From Mycobacterium botniense (GTDB taxonomy: Bacteria > Actinomycetota > Actinomycetes > Mycobacteriales > Mycobacteriaceae), in the NCBI RefSeq assembly GCF_010723305.1, contig NZ_BLKW01000004.1:1302001-1366000 (forward strand): DNA of 64,000 nucleotides, in the 5' to 3' direction. Below, piece by piece: positions 1-64,000 of the stretch (its first letter is position 1; the number at the start of each line of letters is the position of its first letter). Below the pieces are notes generated by a model that saw only the letters and a list, made by a program, of their open reading frames with translations, was not told the origin of the DNA and did no database searches. The position numbers were made by a program, and so were the translations under genes.

Positions 1-320
1 CCCGGCCGCCGGCCGCTCCGCGACCGTCCGAGCACGCGCCGCCGGGGGTCACGCCCACGACGCCGGGCCGGCCCGGGCGGCGCAACATCTATGCCGCGGC
101 GGGGGTGGGTACCTTCGCTCCCGGTGTGGGTGAGGACCGGCCACTGGTGTATGTGCCGCATAACCGCTCGGGCGACGTTTGGGAGATAGACCCGGCGACC
201 TATCAGGTGGTCGGCAAATACCCGGTGGGCTGCGAGGTACAGCATGTTGTGCCCGCTCACGATATGCGCACCCTGTACGCCACCGATGGCATCGGGTTTT
301 CGGCTCACCGTCGAGCGTGA
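1..320 (+). pseudogene. 3' remnant of a YncE-like beta-propeller protein
   Basis: The frame is open from the left edge of the window to a stop at 320. After a proline-rich stretch it reads NIYAAAGVGTFAPGV, then LVYVPHNRSGDVWEIDPATY and PVGCEVQHVVPAHDMRTLYA. These match the opening blades of mycobacterial YncE-type repeat proteins, where each blade carries a V-x-D-P-A-T turn. Only about one and a half blades remain before the frame ends in SAHRRA, so the product cannot fold as a propeller. The upstream part lies outside the window. I read it as a truncated gene, not a short real protein. Nothing is recognisable in 321-427. Confidence 0.6.
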
Positions 321-427
321 TACCGCGCTCGGCGCAGTTACCGGCTAGCGCTCGATTCGACGAAACCTCAAGTCGGCCAATGTATTAGCCATTCTATCTG
401 CGGGGCGGGCAAGTGTCACGTAGTCTC

Positions 428-1699
428 TTACGAGGTTTCCCGCGTGTCGCTGAGCGCACGCCGTAGCAGGTGCATCGCCACCGTCGTCGAGCGCTCACGA
501 ATGTCGTCGCGGCCACCTGGCAAGCGCACGGTGCGGGTAAGCGTGTGCCCGCCCGCCAGCATCACACTGAAACACACTGTGCCTACTGGTTTTTCAGCTG
601 TCCCTCCGCCCGGACCGGCGATTCCGGTGATGGCGATCGCGGTATCGGCGTCGAAGCGCCGCAGCGCACCCGCGGCCATTGCCTCCGCGACCGGCTCGGA
701 CACCGCCCCGTGCGCCTCGATCAGCGCCGAATCCACATCCAGTAACTGCACTTTCGCCTCGTTAGCGTAGGCCACCACCCCGCCTGTGAGGTAGGCGGAC
801 GAACCGGGCCGCTCGGTCAGCCGTGCCGCCAGCAGCCCCGCGGTGCAGGACTCCGCCGTCGCTACCCGGCGACCTGCCAGCAGTAACGCGACTTGATCGT
901 CCACTCGCGAGCCGTCCTCGGAAAAGATGTGCTGGCGGTGTTTTTCGCGCAGCAACTCGATCAGCTGCTGATACACCCCGGCGGCGTCGGGTTGGTAGCG
1001 GGTGACCATTTCGATCTCGCCACGGCGCAAGCAGGTGGTGATCTCGAGCAACCGGAAACCGGGGATGCGCTTGTCCGCCTCGCGCAGCGTCTCAGCCAGG
1101 CCGGACTCGGGCAGCCCGAACATCCGCACGGTCTCCTGTCGGTAGATCGTGCGGCCCGCGATCGCCTGCTGCACGGCGGGTGTCTGCACCGCTGTGGGCC
1201 ACATCGGCTGAAGCTCGCGTGGCGGCCCCGGCAGCACGACCAGCGTCGGCTTGCCCGGCACCACCAGACCGGGCGCGGTACCCACCGGGTCGATCACTTG
1301 TGATCCTGCCGGGATCATGGCCTGCTTGCGGTTGGCCGCACGGACCGCGTCGAAGTCGACGCGGTCGGGCATCAAAGACCTCAGGATCGCCGCGATCTTG
1401 GCCTCGAGGGTGGTGTCCAACACCAGCTGGCGCCCGCAGAAGCGGGCCACCGTCTCGACGGTCATATCGTCAGCGGTCGGACCCAGACCGCCGCTGGTGA
1501 CGATTAGATTCACCCCCTCGCCGGCGAGAAAACGCAGCTGCGCCTCGATGTCGCGCGCACGGTCACCACAGATCGTCAGGTGCGCCAGCTCGACCCCCAG
1601 CTCAAAAAGCCGGTCGGCGATCCAGGGACCGTTGCGGTCCTGGACCCGCCCGCTCAAGACCTCGGTTCCGGTGACCACGATGCCCGCGCGCACACTCAC
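428..1699 (-). CDS. cinA: CinA family protein (competence/damage-inducible protein A)
   Basis: About 423 residues, close to the M. tuberculosis Rv1901 protein. The N-terminal MoCF/MoaB-like domain shows [20 protein letters not shown] and [13 protein letters not shown]. The C-terminal domain shows [19 protein letters not shown] and [18 protein letters not shown], the signature of the PncC-type nicotinamide-nucleotide amidohydrolase fold. In other bacteria the family deamidates NMN and hydrolyses ADP-ribose or NAD pyrophosphate bonds; the role in mycobacteria is inferred. I chose the GTG giving VSVRAGIVV by homology; a GTG six codons upstream (1717) is also possible. The gene is divergent from the decayed lipJ, as in M. 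tuberculosis. Confidence 0.95.
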
Positions 1700-1746
1700 C
1701 GGGATGAGACTACGCACCGCCCGTCGGCGCGGATATCGGCGCTGAC

Positions 1747-2605
1747 ATGAACGAGCCTGTTTCAGTGGCGCAGGTTCCGCGGACTCGCTACGCCAAGTGT
1801 GGCGACCCAGACCTCCGGCTGGACATCGCTTACCGGGTCTTCGGTGACGGCCCGGGTGATCTGCTCGTGCTACCGGGGCCGTCCATCCCGATTGACACCA
1901 TCGACGCCGAGCCGTCGATGTACCGCTTTCATCGGCGCCTGGCCACGTTCAGCCGGGTGATCCGGTTCCGCGGTATGGGCTTGTCGTCGCGCATTCCAGG
2001 GTTTCGACATGCTGGGCATCGTCGCGCCCAGCGTCGCCCGCGATGACGCGTTTCGCGCGTGGTGGGATCTCGCCGGCAATCGTGCCGCGTCGCCGAGCAT
2101 GGCCCGCGCCGCGACCAAGGTGGTGATCGAGTCCGACGTGCGCGACACCCTCACCCGTATCTCCGCGCCGACGCTGATCGTGCATCACGGCAACGCGAAG
2201 TTCATCCCTGCCGGCAATGGTCAGTATCTCGCCGAGCGCATCGCGGGATCACGCTATGGGGAACTCCCTGGGGCGGATTCCCTGTACTGGGTGGGCGACA
2301 CCGCGCCGATGCTCAACAAGATTGAGGAGTTCATCACCGGGGTGCGTGGCGGTTTCGACGCCGAACGCGTACTCACCACCATCGTGTTCACCGACATCGT
2401 CGGCTCCACCGAGCGCGCCGCGGCACTCGGCGATGACCGGTGGCGCGATCTGCTCGACGACCACGACCGTATCGTCCGCCACCAGCTTCAGCGGCTCGGC
2501 GGGCGTGAAGTGAACATGGAGGCCGCGGCGTCGGCGCGCCGACTGGTTTGCCGCTGTGTCGAAGGCGGCGCGCCCGAGCGCGGGCGGTGGTCGTGCGATA
2601 ACTAG
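1747..2605 (+). pseudogene. lipJ: decayed lipJ (alpha/beta hydrolase fused to adenylate cyclase)
   Basis: Two successive frames match Rv1900c (LipJ). The first runs from 1747 and carries [20 protein letters not shown] and [15 protein letters not shown], then breaks near GLSSR. The second begins around 2000 and carries [20 protein letters not shown], the end of the hydrolase, and the start of the class III cyclase domain ([20 protein letters not shown]). About 100 codons, including the nucleophile elbow of the hydrolase, are deleted at the junction. The cyclase stops after GGREVN, before its second metal-binding aspartate and transition-state residues. The protein is dead in both activities. 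Its 3' end coincides with the left edge of the island, so insertion probably truncated it. Confidence 0.85.
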
Positions 2606-2764
2606 GATGCGATGGCCGCGGAAGCCGCTGTCGCACAAGTAATTAGCCACAGTATGGCGTCTGGGCAGAGGTATCCACGTGCCGCTTCCCCAACTGCGAT
2701 CGACCTGCTGAGTTGTGCGATATCGATCACCCAATTGCGTACCCCGTCGGGCCGACCCATCCGA

Positions 2765-2866
2765 CCAAGGTAGGATCGTTCTGCCGTATTGGCGCCAGTC
2801 TCTGGCGAAACATGCTGGTGGAGAAGATGATTGGGTCGAGGGGTGTTGTTTGAGATATCTGAGGTG
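2765..2866 (+). repeat. cassette boundary repeat, copy A (core + right arm)
   Basis: CCAAGGTAGGATCGTTCTG at 2765 is followed by TGCCGTATTG (2782), TGGCGAAA (2803) and GGTGTTGTTTGAGATAT with TGAGGTG (2842-2866). The last 25 bp match copy C (4289-4313) at 20 of 25 positions. TGCCGTATTG and GGGGTGTTGTTTGA are 58 bp apart here and also in copy D (6017 and 6075). The usual left arm is absent; the bases before CCAAGGT are unrelated. That makes this the left outer junction of the array. CGCCA-GTCTC-TGGCG at 2793-2807 can form a small hairpin. The rest of 2606-3060 holds no gene I can support. Confidence 0.6.
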
Positions 2867-2980
2867 GCCGGCATGAGTTGGGCGAATGCACGGGCGGCCA
2901 CGCCGACTGACACCCCCGGAAGCCTGACGCTGGCTGCAGCCTGGATGTTGCGTGCCACGCCGTGTCGATATCCCCGCACA

Positions 2981-3000
2981 AGCGACTTGTCACCAAGGTG
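2981..3000 (+). repeat. cassette boundary repeat, copy A' (left arm end + core)
   Basis: AGCGACTTGTCACCAAGGTG occurs here and again, base for base, at 3831-3850. The two copies directly flank the first vapBC module. The GGGGGTAG part of the left arm is missing here and no right arm follows. Confidence 0.65.
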
Positions 3001-3068
3001 TGTCACATCGCAACGAGACGACTCCATCCAGTATCGTCGACGTCCGTTGCCGCCGCGGCGTGGCGTAT

Positions 3069-3092
3069 CCTTACTTTTAGTCAATAGTAAGG
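3069..3092. promoter_or_regulatory. inverted-repeat operator of the first vapBC
   Basis: CCTTACT (3069-3075) and AGTAAGG (3086-3092) form a perfect 7-bp inverted repeat with a 10-bp AT-rich spacer. It ends 7 bp before the vapB start codon and covers the Shine-Dalgarno AAGGAG. AbrB-type antitoxins usually autoregulate by binding such repeats, so this is the likely operator. Confidence 0.5.
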
Positions 3093-3099
3093 AGTTCAG

Positions 3100-3348
3100 A
3101 TGGACGTTGCTGCCAAACTGACGTCGAAGGGTCAGGTGACGGTCCCGAAGGCAGTGCGTGATGCGCTCGGCCTGAAGGAGGGCGACGAGGTGATCTTCCG
3201 GGTGGAAGGCAGTCGAGCGGTGCTGGCCCGCACGCCGAACTTTCTCACGCTTGCCGAAACGGTCCGCGTACCAGCGGCGAAACGCAATGTCGCCTGGGAT
3301 GAGGTGATCCGCCGCACCAGAGCCGCTCGAACCGCCGACCGCCGTTGA
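3100..3348 (+). CDS. vapB: VapB-type antitoxin, AbrB/MazE swapped-hairpin fold
   Basis: 82 residues. The N-terminus AAKLTSKGQVTVPKAVRDAL with LKEGDEVIF is the SpoVT/AbrB DNA-binding swapped-hairpin signature. The basic C-terminal tail (VIRRTRAARTADRR) is the expected toxin-binding region. The ATG at 3100 has AAGGAG about 7 bp upstream. The stop codon overlaps the toxin start in a TTGA arrangement, so the two genes are translationally coupled. It should neutralise the following PIN toxin and repress its own promoter at the inverted repeat just upstream. Confidence 0.88.
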   Translation: MDVAAKLTSKGQVTVPKAVRDALGLKEGDEVIFRVEGSRAVLARTPNFLTLAETVRVPAAKRNVAWDEVIRRTRAARTADRR

Positions 3349-3746
3349 CCGCGATCATTGATACCAACGTCCTCGTCCGTCACCTCACCGGCGATCCGCC
3401 TGAGATGGCGGCTCGGGCGACTGCTTACCTTGGGACCGAGCGCGAGCTACTACTGACCGACCTCATCGTCGCTAAGACGGTGTACGTGTTGGAGTCCTTC
3501 TATGAGGCGCCACGCGAACAAGTCGCCGAAGCGATGAGGTCGCTCATCACATTCGACTCCATTGTCTGCGTGGACCCGGCGCTTCTTTTGCGTTCAATCG
3601 AGGTCTACGAGACTGACCGGATTGATTTCGCGGAGGCATACCTCGTCGCGTGCGCGGAAAGCACCGGGGTCATCAAGATCGCCTCTTTCGACCGGGCCAT
3701 TGACCGCGTCAAGACGGTCGAACGGATTGAACCTCCGCCGATCTGA
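3345..3746 (+). CDS. vapC: VapC-type toxin, PIN-domain ribonuclease
   Basis: 133 residues starting at TTG (3345), which overlaps the antitoxin stop. The acidic PIN residues are present: IIDTNVLVRHL near residue 6, the glutamate in YVLESFYEA, the aspartate in DRIDFAEAYLVACAE, and SFDRAID near the C-terminus. The nuclease therefore looks intact. PIN toxins of this family cleave tRNA or rRNA when free of antitoxin; the target here cannot be told. It is the second gene of the first module of the array. Confidence 0.88.
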   Translation: MTAIIDTNVLVRHLTGDPPEMAARATAYLGTERELLLTDLIVAKTVYVLESFYEAPREQVAEAMRSLITFDSIVCVDPALLLRSIEVYETDRIDFAEAYLVACAESTGVIKIASFDRAIDRVKTVERIEPPPI

Positions 3747-3819
3747 TCCGGCAATTGCGGCCGCCGCAACAGACGGTAGGACCGAGTGGCTATCAATCAT
3801 CACCTAGACGCGCTGCGGA

Positions 3820-3850
3820 GGGGGTAGGTTAGCGACTTGTCACCAAGGTG
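3820..3850 (+). repeat. cassette boundary repeat, copy B (left arm + core)
   Basis: GGGGGTAGGTT (3820-3830) leads into AGCGACTTGTCACCAAGGTG (3831-3850). The left arm and core match copy C at 4241-4270. The sequence to the right (CGGCTGGTTTGCC) is unrelated to the right arm. It closes the vapBC module. Confidence 0.65.
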
Positions 3851-3886
3851 CGGCTGGTTTGCCGGTGATGCACCTAGCGTGGTACG

Positions 3887-4102
3887 TCAGATCCGCATGG
3901 AGTCTCTAGCAGCTAACTCCTTGCCGCTGAAGTAGCGCGAGTGGGTTTGCTTTAAGGTGTCCAGTGATTTGCTGACAAGTGCGGCGATCTCGACGTCCCT
4001 ATCGGTGCGCTCGGCTTCGAGCTTAAGCCGGTACTCCATCGCCTCCCGCGTGGTCACAAACTCGGTAATGCGACGCTCATGGGTGCGCCGGTTGTAATCC
4101 AC
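3887..4102 (-). CDS. small hypothetical protein occupying its own cassette
   Basis: A 71-residue frame from GTG (4102) lies alone between boundary copies B and C, on the strand opposite to the first vapBC. The product is charged and mostly helical in appearance (RRITEFVTTREAMEYRLKLE, then DVEIAALVSKSLDTL), which suggests an amphipathic or coiled-coil helix. I do not recognise a family. No strong Shine-Dalgarno precedes the GTG. By position it could be a solitary antitoxin-like protein or the remnant of another toxin-antitoxin pair; neither is shown. Confidence 0.35.
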   Translation of the reverse strand: MDYNRRTHERRITEFVTTREAMEYRLKLEAERTDRDVEIAALVSKSLDTLKQTHSRYFSGKELAARDSMRI

Positions 4103-4240
4103 GATTGCTCAGCCTACGGAGGCAGGCGGACATGTCCTGATACCTCGAAGACGCGCTTTGCTGAAGTTGCAGCGGTCTCTCGCGGGCCCGATCGATCGCT
4201 AAGACGGCGACACCCCGGCCGCACACCGCGGCAGTGCGAA

Positions 4241-4313
4241 GGGGGTAGATTCCCGACTTGTCACCAAGGTTAGATCGTTCTGTCGTTTGGTGTTATTCGC
4301 GACATTTGAGGTG
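4241..4313 (+). repeat. cassette boundary repeat, copy C (left arm-core-right arm)
   Basis: This is the most complete copy of left arm plus core plus right arm. GGGGGTAGATT (4241-4251) leads to CGACTTGTCACCAAGGT (4254-4270), then TAGATCGTTCTGTCGTTTGG to 4290, and the GGTGTT...TGAGGTG block at 4289-4313. Compared with copies A and D, about 50 bp inside the right arm are missing. Both halves meeting at one core is what a junction between two tandem cassettes would look like. From 4314 to 4446 I see nothing else. Confidence 0.6.
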
Positions 4314-4446
4314 AGTCGAGTCGGGTGCGTGGGCCATGGTCGAGTGGCTGCATTGTCGCAGCTAAGTGGGTGCCGTCGGGTGCGATGGGCAATCCTTTCG
4401 GCCTCTGTCCCCACGTTGTTCTACACCACGAATCCTGGTCTCCTGC

Positions 4447-4776
4447 TCATCCGGCAAGCCCGAGGAACACCAGCAGTGCGCGATCGAGTCGGATGAGGTC
4501 GCTATCGGCGAGACGGCCGACGCGCTCATGCACGTTCGCCCGCGGCATGGTGGTGATCTTGTCGACCATGATCTGGCTTGGCTGCTCAATGCCGGTTGCC
4601 ACCGTCGGGTCCACAGCGATCCGGATCAGCGGCGCCTCGACGAGGTTGGTTGTCAGCGGACAGACCGTGACCGAGGCGGTCGCATCAAATCGGTCATCCT
4701 GAACGATGACGACCGGTCTCGGCTTGCCCGTATAGAAACCTCGTGCAGCGGCGACGTGGATATCGCCTCGCCTCAC
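4447..4776 (-). CDS. mazF: MazF/PemK-type endoribonuclease toxin
   Basis: 109 residues from GTG (4776), overlapping the antitoxin stop by 4 bp. MRRGDIHVAAARGFYTGKPR with PVVIVQDDRF is the typical N-terminal strand pair of the MazF/PemK fold. VTVCPLTTN and PSQIMVDKITTMPR are the conserved active-site and substrate-loop regions. MazF toxins cut single-stranded mRNA or rRNA at short motifs. Length and motifs are complete, so it is probably functional with the upstream MazE. Confidence 0.9.
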   Translation of the reverse strand: MRRGDIHVAAARGFYTGKPRPVVIVQDDRFDATASVTVCPLTTNLVEAPLIRIAVDPTVATGIEQPSQIMVDKITTMPRANVHERVGRLADSDLIRLDRALLVFLGLAG

Positions 4777-4997
4777 TCGGCGAGCTCGCCCTCGGCAGCC
4801 CAGTCGACAGAGATTGCATCGACGAAAGCTTGATCGTCGGCCTCATGCTCGCTGGCGGCGATAACAGCCGACTGGCGGTGAGCCTCTGCGGCGAATTCCG
4901 GCGCCCGCACATCAGGTACCCACATCTGGACAGGCCGAAGCCCCTGGGCGCGCAGCCGCCGACGATGTTCCTGCACCCGCTCTCGTGGGCTAGCCAT
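4773..4997 (-). CDS. mazE: MazE-type antitoxin (DUF3018-like)
   Basis: 74 residues: ATG at 4997, reading SPRERVQEHRRRLRAQGLRP then VQMWVPDVR. This matches the antitoxin MazE family with the DUF3018 N-terminal DNA-binding segment. The acidic C-terminus (AISVDWAAEGELAE) is the expected toxin-wrapping part. It overlaps mazF by 4 bp. A perfect palindrome lies 8 bp upstream of its start and probably carries autoregulation. Confidence 0.85.
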   Translation of the reverse strand: MASPRERVQEHRRRLRAQGLRPVQMWVPDVRAPEFAAEAHRQSAVIAASEHEADDQAFVDAISVDWAAEGELAE

Positions 4998-5005
4998 GCA
5001 CCGAG

Positions 5006-5017
5006 GTTACATGTAAC
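5006..5017. promoter_or_regulatory. perfect palindrome upstream of mazEF
   Basis: GTTACATGTAAC is a perfect 12-bp palindrome ending 8 bp upstream of the mazE start codon. The position suits an autoregulatory operator. Between it and the end of vapC (5018-5198) I find no supported gene. Confidence 0.5.
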
Positions 5018-5198
5018 ATCCCGGGTCATCAACTCGGCTCGGCTGGCGCCGCGCTGTGCGCACCAAGCACGATCGGCTGCGGGCCATGGCCGCTGAGCAG
5101 GCATTGGCGCAGTCGAAACACCTGGCTCGCGAAGCCAACCTGATCGCCCGGATGCTCCAGAAGACGCGTTGGCGGTTCTTTGGCTTTGGCCCGGTTGG

Positions 5199-5624
5199 CT
5201 ACTGGCTCGGCGCCAGCCCTACAGCGACCTGCTGCGCTGCGGAGCGTAGCCGCTGGTCCCACACGGCGAACACGGCGTCATCGACCCCAATAGCGAGGAC
5301 ACTGGCAAGGTGGACCGCGTCGGCGCCACGCAGCGCGTGCGCTGTGGCTAAATGTCCAGCGTGGTGAGCGATGTTCTCAGTCAGCTCCACCGCACGGGTG
5401 GCTGCCCAGTACTCTTCCCACATCACCTGGGCCTGAAGTTGTTCGTCGGTGCCCAAGCGGCGTGCACGGCCGGCAGCCGCTAGCGCCGCGCGCACCTCGG
5501 GGTAGGCCAACCGCGAAGAGACCGCGGCGTCGCAGCCATCCCAGAGCGCCGCGGCGATGTCGCTGTCATCCTCCTCAACGAGGAGTTTGATGAACGCGCT
5601 GCTGTCGAAGTAGACGATCGGCAC
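5199..5624 (-). CDS. vapC: VapC-type toxin, PIN-domain ribonuclease (second vapBC)
   Basis: 141 residues. PIN catalytic positions are visible: IVYFDSSAFIKLL near residue 7, the glutamate in LAYPEVRAAL, ADAVHLASVLAIG, and VWDQRL at the usual last acidic position. It starts 3 bp after the end of its Phd-type antitoxin. Length and motifs are normal for a VapC. It shares a boundary-to-boundary cassette with mazEF on the same strand. Confidence 0.88.
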   Translation of the reverse strand: MPIVYFDSSAFIKLLVEEDDSDIAAALWDGCDAAVSSRLAYPEVRAALAAAGRARRLGTDEQLQAQVMWEEYWAATRAVELTENIAHHAGHLATAHALRGADAVHLASVLAIGVDDAVFAVWDQRLRSAAQQVAVGLAPSQ

Positions 5625-5627
5625 GGG

Positions 5628-5891
5628 TCAGCGGCGTTGTTCGCTGACCAGGTCGGAGACCGACCCTCGAGCACGCACGCGTGGTGCCCCGCTGGCCGTG
5701 GGCCGGCCCGCCGATCGCGGCCGGCTCACCACACCCTGCCGGGTCAGCTGCTCCAGCAGCGGCGCGGCGTCCACGGCCACCAGCCGAACGACCGGGATTC
5801 CCCGGTCGGTCACGACGACCTCCTCGCCGGCACGGACACGCTCGATCCAGTCCGCGAGCTCGGCCCGCAACGTACTCACCGCAACCTCCAT
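5628..5891 (-). CDS. vapB: VapB antitoxin, Phd/YefM family
   Basis: 87 residues from ATG at 5891. MEVAVSTLRAELADWIERVR followed by GEEVVVTDRGIPVVRLV is the Phd/YefM DNA-binding domain. The arginine- and serine-rich C-terminus is the toxin-neutralising tail. Longer upstream starts exist, but the ATG chosen begins the conserved domain and sits just downstream of the inverted repeat that probably controls the operon. The antitoxin precedes its toxin by 3 bp. Confidence 0.88.
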   Translation of the reverse strand: MEVAVSTLRAELADWIERVRAGEEVVVTDRGIPVVRLVAVDAAPLLEQLTRQGVVSRPRSAGRPTASGAPRVRARGSVSDLVSEQRR

Positions 5892-5899
5892 AACGGCAG

Positions 5900-5928
5900 T
5901 GTACAATATAAGAGCAACAACTTGTACA
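5900..5928. promoter_or_regulatory. inverted-repeat operator of the second vapBC
   Basis: TGTACAA (5900-5906) and TTGTACA (5922-5928) are perfect 7-bp inverted arms separated by 15 bp, starting 9 bp upstream of the vapB ATG on the minus strand. The spacing of about two helical turns suits a dimer-of-dimers Phd-type repressor. Confidence 0.5.
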
Positions 5929-5977
5929 TCGTGCCCGATCAAACCCCGGTGCCATCGACCGTTGAAGACGTGGCGAA

Positions 5978-6095
5978 GGGGTAGCTTACTGACTTGCGAG
6001 TAACGTCACCTGCCTTTGCCGTATTGCCTCATAGGTCTTGGCGAAATGGCTGTAAAAGCCATTGATTAGGGCCTGGGGTGTTGTTTGATATACGC
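5978..6095 (+). repeat. cassette boundary repeat, copy D (left arm + long right arm)
   Basis: GGGGTAGCTTACTGACTTG (5978-5996) is the left arm. The core is altered (GTAACGTCACC). The right arm then runs long: TGCCGTATTG (6017), TGGCGAAA (6039) and GGGGTGTTGTTTGA (6075-6088). The distance from the first to the last of these is 58 bp, as in copy A. A small hairpin AATGGCT-GTAAA-AGCCATT lies inside (about 6045-6063). From 6096 to 6168 I see only a further short hairpin (ACCCT-AAAA-AGGGT). Confidence 0.55.
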
Positions 6096-6168
6096 GACGG
6101 GAACTCGGATGGGTAATACCCTAAAAAGGGTCCGGGGATAGTTGGGTGATCGCTGACGACAAGCACGC

Positions 6169-6197
6169 ATCGCATGTGCATGTCATGCGCATGCGAT
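6169..6197. promoter_or_regulatory. inverted-repeat operator of the third vapBC
   Basis: ATCGCATG (6169-6176) and CATGCGAT (6190-6197) are perfect 8-bp inverted arms with a 13-bp spacer, ending 11 bp upstream of the vapB ATG. A ribbon-helix-helix antitoxin such as the following one would be expected to bind here. Confidence 0.5.
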
Positions 6198-6208
6198 AGT
6201 TTGCGGCT

Positions 6209-6439
6209 ATGGCGGTTGCGATTCAGATCAAAGATGTCCCTGAAGAAGTTCGCGACGCGCTGGCCGCCCGCGCCGCGGCACGCGGTCAGTCCACCCAAAC
6301 GTATCTGCGATCACTGTTGGAACGGGAGTACCAGGCTCAACGCAACCGGCAGCTCTTAGAGGCGCTGGCTGGTCATCGCAGCCTCACCATGACAGCCGAG
6401 GAAGTGACGGCGGTCATCCGCGCCGACCGCGACGGGTGA
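6209..6439 (+). CDS. vapB: VapB antitoxin, ribbon-helix-helix (FitA/CopG-like)
   Basis: 76 residues. VAIQIKDVPEEVRDALAARA followed by STQTYLRSLLEREY is the ribbon-helix-helix pattern of FitA/VapB antitoxins: an N-terminal strand, then two helices. The C-terminal half (LAGHRSLTMTAEEVTAVIRA) is the toxin-binding arm. The ATG at 6209 follows the inverted repeat. It ends 10 bp before the toxin start. Confidence 0.88.
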   Translation: MAVAIQIKDVPEEVRDALAARAAARGQSTQTYLRSLLEREYQAQRNRQLLEALAGHRSLTMTAEEVTAVIRADRDG

Positions 6440-6449
6440 GTTCCCGCCT

Positions 6450-6854
6450 GTGATCATCGTGGACGCAGGTGTGCTGGTATCGGCGCTTACGAGCGACACG
6501 TCCCAAGGCGACGCGGCACGCGCAGCCCTAAACGACGACGACGGCTGGCTTGCACCGGCCCACATGCCGGGCGAGGTGCTACGCACCCTCCACAAAGCCG
6601 TACGGCGCAACCAATTGGAGCCCGAGGACGCCGAGGCCGTCGCTGACACCGTCACCGCACTCGCCATCGAATACGTGCTTCCGGATGCACTGCTCCTGCA
6701 CACCGCCTGGGCCTGGCGGCACAACATCTCGATCTACGACGGCCTGTATGTCGCGGTCGCCGCCGAACGCTCTGCCGCCCTGATCACCGCCGACAGCCAC
6801 TTGGCCAGTGCCACTGACCAGCTCAGTGTCCCCGTCGCGATCACCCTGATCTAG
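6450..6854 (+). CDS. vapC: VapC-type toxin, PIN-domain ribonuclease (third vapBC)
   Basis: 134 residues from GTG at 6450. IIVDAGVLVSAL, the glutamate in MPGEVLRTLH, ISIYDGLYVAVAAE and ITADSHLA provide the PIN acidic residues in order. The enzyme appears intact. This is the last module of the array. Boundary copy E lies 36 bp after its stop, and the serine recombinase remnant follows. Confidence 0.88.
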   Translation: MIIVDAGVLVSALTSDTSQGDAARAALNDDDGWLAPAHMPGEVLRTLHKAVRRNQLEPEDAEAVADTVTALAIEYVLPDALLLHTAWAWRHNISIYDGLYVAVAAERSAALITADSHLASATDQLSVPVAITLI

Positions 6855-6889
6855 GTCCGCCGGCGATACGGGGGTTAAGCGGCTCGCAT

Positions 6890-6921
6890 GGGGGTAGATA
6901 AACGGTTTGCCAGCAAATGTT
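6890..6921 (+). repeat. cassette boundary repeat, copy E (diverged left arm + core)
   Basis: GGGGGTAGAT (6890-6899) is identical to copy C. The next bases (AAACGGTTTGCCAGCAAATGTT) keep a CG-TTG-CA-CAA skeleton of the arm and core. No right arm follows. The copy ends 43 bp upstream of the serine recombinase start, where attP or attL sites of large serine integrases commonly lie. Confidence 0.4.
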
Positions 6922-6964
6922 TATGCCGGACATATTGTCGGTTTGTGAAAGTACCCTTTAGCGC

Positions 6965-7741
6965 ATGGTTACTACACCCACCGCAAAACAGCAGGGTTGC
7001 TACTGCCGCATAAGCTCCGACCCCCAGGACAAACGGGCGGGCGTTGAACGCCAGCGCGCCGACACCACCGCGCTCTACGAGGTCAAAGAATGGATGCCGG
7101 TCGGCTTCTACGTAGACAACGACCGGTCGGCGAGCAATGGCAAGCAGCGGCCCCGGTGGGACGACCTTCTCGCTGACATCACGGCCGGGAAGATAGACGC
7201 CATCGCCGCCTGGGACCAGGACCGCGGGTGGGGATGATGCACGAGCTGGAGACGTTGCGCCGTTTCTTCGCCGGGGCTCGGTCGGTAGATCAAGCTGGCC
7301 ACCACCGACCAAGGCGAGATCGACCTCTACTCACCGACCGGGGTGATGATGGCGCAGATCAAGAGGGCCGTCAGCGAGCACGAAATCGCCATGATGCGGG
7401 TGCGCCTGCGCCGCGCCGCCAGGCAGCGGGCCGAACGCGGATTCCCGAAGTGGCGCAGGTCTTTCGGCTAGCTGCCCGAGACTCGCGCAGCCAAGGATGA
7501 CGACGCCATCCGCGAGATCGACCAGCGCACAGCGCCATTGATGCAGCAAGCCTATCGGATGCTTTTGGCGGATGCGTAGTTGAACGATATCGGCAGAGTG
7601 CTGAACGATGCTGGCGCATTTGGCCTTAACGGAAAACCGTGGAGCGCCAAAACGGTTTCGCTCTTCCTGCGCTCACCACGTAATGCCGGTTTGCGCTCCC
7701 ATACCCGGCTCGACAAGTACGGCAAAGTGATCGGTGACTGA
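6965..7741 (+). pseudogene. large serine recombinase (phiRv1-like integrase), inactivated and truncated
   Basis: The N-terminus carries the resolvase-type catalytic region (YCRISSDPQDKRAGVERQ, with the nucleophile serine in RISS) and VDNDRSASNGKQRPRWDDLL. Translating across a frameshift between about 7225 and 7290 recovers DLYSPTGVMMAQIKRAVSEH, RAARQRAERGFPKWRRSFG, and then GAFGLNGKPWSAKTVSLFLR with SPRNAGLR. This is the order and wording of the phiRv1 integrase (Rv1586c), as I recall it. Two in-frame TAG codons also interrupt it (one where FGYLP is expected). The zinc-ribbon and coiled-coil DNA-binding parts are missing after 7741. It cannot act now but may once have moved the neighbouring array or prophage. 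Confidence 0.8.
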
Positions 7742-7995
7742 TATCATCACGGTCCAAACGTAATTCGGCGTTCTCTTTACGCAGACGCTCCAACTCCGCG
7801 CGTTCACCAGCATCTAACACTGCGCCAGTATCACAGCCGAAGCCGCCTGGCGTTGCAGGCGCACCCAACGCCCCAGCACTTGATCACCCACACCAATCTC
7901 AGCACCACGTGAGCCACCAGGCGGCCGGTCTCAATCACCAGGTGGGCAGCCTGCTCCCGAAACTCGGGAGTGTACTTGCGACGCTTGCCCGACAT
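7742..7995 (-). pseudogene. IS3-family transposase OrfA remnant
   Basis: From ATG at 7995 the minus strand reads MSGKRRKYTPEFREQAAHLV, the usual start of IS3-family OrfA with its helix-turn-helix. It then degenerates, and the C-terminal leucine-zipper part (DAGERAELERLRKENAELR) reappears in another frame near 7790-7835. No OrfB follows. The left end abuts the truncated serine recombinase, so this insertion or a later deletion removed the end of the recombinase. About 8032-8060 may contain the IS terminus, but I cannot fix it. Confidence 0.65.
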
Positions 7996-8084
7996 GCGGA
8001 CATCCTTCCTGGGGGACCAGCAGTCCCACCAGTCAGTTGTCCAACATCAGGGGTGAACCCCAGGACCAGATCGTTGACGAGGTT

Positions 8085-8177
8085 ATGGAGCAGGTGCGTG
8101 CCTATCGCGCCGCGCACGGCATCCCAGAACTGGACGAGCCGGGCGAGTGTAACGGCGCGGCCGGTAGCGACGATTAG
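8085..8177 (+). pseudogene. short 3' gene remnant, family unknown
   Basis: A frame open from at least 8043 reads MEQVRAYRAAHGIPELDEPG from 8085 and stops at 8177, 9 bp before the next gene. It looks like the C-terminal tail of a protein whose upstream part was replaced by the IS3 remnant. I do not recognise the family. Confidence 0.25.
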
Positions 8178-8186
8178 GGGATTGCC

Positions 8187-8399
8187 ATGGCTGTCGATCT
8201 TGCCTGGAGCGCCGAGGAGCAGCAGCCCGAGCCTGAGCAGTTGGTGCCTGAGCTTGAGCTGGCCGAGCCCGGTCCGCCACGTCACTGGCCGGTGGTGCAG
8301 GTGTTCGGTCTGGTGTGCGGCGGCCTGGTGGCGTTGGCGGTGGCCAGCGTCGCGACCATGACCGGGCGCTTCGGCATTCGCAATATTCTAAGCGTGTGA
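8187..8399 (+). CDS. small single-pass membrane protein, mycobacterial accessory type
   Basis: 70 residues. A proline/glutamate-rich cytoplasmic start (LAWSAEEQQPEPEQLVPELE) precedes one clear transmembrane segment at about residues 36-58 (PVVQVFGLVCGGLVALAVAS). Only about a dozen residues follow it. The same layout, including an AWSAE motif before the membrane helix, occurs in the much longer protein at 9520-10716. This may therefore be the surviving N-terminus of such a protein. Function unknown. Confidence 0.5.
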   Translation: MAVDLAWSAEEQQPEPEQLVPELELAEPGPPRHWPVVQVFGLVCGGLVALAVASVATMTGRFGIRNILSV

Positions 8400-8553
8400 G
8401 GGCGCGCGGCGATTGCGAAACGGCCATGTGCCGCTGAACCCAGCCCCCCGGCCGCCCACCACCTGAGTGAGGCTGCTCCTGCCCTCCAAGAAATTTGTGA
8501 AAGTGCCGACGCGCCTGGTAAACTGCCACTCATCTCAACTGAGAGGGATATCA

Positions 8554-8874
8554 ATGCATGGGGTTCGCATGTTTCGGGCAGTATTCACCGGCGCTGCTGT
8601 TGCGATAGCGGCCATTGGATTGCTTGGTGCGCTACCAATTAAAGCATCTGCCGATCAGGACAGCTACCTGGCGCGGCTGCAGCAAGAAATCCCCAACGTC
8701 TACGAACGATATGGGCCAGAATCACTTGTGAATGAAGGTAATAAAGTCTGTGACTGGGAAGCGCAAGGGATGTCGGATGACGCAGTCGTGGAACGAATAA
8801 GGGGCGATCTGCCCATGTCAGATAGTGCCGCGAGCTGGGTGGAAATTTTAGCCCAAAACGAATTGGGGTGCTGA
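8554..8874 (+). CDS. secreted DUF732 protein
   Basis: 106 residues from ATG at 8554, with GAGAGGGATA upstream. The signal peptide has a basic start, a hydrophobic core (FTGAAVAIAAIGLLGALP) and cleavage near KASA-D. The mature part (YLARLQQEIPNVYERYGPES, then GNKVCDWEAQGMSDDAVVER) matches the DUF732 domain of small mycobacterial exported proteins, with two cysteines (NKVCDW and the C-terminal GC) that could form a disulfide. Function unknown. Such genes are frequent on mycobacterial plasmids and islands. Confidence 0.75.
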   Translation: MHGVRMFRAVFTGAAVAIAAIGLLGALPIKASADQDSYLARLQQEIPNVYERYGPESLVNEGNKVCDWEAQGMSDDAVVERIRGDLPMSDSAASWVEILAQNELGC

Positions 8875-8899
8875 TCCAGGGCCGCGCGCGACCGGCTCT

Positions 8900-9261
8900 C
8901 GGTGACCAGAAACATGGTGATCGAGAACGTGACGATCGAGACGGAGACCGGCCACGGACACACCCGGCGACCAGCGAGGGACGACCACGTTGGCGACCAC
9001 CCCACCCTTCAGACAGCCCATCCGATCTGCCAGCACTTTCGCCGGCACCCGGCCGATCACGGCCAGTGCCTCAGCGATCATCGCCAGCGTCGGCAACACT
9101 TTCCGATCGGCGGCGAACCGCACGAACCGCCACCGCGAGAACGCCAGCACCGCGCAGAACACGAACAACTCCGGCGCGGCCTCAGCCCAGTCGATCACCA
9201 GGTATTCACTTGGTGACCACACCGCCGGGCGACGACCCCGATGATTGTCCTTGCGCCCCAT
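8900..9261 (-). pseudogene. IS21-family transposase IstA fragment
   Basis: The minus strand reads EYLVIDWAEAAPELFVFCAV, then SRWRFVRFAADRKVLPTLAM and KVLADRMGCLKGGVVANVVV. This is the DDE core of IS21-type IstA, keeping the first and second catalytic aspartates. Homology ends abruptly after VVANVVVP, and the N-terminal DNA-binding region is absent. No IstB is present. It is a transposase scar inside the island. Between 9262 and 9519 I see no supportable gene. Confidence 0.7.
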
Positions 9262-9519
9262 AACTGGGGACTTTCACATGGCCACGGAGAGCAAAGAAGC
9301 ACCGCCATCACACGGATACGAACCTTCCGCCGAGCCGGTTGACACTGGTCAGTTCGTCGCGCCGTTCTTCATCGAGCGGTTCGCCTACCGGAGGTACTGT
9401 CCCACTCTTCCCGCCCGGCACACCCAGCGTACGGCGGCCAGCGACTGCAGTTCGCTTTCGATGACCTCCCCTTCGCAGACTGACAAACCTTCAAGCGCCA
9501 CGACAGGCGCTCACCAGAG

Positions 9520-10716
9520 CTAACCGATTCGTTCGGAATCGTCGACGAGCATTTGACCGTTAACCGAAACTACGCTCAGCCAACGATCTTCCGTATCGGA
9601 TTTTCCGTCTTTCCGGACATATTTGAGCCTTACTACCACGCTTGTTCCGTCTCGCGGACTAACGGAAAGCACCGTGACGGATTGTATTGTGGCCCAGAAC
9701 TCTAAGTATGCTGAAAGGCCACTCTTTGTTTGGAAATGGGTATCAAACTGAGCCCACGCAGCCATTGGTTGCGCTGGGAGTAGGGCGTACAACTCGGTAA
9801 CGAAATCACGCATGCGATCAAATGTGATTGATGGCGCTGCCTCTGTCGTCGGCTGTATACGCTGTATATAAGTTGGCGTCTGTGGCAGGCTGGGCTGCGT
9901 CGGCGGGTCCGCAACAACGCCTGGCGGGGCGGGACCTGTCCGCCATGCGACGAACGGCTCGTTCCGCACGCTGCCTTGCTGTCCGCACTCATTGTCCTGG
10001 ATAGTCCACGAATACGTGCCCAGGTAGGTGCCGTCGGACTGCGGCACTAGGGAAATCGTGTCGAACTCCGTCTGCTGCTTCAAGGCGGACATATCAATAC
10101 CCGTCGAGCACTCCGATGGACCGGTGTGCTCGCCCTCCCATCGTCCGTCGATCCAGTGAAGAAGCAGATAATAGTCGGAACTACTTGCGGCTTGAAGGTT
10201 CTTCGGGTCAAGTTTGGTGCCCGTAGCGACGCAGCCAGCCGCCGTGCATGCCGACCGAAATGCCATCCAGATCGAGTCGTTGGGTATCGGGTCGGGTTCT
10301 CCGTTATATGTAAGCTTTGAACCGTCGAAGTCGAGGCGGTAGGTCCCGTCAAGCGGTGGGACAGCAACAACCGGTGGCGATTCGCTCGTAGGTGGGCTCG
10401 CGGCGGGCGGCGCGGCTGCACTCGGACCTGGCGTGTTGAACGGACCAGCCGGTAGGTTTCCATGGTGGCCCGTGAACAGCAAGGCCACCGTTGCACCGGC
10501 GGCACCCAGCATTACGGCCAAAGCCGGCGCGAGGAGCTTGAGAGCGACCGCTGACCACCCACTGCGCTCAGGCTCCATCTCAGGCTCGGCCGACCATGCA
10601 AAACCGACCGGCGGTAGCTCTGCAGCCTCCGTCGGCCCAGCCTGTGTCGGTCCATCAGCAAGCCATGTAGGTTCTTCAACCTCTGCCGCTTCTTGTTCAG
10701 GATTGAGCTCGGGCAT
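9520..10716 (-). CDS. membrane-anchored protein with proline-rich linker and extracytoplasmic domain
   Basis: 398 residues. An acidic, proline-rich cytoplasmic part (1-55) precedes a single transmembrane helix at about 57-82 (LKLLAPALAVMLGAAGATVA). A proline/serine linker (90-120) follows. Next comes a cysteine-containing domain (about 120-290, with SACTAAGCV, SECSTG and DNECGQQG). The last 100 residues (ITFDRMRDFVTELYALLPAQ, then DTHFQTKSGLSAYLEFWATI) resemble the NTF2-like extracellular modules found on some actinobacterial membrane proteins and kinases. Function unknown. The GC is lower than in the backbone genes, consistent with island cargo. Confidence 0.7.
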   Translation of the reverse strand: MPELNPEQEAAEVEEPTWLADGPTQAGPTEAAELPPVGFAWSAEPEMEPERSGWSAVALKLLAPALAVMLGAAGATVALLFTGHHGNLPAGPFNTPGPSAAAPPAASPPTSESPPVVAVPPLDGTYRLDFDGSKLTYNGEPDPIPNDSIWMAFRSACTAAGCVATGTKLDPKNLQAASSSDYYLLLHWIDGRWEGEHTGPSECSTGIDMSALKQQTEFDTISLVPQSDGTYLGTYSWTIQDNECGQQGSVRNEPFVAWRTGPAPPGVVADPPTQPSLPQTPTYIQRIQPTTEAAPSITFDRMRDFVTELYALLPAQPMAAWAQFDTHFQTKSGLSAYLEFWATIQSVTVLSVSPRDGTSVVVRLKYVRKDGKSDTEDRWLSVVSVNGQMLVDDSERIG

Positions 10717-11453
10717 GCCGAACCACCAATCGACCTCATGCCGGGCGGTGTCGACTTGATCGTAATGATTCGATCGGCCGGCGCGTGGTCAAAATCGCAA
10801 CGTGCGTTCAGTGGGGCATCCGTGGCTGTCGAATCGGAACCGTGACGGCCAGCGCAACGGCGTGGACGCTGTAGGAAAAAGGCCTTAATCCCGACGACCC
10901 GGCGGTCGTCGCCGTCGAGATCATGCGCCACGAATTGTCTACGGCAGCCCGGCGGGGAGCTCACTAGGTCCTTTAAGCCACCGATCCCACGCTGCCACTG
11001 CTTTTGCGGCAACATCGTGGGCGTCTGGTGAGAATTACTGCCTTGGAGTCAATTACTTCGCCCACGATCGCAGGCACTCCAATGCTGTGACTCCGGCCGT
11101 AGGAGGTTCGCGGGTACAGACGGAGCCGATCGGTGGTGGCGTCAGCGAACGCCGGTTGAAGCCACACCACCGATCGATTCGGATGCCCTTACCGATCATC
11201 GGCGCGCTGCTCTGCAACACAACGCGGGCAGTCCGGGCGCCCCTTCGGCGCCCGATCCTTCGGGACGATGACGGCATGCACACCTGGATGACCACAAAAA
11301 CTGCATTTGACTATGCTTGCTCACCTCCTTTTCCAGCAAGGGGAGACGCTGAAACGCAACCCTTTCCAATCGTTCTGGATGGTGAGCAGCCCAATTACGT
11401 TGCCTAATAATGTGATTCATCATCATACAGCTCGCAATGGTAGGTCGGGATGA
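10717..11453. other. gene-poor segment with one inverted repeat
   Basis: No frame here has convincing coding character. CGATCGGTGGTG (11127-11138) and CACCACCGATCG (11165-11176) form a perfect 12-bp inverted repeat with a 26-bp spacer. A strong Shine-Dalgarno-like sequence (AAAAGGAGGTGA, minus strand, 11332-11321) is present, but no well-placed start follows. The stretch 11290-11440 is noticeably AT-richer than its surroundings. Confidence 0.4.
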
Positions 11454-12538
11454 CTATGCCGACTGAGCTGGCCCGCCCGTTGACGCGTCCGGCTGCTGCT
11501 GCACTCCGCTGGTAATGTGCAGCGATCCGGGCAAGGGCTGGTCGGCGCGGCCCGCAGCGTATGGATTGGGTGGGACCAAGAAGTTCGTGTTCGGTGGCAC
11601 GCCGCTGACTATGTTGATGATCGGGTGGCCGACCTCCGGCCAGGCGAATGCAAACATCTTCCAGCTGCGCTTCGGAAACCCGACGCGTTGGGTGTCAGGC
11701 CACATGGCCGGTACATCCGTGGGACCGGAGGCAGCTCGAAGGAGATGAGGAACTCGACCCCGGCGATCTGGATGAAGCCGCCGAGGACTTCACTGCCCAT
11801 GCTCGCCAGTCTCAACCGGACGGAGTTCTGCGTCACCGGATGATTCGCGTTCTGGTCGCCCGTGAGCACATACATACCCCAATGGGCTGGCCAGTCGGCG
11901 CCGCGCCACAGTATCTCCGCCAGGGTCTCGGTGGTTACGCCGAGCCGGAACCGGTAGGCCAGCGATCCTTCTACCACCGTCGCCTTAGCCTCGATCGCGC
12001 CCTAAAGCATCTTCAGCATCCACAGTTCGAGATACCGGCCGCTGACGAGTGTGAAGTCGCGCTGGAAGTCATTTCCGTGGAACCTCATTACGTCGAGGCC
12101 GTCATCGCGGAAGTAGCGAAAGAACTGGGACGCCATTGAGTCCAACGCCCACAGGGCGGTGTTGTGCCGACGGCACAGCATCCACGATGACAGCGATTTC
12201 AGCCCAGTGACTTTCTGCTTGGCATCGGGCCCCTGCCAGTTTGCGCCCTCCACCATGACGACCTTTTTGTCAGCCGAGATGGTTCCGAGCACTTCATCAG
12301 TAATGAAGTGCTCACGGGACAGTTCCTCATCGCAGTCTTTCCTGCTTCGCGCGTAGCAGCCGGGGTTTGAGTAACCCGTGCGCGGACCGGCAAGGAGTGC
12401 GGGCGGCCGCTCGGCTACCCAGGAGTGGTCGGCGGCGCGGTGACAACGCTGAGCTTGGTGGCGTGATCCGCACGGGCAGTCGTCCTGAGGGGCAGGACTG
12501 AGGAATCGGCCGTTTTCGCGGACGTTGGCCTCCCGCAC
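11454..12538 (-). pseudogene. SEC-C motif hypothetical protein, interrupted by a stop and a frameshift
   Basis: The reading frame from 12538 carries a SEC-C zinc motif near residue 21 (CPCGSRHQAQRCH) and continues to LELWMLKML, where a TAG (12002-12004) stops it. The same frame resumes at once (GAIEAKATVVEGSLAYRFRL, then WRGADWPAHWGMYVLTGDQ). Near 11730 a one-base slip moves the sense to another frame that gives MWPDTQRVGFPKRSWKMFAF and a proline-rich end at 11454. Read through, the ancestral protein was about 360 residues. SEC-C motifs bind zinc and often serve as small binding modules. The function of this family is unknown to me. Confidence 0.6.
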
Positions 12539-12664
12539 TACTGATGTAAGGGGCCTGATGGGCTGGATAAACCCTTGGTCACGCCGCCGAGGATACTGAA
12601 GGGTACCGACAAGTACGGCTCAACAGTTCTTTCGAAATCGCAGCTACCACTTGCGCAAAACATG

Positions 12665-12957
12665 TTGGACAGGGCTGAACGGTTGGCGCGACGAGCAGTT
12701 GCCCGACGGCACAGTGGTCTGGACTTCCCAAGTGGGCAGGCGTACACCACTCGCCCGGGCAGTCGCCTGCTGTCTCCCACCGTGTGCCTGCCCACCGGGG
12801 GGTTACCTTGTGCCGCAACAGTGACTCAACCCCCGGGTGACCACGGGTTCATGATGCTCGTGCGCCGACGGACGCGGGTGCAGGACCGGGCACGCCGCAT
12901 CGACGCCGAACGCGCACTCAACGCCGTCCCACCGCCGAACGCAACCCTCCGCCGCCC
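12665..12957 (+). pseudogene. C-terminal remnant of a 13E12/DUF222-HNH endonuclease family protein
   Basis: One frame gives [16 protein letters not shown], and the next continues [39 protein letters not shown] and IDAERALN. These are consecutive landmarks of the HNH-containing C-terminus of mycobacterial 13E12-repeat proteins. Only the last third survives, with a frameshift in it. It marks the right edge of the island, 12 bp before the conserved macro-domain gene. In M. tuberculosis, 13E12 repeats are the integration targets of phiRv1. Confidence 0.65.
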
Positions 12958-12969
12958 TTCTAGGACAAT

Positions 12970-13470
12970 ATGCCGATGATCGAGTTAGAGGTACTGCAGG
13001 CCGACGTCACCAAGCTCGAGGTCGACGCGATCGCCAACGCGGCAAACACCCAACTGCGCCACGGCGGCGGGGTGGCGGGTGCGATCGCCCGCGCCGGTGG
13101 CCCTGAGGTGCAGCGCGAGTCGAACGAGAAAGCGCCCATCGGTCTCGGCGAAGCGGTCGAGACCACCGCCGGGCGCATGCCGGCACGCTACGTGATCCAC
13201 GCGGCGACGATGGAGCTTGGCGGCCCGACCTCGGCCGAGATCATCGCCAAGGCCACCCGCTCAACTCTGCGCAAGGCCGACGAGCTCGGCTGCCGCTCGC
13301 TGGCGCTGGTGGCGTTCGGCACCGGGGTCGGTGGTTTCCCGCTCGACGAGGCGGCGCGGTTGATGGTCGGCGCTGTGCGCGAGCACGAGCCACGCGCACT
13401 GCAGCGGGTGGTGTTCGCAGTGCACGGCGATGAAGCAGAGCGGGCGTTTCGGGCGGCGGTGCAGGACTAA
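12970..13470 (+). CDS. macro-domain protein (ADP-ribose binding)
   Basis: 166 residues forming one macro domain: LEVLQADVTKLEVDAIANAA, then NTQLRHGGGVAGAIARAGG (the ADP-ribose loop) and LVAFGTGVGGFPLDEAARL (the phosphate loop). Such domains bind ADP-ribose or hydrolyse ADP-ribosyl esters and O-acetyl-ADP-ribose. It lies at the position of Rv1899c (LppD), but I see no signal peptide or lipobox, so it should be cytoplasmic. It begins the conserved backbone to the right of the island. ATG 12970 and ATG 12976 are both possible. Confidence 0.9.
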   Translation: MPMIELEVLQADVTKLEVDAIANAANTQLRHGGGVAGAIARAGGPEVQRESNEKAPIGLGEAVETTAGRMPARYVIHAATMELGGPTSAEIIAKATRSTLRKADELGCRSLALVAFGTGVGGFPLDEAARLMVGAVREHEPRALQRVVFAVHGDEAERAFRAAVQD

Positions 13471-13475
13471 GCGGC

Positions 13476-13784
13476 CTACCGGTCAGGTGCCGGGTTGGCG
13501 AGATGGCGCTCCACCGACTCGATTTTGTGTGATATCGCGTCGGTCACCGCCGGTCGCCAATCGGCTTTGACCACGACACTGACCCGGGGCGCACGAGCTG
13601 CCACGACCTCGGCGGCGCGCTGCACGACCGCCATCACCTCGTCCCAGGTGTCGCCCTCGATTTCGGTGAACATCGCGTAGGTCTTGTTGGGCAGACCGGA
13701 TTCCCGAACCACCCGCACGGCGTCGGCGACGATCTCACCGACACCCTCGCCCACGCCCAGCGGCGTGACGGAAAACGCGACCAA
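13476..13784 (-). CDS. MTH1187/YkoF-like (thiamine-binding superfamily) protein
   Basis: About 102 residues, the length I recall for Rv1898, if it starts at the TTG at 13784 ([20 protein letters not shown]). Conserved features are [20 protein letters not shown] and [14 protein letters not shown], typical of the MTH1187/UPF0045 family of small ferredoxin-like dimers that bind thiamine or hydroxymethylpyrimidine-type ligands. A GGAGG lies about 14 bp upstream of the TTG. A GTG at 13802 is an alternative start. Convergent with the macro-domain gene. Confidence 0.85.
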
Positions 13785-13882
13785 TACCGACAGCTTTCCC
13801 ACCTCCCCGCACCGTGACACAACGAGCGTACTGAAGCGCCAAAACTGGTCACACCGGCGCGCTCGATGGCAGCATCGGGCTC

Positions 13883-14314
13883 GTGCGGGTTCTGGTGCAA
13901 CGGGTCTCATCGGCAACTGTCTCGGTGGACGGCCAGGTGGTCGGCACCATCCAGCCCGCTGGCCAGGGGCTGCTCGCATTCGTCGGTGTCACCCACGGCG
14001 ACGACGTCGATACAGCCCGCCGTCTTGCCGAAAAACTGTGGCACCTAAGAATCCTCGACGGCGAACGATCTGCGGCCGCCGTCAACGCACCGATCCTGGT
14101 GGTCAGCCAATTCACTCTTTACGCCGACACCGCAAAGGGCCGGAGGCCGTCATGGAACGCTGCCGCGCCCGGGGCGGTGGCCGAGCCGCTGGTGACGGCG
14201 TTCGCAGAAGCCCTGCGTGAGCTGGGAGCTCACGTGGAGACCGGTGTGTTCGGCGCGCACATGCACGTGCAGCTGGTCAATGACGGCCCGGTGACACTGC
14301 TCCTGGAGCTGTGA
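13883..14314 (+). CDS. dtd: D-aminoacyl-tRNA deacylase
   Basis: 143 residues. [23 protein letters not shown]-type strand [20 protein letters not shown], and the C-terminal NDGPVT are the DTD signatures. The SQFT and NxPVT motifs form the chirality-proofreading pocket across the dimer. The enzyme hydrolyses D-aminoacyl-tRNAs and so prevents D-residues entering translation. Position and sequence correspond to Rv1897c. GTG start at 13883. Confidence 0.95.
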
Positions 14315-14322
14315 ACGGCTGG

Positions 14323-15069
14323 TTACAGGTGACTCGCGGCGAAATCCGCGCCCTGGCCCGTCATGCCGTTCACCGTGTAGAGAATATGCGCGACGCTGGG
14401 TTGCAGGCCGGGAGCACCATTGCAGATCGTGTCATCGGGAGCGCACAACTCCAGGGTCTTGGGCTGATACAGGGGGCCGATGGTGACCGGTACTGCGCCC
14501 ACCGCGCGCATGAACTCATCCGAGGGTTTCCCGAACAGGACCACCGCGGCAACGTGGTTGGCGACCTCCGGCGGCATCGGCTTGGGTAGGTAGGACACGT
14601 ACTCCGGCGGTACTTCTTTCGGGATGGTGGGTGAGGTGACAAAACCGCTCACGACCGCGCCCTGAGAGTAGCCGCCCAGCACCATCTTGGTGTTGGGGCA
14701 CTTCGCGGCCATCGACTCGACATGAGCGCCCTCGTCCCCGATCCCGTCGACGACGGTTTTGGCGAACGCGAGACGGTCGGCGAAATCATTGCCGGCAGGC
14801 CAGGTGGCGGCGTAGTTGACCGGATACACACCCACTGATCTCGAGCCGACTTGCGGGCGCAGCGCATCGATGAATGCCTGTCCAACCATGCCAACACCGG
14901 GTGCCTCATCGGTGCCGCGGGCGAATACCACCTCGACATCCGGGCACGGTTGAGCGGAGGCGGTCGGGAGCGGTGCGCTCATCAGCGCGCACATCGCCAC
15001 CCACCCCGCACTAACGAACCGTGCGAAGCGCTGCGCCCGCTGAGCATGGATCAGTGTGACGACGTTCAT
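14323..15069 (-). CDS. secreted cutinase family serine esterase
   Basis: 248 residues from ATG at 15069. A basic start and hydrophobic segment (AGWVAMCALMSAPLPTASAQ) form the signal peptide. The mature enzyme carries VVFARGTDEAPGVGMVGQAF (oxyanion region), VLGGYSQGAVVSGF (nucleophile serine), CAPDDTICNGAPG (catalytic aspartate with its disulfide) and SVAHILY (catalytic histidine). It belongs with the mycobacterial Culp enzymes, exported esterases or phospholipase-like lipases. Its 3' end lies 9 bp from dtd, convergently. Confidence 0.92.
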   Translation of the reverse strand: MNVVTLIHAQRAQRFARFVSAGWVAMCALMSAPLPTASAQPCPDVEVVFARGTDEAPGVGMVGQAFIDALRPQVGSRSVGVYPVNYAATWPAGNDFADRLAFAKTVVDGIGDEGAHVESMAAKCPNTKMVLGGYSQGAVVSGFVTSPTIPKEVPPEYVSYLPKPMPPEVANHVAAVVLFGKPSDEFMRAVGAVPVTIGPLYQPKTLELCAPDDTICNGAPGLQPSVAHILYTVNGMTGQGADFAASHL

Positions 15070-15194
15070 TGCTGCCCGACCGTTTCGCGGCCTGAGCGCC
15101 ATGCTAGTCGCGGCCGGCGTCCCGGACGAGCGAAATGCCAACACGCGCCTGCCTGCCGCCGGAGGTAGGTTGCCCATGACGGAAAAGGGGGCCG

Positions 15195-15675
15195 ATGCTT
15201 CGCGACATCCGTGAGCTTGTCAACGACCCCGACGCCGGCACGGCTGAGCTGGGCGACAACACCGTCACGCTGCGTGGCGACACGCACAACCCCACGGGCG
15301 GGCCGCTGCCGCCGCTGTGGCAGGTTTCCGGTGGCCACCGCCGCCCCGACCGCCGCTGGCGGCTGCCGGAGTTGGCGGTGCAGGTCGCCTCCCCGACGGC
15401 GCGCTGCCCGTCGGGTCGCAGTTGCTTGTCTTGGAGACAGGTCTTAGACAGGTCTTGGCGACAGCGGCCGCTGTCTCGCCGGCCCCGATCGGTTCTAGGG
15501 AGTTTCATCGCACGTGATGTTCGTGGCGCGCGGCAGGCTCGGCCCGTTCGGTGTCGATGGGGAGCCGATCACCGACACCGAGGGGACGGTCGCGGTCCGC
15601 ACCGTGCTGCACGACCAACGGTCCGACGACCACGCGACTACCGTGGGGTCGTATCGGTTTCGTCCGTCGAGGTAG
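15195..15675 (+). pseudogene. degenerate gene of unknown family
   Basis: Three frames share coding-like sequence in order: [20 protein letters not shown] from 15195; [20 protein letters not shown] around 15400; and [20 protein letters not shown] ending [11 protein letters not shown] at a TAG before the methyltransferase. Each stretch reads like protein, but no single frame spans them. I take this as a gene broken by at least two frameshifts. I cannot assign a family. Confidence 0.35.
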
Positions 15676-15692
15676 TGAAAGAGGCGTTCGCT

Positions 15693-16607
15693 ATGACAGA
15701 GCCCCAATACGGGTCGGCTCGTTCCGATGACGATACGTGGGACATTGTCACCGGCGTGGGCTACACCGCTTTGCTGGTGGCCGGATGGCGCGCAGTGCAC
15801 ACACTGTGCCCGCAGCCTCTTGTCCGAGACGACTACGCAAGGCATTTCATCACCGCGTCCGGCGACCCGTACTTGATGGGGTTGCTCACCAACCCCGCGA
15901 CGTCAGAGGATGCCACCGCGTTTCCTCGCCTCTACGCCGTGCAAACACGGTTTTTCGACGAGTTTTTCCGATCGGCCGCCGCTGGCGGAATCCGGCAGGC
16001 AGTGATCATCGCCGCCGGCTTGGACTGCCGCACGTATCGGCTTGACTGGCCTGACGGGACAACGGTTTTCGAGGTCGATCAACCTAAAGTTTTGGCGTTT
16101 AAGGCTAGCGTGCTCGCCGCGCACGGCGCCCAGCCTAAAGCACACCGCAAAGAGGTAGCGGCAGACCTGCGGGAGGAGTGGTCGATACCGTTACAGGAAG
16201 CTGGGTTCGACCCCCACCAGCCGACGGCCTGGTCGCTGGAGGGAGTGCTGCCGTATTTGACTGGCGCAGCCCAAAAGACCCTGTTTACCCGCCTCGATGA
16301 GCTTTCGGCTTCTGGGAGCAAGATCGGGATAGGCGCCCTGGGTTCGCGGATGGACCAGCGACGGCTCGTTGAGTTGGAAGCGGAACACCCGGGAGTCAAC
16401 ATGTCCGGTGACGTCGACTTTTCCGCTCTGACTTACGCCGACGATGCGAGTTTCGACCCCGCCGCGTGGCTTTCAGATCGCGGCTGGGCGGTCGATCCGG
16501 TCCACACCAACCCCGAGTTACAGGCCAGCTATGGCAGCACCCCGGCCGTCGTCGACGTCCGAATCGACGCCATCATGCACTCCCAGTACATCACGGCCAC
16601 ACGGTGA
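15693..16607 (+). CDS. class I SAM-dependent methyltransferase, LCMT/Ppm1-like
   Basis: 304 residues from ATG at 15693 (GAAAGAGGCG upstream). [20 protein letters not shown] followed by [12 protein letters not shown] is the mycobacterial leucine-carboxyl-methyltransferase-like SAM-binding motif. [20 protein letters not shown] is the conserved downstream block. Position corresponds to Rv1896c. The methyl acceptor is unknown; relatives have been suggested to act on small hydrophobic acids or polyketides. A longer in-frame extension upstream reaches into a decayed gene and is rejected. Confidence 0.9.
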
Positions 16608-16641
16608 ACCCGACGTTCTCGTCGTCTGACGCGCTTGCCGG

Positions 16642-17103
16642 GTCTACCCGCATATGCGGGAAATCGTGCAGGCGCACCGGCTGCGCGGACATACCGTGGT
16701 GCTTAGTTCGTCAGCGCTGACCATCCACGCCGAGCCTCGCCCGCTTTCCAGACATCGATCAGGTGGTGTGGAACCACTTCGAGCTCGACGATCACGGGTT
16801 GCTGACGGGCGGGATCGTCAAACCCATCGCCTCGGGAGCGATGCAGGCCGCCGCGGTGCAGCAGTTCTGTGCCGGCAACCATGGTGCGCTGCACCCTCGT
16901 TCTTTCCGCGCTGACGGCGACGAAAAGCTGGACGTGATGTCGCTGGTCGGATATCGCGGCCGGTGAATCCCCGCTCGGGGCTCACCGCCATCGCCGACCG
17001 ACGGGGATGGCCGGTGCTGCGGGTCACCGTGTCCCGCCGCGCCGGACGGATCCGGTCCGTGCGGCGCCTGACGGGGTTCGCCGGGCAGGATCGGCGGCGC
17101 TAA
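16642..17103 (+). pseudogene. HAD-IB phosphatase domain remnant
   Basis: VYPHMREIVQAHRLRGHTVV and LSSSALTIHAEP match the middle of mycobacterial HAD-IB proteins, some of which are fused to a PlsC acyltransferase. After a frameshift near 16740 the text continues DIDQVVWNHFELDDHGLLTG and FRADGDEKLDVMSLVGY, the acidic motif III region. A second slip near 16970 gives GLTAIADRRGWPVLRV and the stop at 17103. The catalytic N-terminal DxD is missing. The 3' end overlaps the alcohol dehydrogenase stop. Confidence 0.7.
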
Positions 17104-18131
17104 CCCCCGGGTGTCAGCACAATCTTGACCTGGTCACCTGACCGGGAAGCGGCTACCGCGTAGCCGTGCGCCGCCTCGTCGAGCGGCAGTGTCGTGGTGA
17201 TGATGCCGTCGACGGTGAGTCGGCCCGACTGCAGCAACGGAATCAGTTCGGGCCAGGTACGCTGCACCGGCGCGGTGGTCATTCGCAGCGTGATGCTGCG
17301 CAACAGGCAGGTCAGGGCGGGCAGCGGAAACGGCTCCAGATTGTGCACACCGACCACCGAAACGGTGCCGCCGGGCCGCACCGCGGCCAGCGCGTCAGTC
17401 ATGGACGCATCGGTGCCGACCGCATCGATCACCGCATCGGCGCCGCGGCCACCGGTCGCGGCCACGATGGCCTCCGCTGCCGGCGCCTCGACGGGTATGA
17501 CGCCGTCGCGGGCGGCCCGCTCGCGACGGCCGGCCACCGGGTCGACACCGAAAACCGTTGCCGCGCCTTGGGCAAACGCGCTGCGCAGAGCACACAGGCC
17601 CACTGCGCCCAGTCCGATCACCGCCACTGTGCCGCCCAACGGAATATCGGCTCGGCGCGCGGCTGCCCAGCCGGTGGCCAGGTTGTCGGTGAGCAACAGC
17701 GCCTGCTCGGTGGTGATCTGTTCGGGGATCGTGCGCAGCTGAAAGTCGGCGGCGGGCACGGCGAGGAGGTCGGCCTGCGCACCGCCGAGCACACCGGACC
17801 CGAAGATCTGCGGCCCGGCATGGCACATGACCGGGTCGCGGGTAGCGCAGCCGGGGCAGGCGCCGCAGCCGGCCACCGACGACACCATGACCACCTCACC
17901 CACGCGCACCGTCTGCACCTGCGGCCCGGTTTCGACGACGGTGCCCACGGCTTCGTGACCCAATGCCACCGGCTGGGTCAGCGGATATTCGCCTTCGTAA
18001 AAATGCAGGTCGGATCCGCAGATGCCGGTGGCGTTCACCGCGACGATGGCTCCGTCCGGACCGGTCAGCCCCGGATCGGGCCGCCTGTCAACCCGGATGC
18101 TGCCGGGAGCATCGATGATTACGGCCCGCAT
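17100..18131 (-). CDS. zinc-dependent alcohol dehydrogenase (MDR family)
   Basis: 343 residues from ATG at 18131. ATGICGSDLHFYEGEYP supplies a catalytic zinc cysteine, VALGHEAVGTVV the histidine and glutamate, and CGACPGCATRDPVMC the four cysteines of the structural zinc. TVAVIGLGAVGLCALR is the NAD(P)-binding Rossmann loop. Position corresponds to Rv1895. The start codon lies 1 bp beyond the end of the monooxygenase gene, so the two are co-transcribed and coupled. It may oxidise the alcohol that feeds or leaves the Baeyer-Villiger step. Confidence 0.92.
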   Translation of the reverse strand: MRAVIIDAPGSIRVDRRPDPGLTGPDGAIVAVNATGICGSDLHFYEGEYPLTQPVALGHEAVGTVVETGPQVQTVRVGEVVMVSSVAGCGACPGCATRDPVMCHAGPQIFGSGVLGGAQADLLAVPAADFQLRTIPEQITTEQALLLTDNLATGWAAARRADIPLGGTVAVIGLGAVGLCALRSAFAQGAATVFGVDPVAGRRERAARDGVIPVEAPAAEAIVAATGGRGADAVIDAVGTDASMTDALAAVRPGGTVSVVGVHNLEPFPLPALTCLLRSITLRMTTAPVQRTWPELIPLLQSGRLTVDGIITTTLPLDEAAHGYAVAASRSGDQVKIVLTPGG

Positions 18132-18132
18132 G

Positions 18133-20064
18133 TCAGCCTTTTCGCCTCGCGACGAAATGAGACCACTTCGGCTCACGCACCGCGGCCCAGTACTCGCTGA
18201 GTCGCCATGGGCTGACCGTGTGGATCTCACCGTCGGCGTTTTTGAAATACGAGTGCTTGACCGCCGGATGCGACCACACCATCTTCGTGATTTCCTGTTG
18301 TGTCCGTAGATGCCAGGCGCTGGCTGCCTCGGCAGTCGGCTCCAACGAGTGCAGGTTCTGCTCGGCGATTCGCGCCAGACAGCTGTTGATATAACGCATC
18401 TGAAGTTCAGAATTAAAGATCAGGCTGCCCCCGTGGGCCAGATGGGCTCCCGGGCCGTAGAGCATGAAAAAGTTGGGGAATCCCGGCACGGTGATGCCAA
18501 GGTAGGCGTACGGGCGCTGGCCCCACATGCTGCGCAGGTCGATGCCGTCGCGGCCGGTGATGGTCATCGGCCAGAGTACCTCGGTGTGGCGGAATCCGGT
18601 GGCGTACACGATGACGTCGGCTGCGTAGGTCACACCATCCTCGGTGACCACACCGCGGGGGGTGATCCGCTGGATCGGGGTGCGCACCAACTCGACGTTG
18701 TCGCGGCGCAGCGTTCGCAGCCAGCTGCCATTGTCTTGCAGCGTGCGCTTCCCGGTAGCCGGATAGTCGGGCAGCACCTTCGCCAGCAGTTCCCGGTCGT
18801 CGCCGACCTGGTTGGTGATCCAGTCGGTGAACATCAAGCGGGCCGCGGCGTTCAGTTCGCTCACGGCGTAGTCCTGGTTGGGGTAGTCGGGATCGACCCG
18901 CGCGGCGTCCAGGCCTTTGTCGGCGCCGGGCCACATCACCAGAAACCGGTACCAGCGACCGTAGAACGGCAGGTGGTTCATCGCCCAGCGCACGCCGTCG
19001 CCCACACGTTCGTGATACATCGCGTTGGGGAACATCCACTGGGCGGTGCGTTGGAAGATGATGAGCCGCGCGACGTCGTCGGCGATCGCCGGCGCAATCT
19101 GAAACCCGCTGGCGCCGGCTCCGATCAGCGCAACGTGTTTGCCGCTGAGCTGCACGGAATGATCCCAGGCTGCCGAGTGAAATGACGGGCCGGCGAAAGT
19201 GCCGGCACCCTCGAATTCGGGAATGTTGGGCCGATTCAGTTGGCCGACCGCGGTGATAACGGCCCGGGCCTGCACTGTCGTGGTCCGTCCGTTCTGCGAG
19301 CGCAGCACAAGACGCCACATGCCGTCGTCGTCGTCCCACTCGGCTGCCAGAACCTCGGTGTGCCAGAGCACATGCTCGCTAAGCCCGTGCTTGTCCAACA
19401 CGCGGGAGAAATAGGCCTGCAGTTCGGGTTGTTCGGCGAAATAGTGTGTCCAGTCGTTGCTGGGTTCGAAACTGTAGCAGTAAAAATGGTTTGCGACGTC
19501 GACGCGGGCGCCGGGATAGCTGTTCTCCCACCAGGTCCCGCCCGGACCGCCGTTCTTTTCTACGATGGTGAACGGAATGTTGGCCTGCCGAAGACGGATT
19601 CCGGCCAAGATGCCCGATTCTCCACACCCGATCACGACTACCGGCAGTTCTGCGGTGGTCTGCGGGTCCAGCGCTTCCGGGCGGCGCGGGTCGGCCCCGT
19701 CGAAGTCGAGTTCTTCGAAGAGCAGCGGAAGGTACTCGTCGGGCACGGTTTCGCAGGCAGCCCAGTCCATCATCTCTTTGATCAGGCTGCGGCTCAATGG
19801 CGTTGGTTCCGGGCAGCCGCGGTCGCGATATGCGGTGATCACCGGCAGCGCCGCCGCCCGGGCGCGCTGTTTCTCCTCTTCTGACATGAACCCCTGGACT
19901 TCGTTGAGGAAGATCCCGACGGGTTTGAACTCGCGGATAAACCGGGGATCGCCGGTGATATGCACCAGTGACAGCAGCAGCGTCGGAACGCTGACATCCT
20001 GTAGTGCCGCCGCGATGTCGTCTGTCGAGGTGGTGAATGGCTGGCCGGCGTAAGGGCTGCGCAT
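18133..20064 (-). CDS. Baeyer-Villiger-type flavin monooxygenase
   Basis: 643 residues if it starts at ATG 20064 (AAAGGA 9 bp upstream); ATG 20097 is an alternative. A helical N-terminal extension of about 140 residues, as in hydroxyacetophenone-type BVMOs, precedes the FAD Rossmann motif VVVIGCGESGILAGIRLRQA. The BVMO fingerprint appears as FAGPSFHSAAWDHS, a variant with serine for the usual threonine. A second Rossmann motif (VALIGAGASGFQIAPAI) binds NADPH. ATGFRHTE closes the FAD domain. The enzyme should insert oxygen next to a ketone to give an ester or lactone. Substrate unknown; the context suggests lipid or steroid ketones. Confidence 0.9.
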   Translation of the reverse strand: MRSPYAGQPFTTSTDDIAAALQDVSVPTLLLSLVHITGDPRFIREFKPVGIFLNEVQGFMSEEEKQRARAAALPVITAYRDRGCPEPTPLSRSLIKEMMDWAACETVPDEYLPLLFEELDFDGADPRRPEALDPQTTAELPVVVIGCGESGILAGIRLRQANIPFTIVEKNGGPGGTWWENSYPGARVDVANHFYCYSFEPSNDWTHYFAEQPELQAYFSRVLDKHGLSEHVLWHTEVLAAEWDDDDGMWRLVLRSQNGRTTTVQARAVITAVGQLNRPNIPEFEGAGTFAGPSFHSAAWDHSVQLSGKHVALIGAGASGFQIAPAIADDVARLIIFQRTAQWMFPNAMYHERVGDGVRWAMNHLPFYGRWYRFLVMWPGADKGLDAARVDPDYPNQDYAVSELNAAARLMFTDWITNQVGDDRELLAKVLPDYPATGKRTLQDNGSWLRTLRRDNVELVRTPIQRITPRGVVTEDGVTYAADVIVYATGFRHTEVLWPMTITGRDGIDLRSMWGQRPYAYLGITVPGFPNFFMLYGPGAHLAHGGSLIFNSELQMRYINSCLARIAEQNLHSLEPTAEAASAWHLRTQQEITKMVWSHPAVKHSYFKNADGEIHTVSPWRLSEYWAAVREPKWSHFVARRKG

Positions 20065-20228
20065 CGAGCCGATCCTTTCGCCAATTACGCGACGCATAGT
20101 TTCGTAATCGGGGCAGCAATACGATACCTTTGGTGCCGTAATCGATCAAGAGGCCGCTTCCATGGGGCTGCTTTCATCGAAACAGCGTTATGGTCTGCGG
20201 GTTTCCGTGACGTTTGAGGAGGATCGCG

Positions 20229-20966
20229 GTGAGCGGGATAGTCGTTACCGGAGCTGCCTCCGGCATCGGGCGGGCATGCGCAGAGGCGCTGGTCGCCGAA
20301 GGCCGGCGGGTGGCGTTGTGGGACATCTCCCCCGCCGTCGAGCAGGTGGCGGCCGCTGTGGGGATGCCCGCGGCCGTGGTCGATGTCTGTGACGACGCAG
20401 CCCTGCCCGATGCGGTCGCAGCCGCCGACCGCGCGCTCGACGGGATCGACGGCCTGGTGCACGCCGCTGGTCGCGTGCTCGCCGAACCTGTGGGCGCCTA
20501 CACCGCCGAGTCGTGGGACGCGATCCTCGACGTCAACCTGCGCGCGCATGCGCTATTGGTGCAACTGTTGCTGCCGCTCCTGCAGGACTCCGCGCGCGCG
20601 GGCCGCTCCCCGGCCGTCGTCGGCATCGCCAGCATCGAAGGCCTGGCGGCTAATCCCCACATACCGGCCTATTGCGCCTCGAAGTCCGGTCTGCTCGGGC
20701 TGACCCGGTCGATGGCCGCACAGCTGGGTCCGGCCGGTATCCGGGTCAACGCGGTGTGCCCGGGTTTCATCCGCACGCCGATGCTTCAGGTCGCGCTCGA
20801 CATCGCTGAGGTCCGCGCCGGATTCGAGCAAGCCGCACCGTTGGGACGGATCGGGGAGCCTGGTGAGGTCGCGCAAGCGGTCGTGTTTCTCATGTCGCCG
20901 CGGGCGTCGTTCATTACCGGAGCCCACCTGGTCGTTGACGGCGGGGTGACGGCACGCCATCCCTGA
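20229..20966 (+). CDS. short-chain dehydrogenase/reductase
   Basis: 245 residues from GTG at 20229, with a perfect AGGAGG at 20217-20222. IVVTGAASGIGRACAEALVA is the cofactor loop. The catalytic residues are the serine in GIASIEGLA, the tyrosine and lysine in YCASKSG, and the NAG-like HAAGR. WDIS after strand two suggests NAD rather than NADP. Transcribed divergently from the monooxygenase, with about 165 bp between them that contains two copies of CGTAATCG (near 20103 and 20137), a possible operator. Confidence 0.9.
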   Translation: MSGIVVTGAASGIGRACAEALVAEGRRVALWDISPAVEQVAAAVGMPAAVVDVCDDAALPDAVAAADRALDGIDGLVHAAGRVLAEPVGAYTAESWDAILDVNLRAHALLVQLLLPLLQDSARAGRSPAVVGIASIEGLAANPHIPAYCASKSGLLGLTRSMAAQLGPAGIRVNAVCPGFIRTPMLQVALDIAEVRAGFEQAAPLGRIGEPGEVAQAVVFLMSPRASFITGAHLVVDGGVTARHP

Positions 20967-21012
20967 GGTCTGCCGCACACAGACGCGCTGCAGTTCCGGT
21001 GCGGACGAGCTG

Positions 21013-21864
21013 TCAGCGGCGCGGTGGACGGAATCTTGTGTCGGCCAACGCGGTAGCCATGCCGTTTCCGATCGGGCCGTGCTGATCGAACAACATCGCC
21101 GCCCCGGCGGCGACACCGGCGTGACTGTAATGGGTTAGCGCAGCCAACCCAATGTCGGGACCGCTGGGTAGCCGGCTGAGCGTCAGTGTGTAGTCGACGT
21201 TGATGAACTGCAGACCCTTTGTGCCCCAGTGTGTTAACGGATTCGTGACGTCGCCGGCCATTGCTGCCCGGGTAAACGGGGTCAGCGGCTCGCCGTCGAC
21301 GAGCACCTTTGTTTCCCGCACCCACGCGTATTTCGGCGTCAGCCTGTGGGTGACGCCGTGAGCGGGCCCGGTATCCGAACCCCACCCGTAGGCCCGGAGG
21401 AAGAACGGCGAATTGTCCGGCGCAGCATCACGTTCGGACGGCATCGGGGGCATCGTCACCGGCATCGACCAGACGTGTTGATCAGGCTGGGAACCACGGC
21501 GCACGAACACCGCGCTCGCCCGCGCGACGTCGGTGCCGTGCTGGGTGAGTGTGGCGTCGACCACCCGGATGCGACGCCCGTCGCGCGCGATAGTGGCCGT
21601 GACGCGCATGGGCTCGAGCTTCGTCGGGCGGAACAGGTCGACGGTCAGCCGGGCCGGCTGCAGTTCCGGATCGCCGGCCGCGCGCTCGGCCGCCCAGCCC
21701 AAAATCCCGCCGATCACGTGTCCGGCCATGGTGGCGCCCCATGGGCCCTGCGCAATCCGGGTGGGTACGTAGCTGTCACCGTCGGGCACCACATAGGCCC
21801 GCACATCGTCTGTTTCGTCTATTTCGCGGGCACCAGCGGCCCGCGTGCGATCCGGGGTTACCAC
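21013..21864 (-). CDS. thioesterase family protein (TesB-like double hotdog)
   Basis: 283 residues. RIAQGPWGATMAGHVIGGIL and LQPARLTVDLFRPTKLEPM are characteristic of TesB-like acyl-CoA thioesterase folds. The C-terminal half (VDYTLTLSRLPSGPDIGLAA, then QHGPIGNGMATALADTRF) completes the second hotdog. It probably hydrolyses acyl-CoA thioesters of unknown chain. It lies 8 bp downstream of the SDR at 21873-22613 on the same strand and is the second gene of a likely operon. Confidence 0.85.
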   Translation of the reverse strand: MVTPDRTRAAGAREIDETDDVRAYVVPDGDSYVPTRIAQGPWGATMAGHVIGGILGWAAERAAGDPELQPARLTVDLFRPTKLEPMRVTATIARDGRRIRVVDATLTQHGTDVARASAVFVRRGSQPDQHVWSMPVTMPPMPSERDAAPDNSPFFLRAYGWGSDTGPAHGVTHRLTPKYAWVRETKVLVDGEPLTPFTRAAMAGDVTNPLTHWGTKGLQFINVDYTLTLSRLPSGPDIGLAALTHYSHAGVAAGAAMLFDQHGPIGNGMATALADTRFRPPRR

Positions 21865-21872
21865 TGTGATTG

Positions 21873-22613
21873 CTACATCGCTTTATGCGGTACGTCGGCC
21901 ACCAGGCCACCGTCCATGATGAATTCGGCGCCGGTTGCGTAGGAGGACTCGTCGCTGGCCAGAAACAGCACGAACGTCGACACCTCCATCGGCTCTCCGG
22001 GCCGCCCGAGCGGGACGGTGACCATGTCGTCGGGAAGATGTTTGGTCATTGGAGTTCGGATAAAACCCGGATGAATCGAGTTGACCCGGATATTGTTGGC
22101 CGCCAGCTCGAGCGCGGCCGACTTGGTCAGTCCGCGGACCGCCCACTTGGAAGCCACGTACCCATGCACCCATGCCGCACCGCGCAACCCCTCGATCGAC
22201 GAGACGTTGATGATCGACCCGCCGCCGGCGGTGATCATTGGGTCGATCACGGCTTGCATACCCAGCAGTGTGCCGGTGAGGTTGACGTCCAGGATTTGCT
22301 GCCATTTGGCCAGGTCGAACGTCTTCAGCGGCCCGAGGTTCACGATGCCGGCGTTGTTGACCAAGACGTTGAGCCTGCCGAATTCGTCTACTGCCGTGCA
22401 CACCGCGGATTTCCACTGGTCCGGCTGCGTGACGTCGAGATGGACGTAACGGGCGGCAGCGCCGAGCTCGTCGGCCAGGGCTTTACCGTCGTCGTCGAGG
22501 ATGTCGCCGACTACCACCTCGGCGCCCTCGGCCACCAGCAGCCGTGCGTGAGATGCGCCCATACCTCGCGCTCCGCCGCTGATCAGTGCAACTTTTCCGT
22601 CCACGCGTCCCAT
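21873..22613 (-). CDS. SDR, 3-alpha(20-beta)-hydroxysteroid dehydrogenase-like
   Basis: 246 residues. VALISGGARGMGASHARLLV is the Rossmann motif. VNNAGIVNLGPL, INVSSIEGLRG and YVASKWAVRG carry the catalytic asparagine, serine, tyrosine and lysine. It is close to M. tuberculosis FabG3 (Rv2002), an NADH-dependent hydroxysteroid dehydrogenase, including HLDVTQP and SDESSYATGAEFIMDGG. That makes a steroid or related ketone a plausible substrate, in line with the nearby CYP125 paralog. First gene of an operon with the thioesterase. Confidence 0.9.
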   Translation of the reverse strand: MGRVDGKVALISGGARGMGASHARLLVAEGAEVVVGDILDDDGKALADELGAAARYVHLDVTQPDQWKSAVCTAVDEFGRLNVLVNNAGIVNLGPLKTFDLAKWQQILDVNLTGTLLGMQAVIDPMITAGGGSIINVSSIEGLRGAAWVHGYVASKWAVRGLTKSAALELAANNIRVNSIHPGFIRTPMTKHLPDDMVTVPLGRPGEPMEVSTFVLFLASDESSYATGAEFIMDGGLVADVPHKAM

Positions 22614-22672
22614 GACCGGTCAGGCTACCGGAGACTGTCGCAGAAGTGAGAACCTGTTGCAGCCGGCCCGGT

Positions 22673-23752
22673 CTAGCCGACATGGCACCCTGGCCCGCCC
22701 ACCAGCGGCAAATCCAACGTGGTCCTGATCCCGGGCGGGGCCGCCACCACCGCGGGAATGGCGTTGACGATCCGGCCCGCCGCCGCCACGATCGCGGCGT
22801 GGTTATGGTCACCTCTGCGGCTGCTGGGGCACACATCGACGGTGTAGGACGGCTCACCGGTGATTTCGACTCGGTAAGAGCCGCCCGGTTGTGCGGGCTG
22901 GGGCCAGTCCGGACGCAGGTCCTCGCGCAGCCGGGTGACATGTTCGATCACGATGGCCGGCCGTCCCTGCACCATGCCGCGGATCTCGAAGCGCAGCGCC
23001 GCGACGTGGCCCTGGGCAACGTGCCCGGCGGCGATGTCGAAGGCTTCCGGTGCGGGTTCGCGTTCGTAGCTTTCGGTGATCGTTTCGACCTGGATGCCCA
23101 GGCCGGCGGCCAGCTGCCGGATCGCGGTGCCCCACGCGATGCCGAGGACACCCGGTTGCAGCAGCAACGGGATTTCGTCGAGCGGCTTGCCGAAACCCAT
23201 GACGTCGAACATGACGGTGGAGCCGTCGTAGGTGGCGTAGTCGGCGATTTCCATGCAGCGCACCTGTTCGACGCGCTGGCAGGTTCCTGCGAGCGCCAGC
23301 GGGATGAGGTCGTTGGCAAACCCGGGGTCCACGCCGGTGATGAAGAGGCTCGAATTGCCTTGGCGGGCAGCGTCTTCCACAGCCTGGATGTACTTGTCGG
23401 GAATCAGGTGCCACGGGAACTGCAACACCACCGGTGCGGAGCCGACGACGTTGATGCCGGCCGCCAGGATGCGCCGGCAATCCTCGATGGCGTCGGGGGT
23501 TCGGGTGTCACCCATGGCGCAGTAGACCGCGCAATCGGGTCTGCTGTCCAGCACGGCCCCAAGATCGTTGGTGGCGGTGACACCCGTGCAACCATCCAGT
23601 CCTGCCAGCGCTGCCGCGTCTTTGCCGACCTTATCCTTCGCGGACACCCAGACTCCGGCCAGCTCAAACCGGACATCGGCGATCAGCTGGGCCAGCGCCA
23701 GGCGACCAACATTGCCGGTGCCGAGGTGAATTACGCGGATGGTCACGGACAT
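22673..23752 (-). CDS. DapB-like NAD(P)-dependent oxidoreductase of actinobacterial type
   Basis: 359 residues. IRVIHLGTGNVGRLALAQLI is an N-terminal Rossmann motif. GDTRTPDAIEDCRRILAAG and ITGVDPGFANDLIPLALAG are typical of the mycobacterial dihydrodipicolinate-reductase-like family, which also includes amine-dehydrogenase-like enzymes. It is not a true DapB, as the lysine pathway gene lies elsewhere and the substrate loop differs. Substrate unknown. It lies 59 bp upstream of the SDR on the same strand and may be part of its operon. Confidence 0.85.
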   Translation of the reverse strand: MSVTIRVIHLGTGNVGRLALAQLIADVRFELAGVWVSAKDKVGKDAAALAGLDGCTGVTATNDLGAVLDSRPDCAVYCAMGDTRTPDAIEDCRRILAAGINVVGSAPVVLQFPWHLIPDKYIQAVEDAARQGNSSLFITGVDPGFANDLIPLALAGTCQRVEQVRCMEIADYATYDGSTVMFDVMGFGKPLDEIPLLLQPGVLGIAWGTAIRQLAAGLGIQVETITESYEREPAPEAFDIAAGHVAQGHVAALRFEIRGMVQGRPAIVIEHVTRLREDLRPDWPQPAQPGGSYRVEITGEPSYTVDVCPSSRRGDHNHAAIVAAAGRIVNAIPAVVAAPPGIRTTLDLPLVGGPGCHVG

Positions 23753-23930
23753 CTCCCTGGTGTCTGGTGCCTGGTGTTGCGTGGCGCCCGGCGGCTAGCT
23801 GACGGCAGCCTAGCCGCGGGGCACCGGCGGGCGTTGCCGGGCGGGCGGCAGCGCAGCCCGGCCCGATCCGGTCGGCACCGAGCGGGTTGATCCGGACCGG
23901 CTGGCCGGGCGACTCACGCCGGTACTAAAC

Positions 23931-23944
23931 TAGAACATGTTTCA
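23931..23944. promoter_or_regulatory. KstR-like operator
   Basis: TAGAACATGTTTCA fits the KstR consensus T-N2-AAC-N2-GTT-N2-A at every fixed position. It lies 30 bp upstream of the start of the nitronate monooxygenase-like gene. KstR is the TetR-family repressor of sterol catabolism in mycobacteria. Confidence 0.6.
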
Positions 23945-23974
23945 ATTCGGCCGGCCGGCCCGTAAGGAGCAGGG

Positions 23975-25105
23975 ATGCATACCCCAGTCTGTGACGAACT
24001 TGGTATCGAGTTTCCGATCTTCGCGTTTACCCATTGCCGCGATGTGGTCGTCGCGGTGAGCAAGGCCGGCGGGTTCGGAGTGCTCGGCGCGGTCGGTTTT
24101 TCTCCCGAACAGCTCGAGATCGAGCTCAACTGGATTGACGAGCACATTGGCGAGCATCCCTACGGGGTCGACATCGTGATCCCCAGCAAGTACGCGGGTA
24201 TGGATTCGCACCTGTCGGCGGAGGAGCTTGCGAAGACGCTGCGGGCCATGGTTCCGCAAGAGCATCTCGATTTCGCCCGGAAAATCCTCGCCGACCACGG
24301 TGTGCCGGTCGAGGACAGTGATGCCCACGCTCTGCAATTGCTGGGCTGGACCGAGGCCACGGCTACCCCGCAGGTGGAAGTGGCGCTGCGGCACTCGAAG
24401 GTGGCGTTGATCGCCAACGCGCTCGGCACTCCCCCGGCTGACATGATCAAACACATCCACGACTCCGGACGCACGGTGGCCGCGTTGTGCGGGTCGCCGT
24501 CGCAGGCGCGCAAACATGCCGACGCCGACGTCGACATCATCATCGCCCAGGGCGGCGAAGGCGGCGGGCACTGTGGCGAGATCGGCTCGATTGTGCTGTG
24601 GCCCCAGGTTGTCAAGGAAGTCGCGCCGCGGCCGGTGCTGGCGGCCGGCGGTATTGCCAGTGGCTACCAGATCGCTGCGGCCCTGGCCATGGGTGCGCAG
24701 GGCGCGTGGACCGGCTCCCAATGGCTGATGGTCGAGGAAGCGTCCAACACCGCGGTGCAGCAGGCCACCTACGCGAAGGCGACCAGTAAAGACACCGTGC
24801 GCAGTCGCTCGTTCACCGGCAAGCCGGCGCGCATGCTGCGTAATGACTGGACTGAGGCGTGGGAACAACCCGGTAACCCGAAACCGCTGGACATGCCGCT
24901 GCAGTACATGGTTTCGGGCATGGCCGTCGCCGCCACCCAGAAGTATCCAGAGCAATCCGTCGATGTCGCGTTCAACCCGATTGGTCAGGTGGTCGGTCAG
25001 CTGGTCAAAGTCGAGAAGACCTCAGCGGTCATCGAGCGCTGGGTCCAGGAGTATCTCGAGGCGACCACGAGGCTCAACGAGCTCAACGAGGCCGCCACCC
25101 TCTGA
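23975..25105 (+). CDS. FMN-dependent nitronate monooxygenase-like oxidoreductase
   Basis: 376 residues from ATG at 23975 (AAGGAG upstream). The FMN-binding barrel shows the IIAQGGEGGGHCGEIG phosphate-loop motif near residue 190, VLAAGGIASGYQIAAALAMG, and GAQGAWTGSQWL. It corresponds in position to Rv1894c. The family includes 2-nitropropane dioxygenases and enoyl reductases, and one member acts in steroid ring degradation. With the KstR-like box just upstream, a role in sterol breakdown is likelier than nitronate detoxification. Confidence 0.88.
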   Translation: MHTPVCDELGIEFPIFAFTHCRDVVVAVSKAGGFGVLGAVGFSPEQLEIELNWIDEHIGEHPYGVDIVIPSKYAGMDSHLSAEELAKTLRAMVPQEHLDFARKILADHGVPVEDSDAHALQLLGWTEATATPQVEVALRHSKVALIANALGTPPADMIKHIHDSGRTVAALCGSPSQARKHADADVDIIIAQGGEGGGHCGEIGSIVLWPQVVKEVAPRPVLAAGGIASGYQIAAALAMGAQGAWTGSQWLMVEEASNTAVQQATYAKATSKDTVRSRSFTGKPARMLRNDWTEAWEQPGNPKPLDMPLQYMVSGMAVAATQKYPEQSVDVAFNPIGQVVGQLVKVEKTSAVIERWVQEYLEATTRLNELNEAATL

Positions 25106-25217
25106 CAGGGGCCGGCCCGGGGCCACGGCCGTCTAAGCTCGTCGACCCTCCCGGCGCTGCCGTCGCCCCGGGCACCGCACCTCTCGCGGCACCCGGCCGT
25201 TCGGCACGGCACACCGG

Positions 25218-25643
25218 TTACTCGGTGATGGGAACGAAGCCGCCTCCGGTCTGCGGGTAGCCACCTCCGACTAAGTAGCCCGGCTGCCAGCCGCGGGCGC
25301 CCAGACACAGCATCGGCAGGCCGTCGGGAGACTGTGCCGCCGATTGTGGACCCGGGCAGGGCGCGCCGACGTTCTGGACACCGTACAGCGGGTAGGAGAT
25401 CACCCAAAACCCGGTGCTGACAGCCGGGAACTGATTGGGTATGAAATGGCACGCCTCAGCCTCACCGTTGGGGCCTCGTCCGAAGACGTACCGTTCCCAG
25501 CTGTCGCACGGTGCACCGAGTGAAGCGTCGTAGTTCATCCCCGGTACGTCTCCGTCGTACTGTCGCGGATCGGCGGCTGCGCCGGGGGTCGCGCTGAGAG
25601 CCGCTCCGGTGATCGCGACCGCGGTGACTAGTTCTCGAAACAT
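25218..25643 (-). CDS. conserved mycobacterial secreted protein
   Basis: 141 residues from ATG at 25643 (AAGGA upstream). The signal peptide is LVTAVAITGAALSATPGAAA with cleavage before DPRQ. The mature part (GAPCDSWERYVFGRGPNGEA, then ACHFIPNQ and VGAPCPG) has four cysteines that could form two disulfides. It may correspond to the secreted protein at Rv1891. Function unknown. The shared upstream region with the P450 gene holds a KstR-like box, so it may be co-regulated. Confidence 0.75.
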   Translation of the reverse strand: MFRELVTAVAITGAALSATPGAAADPRQYDGDVPGMNYDASLGAPCDSWERYVFGRGPNGEAEACHFIPNQFPAVSTGFWVISYPLYGVQNVGAPCPGPQSAAQSPDGLPMLCLGARGWQPGYLVGGGYPQTGGGFVPITE

Positions 25644-25800
25644 GTCCTTCCTTGGGCGTCGAGACCGCCGGACCGTCCGGGCTGCCGGTGGTCTGCACCG
25701 CAGCATAACGAGGGCGGCGAGGTGACAAGGCCCATTTGCCCCTGCCCGCGATCACGCCGGCACCCGTGCACGTCCCCCTGCGGCGGTGTGGCGCCCGACC

Positions 25801-25814
25801 GAGAACACGTTTCA
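25801..25814. promoter_or_regulatory. KstR-like operator (one mismatch)
   Basis: GAGAACACGTTTCA keeps AAC-N2-GTT and the last A of the KstR consensus; only the first T is changed to G. It lies between the divergent secreted-protein gene and the CYP125 paralog, 94 bp upstream of the P450 start. Confidence 0.5.
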
Positions 25815-25907
25815 TTCCAGCTTTTGTCATCCCGCAACGACACGTTCCATCTGTGGTGTAGCAATGTTTTACTGGACTAGAAGACGTCGTCGCGAAGAGG
25901 TGCACCG

Positions 25908-27170
25908 ATGCCAACTCCGAATCTTCCTCCCGGGTTCGATTTCACTGACCCCGACATCTATGCCGAGCGGCTGCCGATCGAAGAGCTGGCCGAGATGCGG
26001 CGAACGGCGCCGATCTGGTGGAATGAGCAGCCGCTCGGCGTTGGCGGGTTCGATGACGGCGGCTTCTGGGTGGTGACCAAGCACAAAGACGTCAAAGAGG
26101 TGTCGCTGCGCAGCGACATCTTCTCCAGCCTGCAAAAGACCGCGCTGCCACGCTACAAGGACGGCACGGTCGGCGAGCAGGTCGAACGGGGCAAGTTTGT
26201 CTTGCTCAATATGGACGCTCCCCAGCACACCCGGCTGCGCAAAATCATCTCGCGGGCGTTCACACCCCGGGCGGTCGAGCGCCTGCGCGAGGATCTCAAC
26301 GAGCGGGCCCAGAATATCGTCAAGGCGGCCGTTGCCGAGGGTTCCGGCGACTTCGTCGAACAGGTGTCCTGTGAGCTGCCGTTACAGGCCATCGCCGGGT
26401 TAATGGGTGTGCCGCAGGAAGATCGCAAGAAGCTGTTCCACTGGTCCAACCAGATGGTCGGCGACCAGGATCCCGAGTTCGCCGACAACGACGCCATCAC
26501 CGCCTCTCTCGAACTGATCACCTACGGCATGCAGATGGCCGCGGAGAAGGCCAAAAACCCTGGGCCAGACCTGGTCACCACGCTGATCCAGGCCGATGTC
26601 GACGGCCACAAGCTCTCTGAGGACGAGTTCGGGTTTTTCGTGATCCTGCTGGCCGTCGCCGGTAATGAGACCACCCGTAACTCCATCACGCAGGGCATGA
26701 TGGCCTTCACGGAGTTCCCCGACCAGTGGGAGCTGTTCAAACGGGAACGCCCGGTGACCGCCGCCGATGAGATCGTCCGATGGGCCACCCCGGTCACGTG
26801 TTTCCAGCGCACCGCGCTGCAGGATTATGAACTGTCCGGGGTGCAGATCAAAAAGGGGCAGCGGGTGGTGATGTTCTACCGCTCGGCCAACTTCGACGAG
26901 GACGTGTTCGAGGATCCCTACCGCTTCAACATCCTGCGCAACCCCAACCCGCATGTGGGATTCGGCGGCACCGGAGCGCATTACTGCATCGGCGCCAACC
27001 TGGCCCGGATGACGATCGAGCTGATGTTCAATGCGATCGCCGATCACATGCCCGATCTGACGCCGATCTCCACACCGCAACGATTGCGCTCGGGCTGGCT
27101 GAACGGCATCAAACACTGGCAGGTCGACTACCGGGGTAATTCCGCGGCGAAGTGCCCTGTCGCGCATTAG
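25908..27170 (+). CDS. cyp125: cytochrome P450, CYP125 family (sterol 26/27-hydroxylase-like)
   Basis: 420 residues with AGAGG upstream of ATG 25908. It follows CYP125A1 (Rv3545c) closely: NLPPGFDFTDPDIYAERLP at the start, the I-helix LAVAGNETTRNSITQGMMAF, ExxR in ADEIVRW, and the haem loop FGGTGAHYCIGANLAR with the cysteine ligand. CYP125 enzymes oxidise the terminal carbon of the cholesterol side chain. This copy is outside the canonical cholesterol cluster as known in M. tuberculosis, so it is probably a paralog. It lacks the short N-terminal extension of CYP125A1. A KstR-like box lies upstream. Confidence 0.92.
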   Translation: MPTPNLPPGFDFTDPDIYAERLPIEELAEMRRTAPIWWNEQPLGVGGFDDGGFWVVTKHKDVKEVSLRSDIFSSLQKTALPRYKDGTVGEQVERGKFVLLNMDAPQHTRLRKIISRAFTPRAVERLREDLNERAQNIVKAAVAEGSGDFVEQVSCELPLQAIAGLMGVPQEDRKKLFHWSNQMVGDQDPEFADNDAITASLELITYGMQMAAEKAKNPGPDLVTTLIQADVDGHKLSEDEFGFFVILLAVAGNETTRNSITQGMMAFTEFPDQWELFKRERPVTAADEIVRWATPVTCFQRTALQDYELSGVQIKKGQRVVMFYRSANFDEDVFEDPYRFNILRNPNPHVGFGGTGAHYCIGANLARMTIELMFNAIADHMPDLTPISTPQRLRSGWLNGIKHWQVDYRGNSAAKCPVAH

Positions 27171-27251
27171 AAGTCGGCTGACGCGCGCCCGGCGGAAAGA
27201 CGCTGCCGCAACGGCAGCGTGCTGTTCAGCGGTGATGTGTAGAGTCGGTCC

Positions 27252-27803
27252 GTGATCGACACCGTGCGCGCCTTGGGCGCCTCCGACGGTGAGTTGATCG
27301 TGCGTACCGGGGTCACCGGGAGGGCCGCGCGGATGGGCCATCGGTTGACCATTGCGATGAAGCAGTGGCACGCCACGGTGCGATGGGCCGATGGCGAACC
27401 GGTCAGCACGGAGGTCATCGTCGACTTGGCTGCGCTTGAGGTGTTACACGGCGAAGGCGGTGTGACAAGCCTGTCCGCGCCGGAGAAGGCCCTGGTGCGC
27501 TCGAACGCGCTGAAGTCGCTCAACGCCGGAGCATTTCCACAAGTACGCTTCGATGCCGATCGTATTGAGAAGACCGATGGCGGATATCGGCTGACCGGCC
27601 GGCTGGTGATCAATGGCAAAACTCGAGGACATGTCATCGACTTGCGAACAGAAGATCTCGGGTGTTCATGGCGATTGTCGGCCCAATTCATCGTTCGCCA
27701 TTCCGATTTCGGTGTACGGCCCTATTCGCTGCTCATGGGGTCGGTGCGGGTCGCCGATGAAGTGACGGTGGCGTTCACCGCCAATCTGGGTAAAGACGTC
27801 TGA
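27252..27803 (+). CDS. YceI family lipid-binding-like protein
   Basis: 183 residues from GTG at 27252. The family pattern is visible in the lipocalin-like strands: VSTEVIVDLAALEVLHGEGG, NAGAFPQVRFDADRIEKTDG and YRLTGRLVINGKTRGHVID. There is no signal peptide, unlike E. coli YceI, so it should be cytoplasmic. YceI proteins bind isoprenoid-type lipids in a barrel. It precedes the F420-type oxidoreductase by 7 bp and probably forms an operon with it. Confidence 0.8.
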   Translation: MIDTVRALGASDGELIVRTGVTGRAARMGHRLTIAMKQWHATVRWADGEPVSTEVIVDLAALEVLHGEGGVTSLSAPEKALVRSNALKSLNAGAFPQVRFDADRIEKTDGGYRLTGRLVINGKTRGHVIDLRTEDLGCSWRLSAQFIVRHSDFGVRPYSLLMGSVRVADEVTVAFTANLGKDV

Positions 27804-27810
27804 TAGCGAG

Positions 27811-28713
27811 GTGACGATGCGCATTGGAGTGGTGTTGCCGCAGACCGAGATCGGCGCCGACGCAGGCGCGGTGCGTGCCTACGCCCAGCATGTCGAAGAG
27901 CTGGGTTTCACCCACATACTCGCCTATGACCATGTCGTCGGCGCCGACCCCCGGATTCACGTCGGCTGGGACGGGCCGTATGACGTGCACAGCACGTTCC
28001 ACGAACCGCTGGTGACATTCGGGTATCTCGCCGCGGTGACGTCGTCGCTGGAGTTGGTCACCGGCATCGTCATTCTGCCGCAGCGGCAGGCTGTGCTGGT
28101 GGCCAAACAGGCGGCCGAAGTCGACGTGCTCAGCGGCGGACGACTTCGCCTCGGCGTCGGTCTGGGCTGGAACGCCGTGGAATACGAAGCGCTCGGGCAA
28201 GACTTCTCCAACCGCGGCAGGCGTTGCGAGGAACAAGTGGACCTGATGCGCAGGCTGTGGACCGAAAGCACCGTTACCTACCGCGGCAAATTCCACCGGG
28301 TGACCGGAGCGGGACTGGCGCCGTTGCCGATCCAACGGCCAATTCCCGTGTGGTTCGGCGGGTTTTCACCGCAGGCATACCGGCGCGCCGGCCGGCTCGG
28401 TGACGGTTGGTTTCCCATGGTGGGCCCCGGACCCCAACTGGACGAGGCGCGCCGATGGGTCCGTCAAGCGGCCGCGGATGCGGGCCGAGACCCCGACGGC
28501 ATCGCCATGGAGGGTCGTGTTACCTGGCGGGGTAACGTGCCCGAGCTTCTGGACAAGCTGCGCGCATGGGCCGATACCGGGGCAACCCACGTGTCGATCA
28601 ACACCATGGGTGCCGGTTTGACCTCGGTCGACGACCACCTCGCCGTCCTGGCGAGCGTGGCCGAAGCGGCCGAGAATTCACCGCTTCACCTCGATGGGTC
28701 CTCGTCTCGCTGA
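27811..28713 (+). CDS. LLM-class F420-dependent oxidoreductase
   Basis: 300 residues from GTG 27811 (ATG 27817 is equally possible). MRIGVVLPQTEIGADAGAVR, ILAYDHVVGADPR, ELVTGIVILPQRQAVLVAKQ and LRLGVGLGWNAVEYEALGQD are the TIM-barrel landmarks of the luciferase-like F420-dependent family. RPIPVWFGGFSPQAYRRAGR is the cofactor-phosphate site. These enzymes transfer hydride between F420 and varied substrates. The substrate is unknown. Probably co-transcribed with the YceI gene. Confidence 0.9.
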   Translation: MTMRIGVVLPQTEIGADAGAVRAYAQHVEELGFTHILAYDHVVGADPRIHVGWDGPYDVHSTFHEPLVTFGYLAAVTSSLELVTGIVILPQRQAVLVAKQAAEVDVLSGGRLRLGVGLGWNAVEYEALGQDFSNRGRRCEEQVDLMRRLWTESTVTYRGKFHRVTGAGLAPLPIQRPIPVWFGGFSPQAYRRAGRLGDGWFPMVGPGPQLDEARRWVRQAAADAGRDPDGIAMEGRVTWRGNVPELLDKLRAWADTGATHVSINTMGAGLTSVDDHLAVLASVAEAAENSPLHLDGSSSR

Positions 28714-28811
28714 ACGTGTCGCGGCAAATGTGTTTGGGTTCCACACCAGGATGCGGAACAATCAGGGCGGCGCACCGCTGCAGCCAACACACACCCAAGG
28801 AGCTGTCGATC

Positions 28812-29468
28812 ATGCAACCTGAGACCTACCCGGTTCGGGTGCGAGGTGACCTCGACCCCGCGTTATCACGCTGGCAATGGCTGGTCAAATGGATTCTGGC
28901 CATCCCGCACTACATTGTGCTGCTGTTCTTGAACATCGCGGTTGTGGTGGTCACGGTGATCGCATTCTTTGCCATTCTGATCACCGGCAAGTACCCACGC
29001 CCGCTGTTCGACTTCAGCCTCGGGGTGTTGCGGTGGCGCTGGCGGGTGGCCTTTTACGCGTTGCACGCTCTGGGGACTGACAAATACCCTCCGTTCAGTC
29101 TGCGGGCGAAAGAAGATTACCCGGCCGATGTCGAGATCGACTATCCCGAACGTCTGCACCGGGGCCTGGTGCTGATCAAGTGGTGGCTGCTGGCCATCCC
29201 CCACTACCTCATACTCGCCGTCTTCTACACCAGCAGTTGGCACGTTCTCACGGTGAACCCGAACGAATTCGTTGCCTACTTATTGCCGCCGCTGATTGTG
29301 ATCCTGCTTCTGATTGCTTTGCTGGGTTTACTGTTCACCGGGCGCTACCCGCAGGGCCTATACGATTTCGTGCTCGGCATCAACCGCTGGGGTATCCGAG
29401 TACGCGCTTACGCCACACTGATGCGCGATGAGTACCCGCCGCTGCGACTGGACATGGGAGCCCGCTGA
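28812..29468 (+). CDS. DUF4389 membrane protein
   Basis: 218 residues from ATG at 28812 (AAGGAG upstream). Four hydrophobic segments appear in two related pairs: WILAIPHYIVLLFLNIAVVV with VTVIAFFAILITG, and WWLLAIPHYLILAVFYTSSW with LLPPLIVILLLIALLGLLFT. Each pair is followed by a YPxxL(F/Y)DF-x-L motif and a W-R-x-R-V-x-A-Y stretch, so the protein is an internal duplication. This is the DUF4389 pattern. Function unknown. A long in-frame upstream extension reaches into the preceding gene and is rejected. Confidence 0.85.
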   Translation: MQPETYPVRVRGDLDPALSRWQWLVKWILAIPHYIVLLFLNIAVVVVTVIAFFAILITGKYPRPLFDFSLGVLRWRWRVAFYALHALGTDKYPPFSLRAKEDYPADVEIDYPERLHRGLVLIKWWLLAIPHYLILAVFYTSSWHVLTVNPNEFVAYLLPPLIVILLLIALLGLLFTGRYPQGLYDFVLGINRWGIRVRAYATLMRDEYPPLRLDMGAR

Positions 29469-29567
29469 CCGCAGCCGGCATCTCCGGTATCGATAGCCGG
29501 TATCGATAGCCCAATCCGTCTGGCGCACTGAGGTCATCGCCGACTGGCCGCCGCGATGCCCTATCCG

Positions 29568-30794
29568 CTATGGCGAGGGAACCCCGGGATTCGGCGGTTG
29601 CCCCGGCTGAGCCTGGAGCGGGGGCGGTGCCGGTGGCGGGTCTCGATGCCAACCCTGGATATGCTCAAGCACCCTGGTCAACAGCGGTGCCCGGCTGTCG
29701 GACTGCGGCGGAGGAACACTCGGCTGCTGTTGTGGGGCTGGTGTGAGCGCTTCATCGGCGGGTATATCAGCCGACGGCTCCCGGACCGGGTCAGGTTCCG
29801 GCTGGCTGGCCGGCGCGGCGACCGGCGGCGCCACGGGTGGCGGTGGTGACGGAGTCGTCACCCGCGGCGCTTGGGCGTGTGGTGCGGGCGGAGCCACCGG
29901 CGCGATCCCCTGTGGCGAGGGGTGCGCCGCCTGCTGCACCGCTCCAAGAGCCCTGTCTGGTGTCAGCCGCAACCCCGCCACGAGCGATACCGAGGCCACC
30001 AAAGTGACCGCACCGGCAGCCAACGTGGCCAGCGCCCCCCTATAACCCGAATAAGAGGCCGAGCGCACCGGCTGCGCGCCGCGCTCGGCACCGACCTTCG
30101 GCAGCTGTACCTCAATGAACTCGGTGCTTCGCGATGCCGCGAGGGCCGCCCCCCGCGCAACTGCCAACTGCGCCGTGGTTTGAGCGAAAACCGGCACCGG
30201 CAGAACCTTTTCAAGCTGCCATGAAATGGTTTCGAGTTCGGGCTCCGATCCGACCAGGACGATGGCAGCCGGATGCCACCTGCCACGGTCGAACATGGTC
30301 GTCAGCCAGCGGATCAGCTTGTCGCGGCCGTTGCCCAGCTGTCTGACGGCTGTCTGTGTCGGGGGTTCACAGCTGTCGACCAGAACGACGGTGGCCGAAT
30401 CGCGCTCCAGCACACACATCGCGGTCTGCTCGTAGCCGATGACCGGTGTTATCGCTCGGGCCAACGTTTCCACCGCCTGGAGCGACTGAACTGGCACAAC
30501 ATTGTCAAACCCTGCCCCGGTCAACGACTCCAGCAGCAGCGCCGCCTCCGCGGCCACGTCGTTGTTCCACGTCACGCCGATGACGCTCAGCAGGTAGCCG
30601 TGTGTGGTCGCCACATTGTGGGCACGCAGCACCGCTGCGGTTACCTGTTTCGCGGTCTTGACAGCGCGGCCCCCGCCGCCGGTGCACACACCGAACTCGC
30701 CGTGGTCCAGGATGCTGCCGTTTGCGTCGCTTCCCTCGACAAGAACCCACCCCACGGTGGTCGACGTCATCGACAGCCCGAGTACCGTGTCCAC
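29568..30794 (-). CDS. mycobacterial actin/Hsp70-like N-domain protein with proline-rich tail
   Basis: 408 residues from GTG at 30794. The N-terminal 230 residues (VDTVLGLSMTSTTVGWVLVE, then GYEQTAMCVLERDSATVVLV) resemble the ATPase-fold region of mycobacterial proteins such as Rv0312 and Rv2264c (DUF7159-like). A predicted membrane helix at about 250-275 (GALATLAAGAVTLVASVSLV) precedes a tail of over 120 residues rich in proline and alanine. This suggests a membrane-anchored protein with an extended, possibly wall-spanning, tail. Function unknown. Confidence 0.7.
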   Translation of the reverse strand: MDTVLGLSMTSTTVGWVLVEGSDANGSILDHGEFGVCTGGGGRAVKTAKQVTAAVLRAHNVATTHGYLLSVIGVTWNNDVAAEAALLLESLTGAGFDNVVPVQSLQAVETLARAITPVIGYEQTAMCVLERDSATVVLVDSCEPPTQTAVRQLGNGRDKLIRWLTTMFDRGRWHPAAIVLVGSEPELETISWQLEKVLPVPVFAQTTAQLAVARGAALAASRSTEFIEVQLPKVGAERGAQPVRSASYSGYRGALATLAAGAVTLVASVSLVAGLRLTPDRALGAVQQAAHPSPQGIAPVAPPAPHAQAPRVTTPSPPPPVAPPVAAPASQPEPDPVREPSADIPADEALTPAPQQQPSVPPPQSDSRAPLLTRVLEHIQGWHRDPPPAPPPLQAQPGQPPNPGVPSP

Positions 30795-31087
30795 ATTCGC
30801 ACCTCGATCGTGCCCGGAGTGCAGGCCCCGTCGCTGCGCACCACAACACCACTGGGCGGTGGTTGGCGAGCGCGGACCGGACCGGGCCAGCGTGGTCTTC
30901 GTCGGCTTATCTTGGGTGAGCCTACGCGGGCGTCGCAACTTCGGCTCGTCGGGCCGGTCAAACGCCTCCGGATGCGCCGTGCCGTACCCCTACCAGGGGG
31001 CGGGTCGCTGGAATCGAATCGAGACGTCTTTGCGTCCTGATCGACATACCGGCTATTCACACGGTAAGTTTTGCCGAGGGCGCATGA

Positions 31088-32110
<1,023 letters not shown>

Positions 32111-32287
32111 CCGGCCTGCTTTCGGTACTGCCGCTGACGAGTCAGGGCGCATACCCGGGCGGCCGTCGCGGGTGTTCTGGGATCTCCGCACCGCGGACGG
32201 CCGTTCCGTGATTGGTGGTCTGCTCCCCTTCCCGAAGCACTGCCGCACGCGCACAATCGGAGAAGGAACGCAACGAAAGGAGCTGCA

Positions 32288-32554
32288 ATGAAGGCCCACG
32301 TTGGCGATTGGTTGGTGATCAAGGGCACGACGGTCGAAAAGCCCGATCAGCGCGGGGTGATCACCGAGGTGCGATCAGCCGACGGCTCCCCACCGTATGT
32401 GGTGCGCTGGGCCTCGACCGGCCACGAGACGACAGTGTTTCCCGGACCGGATGCACTTGTGATGACACCGGCAGAATTGCAAGAGGCTGACGAGCGGGCT
32501 CGGCATCGGGCCGGCGCGGAGCATGCGACCGCGCAGCGCAGTCCCAGCGGCTAG
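32288..32554 (+). CDS. DUF1918 small protein
   Basis: 88 residues, ATG at 32288 with AAAGGAGCTG upstream. MKAHVGDWLVIKGTTVEKPD, RRG-like QRGVITEVRSADGSPPYVVR and TVFPGPDA are the DUF1918 signature. The fold is a small SH3-like barrel found singly in stress-responsive mycobacterial proteins such as Rv0569 and Rv2302. Function unknown. Confidence 0.9.
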   Translation: MKAHVGDWLVIKGTTVEKPDQRGVITEVRSADGSPPYVVRWASTGHETTVFPGPDALVMTPAELQEADERARHRAGAEHATAQRSPSG

Positions 32555-32611
32555 ACTCCGGCGGCCCACGGCCGGCCTTGCCCCTGGGAGCGATGGGCAA
32601 CCCGGGTGAGC

Positions 32612-33214
32612 TTAGCGGGTTGGGTTGAATTCACCGGTGATATCGACCCACCCGGTGGTGTCGTTGCGGTGGTCGTTGAGGTTCCGGCATTCCCCGTAGA
32701 GGCGCATCGTTCCCATACTCGCGTCATCGCTGTCGGGATAAACGATGGCGGTGACGCCCTTTTTGTACAGGGTGACGCCGTGCAAGTGCTGGTTGGGCGG
32801 TAGACCCTCATACCAGCCGTGGGCCACCATCGTCGCCGCGACGTTGCGGAAAAAGCTCTCGGCATGCGCCCCGGCGGGCAGCGTGAAGTTCAGGTAAACC
32901 GCGCCCTGATACGGGGGGTCATCATGGTTTTTGCACGACATCAGCAAATAACCTGCCGTCGGATTCTGCAGCCGGGCCACCGTGACGATTTGTTGAGCCG
33001 GCTCGACAACCTGGTTCCTGCTCTGCGCATCGGTCACCGGGTCGGCCGGGTGTTCGAGCCTGTCGGCGGCCGGCGAATGGAGTCGGTCGACCGCCAGAAA
33101 AATCCCGTCCAGCACCAGCGACACCATCAGCGCAGCCGCAATGAGCGCCCGGCCCCACGGCGAGCGAAACCGTCTTTCCCATGTGCCGCGATACGCCACG
33201 TACGCCTGCATCAT
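32612..33214 (-). CDS. membrane-anchored exported protein of unknown function
   Basis: 200 residues. A short basic cytoplasmic start is followed by one membrane helix (GRALIAAALMVSLVLDGIFL, about 26-45). The extracytoplasmic part contains YLLMSCKNHDDPPYQGAVYL, HLHGVTLYKKGVTAIVYPD and RLYGECRNLNDH, with two cysteines. I do not recognise the family. By its single anchor and small ordered domain it is likely cell-envelope associated. Confidence 0.65.
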   Translation of the reverse strand: MMQAYVAYRGTWERRFRSPWGRALIAAALMVSLVLDGIFLAVDRLHSPAADRLEHPADPVTDAQSRNQVVEPAQQIVTVARLQNPTAGYLLMSCKNHDDPPYQGAVYLNFTLPAGAHAESFFRNVAATMVAHGWYEGLPPNQHLHGVTLYKKGVTAIVYPDSDDASMGTMRLYGECRNLNDHRNDTTGWVDITGEFNPTR

Positions 33215-33355
33215 CGACCAGCGTTCCAGGTAACCGGCGTCACTCTCCCAATTCAGGCTAACCCGCCGACGAAAACGCCTCGCACCTTCGACACCGTGAG
33301 CACGCCTTCCGCCTCAGCGGTGAGCCCGGCGGCCCCTGCTTCCCGTCGGCAGTTG

Positions 33356-33907
33356 TCAGCCGCTCAGAGCGGCGATGAGCTCCTTGATTCGGGCCGCCTC
33401 TTCTTCAGTGGGGGTCTCATCAGCCTCGATGGCGTCGATCAGGTCCGCCCGCAGGCCCGCGCCGTTAGCAGTTTCTTGGGCGGAAAGTTTGGCACGCCGA
33501 CGCGCAACGTAAAGTTGCTGGCCCAGGGTGGCGCCGGGTGCCGAGGCGGCCCGGGCCATCAGATCGTCATAGCGGGTGCGAACCCCGCTTAGCGCCACGA
33601 TAACCGCTGGTGTGGCCCTGCCCCGGGCGGCCGCCCGGGTCAGCGCCGCTTGCAGTTTCCGCAAACCGGACAGGATCACGGCGGCGCGATCGGAAAATTC
33701 CGGATCGCCGGTGTCCGGCAGCGCGTCAATCGCGGCAATGAACATTTGCATCGCCGCGTCCACCAAGCTGACGATGACCGGGGCCTCGCCGTCATCCACC
33801 GTGCCGTCAGCGTTGAACCGTCTGGTGTCGTATCCGGCCGCACTGATCTGCGTGTCGATGGTGATCACTCCATAGGTCAACGACGTCGTGGGAGAAGACG
33901 CCGACAC
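33356..33907 (-). CDS. protein with C-terminal XRE-like helix-turn-helix
   Basis: 183 residues. The N-terminal two thirds are helical and acidic (SLVDAAMQMFIAAIDALPDT) with no recognised domain. The last 60 residues (LGQQLYVARRRAKLSAQETA, then GLRADLIDAIEADETPTEEE) follow the XRE pattern of helix, turn, recognition helix and the I-xx-xE closing motif. It is probably a DNA-binding regulator. A target cannot be suggested. Confidence 0.65.
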   Translation of the reverse strand: MSASSPTTSLTYGVITIDTQISAAGYDTRRFNADGTVDDGEAPVIVSLVDAAMQMFIAAIDALPDTGDPEFSDRAAVILSGLRKLQAALTRAAARGRATPAVIVALSGVRTRYDDLMARAASAPGATLGQQLYVARRRAKLSAQETANGAGLRADLIDAIEADETPTEEEAARIKELIAALSG

Positions 33908-34041
33908 GCTAGCGCGGATCGATCGTCTTCACAAGGGTTTGAGACGTCGCCGGCTCCTGCCGCAGCGTCTCCCCGACCGGGGCGGCAGCGGCCGACGTTT
34001 CCGCTCTTGTGCACGCGACGGATAGCGTTCAGAGTGAGGAC

Positions 34042-34470
34042 ATGACCGAACAGAAAATGATCACGCACTGGCTCGAGGGTTGTGCGGTACAGCGGATCAT
34101 GTTCCGCGACGGTTTGATATTGAACTTCGACGACTACAACGAACTTGTCGTCTCGGCACCGATGCGGCTGACCCTGCCCGCGACGGACACCTCCCCCGTC
34201 GAGGTCGTTTCCATCGACCCCAAAGATCCGGCCGTCGAGGAGCGTCCCCTATTCGACTTTTCTGGCACTACGTGCACCGCGGTTTTGTGGTATGACACCG
34301 GAGACCTGCATCTGGAATTTTCTGACGGTCACCACATCGACGTATCGCCCGACGCCACCCACACCGCGTGGGAGCTGTACGGCAAGCATCATGGATACGC
34401 GGCTTGCCTGGCACGTGGCAAGGTGCGCGTGGTGCGACACGATATGCCTGACGGTGACGATTCCGGCTAG
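34042..34470 (+). CDS. DUF6188-like small protein
   Basis: 142 residues from ATG at 34042, with TGAGGA upstream. THWLEGCAVQRIMFRDGLIL and FDDYNELVVSAPMRLTLP, then LHLEFSDGHHIDVSPDATHT and WELYGKHHGYAACL, form the repeated beta-hairpin pattern of a mycobacterial family annotated as DUF6188. Function unknown. A start at 34009 is possible but lacks a better ribosome-binding site. Confidence 0.7.
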   Translation: MTEQKMITHWLEGCAVQRIMFRDGLILNFDDYNELVVSAPMRLTLPATDTSPVEVVSIDPKDPAVEERPLFDFSGTTCTAVLWYDTGDLHLEFSDGHHIDVSPDATHTAWELYGKHHGYAACLARGKVRVVRHDMPDGDDSG

Positions 34471-34626
34471 ACCAGAAAATCTGGACTCCCCCGGCGCAAC
34501 GTCTCACCCGGCATCAGACGCGTGCACCCGTCACGACCGGCATAGTCGGCGCACGTCAGGGTCGATCGCATGCGGATCTCAGCGGTTCCGGTCGCTGATC
34601 ACGCGCCAACGTGATTGGATCGTCCC

Positions 34627-35085
34627 ATGCAAGGCTCGGCGACCGTTCGGATGAAGGCACCTGCAGAGAAAATCTGGGAGCTGATCACGGATGTCCGCAC
34701 TATTGGACGCTTTTCCCCGGAGACTTTCGAGGCGGAGTGGATCGACGGCGCGACCGGACCGGCGGTTGGCGCCCGGTTCCGCGGACATGTTCGTCGCAAT
34801 GGGATCGGGCCGGTGTATTGGACGACCTGCCGGGTGACTGCATGCGAACCCGGCCGCGAGTTCGGTTTCGATGTCCTTCTCGGGGACAGGCCGGTGAATC
34901 ACTGGCACTACCGGTTGACACCGACCGACGGCGGCACGGAGGTGACCGAATCCTTTCGGCTCACCCCCTCCGTGTGGACCACCCTTTACTATTGGCTGTT
35001 CGGCGGTTATCTGCGTCAGCGGCGCAACATTCGCGACATGACGACGACGCTGCAACGCATTAAAGACGTCGTCGAGGCCGCCTGA
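34627..35085 (+). CDS. SRPBCC (polyketide cyclase/START-like) protein
   Basis: 152 residues from ATG at 34627, corresponding to Rv1883c. ATVRMKAPAEKIWELITDVR and FSPETFEAEWIDGATGPAVG are the N-terminal helix-grip features. WTTCRVTACEPGREFGFDVL and the long C-terminal helix complete the hydrophobic-ligand-binding fold. The ligand is unknown. The SDR starts 9 bp downstream, so the two form an operon. Confidence 0.88.
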   Translation: MQGSATVRMKAPAEKIWELITDVRTIGRFSPETFEAEWIDGATGPAVGARFRGHVRRNGIGPVYWTTCRVTACEPGREFGFDVLLGDRPVNHWHYRLTPTDGGTEVTESFRLTPSVWTTLYYWLFGGYLRQRRNIRDMTTTLQRIKDVVEAA

Positions 35086-35094
35086 CGGCCAACC

Positions 35095-35928
35095 ATGGCG
35101 AAATCGATCTTCATCACCGGCGCCGGGAGCGGCATAGGCCGTGAGGGGGTCAAGCTCTTCCACGCCAACGGCTGGCGAATCGGGGCTATCGACCGCAACG
35201 ACGCCGGCCTGGCGCTGCTTGCCGACCAGCTCGACGCCGCGCGGCTGTGGACCCGCAGGGTCGATGTGACAGACCGGATGGCCCTGCATTCGGCGGTGGC
35301 TGACTTTTGCGCCGGCAACCCGGGCGGCGGGCTGGACATGATGTGGAACAACGCCGGTATCGGCGAATCCGGGTGGTTTGAAGACATACCGTATGAGGCC
35401 GCGATGCGTGTCGTGGACATCAATTTCAAGGCGGTGCTCACGGGGGCCTATGCGGCACTGCCCTATCTCAAGAAGGCACCGGGCAGTTTGATGTTCTCGA
35501 CGTCGTCATCTGCCGGCACATACGGAATTCCGCGTCTGGCGGTCTATGCGGCGACCAAACATGCGGTCAAGGGGCTCACTGAAGCACTGAGTGTGGAGTG
35601 GCAACGCCACGGTGTGCGGGTTGCCGATGTGCTTCCCGGCCTGATCGACACCGCGATACTCACTTCAACATCCGACCACTCCGACGGCGCCGGTGCGACA
35701 CGGTCCGCTGAGGAGATTCGCGCCGCCGCACCCACAAGGGGCATGTTCCGGCTGATGCCCGCCGTCAGCGTGGCCCGGGTGGCCTGGCGCGCCTATCATC
35801 ACCCCAGCCGATTGCACTGGTATGTGCCGAAAAGCATTCGCTGGATCGACCGTTTGAAAAGCGTTAGCCCCGAGTTCGTGCGCGGCCGTATCGCTAAAGC
35901 GCTGCCCACCCTGATACCGCAGCGGTAG
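35095..35928 (+). CDS. short-chain dehydrogenase/reductase (Rv1882c-like)
   Basis: 277 residues, the length I recall for Rv1882c. IFITGAGSGIGREGVKLFHA is the cofactor loop, MWNNAGIGESG the NAG motif, STSSSAGTYG the catalytic serine region, and VYAATKHAVKGLTEALSVEW the tyrosine-lysine pair. The extended C-terminus (VAWRAYHHPSRLHWYVPKSI) is typical of this family. Substrate unknown. Immediately downstream of the SRPBCC gene and upstream of cyp140, as in M. tuberculosis. Confidence 0.9.
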   Translation: MAKSIFITGAGSGIGREGVKLFHANGWRIGAIDRNDAGLALLADQLDAARLWTRRVDVTDRMALHSAVADFCAGNPGGGLDMMWNNAGIGESGWFEDIPYEAAMRVVDINFKAVLTGAYAALPYLKKAPGSLMFSTSSSAGTYGIPRLAVYAATKHAVKGLTEALSVEWQRHGVRVADVLPGLIDTAILTSTSDHSDGAGATRSAEEIRAAAPTRGMFRLMPAVSVARVAWRAYHHPSRLHWYVPKSIRWIDRLKSVSPEFVRGRIAKALPTLIPQR

Positions 35929-36059
35929 CGACACCAGCTGACAAACTCCGGGAGCGGGAATACCAGAGCATCCGCGAGCAGCTCTCACGGCCGGCGCGGT
36001 CGGCCCGGTTCAGTAGCATGAGCCGCGGAGGCGGGATCTCACGATGTATGGAGGCGCTG

Positions 36060-37376
36060 GTGAGAGAACGGCTGCACTGGCTGGTCCTGCACGGGTTCGT
36101 CCGCGGTGTGGCGGCGATCGGCATTCGGCGCGGCGACCCACAGGCCCGCTTGATTGTCGACCCCGCCGTCAAAGCCGACCCGGTACCGTTCTATGAGGAG
36201 CTGCGCTCGCGCGGGCCTTTGGTGCGAGGTCGTATCAGCTACCTGACCGTCGACCACGCGGTCGCTTCCGAGGTGCTGCGGTCAGAGGCGTTCCGGGTGA
36301 TTTCGCTGGGTTCGAACTTGCCGGCACCCCTGCGCTGGCTGGAGCGCCGCAGCCGCGATAAGCTGCTGCATCCGCTGCGCCCGCCGTCGTTATTGTCCGT
36401 CGAGCCGCCTGACCACACCCGATACCGCAAGACGGTCTCGTCGGTGTTCACCCCCAGGGCGGTCGCCAAGCTCCGCGATCGGGTGGAAGAAACCGCGGCC
36501 ATCTTGCTGGATGAGCTCACCGACGGGCCGGGGGTGGTCGACATCGTGGCCCGGTATTGCTCCCAGCTTCCGGTTGCGATCATCAGCGACATCCTGGGGG
36601 TACCCGGGCCGGATCGGCGGCGCATCCTCGAGTTCGGTGAATTGGCCGCGCCGAGCCTCGACATCGGGCTGCCCTGGCCGCAATACCGGCGTGTGCAGCG
36701 CGGAATCGCCGGGTTCAATTCCTGGCTGGCCGGGCACTTACGGCAATTGCGGCGTGCCCCCGGCGATGACTTGATGAGTCAGCTGATTCAAGCCGCTGAA
36801 AGCGGTTCCGCAGAAACCTATCTCACTGAAACCGAACTGCAGGGAATCGCCGGGTTGGTGCTTGCCGCGGGCTTCGAGACCACAGTGAACCTGCTGGGCA
36901 ACGGGATCCGCATGCTGCTCGACGCCCCCGAACACCTGCGGAAGCTCAGTGAACGTCCGCAGCTCTGGCCGAATGCGGTCGAGGAGATTCTGCGGCTCGA
37001 GTCACCGGTTCAGCTCACCGCCCGGGTGGCGCGCACCGACACGGCGGTAGCCGGCAGGGTGATCAGGGCCGGCGAAATGGTGGTTGTGTACCTGGCAGCC
37101 GCCAATCGTGACCCAGCGGTGTTCCCCGATCCGCACCGTTTCGATATCGAACGCGCCAACGCCGGCAGGCACTTGGCTTTCTCGGGCGGCCAGCATTTCT
37201 GCCTGGGTGCGGCCCTGGCCCGTGCCGAGGGCGAAGTGGGGCTGAGGGCGTTCTTCGACCGCTTCCCCGAGGTGCGCGCCGCGGGCGCCGGCAGCCGGCG
37301 GGACACCCGGGTGCTGCGGGGTTGGTCGACGCTCCCGGTGGCGCTGGGTCCGGCGCGGTCAATGGTTGCCCGCTAG
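36060..37376 (+). CDS. cyp140: cytochrome P450 CYP140
   Basis: 438 residues from GTG at 36060, which has GGAGG just upstream and gives the same length I recall for M. tuberculosis CYP140A1 (Rv1880c). GLVLAAGFETTVNLLGNGIR is the I-helix, EEILRLESPVQLTARVA carries ExxR, and FSGGQHFCLGAALARAEGEV is the haem loop. AAPSLDIGLPWPQYRRVQRG is family-specific. The physiological substrate of CYP140 is not established. Upstream in-frame codons to 36018 are probably untranslated. Confidence 0.92.
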   Translation: MRERLHWLVLHGFVRGVAAIGIRRGDPQARLIVDPAVKADPVPFYEELRSRGPLVRGRISYLTVDHAVASEVLRSEAFRVISLGSNLPAPLRWLERRSRDKLLHPLRPPSLLSVEPPDHTRYRKTVSSVFTPRAVAKLRDRVEETAAILLDELTDGPGVVDIVARYCSQLPVAIISDILGVPGPDRRRILEFGELAAPSLDIGLPWPQYRRVQRGIAGFNSWLAGHLRQLRRAPGDDLMSQLIQAAESGSAETYLTETELQGIAGLVLAAGFETTVNLLGNGIRMLLDAPEHLRKLSERPQLWPNAVEEILRLESPVQLTARVARTDTAVAGRVIRAGEMVVVYLAAANRDPAVFPDPHRFDIERANAGRHLAFSGGQHFCLGAALARAEGEVGLRAFFDRFPEVRAAGAGSRRDTRVLRGWSTLPVALGPARSMVAR

Positions 37377-37441
37377 CCAGCTCATTCACCCCGACGATCA
37401 CGTGTTTGACACCTGTCTTGCAACCGACTTGTATTGACGCC

Positions 37442-39268
37442 GTGACGTATGACGCCATCATCCGCAATGGCCGTTGGTTCGACGGGACGGGTGCGCCCTC
37501 GGCGATCCGTGACATCGGTATCCGCGACGGTCGTGTTGTGGCGATAAGCCCGCACCGTTTGGGCGAGTCGGGCTGCCCGCAGGTGATCGACGCTAGCGGC
37601 AAGTGGGTGATGCCCGGATTCCTCGACATCCACACGCACTACGACATCGAAGTGCTTGACGGGCCCGCGCTGCCCGAATCGCTGCGCCACGGCGTGACGA
37701 CGGTACTACTGGGATCGTGTTCGCTGTCGACTATTTATGTCGACCCGGTTCAGGCCGGCGACCTGTTCGGCCGAGTTGAGGCAATCCCGCGCGACCACGT
37801 GATCGCTGCGCTGGCCAAACACAAGACGTGGCGCAGCTGTGAAGAATACATCGCCGCACTGGAAGCGCGGCCATTGGGCCCGAATGTGGCAGCATTCATT
37901 GGCCACTCCGATATACGGGCCGCCACAATGGGTCTGGACCGTGCCACGAGGAATTCATTGCAGCCGACAGCGTGCGAGCAGGTGCGCATGGAACAGATGC
38001 TGACCGAAGCACTGGACGCCGGCTTTGTTGGGATGTCCTCGCAACAACTTCTTTTCGACAAACTTGATGGAGTGACTTGCCGCTCCCGCACTTTGCCGTC
38101 GACTTATGCAAAACGTCGAGAACTGCGGCGGCTCAAGGCGCTTCTGCGTAGAAACGGCCGGGTCTTGCAATCCGGTCCTGACATTGCCAATCCGTTTGAT
38201 GTTGTGTCTCAACTGGTTCAGTCGCTGGGGGTGTTCCGCAAGCCGCTGAAGACCAGCTTGCTCTCCGCGGCGGACGTCAAAGCCAACCCACTCGTCATCC
38301 ACGCCTTGGGACCTGCCGCGAGATTCGTGACCTGGCTGGGCGGGGACTTTCGGTGGCAGCACCTTCCGGTTCCCTTCACCGTGTACGCCGACGGCATAGA
38401 CCTCGTGGTGTTCGAAGAATTCGGTGCGGGTGCGGAAGCTTTGCATCTCCGCAGCGAGGTGGAACGAAACGCGTTGATGCGCGACGAAGCCTACCGGCGG
38501 CGCTTCCGCAAGGATTACGACAGCAGATTCGGGGTTCGGGTGTGGCATCGTGACTTCTTCGACGCCGAAATCGTCGCATGTCCGGATGCATCGGTGCTTG
38601 GAAAGTCATTCGGCCAAGTTGGCCTCGACCGCGGCGGCCTGCATCCTGTGGATGCCTTCCTTGATCTAGTCGTCGAACATGGAAGAGCGCTGCGGTGGCG
38701 GACCACGATTTCCAATCACCGGCCCGGGGTACTTAAGAAGCTGGCCCGCGACTCCGGAGTGCAGCTAGGTTTCTCCGATGCTGGTGCCCATCTGCGCAAT
38801 ATGGCGTTCTACAACTTCGGACTCCGGCTGTTGCGGCACGTTCACGACGCGGAAAAGTCCGGTCGGCCGTTCATGACGATCGAGCATGCCGTGCATCGGC
38901 TCACCGGCGAATTGGCTGACTGGTATCGCCTTGATGCCGGTCATCTTCGGCTGGGCGATCGGGCCGACTTCGTCGTGGTTGATCCCGAGCATCTTGACTC
39001 GTCGCTGGATGACTACGCCGAAGCGGCAGTTGAGCAGTACGACAGCCTGGCCCGGATGGTGAACCGCAGCGATGGCGCGGTGAACGCGGTTTTCGTCAAT
39101 GGGCGCGCGGTCTTCGTCGAAGGCGCACCAACCGGCCTGCTCGGCACCCAGCGCACCGGCAGTTTCTTGCGCGCGAAAACTGCTGCACTACCTAATCGGA
39201 GACCGCCGGCGGCAGGCGGTACAGATGTGTCGCATTCCGGTGTGCGATCATGTCGACCACTCGGATAG
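37442..39268 (+). CDS. N-acyl-D-amino-acid deacylase-like amidohydrolase
   Basis: 608 residues from GTG at 37442 (TYDAIIRNGRWFDGTGAPSA). FLDIHTHYDIEVL supplies the first metal-binding HxH. FIGHSDIRAATMGLD, WRTTISNHRPGVLKKLARDS and LGFSDAGAHLRNMAFYNFGL (the catalytic aspartate) follow the order of D-aminoacylases. RLGDRADFVVVDPEHLD is the C-terminal small-domain signature. Substrates in this family are N-acylated D-amino acids or dipeptide-like amides. Its 3' end runs 77 bp into the opposing amidohydrolase gene. Confidence 0.85.
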   Translation: MTYDAIIRNGRWFDGTGAPSAIRDIGIRDGRVVAISPHRLGESGCPQVIDASGKWVMPGFLDIHTHYDIEVLDGPALPESLRHGVTTVLLGSCSLSTIYVDPVQAGDLFGRVEAIPRDHVIAALAKHKTWRSCEEYIAALEARPLGPNVAAFIGHSDIRAATMGLDRATRNSLQPTACEQVRMEQMLTEALDAGFVGMSSQQLLFDKLDGVTCRSRTLPSTYAKRRELRRLKALLRRNGRVLQSGPDIANPFDVVSQLVQSLGVFRKPLKTSLLSAADVKANPLVIHALGPAARFVTWLGGDFRWQHLPVPFTVYADGIDLVVFEEFGAGAEALHLRSEVERNALMRDEAYRRRFRKDYDSRFGVRVWHRDFFDAEIVACPDASVLGKSFGQVGLDRGGLHPVDAFLDLVVEHGRALRWRTTISNHRPGVLKKLARDSGVQLGFSDAGAHLRNMAFYNFGLRLLRHVHDAEKSGRPFMTIEHAVHRLTGELADWYRLDAGHLRLGDRADFVVVDPEHLDSSLDDYAEAAVEQYDSLARMVNRSDGAVNAVFVNGRAVFVEGAPTGLLGTQRTGSFLRAKTAALPNRRPPAAGGTDVSHSGVRSCRPLG

Positions 39269-40322
39269 CGTCGGCCTCACTCCAGTCACCGTCGTCGACA
39301 AAACGTTGCAGCACTCGCTGGATGCCGTTGCGCCACAAGATCGCACCGAGAAAATGCAGCTCTGCTGGCCCGAACCCGTCCGACGAATACACAATTTTGT
39401 GGAATGGCGCCATCTCGAGTAGCCGGGCGATAAACGCCGGTGCGCGAGCCCCGAGGAAAGTGATACTCAGTCCCCCGTCCACATACACGTTGTTGAAGGC
39501 TTGCGCCAGATAGCCCGCTTCGCGTTCATAGGGATAGCAGTGCAGCAATACGATGGGGGTGTCGCCGGACTGGCGCAGAAAGTCGAGCAAATGTAATGGG
39601 TTCGCTTTGTGCAGGTCGCAGTCCCGGTCGCCGAAACCGACATGGAATTGCAAGGGTTTGCCCAGCCGCAGGGCCTGGTGCAAACCGAAACGCAGCAGCA
39701 CCCGGTCACGCAGTCGCACCCCACCGGCCGCACGCCACCGGTCGGCAGCGGCCGAGACTTGCGCCGGCGACGGCTCGCTGAGCACACCCTCGAATCCGCC
39801 CCGGTAGGCCAGGATCGATTTGGTCCCCGCAGCGCTGGCTGCGCGTCGGTGCAGGATCTCCTGGAACGCTGAAGCATAATCGCCTGCGGCGTGCGCGGCC
39901 TGCTCGGCTACCTGCTCAAGGCGGATCAGCTCGTGTGCCCGGCCCCCGGAGAGCTCAGCCAGCGTGGTGACATCGGCGACACCATCGCCGATGCCGGTGT
40001 CCACCAGCCAGTCGCTCACCCCGGCGGCGGATAGAAAAATCCTGGCCAGCTCCGTCTCGGTGAACTGGCTGCGCCGTTCCCAATACTGCTGCGGGTCAGC
40101 ATGTCTCGGCAAACCGAGTATCGGCGCGCAATGAGCGCGCACCGCGAAGCCCAGCTGAGAGTCAAAGCCTGAGTCAGCAAGCGGCTCGGTGTTGGCCTCG
40201 TTGAGGGCGTTTTCGAACCTCCGCCGGTCCCCCCCAGTCAACCAGCACCCGTGGACATGCTGATCGATCAACGGCACGGCGGCGATGTGGTGCTCCAGCG
40301 CCGAACTGGCCAGCGTCGCCAC
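39192..40322 (-). CDS. amidohydrolase 2 family protein (Rv1879-like)
   Basis: 376 residues starting 2 bp after the glnA3 stop. PLIDQHVHGCWL is the metal-binding HxH. PLQFHVGFGDRDCDLHKANP, IVLLHCYPYEREAGYLAQAF and IVYSSDGFGPAELHFLGAIL supply the later histidines and the catalytic aspartate. It corresponds to Rv1879. Related amidohydrolases fused or adjacent to glutamine-synthetase-like enzymes hydrolyse gamma-glutamylated compounds, so the pair may add and remove glutamate on an amine. Overlaps the convergent deacylase gene at its 3' end. Confidence 0.88.
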   Translation of the reverse strand: MATLASSALEHHIAAVPLIDQHVHGCWLTGGDRRRFENALNEANTEPLADSGFDSQLGFAVRAHCAPILGLPRHADPQQYWERRSQFTETELARIFLSAAGVSDWLVDTGIGDGVADVTTLAELSGGRAHELIRLEQVAEQAAHAAGDYASAFQEILHRRAASAAGTKSILAYRGGFEGVLSEPSPAQVSAAADRWRAAGGVRLRDRVLLRFGLHQALRLGKPLQFHVGFGDRDCDLHKANPLHLLDFLRQSGDTPIVLLHCYPYEREAGYLAQAFNNVYVDGGLSITFLGARAPAFIARLLEMAPFHKIVYSSDGFGPAELHFLGAILWRNGIQRVLQRFVDDGDWSEADAIRVVDMIAHRNATHLYRLPPAVSD

Positions 40323-40324
40323 TC

Positions 40325-41677
40325 TTACACACTCCAGGCCATGCGGAACTTGTCGGCCAGTTGTTCCGGGCGCAGGTTCGCGTATCGTTCCTGTTCCAGG
40401 CGGCGGACCGCGACCACCACATCGACGGCGGGATCACCCAGAATAGCTCGAAGCCGCTTCGAACTATCCAGTGCGGCAATGGCTTTGCTTTGGCTAGCGG
40501 AGAGCGCCGCAATTCCGGCGCGTTGGCGCTCGTGGTCGGGCAATGTTGCCGGGTCCACCGTGATTTCCGGCGGAAGCACCGCCTTATGTTTGATTCCCTC
40601 GAGGGCCAGGCCGAGAATCGCCGCGGATGCGAAGTAGGGATTAGCCGACGGATCCACCACTTTCACCTCGACATTGCTGCCGTTCGGCTTACCTCGAGCG
40701 TTGCAGACGAACCTCAGTGCGGCTTCCCGGTTTTCAGTTCCCCAGCAGATATACGCCCCGGCCCAGTTACCGGGCTTCATCCGCAACCCCGACACGATCG
40801 AACCGCACAGGATACCCTGAGCCTCCGGCAAACCCTCCAGTAATCCGGCCAGCGCACTTTCGCCGGCCGCCGTCATACCTCGGGCCCCTGTTCCGCCAGA
40901 GAACAGCGGCCCTTCGGCTGTCGCCAGCGAAAAGTGCTGATGCGCACCGGATCCCACACTATCGGCAAAAGGCATCGGCGACAGGCTCACACGCAGCCCA
41001 TAGCGGCGGGCGACGCGGCCGATGATCGTCCGCGCCAGCACCAGTTGGTCAGCGGCGGCCACTGGGGGCTGGGGTGTTAGTGAGATCTCGAACTGGTTGG
41101 GCGCGTATTCAGGGTGGAACTGCTCGATACCGACACCGGATGCGGTCGCCGAGGCGGTCACGTCGCGGACGAACGCTTCATGTTCGAGTACACCGGCCAG
41201 TCCGTACTGCGCCCAGAGGGTTGACGGAAGCCGACTGCCGTCCGGATTGACCAGCAGGAACTCGATTTCATGACCGATCAACGCACGGATGCCGGCCTCA
41301 GCCAGCGCCGTCTCGACGCGAGCCAGTGTTCCGCGGCTGCACGCCGCAAGCGGCGTGCCATCTTGTTCGAAGAACGCGCCGGGAGCCCAGGCCAACCCGT
41401 CGCCGATGATGCGCAACGCCGACAGATCCACCCGGATACGGTGGTCGCCGACCACTCCGACGGTATCGCTCAACGCGATTCCGGTCTGGTCGATGGCAAA
41501 GCCGTGCCAGACTGGGCTGGCGCCCACCCCGGGGTCTGCGAACGTGTTGGTGCGCCGTATCGGCACCGTCTTGGCGTGCATCAGCCCGGCGGGGTTCACC
41601 ACCGTAGCGATAACGGCGTCCACTCCCTCGGCTTCCAGCTGAGCAATCGCCGCGGCGGCAAGCGGTGTGGCGGTCAT
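40325..41677 (-). CDS. glnA3: glutamine synthetase-like protein GlnA3
   Basis: 450 residues from ATG at 41677, the length I recall for Rv1878. IGHEIEFLLVNPD, EQFHPEYAPNQFEISL, GSGAHQHFSLATAEGPLFSG (ATP/ammonia site) and SGLRMKPGNWAGAYICWGTE show the intact GS-III-type catalytic core. GlnA3 enzymes in actinobacteria do not make bulk glutamine; they are linked to gamma-glutamylation of polyamines or other amines. It is coupled to the downstream amidohydrolase. Confidence 0.93.
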   Translation of the reverse strand: MTATPLAAAAIAQLEAEGVDAVIATVVNPAGLMHAKTVPIRRTNTFADPGVGASPVWHGFAIDQTGIALSDTVGVVGDHRIRVDLSALRIIGDGLAWAPGAFFEQDGTPLAACSRGTLARVETALAEAGIRALIGHEIEFLLVNPDGSRLPSTLWAQYGLAGVLEHEAFVRDVTASATASGVGIEQFHPEYAPNQFEISLTPQPPVAAADQLVLARTIIGRVARRYGLRVSLSPMPFADSVGSGAHQHFSLATAEGPLFSGGTGARGMTAAGESALAGLLEGLPEAQGILCGSIVSGLRMKPGNWAGAYICWGTENREAALRFVCNARGKPNGSNVEVKVVDPSANPYFASAAILGLALEGIKHKAVLPPEITVDPATLPDHERQRAGIAALSASQSKAIAALDSSKRLRAILGDPAVDVVVAVRRLEQERYANLRPEQLADKFRMAWSV

Positions 41678-41727
41678 GGCAGCCATTGTGCAGTGCGGAT
41701 ACGGCCCCGGCGTGGAGTCCTCGTCGG

Positions 41728-42234
41728 CTATCCGCTGTGGTGGGCCGGGCTAGGCAAGGTGAGCATGCAGGCCTGCCCGATATCGAGGGTGCGCAGCACC
41801 CGGCCCATTCCCAGCCAGAGCGCACACGACAACGCCAGGTCGGCCAGCAACTCCTCGCTAAACTGCTCGCGGCAGCGGCGCCAGAAGTTTTCGTCATCAC
41901 GCAAGACCGTGTGCTCCGTCGCGAACCGGTGCGCGAACTCCGCTGCCAGGCGCTCCTGGTCGGTGTACCCCGGCCAGGTGCGCCACTCGATCGCGTGGTT
42001 GTAGAACTCATCATCGACACCGGCGGCGGGCCCGTCGCCGACGCGGGTGTTGACACATACAGCGCACTCGTTGTGATACGCGATCACCATGCGTGCCAAT
42101 TCGCGGGCGCGCAGCGGCAAGCGGTTGCGGTTGTAGACCGCATCGCTGAACCCGGCGATCGCGGCCCCGAGTTCAGGGGATTTCGACAGCCAACCCGCGA
42201 GGTCATCGTCGGCAAAAGGCCCGATCCTGCTCAT
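41728..42234 (-). CDS. carboxymuconolactone decarboxylase/AhpD-like protein
   Basis: 168 residues. RARELARMVIAYHNECAVCV carries the CxxC motif in the helix context of the CMD/AhpD fold (ECAVCVNTR). EFAHRFATEHTVLRDDENFW and LADLALSCALWLGMGRVLRT complete the all-helical domain. The CxxC suggests a thiol-disulfide or peroxidase-adapter role rather than decarboxylation. Upstream of glnA3 on the same strand with a 50-bp gap. Confidence 0.82.
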   Translation of the reverse strand: MSRIGPFADDDLAGWLSKSPELGAAIAGFSDAVYNRNRLPLRARELARMVIAYHNECAVCVNTRVGDGPAAGVDDEFYNHAIEWRTWPGYTDQERLAAEFAHRFATEHTVLRDDENFWRRCREQFSEELLADLALSCALWLGMGRVLRTLDIGQACMLTLPSPAHHSG

Positions 42235-42555
42235 GGCGCGATGCTACTCCGGTGCAATCGCACAGCCGAATAGATCGGCCCACCACGGCGCGACACCACC
42301 CGCACGGTATTGTCTCCGCCCGCGTGCCCGGCTGCTCAGCTCATCGCAGCCCGGTTGGATCTTGCGTCGGCCGTAATCACCTTGATGCGCACCATCCTTC
42401 GTTAGCCTCCCCCGGTCGCCGTCGCACACCCCGTCACCGGGTACGGGCCAACCGGCCGACTGGCGGGCCGTGCATCGCGGTGCTGAACGAACTGTCGTGC
42501 CACAGGCAGCCGGGAACTTGCGACCGAGCATCCCGGCTCAGCCCCGCACGATCTC
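42235..42555. other. intergenic stretch without a recognisable gene
   Basis: About 320 bp between bfrA and the AhpD-like gene. Frames on both strands lack recognisable motifs. I see no RNA gene fold. Confidence 0.4.
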
Positions 42556-43038
42556 TCAGTTCGTCGGGGGCCGGGCCACGCACTGGGCGGAGTAGAGTTC
42601 CTCGCCGAGCTTGTCCATCAGTTCCAGCTGCGTTTGCAGATAGTCGATGTGGGTTTCCTCGTCTGCCACGATCTTCTCGAAAAGGTTTGCGGTCGTGGTG
42701 TCTTGCTTTTCGCGGCACATGATGATCCCGGGTTTCAGGCGGTTCAGCACGTCGTACTCAATCGCCAGGTCGCTTTCGAATTGCTCCCGTAGCGTCTGGC
42801 CGACGCGCAACGACCCGATCCGCTGATAGTTCGGCAGGCCGTCGAGTAACAAGATCCGGTCGGTGACCATTTCGGCGTGCCGCATTTCATCGAACGCCTC
42901 GGCGCGAGTCCGGGACGCCAATTCGGTGAAGCCCCAGTTTTGCTGCATCTTGGAGTGCAGAAAGTACTGGTTAATGGCGGTGAGTTCGCTGGTCAGTTGC
43001 TCGTTGAGCAGGCGTAAGACGTCCGGATCACCGTGCAT
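42556..43038 (-). CDS. bfrA: bacterioferritin BfrA
   Basis: 160 residues. MHGDPDVLRLLNEQLTSELT, FDEMRHAEMVTDRILLLDG (the methionine near residue 52 is the haem ligand) and VADEETHIDYLQTQLELMDK provide the haem site and the di-iron ferroxidase glutamates and histidines. Twenty-four subunits store iron as ferric mineral. Divergent from bfd, with two IdeR-type iron boxes between them, so expression should follow iron. Confidence 0.97.
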   Translation of the reverse strand: MHGDPDVLRLLNEQLTSELTAINQYFLHSKMQQNWGFTELASRTRAEAFDEMRHAEMVTDRILLLDGLPNYQRIGSLRVGQTLREQFESDLAIEYDVLNRLKPGIIMCREKQDTTTANLFEKIVADEETHIDYLQTQLELMDKLGEELYSAQCVARPPTN

Positions 43039-43178
43039 GGTCGCTCCTTCGGCTCAAAAGCTGTGGACTGCCGGGCAGGCTGCCGTGGCCCTGCCCGGCG
43101 ATGCCGCGTTCAATCTACCGGCGCGCATGGCGCATTGCGCGACAGGCCCGCCGGAGCCAAGCGCGCACCAGTTTTGGC

Positions 43179-43222
43179 TTAGGTTAGACTGCACTCATCC
43201 AAGTTAGGTTAGACTGCGCTAA
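43179..43222. promoter_or_regulatory. two tandem IdeR-type iron boxes
   Basis: TTAGGTTAGACTGCACTCA (43179-43197) and TTAGGTTAGACTGCGCTAA (43204-43222) repeat with a 25-bp period. The second matches the IdeR consensus at about 15 of 19 positions. They lie between bfrA and bfd. IdeR can activate or repress depending on box placement; bfrA is an IdeR-activated gene in M. tuberculosis. Confidence 0.75.
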
Positions 43223-43270
43223 ACTAGCTGTGGTGTGATGTGGTGGCACCGTCTCCGACCAGGAGGTGTG

Positions 43271-43312
43271 ATGGCCGAGATCGGGACAGCGGCATGTGTG
43301 AGGCTGTGCTGA
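43271..43312 (+). CDS. 13-residue leader peptide overlapping the bfd start
   Basis: ATG at 43271 follows an AGGAGG (43260-43266 region) and encodes MAEIGTAACVRLC before a TGA. The TGA shares bases with the bfd ATG (TGATG at 43310-43314). The bfd start itself has no good ribosome-binding site, so bfd translation probably depends on termination of this leader. The peptide carries two cysteines. Direct reading of the sequence; its translation is inference. Confidence 0.4.
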   Translation: MAEIGTAACVRLC

Positions 43313-43497
43313 TGTACGTCTGCCTGTGCGTCGGAGCTACCACCCAGACGGTGTCGGCGGCCGTCCAGCGCGGCGCGTCGACGTCCAAGCAGATTGCCGC
43401 TGCCTGCGGGGCCGGCGCCGATTGCGGGCGTTGCCGGCGCACGCTGCGGGCAATCATTGCCGCGGCCTCCCCACTCGAACCCAGCCGGTCAGCCTAG
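43312..43497 (+). CDS. bfd: bacterioferritin-associated ferredoxin (BFD-like [2Fe-2S])
   Basis: 61 residues. MYVCLCVGATTQTVSAAVQR and ACGAGADCGRCRRTLRAII give the C-x-C...C-x2-C pattern and helices of BFD-like [2Fe-2S] domains. Bfd docks on bacterioferritin and reduces its core to release iron. It pairs with the divergent bfrA across the shared IdeR boxes. An in-frame ATG at 43294 is an alternative start. Confidence 0.85.
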   Translation: MYVCLCVGATTQTVSAAVQRGASTSKQIAAACGAGADCGRCRRTLRAIIAAASPLEPSRSA

Positions 43498-43524
43498 GCC
43501 GCGGTCTCAGGTGGCCGGCGAGCG

Positions 43525-44283
43525 TCACATGCCCCGGCCTGCGGTGAATTTGGCCAGGGCCTCGGCGTTGACCTGCGTGCCGAGAAGTTCGGCGAAGTAG
43601 GCGTTCTCGCGTGCGCTCGCCGCGCTGATCCCCGGGCGCAGCGGTTCAGCGATACAGTTTTTGACCGCCATTAGACTCGAGATCGGGTGCGCAGCAAGAA
43701 TCTCCGCATGTCGGCGCGCCTCGGTCAACAATTCGGACGGTTCGCAGACTTTCCAGACCAGCCCCATCCGCAGCGCCTGGTGGGCGTCCACCCATTCCGC
43801 GGACATCAACAGCCAGGCCGCGTTCTGCCGGCCCAGCAGCCGCGGTAACAGGTAGGAGGACGCGGCTTCGGGCGCGACGCCGAGGCTAGTGAACGGGCAT
43901 TTCAAGCGCGCCGTCGACGACATGAACGCCAGGTCGGCGTGGCCGAGGATGGTGACGCCGATGCCCACCCCGATACCGTTCACCGCGCAGATCAGCGGTT
44001 TGGGGAAACGGCTGAGTGCGTCGATGAGTCCGGTGAAACCGTATTTCCCCGGGACGAAGTGCGGGTCGCTGACACGCGCCTGCATCTCGGTGAGATCGGT
44101 GCCGGCGCTGAAGGCCCGTCCAGCGCCGGTCAGCAGCACGACGGCGACCTGCGGATCGTCGGCGGCGGCCAGCAGGGCCTCGGCGGTGGCATCGTAGAGG
44201 GCCTCGTTGAAGGCATTGAGCGCCTCGGGCCGGTTCAGGGTGAGGGTGCGTACTCGGTTGGTATCGTCGCTCTGCAGGATCAC
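43525..44283 (-). CDS. enoyl-CoA hydratase/isomerase family protein
   Basis: 252 residues. LTGAGRAFSAGTDLTEMQAR (first oxyanion-hole strand), FPKPLICAVNGIGVGIGVTI (second oxyanion strand) and FTSLGVAPEAASSYLLPRLL are the crotonase landmarks. The position of the second catalytic glutamate in the hydratase (PEAAS context) is kept, while the first is replaced by TD in FSAGTDLTE. It may therefore be an isomerase-type or atypical member. Substrate unknown. Confidence 0.88.
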   Translation of the reverse strand: MILQSDDTNRVRTLTLNRPEALNAFNEALYDATAEALLAAADDPQVAVVLLTGAGRAFSAGTDLTEMQARVSDPHFVPGKYGFTGLIDALSRFPKPLICAVNGIGVGIGVTILGHADLAFMSSTARLKCPFTSLGVAPEAASSYLLPRLLGRQNAAWLLMSAEWVDAHQALRMGLVWKVCEPSELLTEARRHAEILAAHPISSLMAVKNCIAEPLRPGISAASARENAYFAELLGTQVNAEALAKFTAGRGM

Positions 44284-44304
44284 CGCTGCAGCCTAAAGCG
44301 CGGG

Positions 44305-44748
44305 TCAGGCATTGCCGTACACCCGGGTGGGGGCCACCAGCACCACGGTGCGCCGCTCGGCGTCCATCACCCGGTCGTATTCGTCCCAGTTGTCGTGGGT
44401 GCCCCCGGCAGCGATGAACACCTCGCGTCTGAGCAGGCGCAAACCATGGGGCTCGGCCAACCAGGGCTGCGGGTCGTCCGGCCCGGCGAGCTCCGCATGG
44501 CCCTCGACGGTGGCCCAGCGCCAGCCGTCGCGGAAGGTGATCGCCAGCTGCGGCCGCTCGCGCAGGTTGGCAAGCTTGACCTTGCCGTAGGTGACGAAGC
44601 CCAGCGACGGTTCTCGGCTGATCGGGTGGGCCAGCAGACCGACGTTGACCAGCGAAGCCTGCACGGTCCCGTCGGCACGAACGGTGGACACCACGGCGAG
44701 ACCCCGCTCTGCCCGGGCCAGTGCCACAGCGCCGTCGAGGGTGGTCAT
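44305..44748 (-). CDS. PPOX-class F420/FMN-binding protein (Rv1875-like)
   Basis: 147 residues from ATG 44748, the length I recall for Rv1875. AVVSTVRADGTVQASLVNVG and FVTYGKVKLANLRERPQLAI with WRWATVEGHAEL form the split-barrel flavin-binding fold of pyridoxamine-oxidase-like proteins that use F420 or FMN. Substrate unknown. Adjacent to the EthD-like gene upstream (10 bp), so an operon is likely. Confidence 0.88.
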   Translation of the reverse strand: MTTLDGAVALARAERGLAVVSTVRADGTVQASLVNVGLLAHPISREPSLGFVTYGKVKLANLRERPQLAITFRDGWRWATVEGHAELAGPDDPQPWLAEPHGLRLLRREVFIAAGGTHDNWDEYDRVMDAERRTVVLVAPTRVYGNA

Positions 44749-44758
44749 CAGCAAGCCC

Positions 44759-45457
44759 TCAGGTCCTAAACGGTGTTTTGATGAGGTAGCGGCTGGTCGG
44801 CACGGTGTCGATGTTCTCGTTGGCGCCGAACGCCGTTGTGCTGGCCAACATCCGGTTCAGCCGGTTATGCAGGTCGTCCTCGTCGGCGGCTCCAAAGAAC
44901 GCTTTCAGGTCGCTGACCGCTTCGGCCGGGAACAATTCTTCGACGATTCCGGCAATCGCCGGCGCGTGGGGAGTCAGCGCGCGCACCACCCAGTTCTGGG
45001 TATAGCCGAAGGTCGCCTGCGTCTCGATGGCCACCGGCGTGTGGTCACGCTGCCAGCGGTTCAGCCAGGTCTCTTGGTCAAGCCCGGGTGGCCGGCGCAG
45101 CAACGCAATATTGGCTAGACCCGGTGTCCGCGAACCGCTGTCGACCGGCGGCGCAAGCGGTACCGATTCGGTCACCAAGTAGGCGGCCAGGTGCGCGGCT
45201 TCCTTCTGCAGCAAGGCCAGCGCCGCCGCAAGTTGCTCGCCGTAGCACTGCTGGGTCCACATACTCACCACCGCGGCGACCGGCGGGTCGAGCGTCGTGA
45301 ACGTCATCAGCGAATCACGCACCGCGCCGTCACGAACGTTGACCGATAACCCCGGAACGCCGAGTTGCACGATGGCGGCGGCCACCGGACCGCGTAAGCG
45401 CTCGCACCAGTCGTCGTCCCCGTCTGCGGTCATCAGCACCGCAACGACCTTCTCCAC
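44759..45457 (-). CDS. EthD-type dimeric alpha/beta-barrel protein (Rv1874-like)
   Basis: 232 residues from GTG at 45457. Two ferredoxin-like halves are suggested: VEKVVAVLMTADGDDDWCER at the start, and IALLRRPPGLDQETWLNRWQ followed by RDHTPVAIETQATFGYTQNW. The W-x-x-R-W-x-x-x-H pattern recalls EthD domains. Position suggests Rv1874. Function unknown. Confidence 0.75.
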   Translation of the reverse strand: MEKVVAVLMTADGDDDWCERLRGPVAAAIVQLGVPGLSVNVRDGAVRDSLMTFTTLDPPVAAVVSMWTQQCYGEQLAAALALLQKEAAHLAAYLVTESVPLAPPVDSGSRTPGLANIALLRRPPGLDQETWLNRWQRDHTPVAIETQATFGYTQNWVVRALTPHAPAIAGIVEELFPAEAVSDLKAFFGAADEDDLHNRLNRMLASTTAFGANENIDTVPTSRYLIKTPFRT

Positions 45458-45497
45458 GGCCGTAACCTCCGTTTCTGCCCGGGCAGGTGGCGCCTGA

Positions 45498-46136
45498 CTA
45501 CTCGGGGCCGGGTTGACCTCTGGCCCACCGGGGCAGGATGAACACTCCCTCGGCCTGAACCGTGACACCATCATCATCGGCGAGGTGGCCGACGGCGAAT
45601 GTTTTCACCCCGTCGGTTCGGGTGGTTGTCGCTTCGGCGTGCAGATGCCCCAACCGGGTGGCCCGGACGTAGCGGAGACTGATCGTTCCGGTGAAACGTG
45701 GGTTGACACCGTCGCTGGCCGCTTCGCCGAGGATGTGATCGAGAATCAGGGCAGCAACTCCGCCGTGCACGTGCCCGGGAGGTCCTTCGTACGCAGCGCC
45801 CAGGTGAAAGTCACACCACACCGTGCCTGACGCGTCGTGATGCACCTCCAAGGGAGGTGCGATGGGGTTGCGAATCCCGATCGCCACGTTGCCCCACGCC
45901 ATCCGCTCTCCAGTGCTCAGATAGCGGATACCGAACGTTCCGTCGAGCTGTTTGCTCTGCAAACGTGCTGTTGCCGAGTCGATCTCGGCCTTGGCCGCGG
46001 CGACGACGTCAAAGTCCACCTGGGTCCGGATGGTGGCGTCGATCAAGGCCCGTACCGAGCGGGTCAACGGCTCGTACACCGCGCGCAGCCGCTCGACGTC
46101 TGCGGCGCTGAGGTTTTCCGGGGTGAACTCCAGCAT
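45498..46136 (-). CDS. PaaI-type hotdog thioesterase
   Basis: 212 residues from ATG at 46136. FHLGAAYEGPPGHVHGGVAA and LILDHILGEAASDGVNPRFT are the hotdog helix with the HGG-x-D-type active site of PaaI thioesterases. ISLRYVRATRLGHLHAEATT is the following strand. A helical N-terminal extension of about 70 residues precedes the domain. It should hydrolyse an acyl-CoA. A KstR-like box lies about 10 bp upstream of its start, hinting at sterol-linked control. Confidence 0.85.
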   Translation of the reverse strand: MLEFTPENLSAADVERLRAVYEPLTRSVRALIDATIRTQVDFDVVAAAKAEIDSATARLQSKQLDGTFGIRYLSTGERMAWGNVAIGIRNPIAPPLEVHHDASGTVWCDFHLGAAYEGPPGHVHGGVAALILDHILGEAASDGVNPRFTGTISLRYVRATRLGHLHAEATTTRTDGVKTFAVGHLADDDGVTVQAEGVFILPRWARGQPGPE

Positions 46137-46145
46137 GCCTGAAAC

Positions 46146-46159
46146 TAGAACACGTTGCT
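46146..46159. promoter_or_regulatory. KstR-like operator (one mismatch)
   Basis: TAGAACACGTTGCT keeps T-N2-AAC-N2-GTT and differs only in the last consensus A. It is between oxyR and the thioesterase, just upstream of the thioesterase ATG. Confidence 0.45.
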
Positions 46160-46204
46160 GTGCGACGGCGACAAAGGGGGGCCGGTCCGGGTGCGAATCG
46201 CCGG

Positions 46205-47149
46205 CTAATCGCTCAAGCTGATAAGGCGCACCTGCTGATCGTGGCTGATCAGCTCGCCGATGATACCGGCAAGTCGTCGATACGGGCCCTCGCGGCCGCT
46301 CGAAGAGCGAAACACCAGTCCGATCCGCCGCCCGGGACGAGGCGCGGCGAACTGGGCCAGACCGAGCCGGCTGCGTGCGGCTTCGACGGCCACCGCGGTC
46401 TGTGGGATCAGCGTCACCCCCAGTCCTCCTGTCACGCATTGCACCGCGGTCGCCAGCGACGCTGCGCGGGTGTTCGCCACCTCGGGTCGTACGCCTGCCT
46501 TGCGGCACACGTCTAACGCCTGGTCGCGCAGGCAGTGACCTTCGTCGAGCAACAGCAAGGGCAGATGTGCCAGGGTGGCCGCAGGCACCCGCCGTTTACC
46601 TGACAGGGGGTGCCCGGGCGGCAGCGCCAGCACGAAATCCTCCTCGTAGATCGGTACTTCGGTGATTCCGCTGGTGGTGGCCGGCAGGGCGATCAACGCG
46701 GCATCCAATCGCCCTTCGCGCAGCGCCGTCAGCAGCCGTTCGGTCTGGTCTTCGATTACGCGCAAACTCAGCGCCGGTAGCCGCTCGGTCAGTCCTGCGA
46801 GCACCGTCGGTAACACATACGGCGCCACCGTCGGAATCAGCCCGAGTCGTATGCTGCCGTGCAGCGGATCGGACACTCCCGCGGCGGCTGCGGTGAAACG
46901 GGCCGCCGCCTCCACCACGGCCTGGGCGTAAGGCAGCAGCTGCCTACCCTCCGTCGTCAAAAACACCCGCCGGGTCGACCGCTCTACCAGCTGCATCTGC
47001 AGTCCCGTTTCCAGGGCTGTCAGCGCCTGTGACAGGGTCGACTGACTGACGCCCAGAGCGCTTGCCGCACTGCCGAAATGCTGCTTTTCCGCCACTGCGG
47101 CAAATGCCCGTAGCCCGGCCAGGGTCGGTTGATAACACCTATCGGACAT
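46205..47149 (-). CDS. oxyR: OxyR, LysR-type hydrogen peroxide sensor
   Basis: 314 residues from ATG at 47149. The winged helix-turn-helix ([20 protein letters not shown]) fills residues 18-60. The two redox cysteines are present in [20 protein letters not shown], at the spacing known for Oxy[21 protein letters not shown] closes the regulatory domain. The gene is intact, unlike the disabled oxyR of the M. tuberculosis complex. Divergent from ahpC with a 102-bp shared control region. Confidence 0.95.
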
Positions 47150-47251
47150 ACCTATTAGTATAGTGGGATATATCACCTTTAATTCAAAGTTCGTTTTCGG
47201 CACTATGGAGGGTGAAAGCCCGATCCACCAACAGATTCGACGAGGAGTGAT
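47150..47251. promoter_or_regulatory. oxyR-ahpC divergent control region
   Basis: This AT-rich region contains TATTAGTATAGTGGGATATATC, with GGGATATATCACC near 47165-47177 resembling the OxyR half-sites of mycobacterial oxyR-ahpC regions. GAGGAG at 47242-47247 serves as the ahpC Shine-Dalgarno. Confidence 0.6.
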
Positions 47252-47839
47252 ATGGCGCTGTTGACCATCGGCGACCAGTTCCCCGCCTACCGCCTGACCG
47301 CGCTGGTGCCCGGGGACCTGTCGAAGATCGACGCCAAACAACCCGGCGACTACTTCACCACCATCAGCAGCGATGACCACCCGGGCAAGTGGCGTGTGGT
47401 GTTCTTTTGGCCCAAGGACTTCACGTTCGTGTGCCCCACCGAAATCGCTGCGTTTGGCCGGTTGAACGACGAATTCGCCGACCGTGACGCACAGGTACTG
47501 GGCGTTTCGGTTGACAGCGAGTTTGTGCACTTCCACTGGCGGGCACAGCATGAGGACCTCAAGAACCTGCCGTTTCCGATGCTGTCGGACATCAAGCGCG
47601 AGCTGGTCACCGCCACCGGTGTGCTCAACGACGAGGGTGTCGCCGATCGTGCGACCTTCATCGTTGACCCCGAAAACGAGATTCAGTTCGTTTCGGTGAC
47701 CGCGGGCTCAGTGGGCCGCAATGTCGACGAGGTGCTACGGGTGCTGGATGCGCTGCAGTCCGACGAATTGTGTGCCTGCAACTGGCGCAAGGGCGACCCG
47801 ACCCTCAACGCCGCTGAACTGCTGAAGGCTTCGGCGTAG
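47252..47839 (+). CDS. ahpC: alkyl hydroperoxide reductase AhpC (peroxiredoxin)
   Basis: 195 residues. [20 protein letters not shown] holds the peroxidatic cysteine, about residue 61. [13 protein letters not shown] holds the two C-terminal cysteines (about 174 and 176) that are typical of mycobacterial AhpC. It reduces peroxides and peroxynitrite with electrons from AhpD. First gene of the ahpCD operon, controlled by the divergent OxyR. Confidence 0.97.
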
Positions 47840-47847
47840 GGGGGGCG

Positions 47848-48384
47848 ATGAGCGTCGAGAATCTGAAGGATGCCCTGCCGGAGTACGCCAAAGACCTCAA
47901 ACTCAACCTCGGCTCGGTGACACGCACCACGCTGCTCAATGAAGAGCAGCTGTGGGGCACCCTATTAGCCAGTGCGGCGGCCAGCCGCAACACACAGGTG
48001 CTGGCCGAAATTGCCGCCGAAGCGGTCGGCATTCTGTCGGCTGAGGCCTATCATGCGGCGCTGGGCGCCGCCTCGGTGATGGGTATGAACAACGTGTTCT
48101 ACCGCGGCCGGGGTTTCCTCGCGGGCCAGTACGACGACCTGCGGCCCGGGTTGCGGATGAACATCATCGCCAACCCCGGCGTGGACAAAAAGAATTTCGA
48201 GCTGTGGTGCTTCGCAGTGTCATCGATCAACGGATGCCCCGACTGCGTCACCGCCCACGAGCACACACTGCGCGAAGCAGGCGTCGACCGGGAAACGATT
48301 CTGGAAGCGTTGAAAGTCGCCGCGATCGTCGCGGGTGTGGCGCAGGCGATCACCGCTGCCCAAACATTGGCCGCTGCCGGCTGA
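47848..48384 (+). CDS. ahpD: alkylhydroperoxidase AhpD
   Basis: 178 residues, starting 8 bp after ahp[21 protein letters not shown] is the AhpD active site: C-x-x-C with the downstream histidine and the upstream glutamate relay. It receives electrons from the lipoamide/SucB system and reduces AhpC. Length and motif are complete. Confidence 0.96.
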
Positions 48385-48428
48385 GCATGACGCTGCCGGC
48401 GCCGGGTTGAACACTAGACTTGGCCTTC

Positions 48429-48908
48429 GTGGCCATCAGCGAGATCGATCTCGACTATCTGCGGCGCTGTGTTGAACTTGCGCGTGTTGCGCTCGACGCC
48501 GGAGACGCACCTTTTGGGTCAGTCCTGGTGGACGACGAGGGCCGAACCCTCTACGAAGGCCGCAACCGCTCTGGCAACGGGGACCTCACCCAGCATCCCG
48601 AATTCGCCATCGCCCGTTGGGCCGCAGTAAATGTGGCTCCGGTCAGTCGGATTCGGGCGACGGTGTACACGTCTTGTGAACACTGTCCCATGTGCGCGGC
48701 CGCCCACGCCTGGGTCGGTCTGGGACGCATTGTCTACGCAACGTCAGCCGCTCAGCTGAACAACTGGCTTGCGGAATGGCGCGCACCCACACCTCCGGTG
48801 GCGCCGCTGCCGATCACCACGGTGGCGCCCAAGGCCGTGGTCGACGGCCCGGCACCTGCGCTCGAGGAGGAACTGAAGTCGTTGTACGCGGCCAAATATC
48901 AACGGTGA
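48429..48908 (+). CDS. cytidine/deoxycytidylate deaminase-fold nucleoside deaminase
   Basis: 159 residues from GTG at 48429. LARVALDAGDAPFGSVLVDD is the deaminase start. The zinc site appears as TQHPEFAIARWA (H-x-E with the proton-shuttle glutamate) and TSCEHCPMCAAAHAWVGLGR (the two cysteines). Proline replaces the usual alanine in HAE, and histidine replaces the usual proline before CPMC. The group resembles guanine/tRNA-adenosine deaminase-like enzymes. Substrate unknown. Nothing else is seen up to 49048. Confidence 0.82.
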   Translation: MAISEIDLDYLRRCVELARVALDAGDAPFGSVLVDDEGRTLYEGRNRSGNGDLTQHPEFAIARWAAVNVAPVSRIRATVYTSCEHCPMCAAAHAWVGLGRIVYATSAAQLNNWLAEWRAPTPPVAPLPITTVAPKAVVDGPAPALEEELKSLYAAKYQR

Positions 48909-49048
48909 GCCGTCTGGTCCGGTACGCGATGTAGCGGCAGGCCCATCCCGTCGGTTTCGTGGGCGACATCGAGCCGCGCCACCTAGAGTTGCACACGGGC
49001 GACGCCTCAGCATAAGCGAGGCGGCAGGGCGGATGAGGGTATCACTCG

Positions 49049-50293
49049 ATGACGGTCAACCGGCGGGTGCCACGACTGCGAGACCTGGCACCGCTGATCC
49101 GGTTTGACAAGCCTCGATTCAACCGCAGGAGACGCCTGGAGGCCGCACAGACCATCCACGATCTGCGGCGCATCGCTAAGCGGCGCACCCCGAAGGCCGC
49201 ATTCGACTACACCGACGGCGCTGCCGAGGACGAGCTGTCGATCGAACGTGCCCGGCAAGCGTTTCGTGAGATCGAATTTCACCCATCAATTTTGCGCGAC
49301 GTCACGACGGTACGCGCCGGATGGGAGGTCCTCGGCCAGCCGGTAGCGTTGCCTTTCGGGATTGCCCCGACCGGTTTCACTCGACTGATGCACACCGAGG
49401 GCGAGATCGCCGGCGCGCGAGCGGCGGCATCAGCGGGGATCCCGTTTTCGCTGTCCACCTTGGGTACCGCTTCGATCGAAGATGTTGCAGCGGCAATTCC
49501 GGAGAGCCGCAAATGGTTTCAGCTATACATGTGGCGTGATCGCGACCGCTCCATGGCACTGGTGCGACGGGCTGCGGACGCGGGGTTTGACACGCTGATG
49601 GTCACCGTCGATGTGCCGGTCGCCGGGGCGCGGCTGCGCGATATCCGCAACGGGATGACGATCCCGCCGGCGCTGACAGCGCGGACGGTCCTCGATGCGC
49701 TGCGGCACCCCACCTGGTGGTTCGATTTGGTGACGACCGAGCCGCTGGCGTTCGCCTCCCTGCAGCGTTGGCCCGGCACCGTCGGCGAGTACCTGGACAC
49801 CATGTTCGACCCCAGCGTGACGTTTGCGGATCTGGCCTGGATCAAGACCCAGTGGCCGGGCAAGCTGGTTGTCAAGGGGATCCAGACGCTCGAGGACGCC
49901 CGCAAGGTCGTCGATGCAGGGGCCGACGGCATAGTGTTGTCGAATCACGGCGGCCGCCAACTCGATCGGGCTCCGGTCCCGTTTCATTTATTGCCCTCGG
50001 TTGCGCGCGAAGTGGGCAAGCACACTGAGATCCTGCTGGATACGGGCATCATGTCTGGGGCCGATATCGTCGCTGCCATCGCGCTGGGGGCCCGGTTCAC
50101 ACTGGTCGGGCGAGCGTACTTGTACGGGCTGATGGCCGGTGGCGAAGCAGGTGTGCACCGCGCCATCGAGATTCTCTCCGGACAGTTGACCCGGACTATG
50201 CGGCTGCTCGGTGTGACCTGCCTGGAGGAGTTGTCGCCGAAACATGTGACTCAATTGCGGCGGCTGCTGCCGATTTCACCGGCTTCTCGCTGA
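49049..50293 (+). CDS. lldD2: FMN-dependent L-lactate dehydrogenase LldD2
   Basis: 414 residues, the same length I recall for Rv1872c. [55 protein letters not shown] and [20 protein letters not shown] (near residues 297-316, with the catalytic histidine) are the alpha-hydroxy-acid dehydrogenase landmarks. The enzyme oxidises L-lactate to pyruvate and feeds electrons to the respiratory chain. M. tuberculosis needs LldD2 for growth on lactate. Confidence 0.95.
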
Positions 50294-50334
50294 GTGGCGG
50301 GCCGGTGCGCCCGGGATGCGCAGGTGGCTTTCGG

Positions 50335-50667
50335 CTACTGCACGTGCTGGTCGGAGGCGTGTCGGGTGGGCTTATCGTCGAGCGTGAATCCCCAGGAGCT
50401 GTTGGCCTCGGCCAGATCAAAGCCCTCGGTGTTGGCGGCACTGTCGCGGCCCGATTCACCGAAGTTCCCGGAGTCGGCGATGTAGGTGTGGCCCAATGTT
50501 TCGGTGCCGGGCAGCTTGCCGGGCGGGAAGTTGGTTTCGATCGCCGCCAGCGCGGCTTCGAACATTTTCTGGCGCCCCCGAATTGCTCCAAGAGCAGTTT
50601 CGCGAACGCGGGATTGGGCTCATCAACCCGCACGGTGTACATCATCGCGGTGTTGTGCAAAAACATG
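50335..50667 (-). pseudogene. manganese catalase remnant with internal deletion and frameshift
   Basis: From ATG at 50667 the minus strand reads MFLHNTAMMYTVRVDEPNPA and FAKLLLEQFGGA, the start of mycobacterial manganese catalases. The central four-helix bundle with all manganese ligands is deleted. A different frame then continues MFEAALAAIETNFPPGKLPG, ETLGHTYIADSGNF and the end at 50335. Only about 110 of some 290 codons remain. The enzyme is gone, leaving a scar between lldD2 and the oxidase genes. Confidence 0.75.
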
Positions 50668-50900
50668 GAGCGCTCCTTGACGGTCGGGACCCGGCCGGGG
50701 CTTATCCCAGCAGCTCGCGTATACCCGTTTCCGCCGATCGCAACCGGCGGCTGAGGTCCGGCTGATGTGGCGCGCGCGTGCCCGCGCTGTCGTGTGCATC
50801 TGGCGGTGTGGTCGGTGGCCATCCGCGTGCGGCGGTGCCGGGGCCAGCCGCGGCCGGTACCGTCGAGACAAAACCGAGATGCCCGGAGGTCACCCCAGCA

Positions 50901-52256
50901 ATGTCGTCGGCCGGTCCGCTGCTCGCCTCAGCCGCCTCGCCGCTGGACCTGGTGGCGGCGCGTGAGCAGATGGCGATCTCGCTGGGCTGGCACATCATCC
51001 TGGCCTGCCTGGGCGTCGGGATGCCCGCGTTGACGCTCTTCGCCGAGTGGCGGGGCTGGTGTACCGGCGACGACGCTTACCGGCTGCTGGCGCGTCGGTG
51101 GGCTCAGGCCATGGGGGTGCTTTTCGCGGTCGGCGCGGTGTCGGGCACCATCCTGAGCTTCGAGATGGGTCTTTTGTGGCCGGGGATGATGGGCCGCTAC
51201 GGGCAAGTTATCGGCCTGCCGTTCGCGATCGAGGGTGTCGCGTTCTTCATCGAGGCCATATTTCTCGGCATCTACCTCTACGCGTGGGACCGTCTGCCGG
51301 CCCGTACTCACCTGGTATCCGGCATCCCGGTCATCGTCGCGGGCATTGCCTCGGCATTCTTCGTCGTCAGCGCGAACGCGTGGATGAACCAGCCGCGCGG
51401 TTTTGCCCTGCGGGACGGCCACGTCAGTGCCGTCGATCCGTATGCCGCGATGTTGAATCCGGCGACCCCGCCGGAGACGATCCATATGATCCTGGCCGCG
51501 TTTATGGTGTCCGGTTTCGTCATGGCAAGCGTCTACGCGGTCGGGCTGCTCCGCGGCCGGCGTGACCGTTACCACCGACTCGGGTTTCTGGTCTCGTTCA
51601 CTGCCGCCGCCATCGTCACCCCGCTGCAGATCGTCGCCGGTGATTACGCTGCCCGCTTCCTCGTCGCCAAACAGCCGATCAAACTGGCTGCGATCGAAGG
51701 CGTCTACCAGACCGGGTCGCATGTCCCGTTGACGATCGGCGGGTTTCCCGTCGATGGTCAGCTGCGCTACGGCCTGAAGATTCCGGACGGTTTGTCACTG
51801 CTCGTGGGTTTCCGCCCCGAAACCGTCATCACCGGCCTGGACAGTGCACCCGCCGACGCCCGCCCCCCGGTCGTGGTGCACCTGACCTTCGACCTCATGG
51901 TCGGCAGCGGCTTTGCCTTGTTGCTGCTGGTCGCCTGGCTTGGCGTCACGTGGTGGCGGCGCCGCGACCTGCCCCGCAACCGCTGGTTCCTGCGGGCGGC
52001 AGCGCTCGCGGGCGCCGCCGCCTGCGTCGCGCTGGAAACCGGCTGGGTCACCACCGAGGTCGGGCGCCAACCCTGGATCGTCTGGGGATTCCTCAGAACC
52101 GCCGACGCGGTGAATCCCGCGCCGGGCCTGGCTGCCAGCTTGCTCGTCGTGAGCGCGGTCTATGTGCTGTTAACCGTGGGCACGGTCCTTGTCCTGCGCC
52201 GCATGGCGCACAGCCGCCGCATGTTCGCACCGCGACAGCCGGTGGAGGCCGGATGA
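50901..52256 (+). CDS. cydA: cytochrome bd-type quinol oxidase subunit I, short variant
   Basis: 451 residues from ATG at 50901 (GGAGGT 10 bp upstream). His31 in ISLGWHIILACLGVGMP, FEMGLLWPGMMGRYGQVIGL, a second haem histidine near 195 (IHMILAAFMVSGF), PIKLAAIEGVYQTG (quinol lysine and glutamate) and TTEVGRQPWIVWG near 387 are conserved bd-oxidase elements. The quinol loop between the last two is short. The sequence differs strongly from the usual mycobacterial CydA (Rv1623c), so this is a second, cyanide-insensitive-like type. Nine or so membrane helices. It overlaps cydB by ATGA. Confidence 0.88.
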   Translation: MSSAGPLLASAASPLDLVAAREQMAISLGWHIILACLGVGMPALTLFAEWRGWCTGDDAYRLLARRWAQAMGVLFAVGAVSGTILSFEMGLLWPGMMGRYGQVIGLPFAIEGVAFFIEAIFLGIYLYAWDRLPARTHLVSGIPVIVAGIASAFFVVSANAWMNQPRGFALRDGHVSAVDPYAAMLNPATPPETIHMILAAFMVSGFVMASVYAVGLLRGRRDRYHRLGFLVSFTAAAIVTPLQIVAGDYAARFLVAKQPIKLAAIEGVYQTGSHVPLTIGGFPVDGQLRYGLKIPDGLSLLVGFRPETVITGLDSAPADARPPVVVHLTFDLMVGSGFALLLLVAWLGVTWWRRRDLPRNRWFLRAAALAGAAACVALETGWVTTEVGRQPWIVWGFLRTADAVNPAPGLAASLLVVSAVYVLLTVGTVLVLRRMAHSRRMFAPRQPVEAG

Positions 52257-53260
52257 CGCTGGCGGATTGGTCGATCGGTGTGCTGTGGATCGGTCTGACG
52301 CTGTACGTGCTGCTCGCCGGCGCGGACTTCGGCGGCGGATTCTGGGACCTGTTCGCCGGCGGGAGCGAACGGGGCCGCGCGCAGCGAACACTGATCGAGC
52401 ACTCGATTGGCCCGGTGTGGGAGGCGAACCATGTGTGGCTGATATTCGTGTTGGTGCTGCTGTGGACCGCGTTTCCCCCGGTGTTCGCCGCCGTCATGTC
52501 CACCCTGTACATACCGCTGACGCTGGTGGCGCTGGGCATTATCGTGCGCGGCGCGGGTTTCGCGTTCCGCAAGGCAAGTGATGAGCTCGGGCAGCAGCGG
52601 CTGTTCGGCGCCGCGTTCGCGTTGTCCTCGGTGATCACGCCATTCTGTTTGGGCGCCGTGGCCGGCGGCATCGCGTCGGGCCGCGTGCCGGCCGGGTTGG
52701 CGCGCGGCGACCTCCTCAACAGCTGGTGGAACCCGAGTTCGATACTGGGCGGCACGCTCGCGGTCGGCGCGGCCGCCTATCTGGCGGCCACCTACCTGTG
52801 CGCAGACGCGCAGCGTGAGGGCCAGAGTGCGCTCGTCGACGCATTCCGGCTGCGGGCGCTGGCGACGGGTGCGGTGCTGGGCGTCGCGGCACTCGGGGGT
52901 GTCGCGGTGCTGCACGCCGACGCGCCACGTCTGTTTCACGGCCTGACACATCGCGCATTTCCCCTGATCATCGCCTCAGCAGCGGCGGGTGTGGCCTCGC
53001 TGTTGCTGCTGCTGACCCGCCGTTATCTGGCGGTACGGCTGACCGCAGCGTTTGCTGTGGGCACCCTGCTGTGGGGGTGGGCCGTTGCTCAGTACCCCTA
53101 CCTGCTCGTCCCGGATGTGACCATCGGCGATGCTGCAGCCAATCGGGCTGTCCTCACAGCTATGTTGATCGCGCTGGGTTGCGGCGCGCTGGTGCTGATT
53201 CCGTCGCTGCTATGGCTGTTTGTGATCTTCCAGCGCCAGCGGCCGGGGACCGTGCGCTGA
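52253..53260 (+). CDS. cydB: cytochrome bd-type quinol oxidase subunit II
   Basis: 335 residues from ATG at 52253, overlapping the subunit I stop. SIGVLWIGLTLYVLLAGADF, GGGFWDLFAGG and IGPVWEANHVWLIFVLVLLW are the family's N-terminal motifs. Eight hydrophobic segments follow (for example LIIASAAAGVASLLLLLTRR). Subunit II packs against subunit I to stabilise the oxidase. No cydDC exporter genes lie here, unlike the canonical locus. Confidence 0.9.
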   Translation: MTLADWSIGVLWIGLTLYVLLAGADFGGGFWDLFAGGSERGRAQRTLIEHSIGPVWEANHVWLIFVLVLLWTAFPPVFAAVMSTLYIPLTLVALGIIVRGAGFAFRKASDELGQQRLFGAAFALSSVITPFCLGAVAGGIASGRVPAGLARGDLLNSWWNPSSILGGTLAVGAAAYLAATYLCADAQREGQSALVDAFRLRALATGAVLGVAALGGVAVLHADAPRLFHGLTHRAFPLIIASAAAGVASLLLLLTRRYLAVRLTAAFAVGTLLWGWAVAQYPYLLVPDVTIGDAAANRAVLTAMLIALGCGALVLIPSLLWLFVIFQRQRPGTVR

Positions 53261-53295
53261 ACAGCCGCGCCGGTGTGTGGGGGCAAGCCTGCGCC

Positions 53296-54573
53296 TCACA
53301 GCCGGGTGTAGTGCTCGATGTCTTCGGAAAAGTCGGCCAGCGCAGCCTCGGTCAGTGACGGACGTGTCTCGTTGACCGCCGTCAGATAGTCGTTGGTGCA
53401 GGCGGGCTCGCCGCGGCGGAATTCGATCTCGCGCTCGAACCCGAACTGTGCGCCCTTGCGCGCGGCGAACTCGATATCGGCCGGGGTGAACATTTCCGTG
53501 GCAGCGACCAACGCCCCGACATCAACCGACTCCGCCGCCGGACCCAGATACCGAGTCCAGATCGCCGCTCGCGCCGTCGCATCCGGCGGTCCGATCGGAA
53601 TGACGTAGTCGAATCGGCCTGGCCGCAGGAATGCCGAATCCAGCGAGCGCACCGAGTTCGTTGCGCAGATCAGTAGTCGGTTGTCGCGCTGACGAAACGC
53701 GGGAATCAACTTCAGCAGCTCGTTGGTGACGCCGTGCGCGGGATCGGACCGGCCCCCGGAACGTGAGCCGGCGACCTCCTCGACTTCGTCGATGAACACC
53801 ACGACGGCGTCCAGCTCCATCAGCGTGGTGAACGCTTCACGCAACGCGGCCGCCATGGCCATGGCCGGGGTCGCCAATCGTGACGGGAACAGTTCGACGA
53901 ACGGCCATCCGAGCCGGCCGGCGACCGCTTTGGCGAAACTGGTTTTGCCGGTACCCGGGGGGCCGAACAGAATCACCGCTTGAGGTGGTGAGACCCCGTA
54001 CCGCTGAGCGGCGTCCGGCTCTGTCAGCGGCAACACGATTCGCCGGTCAATGATCTGCTTTTCGGATTCCATCCCCGCCATCGCCTGCCACAGGCCCCGT
54101 GGCATGGCCTGTGCGCCGAGTTCGGCCAGCAGACCGGCGTCCGAGGCGCCGCTATGGTCGACCTTTTCAAAAAACACCAGCTCACCACGCTCGTGGTAGC
54201 CCGAGTTGCGCAGCGCGGTCGTCCCGGCGCCTCCGGGAGGCAGCAGCGCACCGATCCGCCGGACGCCCAGGCTGCGTAGCCGGGTTTCCAACTCGCCGAG
54301 CAGTGCGCTGCCGATCCCTCGATTCCGCCACCGGCTACTCAGCCCCACCGTCACGATCCATGCCCGTTCACCCTGGAACTGGGCGACCGCGATACCGGCC
54401 AGCTCGTCACCGACCACGGCGACCACCGCGGGCTGCCCCGACCTGGCCGCCGCCACCACCTCGGAGACCGCGAAGACCGGCGAAGGCTCACCGGGATGAC
54501 GGCTTTGATCCCACACCGAAATCGCCTGGTCCAAGTCGTCGGCGTGAAAGTCGCGAAGCCGCCACGGGGGCAT
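53296..54573 (-). CDS. GNAT acetyltransferase fused to an AAA+ ATPase
   Basis: 425 residues from ATG at 54573 (a GTG at 54627 is possible). Residues 1-140 form a GNAT domain: WIVTVGLSSRWRNRGIGSAL holds the acetyl-CoA loop. Residues about 170-425 form an AAA+ ATPase of the classical CDC48/FtsH type: FGPPGTGKTSFAKAVAGRLG (Walker A), VVVFIDEVEEV (Walker B), NRLLICATNSV (sensor 1) and LDSAFLRPGRFDYVIPIGPP (second region of homology). The fusion suggests an ATPase whose action is coupled to acetylation of a protein or small molecule. The target is unknown. Confidence 0.88.
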   Translation of the reverse strand: MPPWRLRDFHADDLDQAISVWDQSRHPGEPSPVFAVSEVVAAARSGQPAVVAVVGDELAGIAVAQFQGERAWIVTVGLSSRWRNRGIGSALLGELETRLRSLGVRRIGALLPPGGAGTTALRNSGYHERGELVFFEKVDHSGASDAGLLAELGAQAMPRGLWQAMAGMESEKQIIDRRIVLPLTEPDAAQRYGVSPPQAVILFGPPGTGKTSFAKAVAGRLGWPFVELFPSRLATPAMAMAAALREAFTTLMELDAVVVFIDEVEEVAGSRSGGRSDPAHGVTNELLKLIPAFRQRDNRLLICATNSVRSLDSAFLRPGRFDYVIPIGPPDATARAAIWTRYLGPAAESVDVGALVAATEMFTPADIEFAARKGAQFGFEREIEFRRGEPACTNDYLTAVNETRPSLTEAALADFSEDIEHYTRL

Positions 54574-54747
54574 GCGTACACGCTGCACAGCAGCTGAGCC
54601 GAGCGGACCACCCCCGCGGGTGGTCACAGGGGGGACTCGCCGGCCTGCGCATCACGTAAACTGCTGGTGCTGTGCATTCTCGCCGCTGTGCGCAGCCGTC
54701 CGCCGCCCTGATGCGGTCGGTCGGCGAGGTGAGCGGTTGAGCGGCCC

Positions 54748-55473
54748 GTGACCGTGCGGATCGGCACCTCCGGCTGGTCGTATGACCATTGGGCCGGCGT
54801 GCTCTACCCGCCGGGTTTGTCCACGGCGCGCCGGCTTGCCCGCTACGCCGAGGTGTTCAACACCGTAGAGCTCAATTCCAGTTTCTATCGGTGGCCCACC
54901 GAATCACGCTTCGCCGGGTGGCGCAACCAGCTGCCGGAGGGGTTCACCATGTCGGTCAAGGCTCATCGCGGGCTCACACACTACCGTCGGCTGGCTTCCC
55001 CCGAACCCTGGGTGCAGCGATTCGAACGATGCTGGCGCACCTTAGGTGATCGCTGCGGGGTGCTGCTGGTGCAGCTGCATCCCGGGCAGCACCGTGACGA
55101 CGCCCGCCTCGACTACTTTCTGAGTTGTCTGCCTGCGTGGATCCGGGTTGCTGTCGAACTGCGCCACCCGTCGTGGAACGATCCGGCGGTCTATGCGCTG
55201 CTGGAACGCCGCCGGGCAGCCTATGTCGTGATGAGTGGTGCAGGTCTGCCCTGCGTCCCGCGTACCACGACCGATCTGGTGTATGTCCGGATGCACGGTC
55301 CCGACCCCGCTGAAATGTACACCGGATCCTATTCCGCCGACGAGTTGCGCCGATGGGCCGACCGGATTGCCCGCTGGCGTGCCGAAGGTAAGGACGTCTG
55401 GGTGTATTTCAATAATGACCCGCACGGCCACGCTGTCCGCAATGCCCTGGCGCTGCGCCAGCTGTTGAGTTGA
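54748..55473 (+). CDS. DUF72 family protein
   Basis: 241 residues from GTG at 54748. VRIGTSGWSYDHWAGVLYPP, VELNSSFYRWPT, GFTMSVKAHRGLTHYRRL, VAVELRHPSW and VYVRMHGPDPAEMYTGSYS are the DUF72 motifs, a TIM-barrel family related in fold to endonuclease IV-type enzymes. Biochemical function unknown. Confidence 0.92.
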   Translation: MTVRIGTSGWSYDHWAGVLYPPGLSTARRLARYAEVFNTVELNSSFYRWPTESRFAGWRNQLPEGFTMSVKAHRGLTHYRRLASPEPWVQRFERCWRTLGDRCGVLLVQLHPGQHRDDARLDYFLSCLPAWIRVAVELRHPSWNDPAVYALLERRRAAYVVMSGAGLPCVPRTTTDLVYVRMHGPDPAEMYTGSYSADELRRWADRIARWRAEGKDVWVYFNNDPHGHAVRNALALRQLLS

Positions 55474-55564
55474 GCGCCGAGTAGTCTGAAGCCAAGCCCT
55501 GCGCCGCGGTGCCGCACCCACGGGCCCGGCTTGTGTGTCAATACCGCAGAACGGAGCATCCGCC

Positions 55565-56797
55565 ATGTCAATCTCGACCACAATCGTCATCGCCGGTGGT
55601 GGGCTTGCGGGGGCTAAAGCTGCAGAAGCGCTGCGCGACAATGATTTCGACGGAAGCATCGTGCTCTTCGCCGACGAGGAACACCTGCCCTACGAGCGGC
55701 CGCCGCTGTCCAAGGAATTCTTGGCCGGCAAGAAATCGTTACCCGACTTCACCGTGCACGACTCAGCCTGGTATCGCGACCATGACATTGACCTGCGGCT
55801 GGGCACGGGTGTTACTTCGGTCGACCCGTCCGCGCACGTGGTCGGCGTCGCCGACGGCGGCACCGTCAGATACGACAAGCTGTTGTTGGCCACCGGATCG
55901 CGGCCCCGGCGCCCACCCATATCCGGTGCCGATGCCGACAGTCTTTACTACCTGCGTACATTCGACGATGCTCAGCGGCTGAATTCTGCTTTGGGTCAAG
56001 CATCTTCGCTCGCGGTGGTGGGTGCAGGCTGGATTGGCCTCGAAGTCGCTGCCAGCGCCCGTCAGCGCGGCGTGGACGTCACCGTAGTCGAAACCACCCG
56101 ACAACCGTTGATGACTGCACTCGGTGAAGAAGTCGGCGCCATATTCGCCGGGCTGCACCGCGACCACGGTGTGGACCTGCGGCTCGGCGTGCAGGTCGAC
56201 GAGATCTTTTCCGCCGACGACAAGTCCACCGGTCTACGGCTGCGTGACGGCTCGACGGTCATTGCCGACATTGTGCTGGTGGCGGTGGGTGCGCACACCA
56301 ACATCGAACTCGCCGAGCGAGCCGGTTTATCGGTGCGCGACGGCGGCGTGCTGGTCGACACATCGCTGCGCACCAGCGATACCGACATCTACGCCGTCGG
56401 CGACATCGCCGCCGCCGATCACCCGCTGTTCGGCACCCGCATCCGAACCGAGCACTGGGCCAATGCACTGAAGCAGCCCGCTGTCGCGGCAGCCGGGATG
56501 CTCGGCAGGCCAGCCGAATACGCGGAACTGCCCTATTTCTTCACCGACCAGTACGAGCTGGGGATGGAATATGTCGGACACGCTCCCGGCTATCAGCGGG
56601 TAGTGCTCCGCGGTGACGTCGCCGGCCGCGAGTTCGTCGCCTTCTGGCTCGACGGCGACAACCGGGTGCTGGCCGGGATGAACGTCAACGTCTGGGACGT
56701 GCTCGACGACGTCAAAAACCTGATCCGCTCGCAACGCCCCGTGGACACCGACCGGCTGGCTGACCCGCAGACGCCGCTCTCGGAATTACTGCGCTGA
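55565..56797 (+). CDS. ferredoxin reductase, FAD-dependent (Rv1869c-like)
   Basis: 410 residues from ATG at 55565. IVIAGGGLAGAKAAEALRDN is the FAD loop, YERPPLSKEFLAGKK the family signature, LAVVGAGWIGLEVAASARQR the NAD(P)H loop, and TDIYAVGDIAAADHPLFGTR the second FAD-binding site. It belongs to the rhodocoxin/putidaredoxin-reductase group that supplies electrons to [2Fe-2S] or [3Fe-4S] ferredoxins and thus to P450s. It could serve the CYP125 and CYP140 enzymes of this window, though no ferredoxin gene is adjacent. Confidence 0.93.
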   Translation: MSISTTIVIAGGGLAGAKAAEALRDNDFDGSIVLFADEEHLPYERPPLSKEFLAGKKSLPDFTVHDSAWYRDHDIDLRLGTGVTSVDPSAHVVGVADGGTVRYDKLLLATGSRPRRPPISGADADSLYYLRTFDDAQRLNSALGQASSLAVVGAGWIGLEVAASARQRGVDVTVVETTRQPLMTALGEEVGAIFAGLHRDHGVDLRLGVQVDEIFSADDKSTGLRLRDGSTVIADIVLVAVGAHTNIELAERAGLSVRDGGVLVDTSLRTSDTDIYAVGDIAAADHPLFGTRIRTEHWANALKQPAVAAAGMLGRPAEYAELPYFFTDQYELGMEYVGHAPGYQRVVLRGDVAGREFVAFWLDGDNRVLAGMNVNVWDVLDDVKNLIRSQRPVDTDRLADPQTPLSELLR

Positions 56798-56811
56798 CTT
56801 CAGGCGCATGC

Positions 56812-58938
56812 TCAGCCAGCGGCGGGACAGCGGCTCACGGGAACCCAGCCCCGGTTGATGACACCGGGCAACCGCAGCGCCTGTAGACGCTCCCGTTCCG
56901 CGCGTCGGCGTTTCACCCGCAACCGGGCATCAGCCGGCATGGCCAAAAGTTCCTCGCAGGTCAGGTAGTACACGTCATCGAGCGTATCGATGACGTCCGC
57001 ACACGCGTGTCGAGACCCCAGCTCGCGCAGTGCCGTTCTGAGTTCATTGGTGAACCGCATCGTCGCGTCACGGGCCAGTTCTCGGGATGCGACACAGTTG
57101 GTCGCCAACCGTCCCGGCAGTGTCGACCGCTCCGGAGCGCCCAGCGGGGGCAGCGCCGCTGCGGAGTGCGCCGCGGCCGCCAGCAGCATCAGCGGATCGT
57201 CGCCGAATGTCGGATTGGCGAGCTCCACTTCCCCGGGCCCCCGGTGCCCGACCCGGGTGAGGGTGGCGTCGACAGCCGCCGCGGCCGCCGGGGACCGGGC
57301 ACGGATGCTGCCGAGGTCGCCGGCGCGCGCCATCGCCGCCAGTCGCGGGTCGGCGCGCAGGATTTCCGCCAGCGGCGCGATCTCAGCGTCCACCCGACTG
57401 CTTTCCACGATGGCGCTGATGCCCGGAACGGAGTTGATCTGGCCGGTGCGGCTGTGCCGGAGCGCTGCCGCCGTGACACCGGAGTCGATCACCCACAGCG
57501 CCGTCATAATCCAGCCCTGGTGGATGCGGTCGCGCAACATCCGAATCCGTGTCTGCAGCCCGGCATCGGTCAGAGCGGCCAGCTGGGCCGGATCGAGGTG
57601 TTCGGCGATCGCTGCCGTGCTGTAGGCCCGCGTGTCAGCCTTGAGATGCCGCAACACCATGAGAGCGCGTGCCACAATCCGGGGCTTGGCGAGCGGCCCG
57701 CGTAGTCGGCCCGCTCGCGGTGAACAATCCCAAGGCACGACAGGAGTCTGTGGTTGTCCGTTGCAGGCCTGCTGGGCGATAGCGTGCAGATCCCACCCGG
57801 GCAACTGGGAGGCGGCGACCATGTTGACTGACACCCCGGCGTAGAGCCGATGACCGAACACCGCGAGGGCTCTGCTCCCCCACTCGTTGGCGACCACAGT
57901 GTCCAGCGCCATCACCTGACCCATCACCCGAGCCGCCGCGCGCAGGCCGGATACCTGGACATCCAGCGTCATCGGGGTCAGCGGCTCGGGCAGCGCCCGA
58001 TTCAGACCTGTACAGCTGAAGGTCGGGAATCGGGGGTCGATTCGGTCGTCGAACTCGCCTTCCAGCCCGTCGGGTGCTGCACAGTGCAGGGGCATGCCGT
58101 CGGATGGCGCCAACCGCGGTGTCACCTCGGCCGGTAACGACACATGGCCGCGCACGCTGACCGCGCCGGCTGCGCTGAGCCTTCGCCCAGCGAGTCCACG
58201 GGCGGTGTCCGCCACCGCCTGCGACGCTGTCCAGCCGAAGTCGAACACCCAACGCTCTTGCACCGCAGCAAGGTCCATGTCAGGTGTCAGCCCTGTCCAG
58301 CTGCGAATACCTTGGAGCCGCGGTCTCGGGTTAACTGAGCGCAGCAGCCGCCAGGCCGTGAACGTGTTCGTCGCGTCGGGCGGCGCCACATCGACGGCAC
58401 CGGTGCGGTTGGTATTGACCGCCAACACCAGAAAACGGACCAGATCATCAACATGGAGCAGCCGCACCGGCTGCGGTGACACCCTGGCGCGCAGCAGGGT
58501 AGCCACGGTACGGCACACCATCCAGTCGAGTTGCCGGCCCATCAGCGGTGCTGCCCGGACGATCAGGCTCGGCGCCCATCCGGTGGACACCAGCATCTCG
58601 GCGTGCCGGTAGAGCGACGGATGCCCGGCAGCGTGGGATAAAAAAAGCAGCCGGGCACCTGCCCGAGCCGCCGCATGGGTCACGTGGACAACACCGTTGA
58701 TGCCTGCACTGCCCGGGGCGTCATTATCGATTGGGGCGAGATGGATGACCACATCGGCCTCGTCCGCCAGATGCTGAAGCACCGGGTCGCGCAGCGATGT
58801 GCACACAAAGTTGACGTCCGGATCCAGGCAGCGATGCCCATACGGTGCGATACCGCTGACCATGTGCCCCGCTGCCACAAGCTGCCGTGCGACTGATCGC
58901 CCGACCACCCCAGTGACACCTGTGATGAGGATCCGCAT
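56812..58938 (-). CDS. Rv1868-like protein with NAD-dependent epimerase N-domain
   Basis: 708 residues. The N-terminal 230 residues are an extended-SDR domain: MRILITGVTGVVGRSVARQL, ADVVIHLAPIDNDAPGSAGI and LLHVDDLVRFLVLAVNT. The large remainder (about 240-708) resembles the C-terminal part of Rv1868, with a swivelling-domain-like region (PGISAIVESSRVDAEIAPLA) and an arginine-rich end. Its role is unknown. It lies convergent to the ferredoxin reductase, as in M. tuberculosis. Confidence 0.85.
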   Translation of the reverse strand: MRILITGVTGVVGRSVARQLVAAGHMVSGIAPYGHRCLDPDVNFVCTSLRDPVLQHLADEADVVIHLAPIDNDAPGSAGINGVVHVTHAAARAGARLLFLSHAAGHPSLYRHAEMLVSTGWAPSLIVRAAPLMGRQLDWMVCRTVATLLRARVSPQPVRLLHVDDLVRFLVLAVNTNRTGAVDVAPPDATNTFTAWRLLRSVNPRPRLQGIRSWTGLTPDMDLAAVQERWVFDFGWTASQAVADTARGLAGRRLSAAGAVSVRGHVSLPAEVTPRLAPSDGMPLHCAAPDGLEGEFDDRIDPRFPTFSCTGLNRALPEPLTPMTLDVQVSGLRAAARVMGQVMALDTVVANEWGSRALAVFGHRLYAGVSVNMVAASQLPGWDLHAIAQQACNGQPQTPVVPWDCSPRAGRLRGPLAKPRIVARALMVLRHLKADTRAYSTAAIAEHLDPAQLAALTDAGLQTRIRMLRDRIHQGWIMTALWVIDSGVTAAALRHSRTGQINSVPGISAIVESSRVDAEIAPLAEILRADPRLAAMARAGDLGSIRARSPAAAAAVDATLTRVGHRGPGEVELANPTFGDDPLMLLAAAAHSAAALPPLGAPERSTLPGRLATNCVASRELARDATMRFTNELRTALRELGSRHACADVIDTLDDVYYLTCEELLAMPADARLRVKRRRAERERLQALRLPGVINRGWVPVSRCPAAG

Positions 58939-59058
58939 CGCGTTTCCTACCTCCCCCGGTGCTTACCTCGACAATAGGCACATTGGTGTGGTTGTGCGGG
59001 GCTTCGCACATGTAGCTGAGAACTGGGCTGGTCGCCGCGCCTCACGCCGGGCCGGTGA

Positions 59059-60531
59059 TCACTGCAAGGTGGCGGTCCCGTCCGGGTTGACCGCGACCTT
59101 GGCGCCGGCGATGTCCTCGCGCACGGTCACAGCCGCTGATGCGGGATCGGCGATCAGCGCCAGAGTGCGCGAGTCCTCTGGTGTCCGTACCGCCAGGAAA
59201 GCCTTCTCCGGTTGTCCGTCCCGATTGAACGGGGCCGTCCATGATTCAACCATGCCGACCCCATCCCACTCGATGACGGCCTGGCGGGTGGGCTCCCGGT
59301 CGATGGCCGGCTGAACGTCTTCCCAACGGAATTCCGACGGTGGCCGGGTGCCGTAAACGCCGACGCTGTGTTTCGTTAGGTAGCCGCCGTTGGCGGTTAT
59401 CAAGCCATACCGGCCGGGGTGGCTCACCAGCAATTCAGCCATGGTGGCGATGGAGTGGGTGACGTAATTGCTCCACGGGCCGCCGGCGAAGGTCAATCCG
59501 CCGGTCACCGTCAGCGGCCGGACCGGATCGTCGACCGCCAGGCCGAGCTCGGCCGCGGCGATCTGCACCGCGGAGGGAAAGCACGAGTACAGGTCAACGT
59601 AGTCGATGTCATCGATACCCAGTCCGGCCAGTTCCAGCGCACGGGCTCCGGCGATGCGGATGGCCGCAGAGCGGTGCAGCTCGTCGCGCTCGGCGATGGC
59701 GTAGGTGTCGTGCCCGTCGGTGCCGGCGTACGGGTAGACCCAACGGTCGCTGGGAATCTGCAGGCGAACCGCCGTCTCGACCGATGTCAAGACCAGCGCC
59801 GCGGCCTGGTCGACCATGTTGTTGGAGTTCATCAGTTTGGTATAGGGCCAGCTGATCACCCGGTTGGCAGGGCTGGGCTGCCAGATCTCCTCGGCGGTGA
59901 GGGGTTGGCGAATCCAGGCATGCGGATTGTTCACCGCGACGGCGTTGAACCGCGCCCACAGTTCGCCGATACGCCTGCGGTGATCCTCAATCGGCTCACC
60001 GGCCGCTATGCGCAGTGCCTGCTCGAACATCGGGTATACGTATGCGGGCCGGTCCAGGCCGATCCGCAGCTCAGCCGGCCCGGCCAGCGGCACGTCATCG
60101 TCGGCAACGTCGGCCATCGGAACCGACTTGTCCTGACGCGTCCACGCCAGTTTGCCGCCGCGGGCCCGCAGCTGCATCTTGGTGCGCCACGTTTCGGCGC
60201 CGGCAATCAGTACTACTCCGGCGCGCCCGTCCTGGATGTCCCGGCATGCCCGGTTGACCAGCGCCTGCGGCACGTTGCCGCCCACACCGCTGTATCCGGT
60301 GGCGGGACTGTCGGCACCGATGCGCTGCCCCAGCAGCAGCCCGGGATCGCGATAATGCGCTGAAAGCAGGTTCACCACGCGGATCGTGTCGACAGCTTCC
60401 AGCACCCGCGGCTCGGCGGCGTGGCGGGCCGCGGCGGCCATCAGATCGACCGGTTCCAGATAAGCCGTCTCGTCACGCTGGTTGACTTGGCCGTAGCCGA
60501 CCAGCACCGGTGTCTTCGGATCTGTTGGCAT
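59059..60531 (-). CDS. thiolase-superfamily acetyltransferase-like protein (Rv1867-like)
   Basis: 490 residues from ATG at 60531. TPVLVGYGQVNQRDETAYLE and GVGGNVPQALVNRACRDIQD are a thiolase N-domain. VYPYAGTDGHDTYAIAERDE, DYVDLYSCFPSAVQIAAAEL and LTVTGGLTFAGGPWSNYVTH form the C-domain. The position of the nucleophile cysteine is occupied by the GGNVPQ stretch, so classical thiolase chemistry is doubtful. Such SCP2-like members are thought to act as retro-aldolase-type or carrier proteins in lipid breakdown. Function inferred only. Confidence 0.85.
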   Translation of the reverse strand: MPTDPKTPVLVGYGQVNQRDETAYLEPVDLMAAAARHAAEPRVLEAVDTIRVVNLLSAHYRDPGLLLGQRIGADSPATGYSGVGGNVPQALVNRACRDIQDGRAGVVLIAGAETWRTKMQLRARGGKLAWTRQDKSVPMADVADDDVPLAGPAELRIGLDRPAYVYPMFEQALRIAAGEPIEDHRRRIGELWARFNAVAVNNPHAWIRQPLTAEEIWQPSPANRVISWPYTKLMNSNNMVDQAAALVLTSVETAVRLQIPSDRWVYPYAGTDGHDTYAIAERDELHRSAAIRIAGARALELAGLGIDDIDYVDLYSCFPSAVQIAAAELGLAVDDPVRPLTVTGGLTFAGGPWSNYVTHSIATMAELLVSHPGRYGLITANGGYLTKHSVGVYGTRPPSEFRWEDVQPAIDREPTRQAVIEWDGVGMVESWTAPFNRDGQPEKAFLAVRTPEDSRTLALIADPASAAVTVREDIAGAKVAVNPDGTATLQ

Positions 60532-60768
60532 GGGCTCACCTTCCGTGACTCTGGCAACGCAGCGACACACCTCGAACGTAACCCGGCGCCACCTCAGGCC
60601 CTAGCGCCCGTCCCGGGCGCTCGACCCGCACGGGTGTGACCGGCGTGGTGTTTGGCGGAGCGCCCATCCTGCTCAGTGCGCTCTCGGCGACGGATTCCTG
60701 CCGGTCACGTGAGTTCAGTCACATCGGCATTGTGCTCGTGCCAAGCGGTGTTTACGGGGGCGCGCACA

Positions 60769-63165
60769 ATGAGCCAAATGAGCCAGATGAACGCAGATAC
60801 CCTTGCACCGGTGCCGGCAGTCCTATCCGAGCGCGAACTCGCCCTCATCGACGCCTACTGGCGAGCCGCCAACTATCTGTCGGTCGGCCAGATCTACCTG
60901 CTGGACAACCCGCTGTTGACCGAACCGCTGGCAGCGGAGCACGTCAAACCCCGGTTGTTGGGGCACTGGGGCACTACCCCGGGGCTGAACCTGATCTATG
61001 CCCACCTGAACCGCATCATCGGCAACCGCGACGCCAACATCATCTACATCACCGGACCCGGTCACGGCGGACCCGGACTCGTCGCCAACGCTTATCTGGA
61101 AGGCACCTACAGCGAGGTCTACACCGGGATCGGGGAAGACGCCGAAGGACTGCGCAAGCTGTTCCGGCAGTTCTCCTTTCCCGGCGGAATCCCCAGCCAT
61201 GTTGCTGCCCAGACACCAGGTTCGATTCATGAGGGAGGTGAGCTCGGCTACGCACTTGTGCACGCCTACGGCGCCGCGTTTGACAATCCCGACCTGGTGG
61301 TGGCCTGTGTGATTGGTGACGGCGAAGCCGAAACCGGTCCGCTGGCCGCTGGCTGGCACTCCAACAAATTCCTCAACCCGGTGCGTGATGGGGCTGTGCT
61401 GCCGATCTTGCACCTTAACGGGTACAAGATCGCCAACCCGACTGTGCTGGCCCGCCTGCCGTACGCGGAGTTGGAGTCGCTGCTGCGTGGTTACGGCTAC
61501 CGGCCCATCACCGTCGCCGGTGATGAGCCCGCCAGCGTACACCAGCAGTTGGCCGCTGCATTTGACGAAGCGTTCGACGATATCGAGGCGATCCAACGTG
61601 CCGCGCGCAGCGGCGAGCGCAGGGAGCGACCGGTGTGGCCGATGATCGTGCTCCGCACCCCGAAAGGCTGGACCGGTCCGGCGGTAGTCGACGGCAACCA
61701 GGTTGAAGGCACCTGGCGATCACATCAGGTGCCGCTCGCCGAAACGCGTGACAACCCCGCGCACCGCAAGCAACTTGAACAGTGGTTGCGCAGTTACCGG
61801 CCCCGGGAACTGTTCGACGACAACGGCAAACTGCGGCCCGAACTTCGGGCGCTGGCACCCACGGGTGATCGCCGGATGAGCGCGAACCCGCACGCCAACG
61901 GCGGGCTGCTGCTGCGCGACCTGGATCTGCCTGATTTTCGGGACTATGCGGTGCCGGTGTCTCGCCCGGCAACCGAAACACACGAAGCCACTAGGGTATT
62001 GGGCAGATATCTGCGGGATGTCATCCGTCGTAACCCGGACCGGTTCCGTCTGATGGGTCCCGATGAAACCGCGTCAAACCGGCTCGGTGCGGTGTTCGAG
62101 GCGACGGACCGAACGTGGTTGGCTGACACAGTCGACGGTGATGATCATCTCTCGGCCGAGGGGCGAGTGATGGAAGTGTTGTCCGAGCACTTGTGTCAGG
62201 GGTGGTTGGAGGGCTATCTGTTAACCGGTCGCCACGGTGTATTCAACTGCTACGAAGCATTTGTGCACATCGTCGACTCGATGTTCAATCAACACGCGAA
62301 ATGGCTTTCTACCAGTAGGGAATTGCCGTGGCGGCGACCGATCGCGTCGCTGAACTACCTGCTCACGTCTCATGTGTGGCGCCAGGATCACAACGGGGCG
62401 TCGCATCAGGACCCGGGATTCATTGATCTCGTCGCCAACAAGCGCCCCGAGGTGGTGCGTGTCTATCTTGCGCCGGACGGCAACACGCTGCTGTCGGTGA
62501 TGGATCACTGCCTGCGCAGCCGCGACTATGTCAACGTCATCGTGGCCGGCAAACAGCCTGCACTGGCCTACCTCGACATCGACTCCGCGATCGCGCACTG
62601 CAGCCGCGGGCTGGGCATCTGGCAGTGGGCGAGCACGGCGACCGGTGAACCCGACGTGGTGCTGGCCTGTGCCGGAGACATCCCGACGCTGGAAACACTG
62701 GCCGCCGCCGACATCCTGCGACGCGAACTGCCCGATCTGGCAGTGCGGGTGGTCAACGTCGTCGACATTATGCGCCTGCAACCGCCATCAGAGCACCCGC
62801 ATGGCTTGCCGGACAAGGAGTTTGACGCGTTGTTCACGTCTGACAAACCGGTTATCTTCGCGTATCACGGCTACCCCTGGCTGATCCACCGGCTGACGTA
62901 TCGGCGCACCAATCACCATCAGATTCATGTGCGCGGCTTCAAGGAACGCGGGACCACAACGACACCGTTCGACATGGTGATGCTCAACGACCTGGACCGC
63001 TTTCATCTGGTGATCGATGTCATCGACCGGGTGCCGGGGCTGGCCTCGCGCGCTGCGGTTCTTCGTCAGCGGATGGTCGACGCTCGTCTTGCCGCGCGCA
63101 GTTACACCCGCGAACACGGTGAAGATGACCCCCAAATTTCAGGGTGGGCCTGGGGAGTCGAGTGA
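60769..63165 (+). CDS. xfp: phosphoketolase (xylulose-5-P/fructose-6-P)
   Basis: 798 residues from ATG at 60769. [60 protein letters not shown] (thiamine diphosphate motif) and [20 protein letters not shown] are diagnostic for phosphoketolases. [20 protein letters not shown], and [20 protein letters not shown] further on, complete the second half. The enzyme splits sugar phosphates to acetyl phosphate plus a shorter sugar phosphate using inorganic phosphate. No acetate kinase gene is adjacent. Length is normal, so it should be active. Confidence 0.95.
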
Positions 63166-63242
63166 GCGGAACAACGTGACGGGAACGAGACAACTCGTCG
63201 GTGTGGGTAACATACCTTGAAATACCTTGTGACCAGGGTGCA

Positions 63243-63789
63243 ATGGTAAGTGAACCGCACCCGCTGATGTGGCAGCTCTCGGCGCTGCACCGGTTCAGAA
63301 CCGACGTCGACGTCGCAGTTGTCGTCGTGGTCCTGGAGCTGGCAAACCTGATTGCGCATTTCACCACCGCATGGGCGGGTATCGCGACGTAGCCGCGGCA
63401 GCAATCGGGTTGGTAATCCTGTTGCAGTGCAATGGTTTAGAGTGCACTGAGCTGGGCCTGGTCCGTGAGCACCGGAAATCCGGGATGGGCTGTACTCACC
63501 CTTAATACTCACTACGCAACGCTGTCAGGGGCGCTGATCGCCTCACTGCTGATTATTGCGCTACACACCGTCATACCCGGGGAGCTGGTGTTTCGCAGCA
63601 CCGCAAGGGGCGCTGCAACGAGCCTGGGGATTTCGCGGTGTCGCTGGGGCGGGTTCGTTGCTTTTCGGGCTCTGGCACATCGCCGCATCGTTGGGACTGA
63701 CCCGCCGCAACGTCGGCTTCACGCGGGTATTCGGCGGCGGGACCGTCGGGGCGCTGGCCGCCGCCGTGGTGTGGCACCTGACCACCTGA
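63243..63789 (+). pseudogene. CPBP-family intramembrane protease, multiply frameshifted
   Basis: The ancestral protein can be read across at least three frames: MVSEPHPLMWQLSALHRF to FTTAWAGIAT; AAAAIGLVILLQCNGLECTE to LGLVREHRKSG; ATLSGALIASLLIIALHTVI to PGELVFR; and GALQRAWGFRGVAGAGSLLF, GLWHIAASLGLTRRNVGFTR, ending ALAAAVVWHLTT. The EExxxR protease motif is degraded to GELVFR. A further deletion joins VFGGGTVG directly to the C-terminal ALAAAVV. It is a clear pseudogene of a membrane-embedded Abi/CAAX-type protease. Confidence 0.7.
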
Positions 63790-63899
63790 GCGGCGGGATT
63801 GGGTGGCCCAGATTCACCGCCAACTCACAGCTACCGATACGAACGGCAGGGGGTTCGTGGGTTAATTTGATCGGCGGCCGTTGTGAATGAGGAGGTTAT

Positions 63900-64000
63900 G
63901 TGGGCCGCACGCACCGGATCGTGGATTGGAATCCCGAGGACGTTGTGGCATGGGAGGCCGGCAATAAGAAAATTGCGCGGCGCAACCTGCTGTGCATGAT
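63900..64000 (+). CDS. nitrate/nitrite transporter N-terminus (NarK/NarU type), cut by the window edge
   Basis: GTG at 63900 follows AGGAGG (63890-63895). The 33 codons present (VGRTHRIVDWNPEDVVAWEA, then GNKKIARRNLLCM) match the N-terminal cytoplasmic segment of mycobacterial NarK/NarU-type MFS transporters, before the first membrane helix. The rest is outside the window. An ATG overlapping it at 63898 is in another frame and does not give this sequence. Confidence 0.7.
   Translation, partial: MGRTHRIVDWNPEDVVAWEAGNKKIARRNLLCM

Follow-up and report, generated by a model that had tools for sequence, protein, structure and literature searches.

A mycobacterial genome can contain large numbers of toxin-antitoxin pairs such as vapBC and mazEF, and a standing question is by what route they are acquired and dispersed. 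The locus considered here raises it directly: in the window, the whole stretch of 64,000 nt of Mycobacterium botniense DNA that was analysed, several pairs lie between copies of one short repeat (Table 1). What are these repeats, and how could the pairs have come to lie between them? Judged by sequence, mycobacterial toxin-antitoxin pairs are packaged as separate cassettes ending in half-sites of the integrase of a conjugative element, and these ends probably let pairs be added or dropped singly at one kind of chromosomal site. The standing question thereby receives a concrete candidate vehicle, made up of a conjugative carrier with its integrase, the half-sites and a family of target genes.

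Table 1. Features of the array and its surroundings (window coordinates)
Feature	Position	Strand	Remarks
REP13E12 HNH-gene left half-site (B), remnant	2742..2766	+	frame 2 across junction; ORF 2713-2853
Array left junction: class I right arm, P half absent	2764..2893	+	whole-genome R1 match G000:C4:1304765-1304892
Core-only junction AGCGACTTGTCACCAAGGT	2981..2999	+	P half lost or never present
vapBC cassette 1	3100..3746	+	MazE/AbrB-type antitoxin 3100-3348, PIN toxin 3345-3746
P-core junction J2	3820..3849	+	
71-codon ORF	3887..4102	-	relative of mycobacteriophage WST1 small protein gene
P-core junction J3	4241..4270	+	then shortened class I right arm to ~4310
mazEF	4447..4997	-	PemK/MazF toxin 4447-4776, MazE-like antitoxin 4773-4997
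vapBC	5199..5942	-	PIN toxin 5199-5624, Phd/YefM antitoxin 5628-5942
P-core junction J4	5977..6006	+	AGGGGTAG form
Class I right arm of last vapBC cassette	6000..6129	+	whole-genome R1 match G000:C4:1308002-1308125
vapBC cassette	6209..6854	+	FitA-like RHH antitoxin 6209-6439, PIN toxin 6450-6854
P-core junction J5, with start of next right arm	6890..6959	+	degenerate core
Broken large serine recombinase remnant	6965..7741	+	several frames
Probable right junction (decayed) and REP13E12 gene 3′ half	12600..12966	+	core position not exact

The core CGACTTGTCACCAAGGT is present in exact form at 2983, 3833 and 4254; 0.15 copies with up to three mismatches are expected by chance per window, and the three copies are the only matches with up to two mismatches in the 4.34-Mb genome, so the repeats are not the ordinary dispersed intergenic sequences that an earlier note on this DNA had named as one of two outcomes that would refute its reading. 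The left arm GGGGGTAG was found at 3820, 4241 and 6890, with a variant, AGGGGTAG, at 5977, and within the M. botniense genome the combination of left arm and core is confined to the array. A weight matrix made from exact-pattern hits, which include 3821, 4242 and 5978 themselves, scored these three at 41.6, 48.4 and 41.6 bits and 6891 at 13.4 bits, while 20 shuffled versions of the window gave no match of 12 bits or more. The earlier note had counted five junctions with left arm and core. This holds for 3820, 4241 and 5978, whereas 2981 has the core without the left arm and 6890 has the left arm with a degenerate core. Its shared right arm was recovered at all three places: the landmarks TGCCGTATTG (2782, 6017) and GGGGTGTTGTTTGA (2840, 6075) are separated by 58 bp in each full copy, and the arm at 4271 is a shorter version. 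This class I right arm comprises a half-site resembling B′, the right half of the chromosomal site, plus ~110 bp of conserved sequence. Similarity of the array left junction with two other loci (L017 and L022) extends to 2977, and J5 with its right-arm start also occurs in a third (L041, 4006-4080).

The cargo between the junctions is as the earlier note had listed it, namely a vapBC, one 71-codon gene, mazEF plus vapBC, and a vapBC, and it is indeed intact amid decay, every cargo gene being an open ORF and the adjoining serine recombinase being broken into several frames. Family searches gave no match for the 71-codon ORF, and a DNA search of a phage collection with 2740-7900 returned a relative for this ORF only. 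The mazEF module recurs beside a site in M. icosiumassiliensis (L028, 84% identity), and the last vapBC cassette has a relative at 91% identity in L041. To the right, 12677-12966 is ~73% identical to the 13E12 3′ halves of two other loci (L032/L033); right flanks with CATCATTTGATGAAAAC, taken at one point for the arm of an ATPase cassette, were corrected to 13E12 3′ halves. A tRNA or tmRNA target was searched for in the window and none was found. The possibility that the 6890 junction belongs to an autonomous integrase cassette was rejected, as its relative in L041 runs into a 298-codon ORF and no integrase.

The site, the right arm and a linked recombinase were searched for in a genus sample of 396 genomes. 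Left arm and core together (the P-site) were found in 9 genomes and the class I right arm in 15, including all 9 with a P-site; the right-arm profile drew on sequences from six of these nine, and the other three did not contribute. One further right-arm locus (L145, genome G319) is the same locus as L045, a profile-building sequence, and was left out as new evidence. In 84,980 prokaryote species a looser form of the site matched 25 stretches, every one mycobacterial by title, and the site pattern had no match in viral contigs. A large serine integrase of 479 residues (PF07508; XisF/Ccr-type models) was identified as the linked recombinase; the CcrB and CcrA models match it only far below their cut-offs. 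With a best identity of at least 79% it is present in 37 of the 396 genomes and in six of the nine P-site genomes (Fisher p 3e-5); the three P-site genomes lacking it are G320, G251 and that of the window (G000), and a strict P-site match is absent in 31 of the 37 integrase genomes. The adjoining recombinase of the window is a different, broken one, which matches PF00239 and is a distant relative of the 479-residue integrase (45% over 76 aa), and G000 holds no intact relative of the latter.

The left arm of the array is P, one half of the attachment site of this integrase. In all 30 loci retrieved, the second half, P′, lies inverted and directly against the start codon of the integrase gene, and in 22 of them it is joined to the left half of a split REP13E12 HNH gene; no P half was found beside these 30 integrase left ends. 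In a representative pair, P matches inverted P′ at 17 of 24 positions, a value reached by 1 of 20,000 shuffles. Both hybrid junctions, B.P′ and P.B′, are present in 13E12, and many insertions hit the same codon position in 13E12 genes. Some lie outside 13E12, namely L017, the G282 element and 8 of the 30 integrase left ends.

At other mycobacterial loci, further small modules of differing cargo lie between the sites, as the earlier note had predicted. Toxin-antitoxin-type genes were identified in 13 of 20 distinct inter-site segments, six of the 13 on weaker evidence; seven segments had no recognised toxin-antitoxin gene, and two of these had no gene at all. For 40 control ORFs away from the sites, no toxin-antitoxin family appeared in the full lists for 16, nor among the matches listed (25 of 30 families) for the other 24. 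Closed units are mostly ~0.8-1.3 kb long, with fixed ends at several loci, and no recombinase or transposase family was detected among the closed-cassette proteins searched. Three pairs of loci in different neighbourhoods (L018 and L050, L038 and L050, L021 and L045) have both cassette boundaries in common, at the core or up to about 26 bp from it, and L039 and L048 agree near the core at one end. The relatives examined have single modules in common and not the whole block, which would have been the second refuting outcome of the earlier note. Empty loci, also anticipated by the earlier note, were found for the tacAT module of L017, which is absent from all 29 orthologous loci retrieved from relatives, where its flanks are at most 171 bp apart. 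In addition, the mmpL end of an element breaks off 4 bp away from the core both in M. europaeum (L037), where the 4.2 kb covered contain no further site, and in M. helveticum (L019), where a cassette follows.

By gene content, the integrase carriers are actinomycete integrative-conjugative elements (AICEs) of the RepSA/FtsK type. In 14 of 15 elements the integrase gene has RepSA and FtsK genes as neighbours, the exception (G083) lacking both within 40 kb. Both ends were found in 12 of 14 integrase elements followed; left out of the 12 were G195a and G207 (no right end within 40 kb) as well as G083 and G002 (site downstream, L110 and L111; no intact end pair established). The right junction lies within 13E12 in nine of these 12. 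Nine complete elements have no cassette, and three (G165, G282 and G351) have one extra cassette, always at the right end and in the order element, cassette, final right junction.

The sequence itself shows the sites and what their halves are, the target, the cassette boundaries, composites of element and cassette, and conjugative genes, and we consider it likely that the array consists of non-autonomous, cis-mobilisable toxin-antitoxin cassettes inserted serially in a REP13E12 HNH gene via the attachment chemistry of a 13E12-specific, AICE-borne large serine integrase. The usual substrates of such integrases are attP and attB or, with a directionality factor, attL and attR. A class I cassette starts with the B′-like half-site and ends with P, so that integration at attB (B.B′) would join chromosomal B to cassette B′ at the left, and internal junctions would read P.B′. 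Four left junctions (the window, L041, L157 and L165) run from 13E12 straight into a right arm; because a 13E12 half-site is followed there by a B′-like arm and P is missing, an attB-like site seems to be regenerated, which could offer a landing place for the next unit. An AICE would integrate at this left attB (attP × attB), excise via the distal attR with the cassettes carried along, conjugate and integrate elsewhere, where a later excision via the proximal attR would leave the cassettes behind. Recombination at the sites, its direction, transfer and capture are putative in this scheme, and addiction may be the reason for the largely toxin-antitoxin cargo. Class II left ends, which unlike class I left ends contain P in inverted form ~90 bp inward, and the core-only junction at 2981 are not explained by its simple form.

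The same junctions could be written by a serine integron, in which free cassette circles with a hybrid P.B′ site would be put straight into attB by the integrase, with no attachment to an AICE. The four left junctions would then be regenerated attB and the internal ones P.B′; cassettes do occur in genomes without the integrase, and one genome holds the same vapBC cassette at two places, identical (100%) over 871 bp. We nevertheless regard this route as unlikely, given that large serine integrases do not normally recombine a hybrid site with attB and that hitch-hiking on an AICE yields the same junctions by ordinary reactions. A broader version, with a dedicated cassette family, regeneration of the left attB at each insertion, toxin-antitoxin and candidate defence modules accumulating singly in 13E12, and possibly direct recombination of hybrid sites, would make the system a serine-integrase counterpart of the integron; we hold this to be conceivable but rather doubtful.

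Decay and homologous recombination might also have produced the pattern, if AICE remnants had piled up in 13E12 and later exchanges between the repeated 13E12 and arm sequences had shuffled the toxin-antitoxin genes with no module-wise site-specific movement. The island in the window shows decay, no left arm is present at the 2981 junction, the inverted P half of class II left ends is what a deletion derivative of an element should show, the ~110 bp common to class I arms could support exchange, and the match between L018 and L038 continues ~96 bp beyond the core into the next right arm. However, the boundary agreement near the core, at both ends in three pairs of loci and at one end in L039 and L048, speaks against it, and simple element deletion cannot make class I left ends, which are B′-like and not P′; we judge this account improbable. 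Transposition of an insertion-sequence- or MITE-like kind, with RA and P as terminal sequences, would explain units of fixed length range and fixed ends, but it is hardly credible, as the cassette proteins searched include no transposase family, many insertions share one 13E12 codon position, and P is the integrase's own site.

How do AICE-borne cassettes relate to known systems? Mobile integrons hold arrays of small cassettes at one platform with apparent one-sided growth, and toxin-antitoxin cassettes occur in them. The mycobacterial arrays have a similar layout, which would fit one-sided growth, and toxin-antitoxin cargo, but they have no linked tyrosine integrase IntI and no folded attC: the class I right arm (18 sequences) showed no conserved fold, with 6 predicted pairs at -2.57 kcal/mol and 1 pair changed on both sides. 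The system is integron-like in layout and not an integron. Of the serial site-specific capture that the earlier note had proposed, the layout is upheld and fits one-sided growth, while the machinery is that of a conjugative element's large serine integrase and the capture is putative. The dif modules of Acinetobacter plasmids are likewise small modules with site-specific recombination sites, and papers on them mention toxin-antitoxin genes; they are shuffled between plasmids by XerCD tyrosine recombinases, whereas the mycobacterial cassettes use chromosomal sites of an element-borne serine integrase.

Closer parallels are found in accretion-mobilisation of streptococcal ICE/IME elements, where cis-mobilisable elements (CIMEs) are ICE/IME in decay, 1.2-13 kb long and diverse in cargo (PMC7563491). 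Like them, the cassettes are flanked by integrase half-sites, have no recombinase family of their own (closed-cassette proteins searched), stand in tandem with an integrase-bearing element (3 of 12) and include gene-less micro-units. Unlike CIMEs as described there, they are linked to a serine integrase, are mostly ~0.8-1.3 kb, carry mainly toxin-antitoxin cargo, have B′-like class I left ends and target a repeated gene family, 13E12 (PMC7563491). Tandem islands with repeated att sites also occur at Dehalococcoides ssrA, where islands without a recombinase are attributed to accretion (PMC3146451), and a serine recombinase acts there as in SCC with its Ccr enzymes. These are whole islands with reductive-dehalogenase or, for SCC, resistance genes at a single-copy target, and the portions of the account drawn on here describe no cassettes of one toxin-antitoxin pair (PMC3146451). 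The carrier itself resembles mycobacterial AICEs with serine recombinases, RepSA and FtsK genes and insertion in protein-coding genes (PMC3218068), and its integrase targets REP13E12, where phiRv1 also lies (PMC9317374). The terms 13E12 and toxin-antitoxin are absent from the main text of PMC3218068, and neither there nor in the passages on phiRv1 (PMC9317374) are cassettes or such cargo described.

Modular capture based on the sites of large serine integrases would have a natural example in the AICE-borne cassettes, whose insertion would account for part of the disruption seen in some REP13E12 genes. Relatives of vapBC1 and mazEF are present on M. intracellulare and Rhodococcus plasmids; the two plasmid-relative regions checked (L193 and L194) contain no attachment sites, so a plasmid origin of the cassettes was rejected and these pairs appear to travel also without cassettes. 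Finally, PADLOC models gave candidate defence matches for two cassette types, so the system may also spread phage defence.

The repeat that the earlier note had described was present in the window, where exact copies of its 17-base core began at 2983, 3833 and 4254. The chance expectation for the core at up to three mismatches was 0.15 in the window, and no further copies at up to two mismatches were found in the whole 4.34-Mb genome. Five junctions had been proposed to share a left arm and core. Those at 3820 and 4241 did so, with the left arm GGGGGTAG upstream of the core; the arm took the variant form AGGGGTAG at 5977 and preceded a degenerate core at 6890, and the junction at 2981 consisted of the core alone. 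Two copies of the shared right arm, at 2764 and 6000, had the same 58-bp spacing between the two landmarks, and a shortened copy followed 4266. The toxin-antitoxin pairs that had been recognized between the junctions were matched by Pfam families. The sole relative found for the 71-codon ORF between 3820 and 4241, which matched no family in Pfam, NCBIfam or PADLOC, was a small gene of phage WST1. Because the 3′ sequence of the REP13E12 (13E12) HNH gene resumes at ∼12.63-12.97 kb, the array seems to belong to a single insertion of ∼9.9 kb, together with the adjacent recombinase remnant and ∼5 kb of further, partly decayed sequence; the right junction of this insertion is too heavily decayed for exact placement.

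A 29-base site with at most three mismatches occurred in 9 of 396 genomes of the genus, including the window's own, and a reversed control pattern matched none of the 396. Among 84,980 species, in a scan where records close to the window's own genome may be missing, 25 stretches matched a looser exact pattern, and all 25 titles named Mycobacterium, Candidatus Mycobacterium or Mycolicibacter; viral contigs yielded no match to the site pattern. Scanning with a weight matrix that drew on 32 distinct matches to the exact pattern revealed several loci with two to four sites, all in one orientation. As the earlier note had anticipated, the sites in relatives bounded different small modules, and many homologous segments terminated at or near site cores in an all-against-all comparison. 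The tacAT modules of loci L017 and L022 were 98% identical, with the P-side end (P being the left arm of the repeat) 1 bp from the core in both. An RHH module ended 1-26 bp from cores in the L018-L050 and L038-L050 matches and extended ∼96 and ∼48 bp beyond them in L018-L038. A module with a 102-codon antitoxin ended 6-23 bp from cores between L021 and L045, and in its match to L018 just one end was bounded by a site. The L039-L048 module ended within 16 bp of the core on one side and at 3 and 101 bp on the other. One vapBC cassette was present at two places of a single genome (L022, truncated on the left, and L041; 100% over 871 bp). The last vapBC of the window was 91% identical to a cassette in L041, and its mazEF was 84% identical to one in M. 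icosiumassiliensis (L028). We also compared the L017 tacAT insertion, which lies outside 13E12, at 30 loci obtained from among 112 genomes with a match, L017's own locus included. The flanks were at most 171 bp apart in all 29 relatives' loci versus 1,293 bp in L017, and the intergenic sequence of the 29 was too diverged to define an exact empty site.

A search for protein domains in the nine genomes with sites, together with a matrix scan, identified a large serine integrase of 479 codons, whose start codon is immediately preceded by a related site on the opposite strand. The integrase was found at a best identity of at least 79% in 37 of 396 genomes, including six of the nine with sites (Fisher p 3e-5); the other 31 lacked a strict match to the site. 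At every one of the 30 loci obtained, the half site P′ abutted the start codon (23 under a stricter expression). It was joined to the left half of the 13E12 HNH gene in 22 (14 of one HNH variety, eight of the other), and in none was a P half present on the left beside it. Representative P and P′ halves are inverted repeats at 17 of 24 positions. In 14 of 15 elements, genes for a pSAM2-type RepSA and an FtsK-type protein adjoined the integrase, and therefore these elements are AICEs. AICEs with serine recombinases have been reported in mycobacteria (PMC3218068), as has phiRv1 in REP13E12 (PMC9317374). Both ends were located for 12 of 14 elements followed (G165, G186, G282, G351 and eight of ten in a further set), and the right junction was P plus the right half of 13E12 in nine of them. 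In three composites (G165, G282 and G351) one extra cassette separated the P of the element itself from the final junction, and the integrase element was at the left end; no further site was seen in the remaining nine.

Cassettes end in P on the right. Their left end, the right arm of the repeat, opens like the right half of 13E12 (B′), with a consensus near CTCAGATGCCTGTGCCG, and then departs from it. Class I arms are conserved over ∼110 bp (18 sequences), and class II arms carry an inverted P half ∼90 bp inside. A sequence-only class I profile matched 15 of 396 genomes, among them all nine with P sites, of which six had contributed sequences to it and three had not. Inspection of 14 class I loci outside the profile's own sequences showed the arm bordering toxin-antitoxin-type genes (L144, L148, L154), a DUF4143 ATPase (L150, L153, L157) or a PIN-type fragment (L171), and no clear module at L155, L156, L159, L161, L165, L170 and L172. 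P-less left junctions, in which 13E12 leads into the arm, occurred in the window (after 18 residues of 13E12 reading), in L041 (after HHIRHWEDGGLTVLFK), in L157 and in L165. The core-only junction at 2981 and the class II arms suggest that insertion was followed by deletion and rearrangement.

Ordinary serine-integrase reactions would suffice to account for the cassettes. If a unit bounded by B′ and P entered B.B′, the left junction would again be B.B′ and the right one P.B′, and the left end would thus stay an attB. An AICE at this left attB could excise via the proximal attR and leave alone, or via the distal attR and take cassettes along, which would explain composites, deposited cassettes and cassette genomes without integrase. 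Accretion and cis-mobilisable elements (CIMEs) are known in streptococci (PMC7563491), and accretion has been proposed for Dehalococcoides islands (PMC3146451). We found no description of a 13E12-linked toxin-antitoxin cassette system in the open-licence literature, work on REP13E12, serine recombinases and integron-like systems being judged by titles; in two papers on the mycobacterial mobilome AICEs are mentioned and the term 13E12 is absent from the main text (PMC8190616, PMC7478629). We place the system with these known kinds; its likeness to integrons lies in the layout of the array.

Twenty distinct inter-site segments, homologous ones merged, were examined for cargo. Toxin-antitoxin-type genes were present in 13, seven with toxin-family or paired matches above Pfam cut-offs and six with weaker evidence. 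At the protein level, 22 of 32 cassette ORFs, picked by coding composition from 16 segments, matched toxin-antitoxin-type families. Among 40 control ORFs more than 3.5 kb from any site in the same loci, 16 had no such family in the complete family list and the other 24 had none among 25 of 30 families listed; a further control listing covered 25 of 49 families. For two cassette types there were matches among the candidate defence models of PADLOC: PDC-S01 for the DUF4143 ATPase (E 2.7e-164), and PDC-M05A, with PDC-M05B weakly, for the nucleotidyltransferase pair.

Coordinates and content of inter-site segments, class II left ends and neighbouring features (L numbers, individual loci; TA, toxin-antitoxin)
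Position	Content	Evidence or remark
Window 2981-3820	MazE-type antitoxin, PIN toxin	above Pfam cut-off
Window 4241-5978	PemK toxin, MazE-like antitoxin; Phd antitoxin, PIN toxin	above Pfam cut-off
Window 5978-6890	FitA-like antitoxin, PIN toxin	above Pfam cut-off
L022; L024; L106; L041 5557-6524	TA	above Pfam cut-off
L018 11682-10867	RHH antitoxin-type gene	weaker; partner without match
L018 10867-9977	BrnT	weaker; below cut-off
L019 (M. helveticum)	Phd, ParE	weaker; below cut-off
L021	RHH gene matched as NikA-like	weaker; partner without match; gene of this kind adjoins a BrnT in L171
L039	nucleotidyltransferase	weaker; above Pfam cut-off; match to the MntA antitoxin model below that model's cut-off
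L035	antitoxin only	weaker
Window 3820-4241; L018 9977-7647; L041 4030-5557; L042; L172		no TA gene recognised
135-bp and 259-bp segments	no gene, or merely a 62-codon ORF	no TA gene recognised
L018 11683, 9978; L038 4514; L050 2859; L042 5026; L019 11432	class II left ends	inverted site of L019, 16.7 bits
L041 4224-5120	cassette ORF of 298 codons; CxxC and H motifs present	no match in Pfam, NCBIfam or PADLOC
L023 9986-11248	DUF4143 ATPase, the one near PDC-S01	such genes adjoin the same sites or right arms here and in L111, L153, L157
L019 1742-4773	RepSA and FtsK genes of carrier; mmpS/mmpL at right end of element	homologous DNA there in L033, L037 (M. europaeum), L106
Window 1747-2605	decayed hydrolase/adenylate-cyclase gene, presumably lipJ-like	between what we take to be cinA and the 13E12 remnant
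Window 7747-8066	probable insertion-sequence remnant	89% identity to L021 1854-1534

Larger cargo may be mobile as well, because two contigs of Mycobacterium sp. SM1 (L021 and L042) share, at 98.6% identity, 2.7 kb of sequence lying upstream of a site; the part searched, in L042, encodes an alpha/beta hydrolase and an LppA-type lipoprotein.
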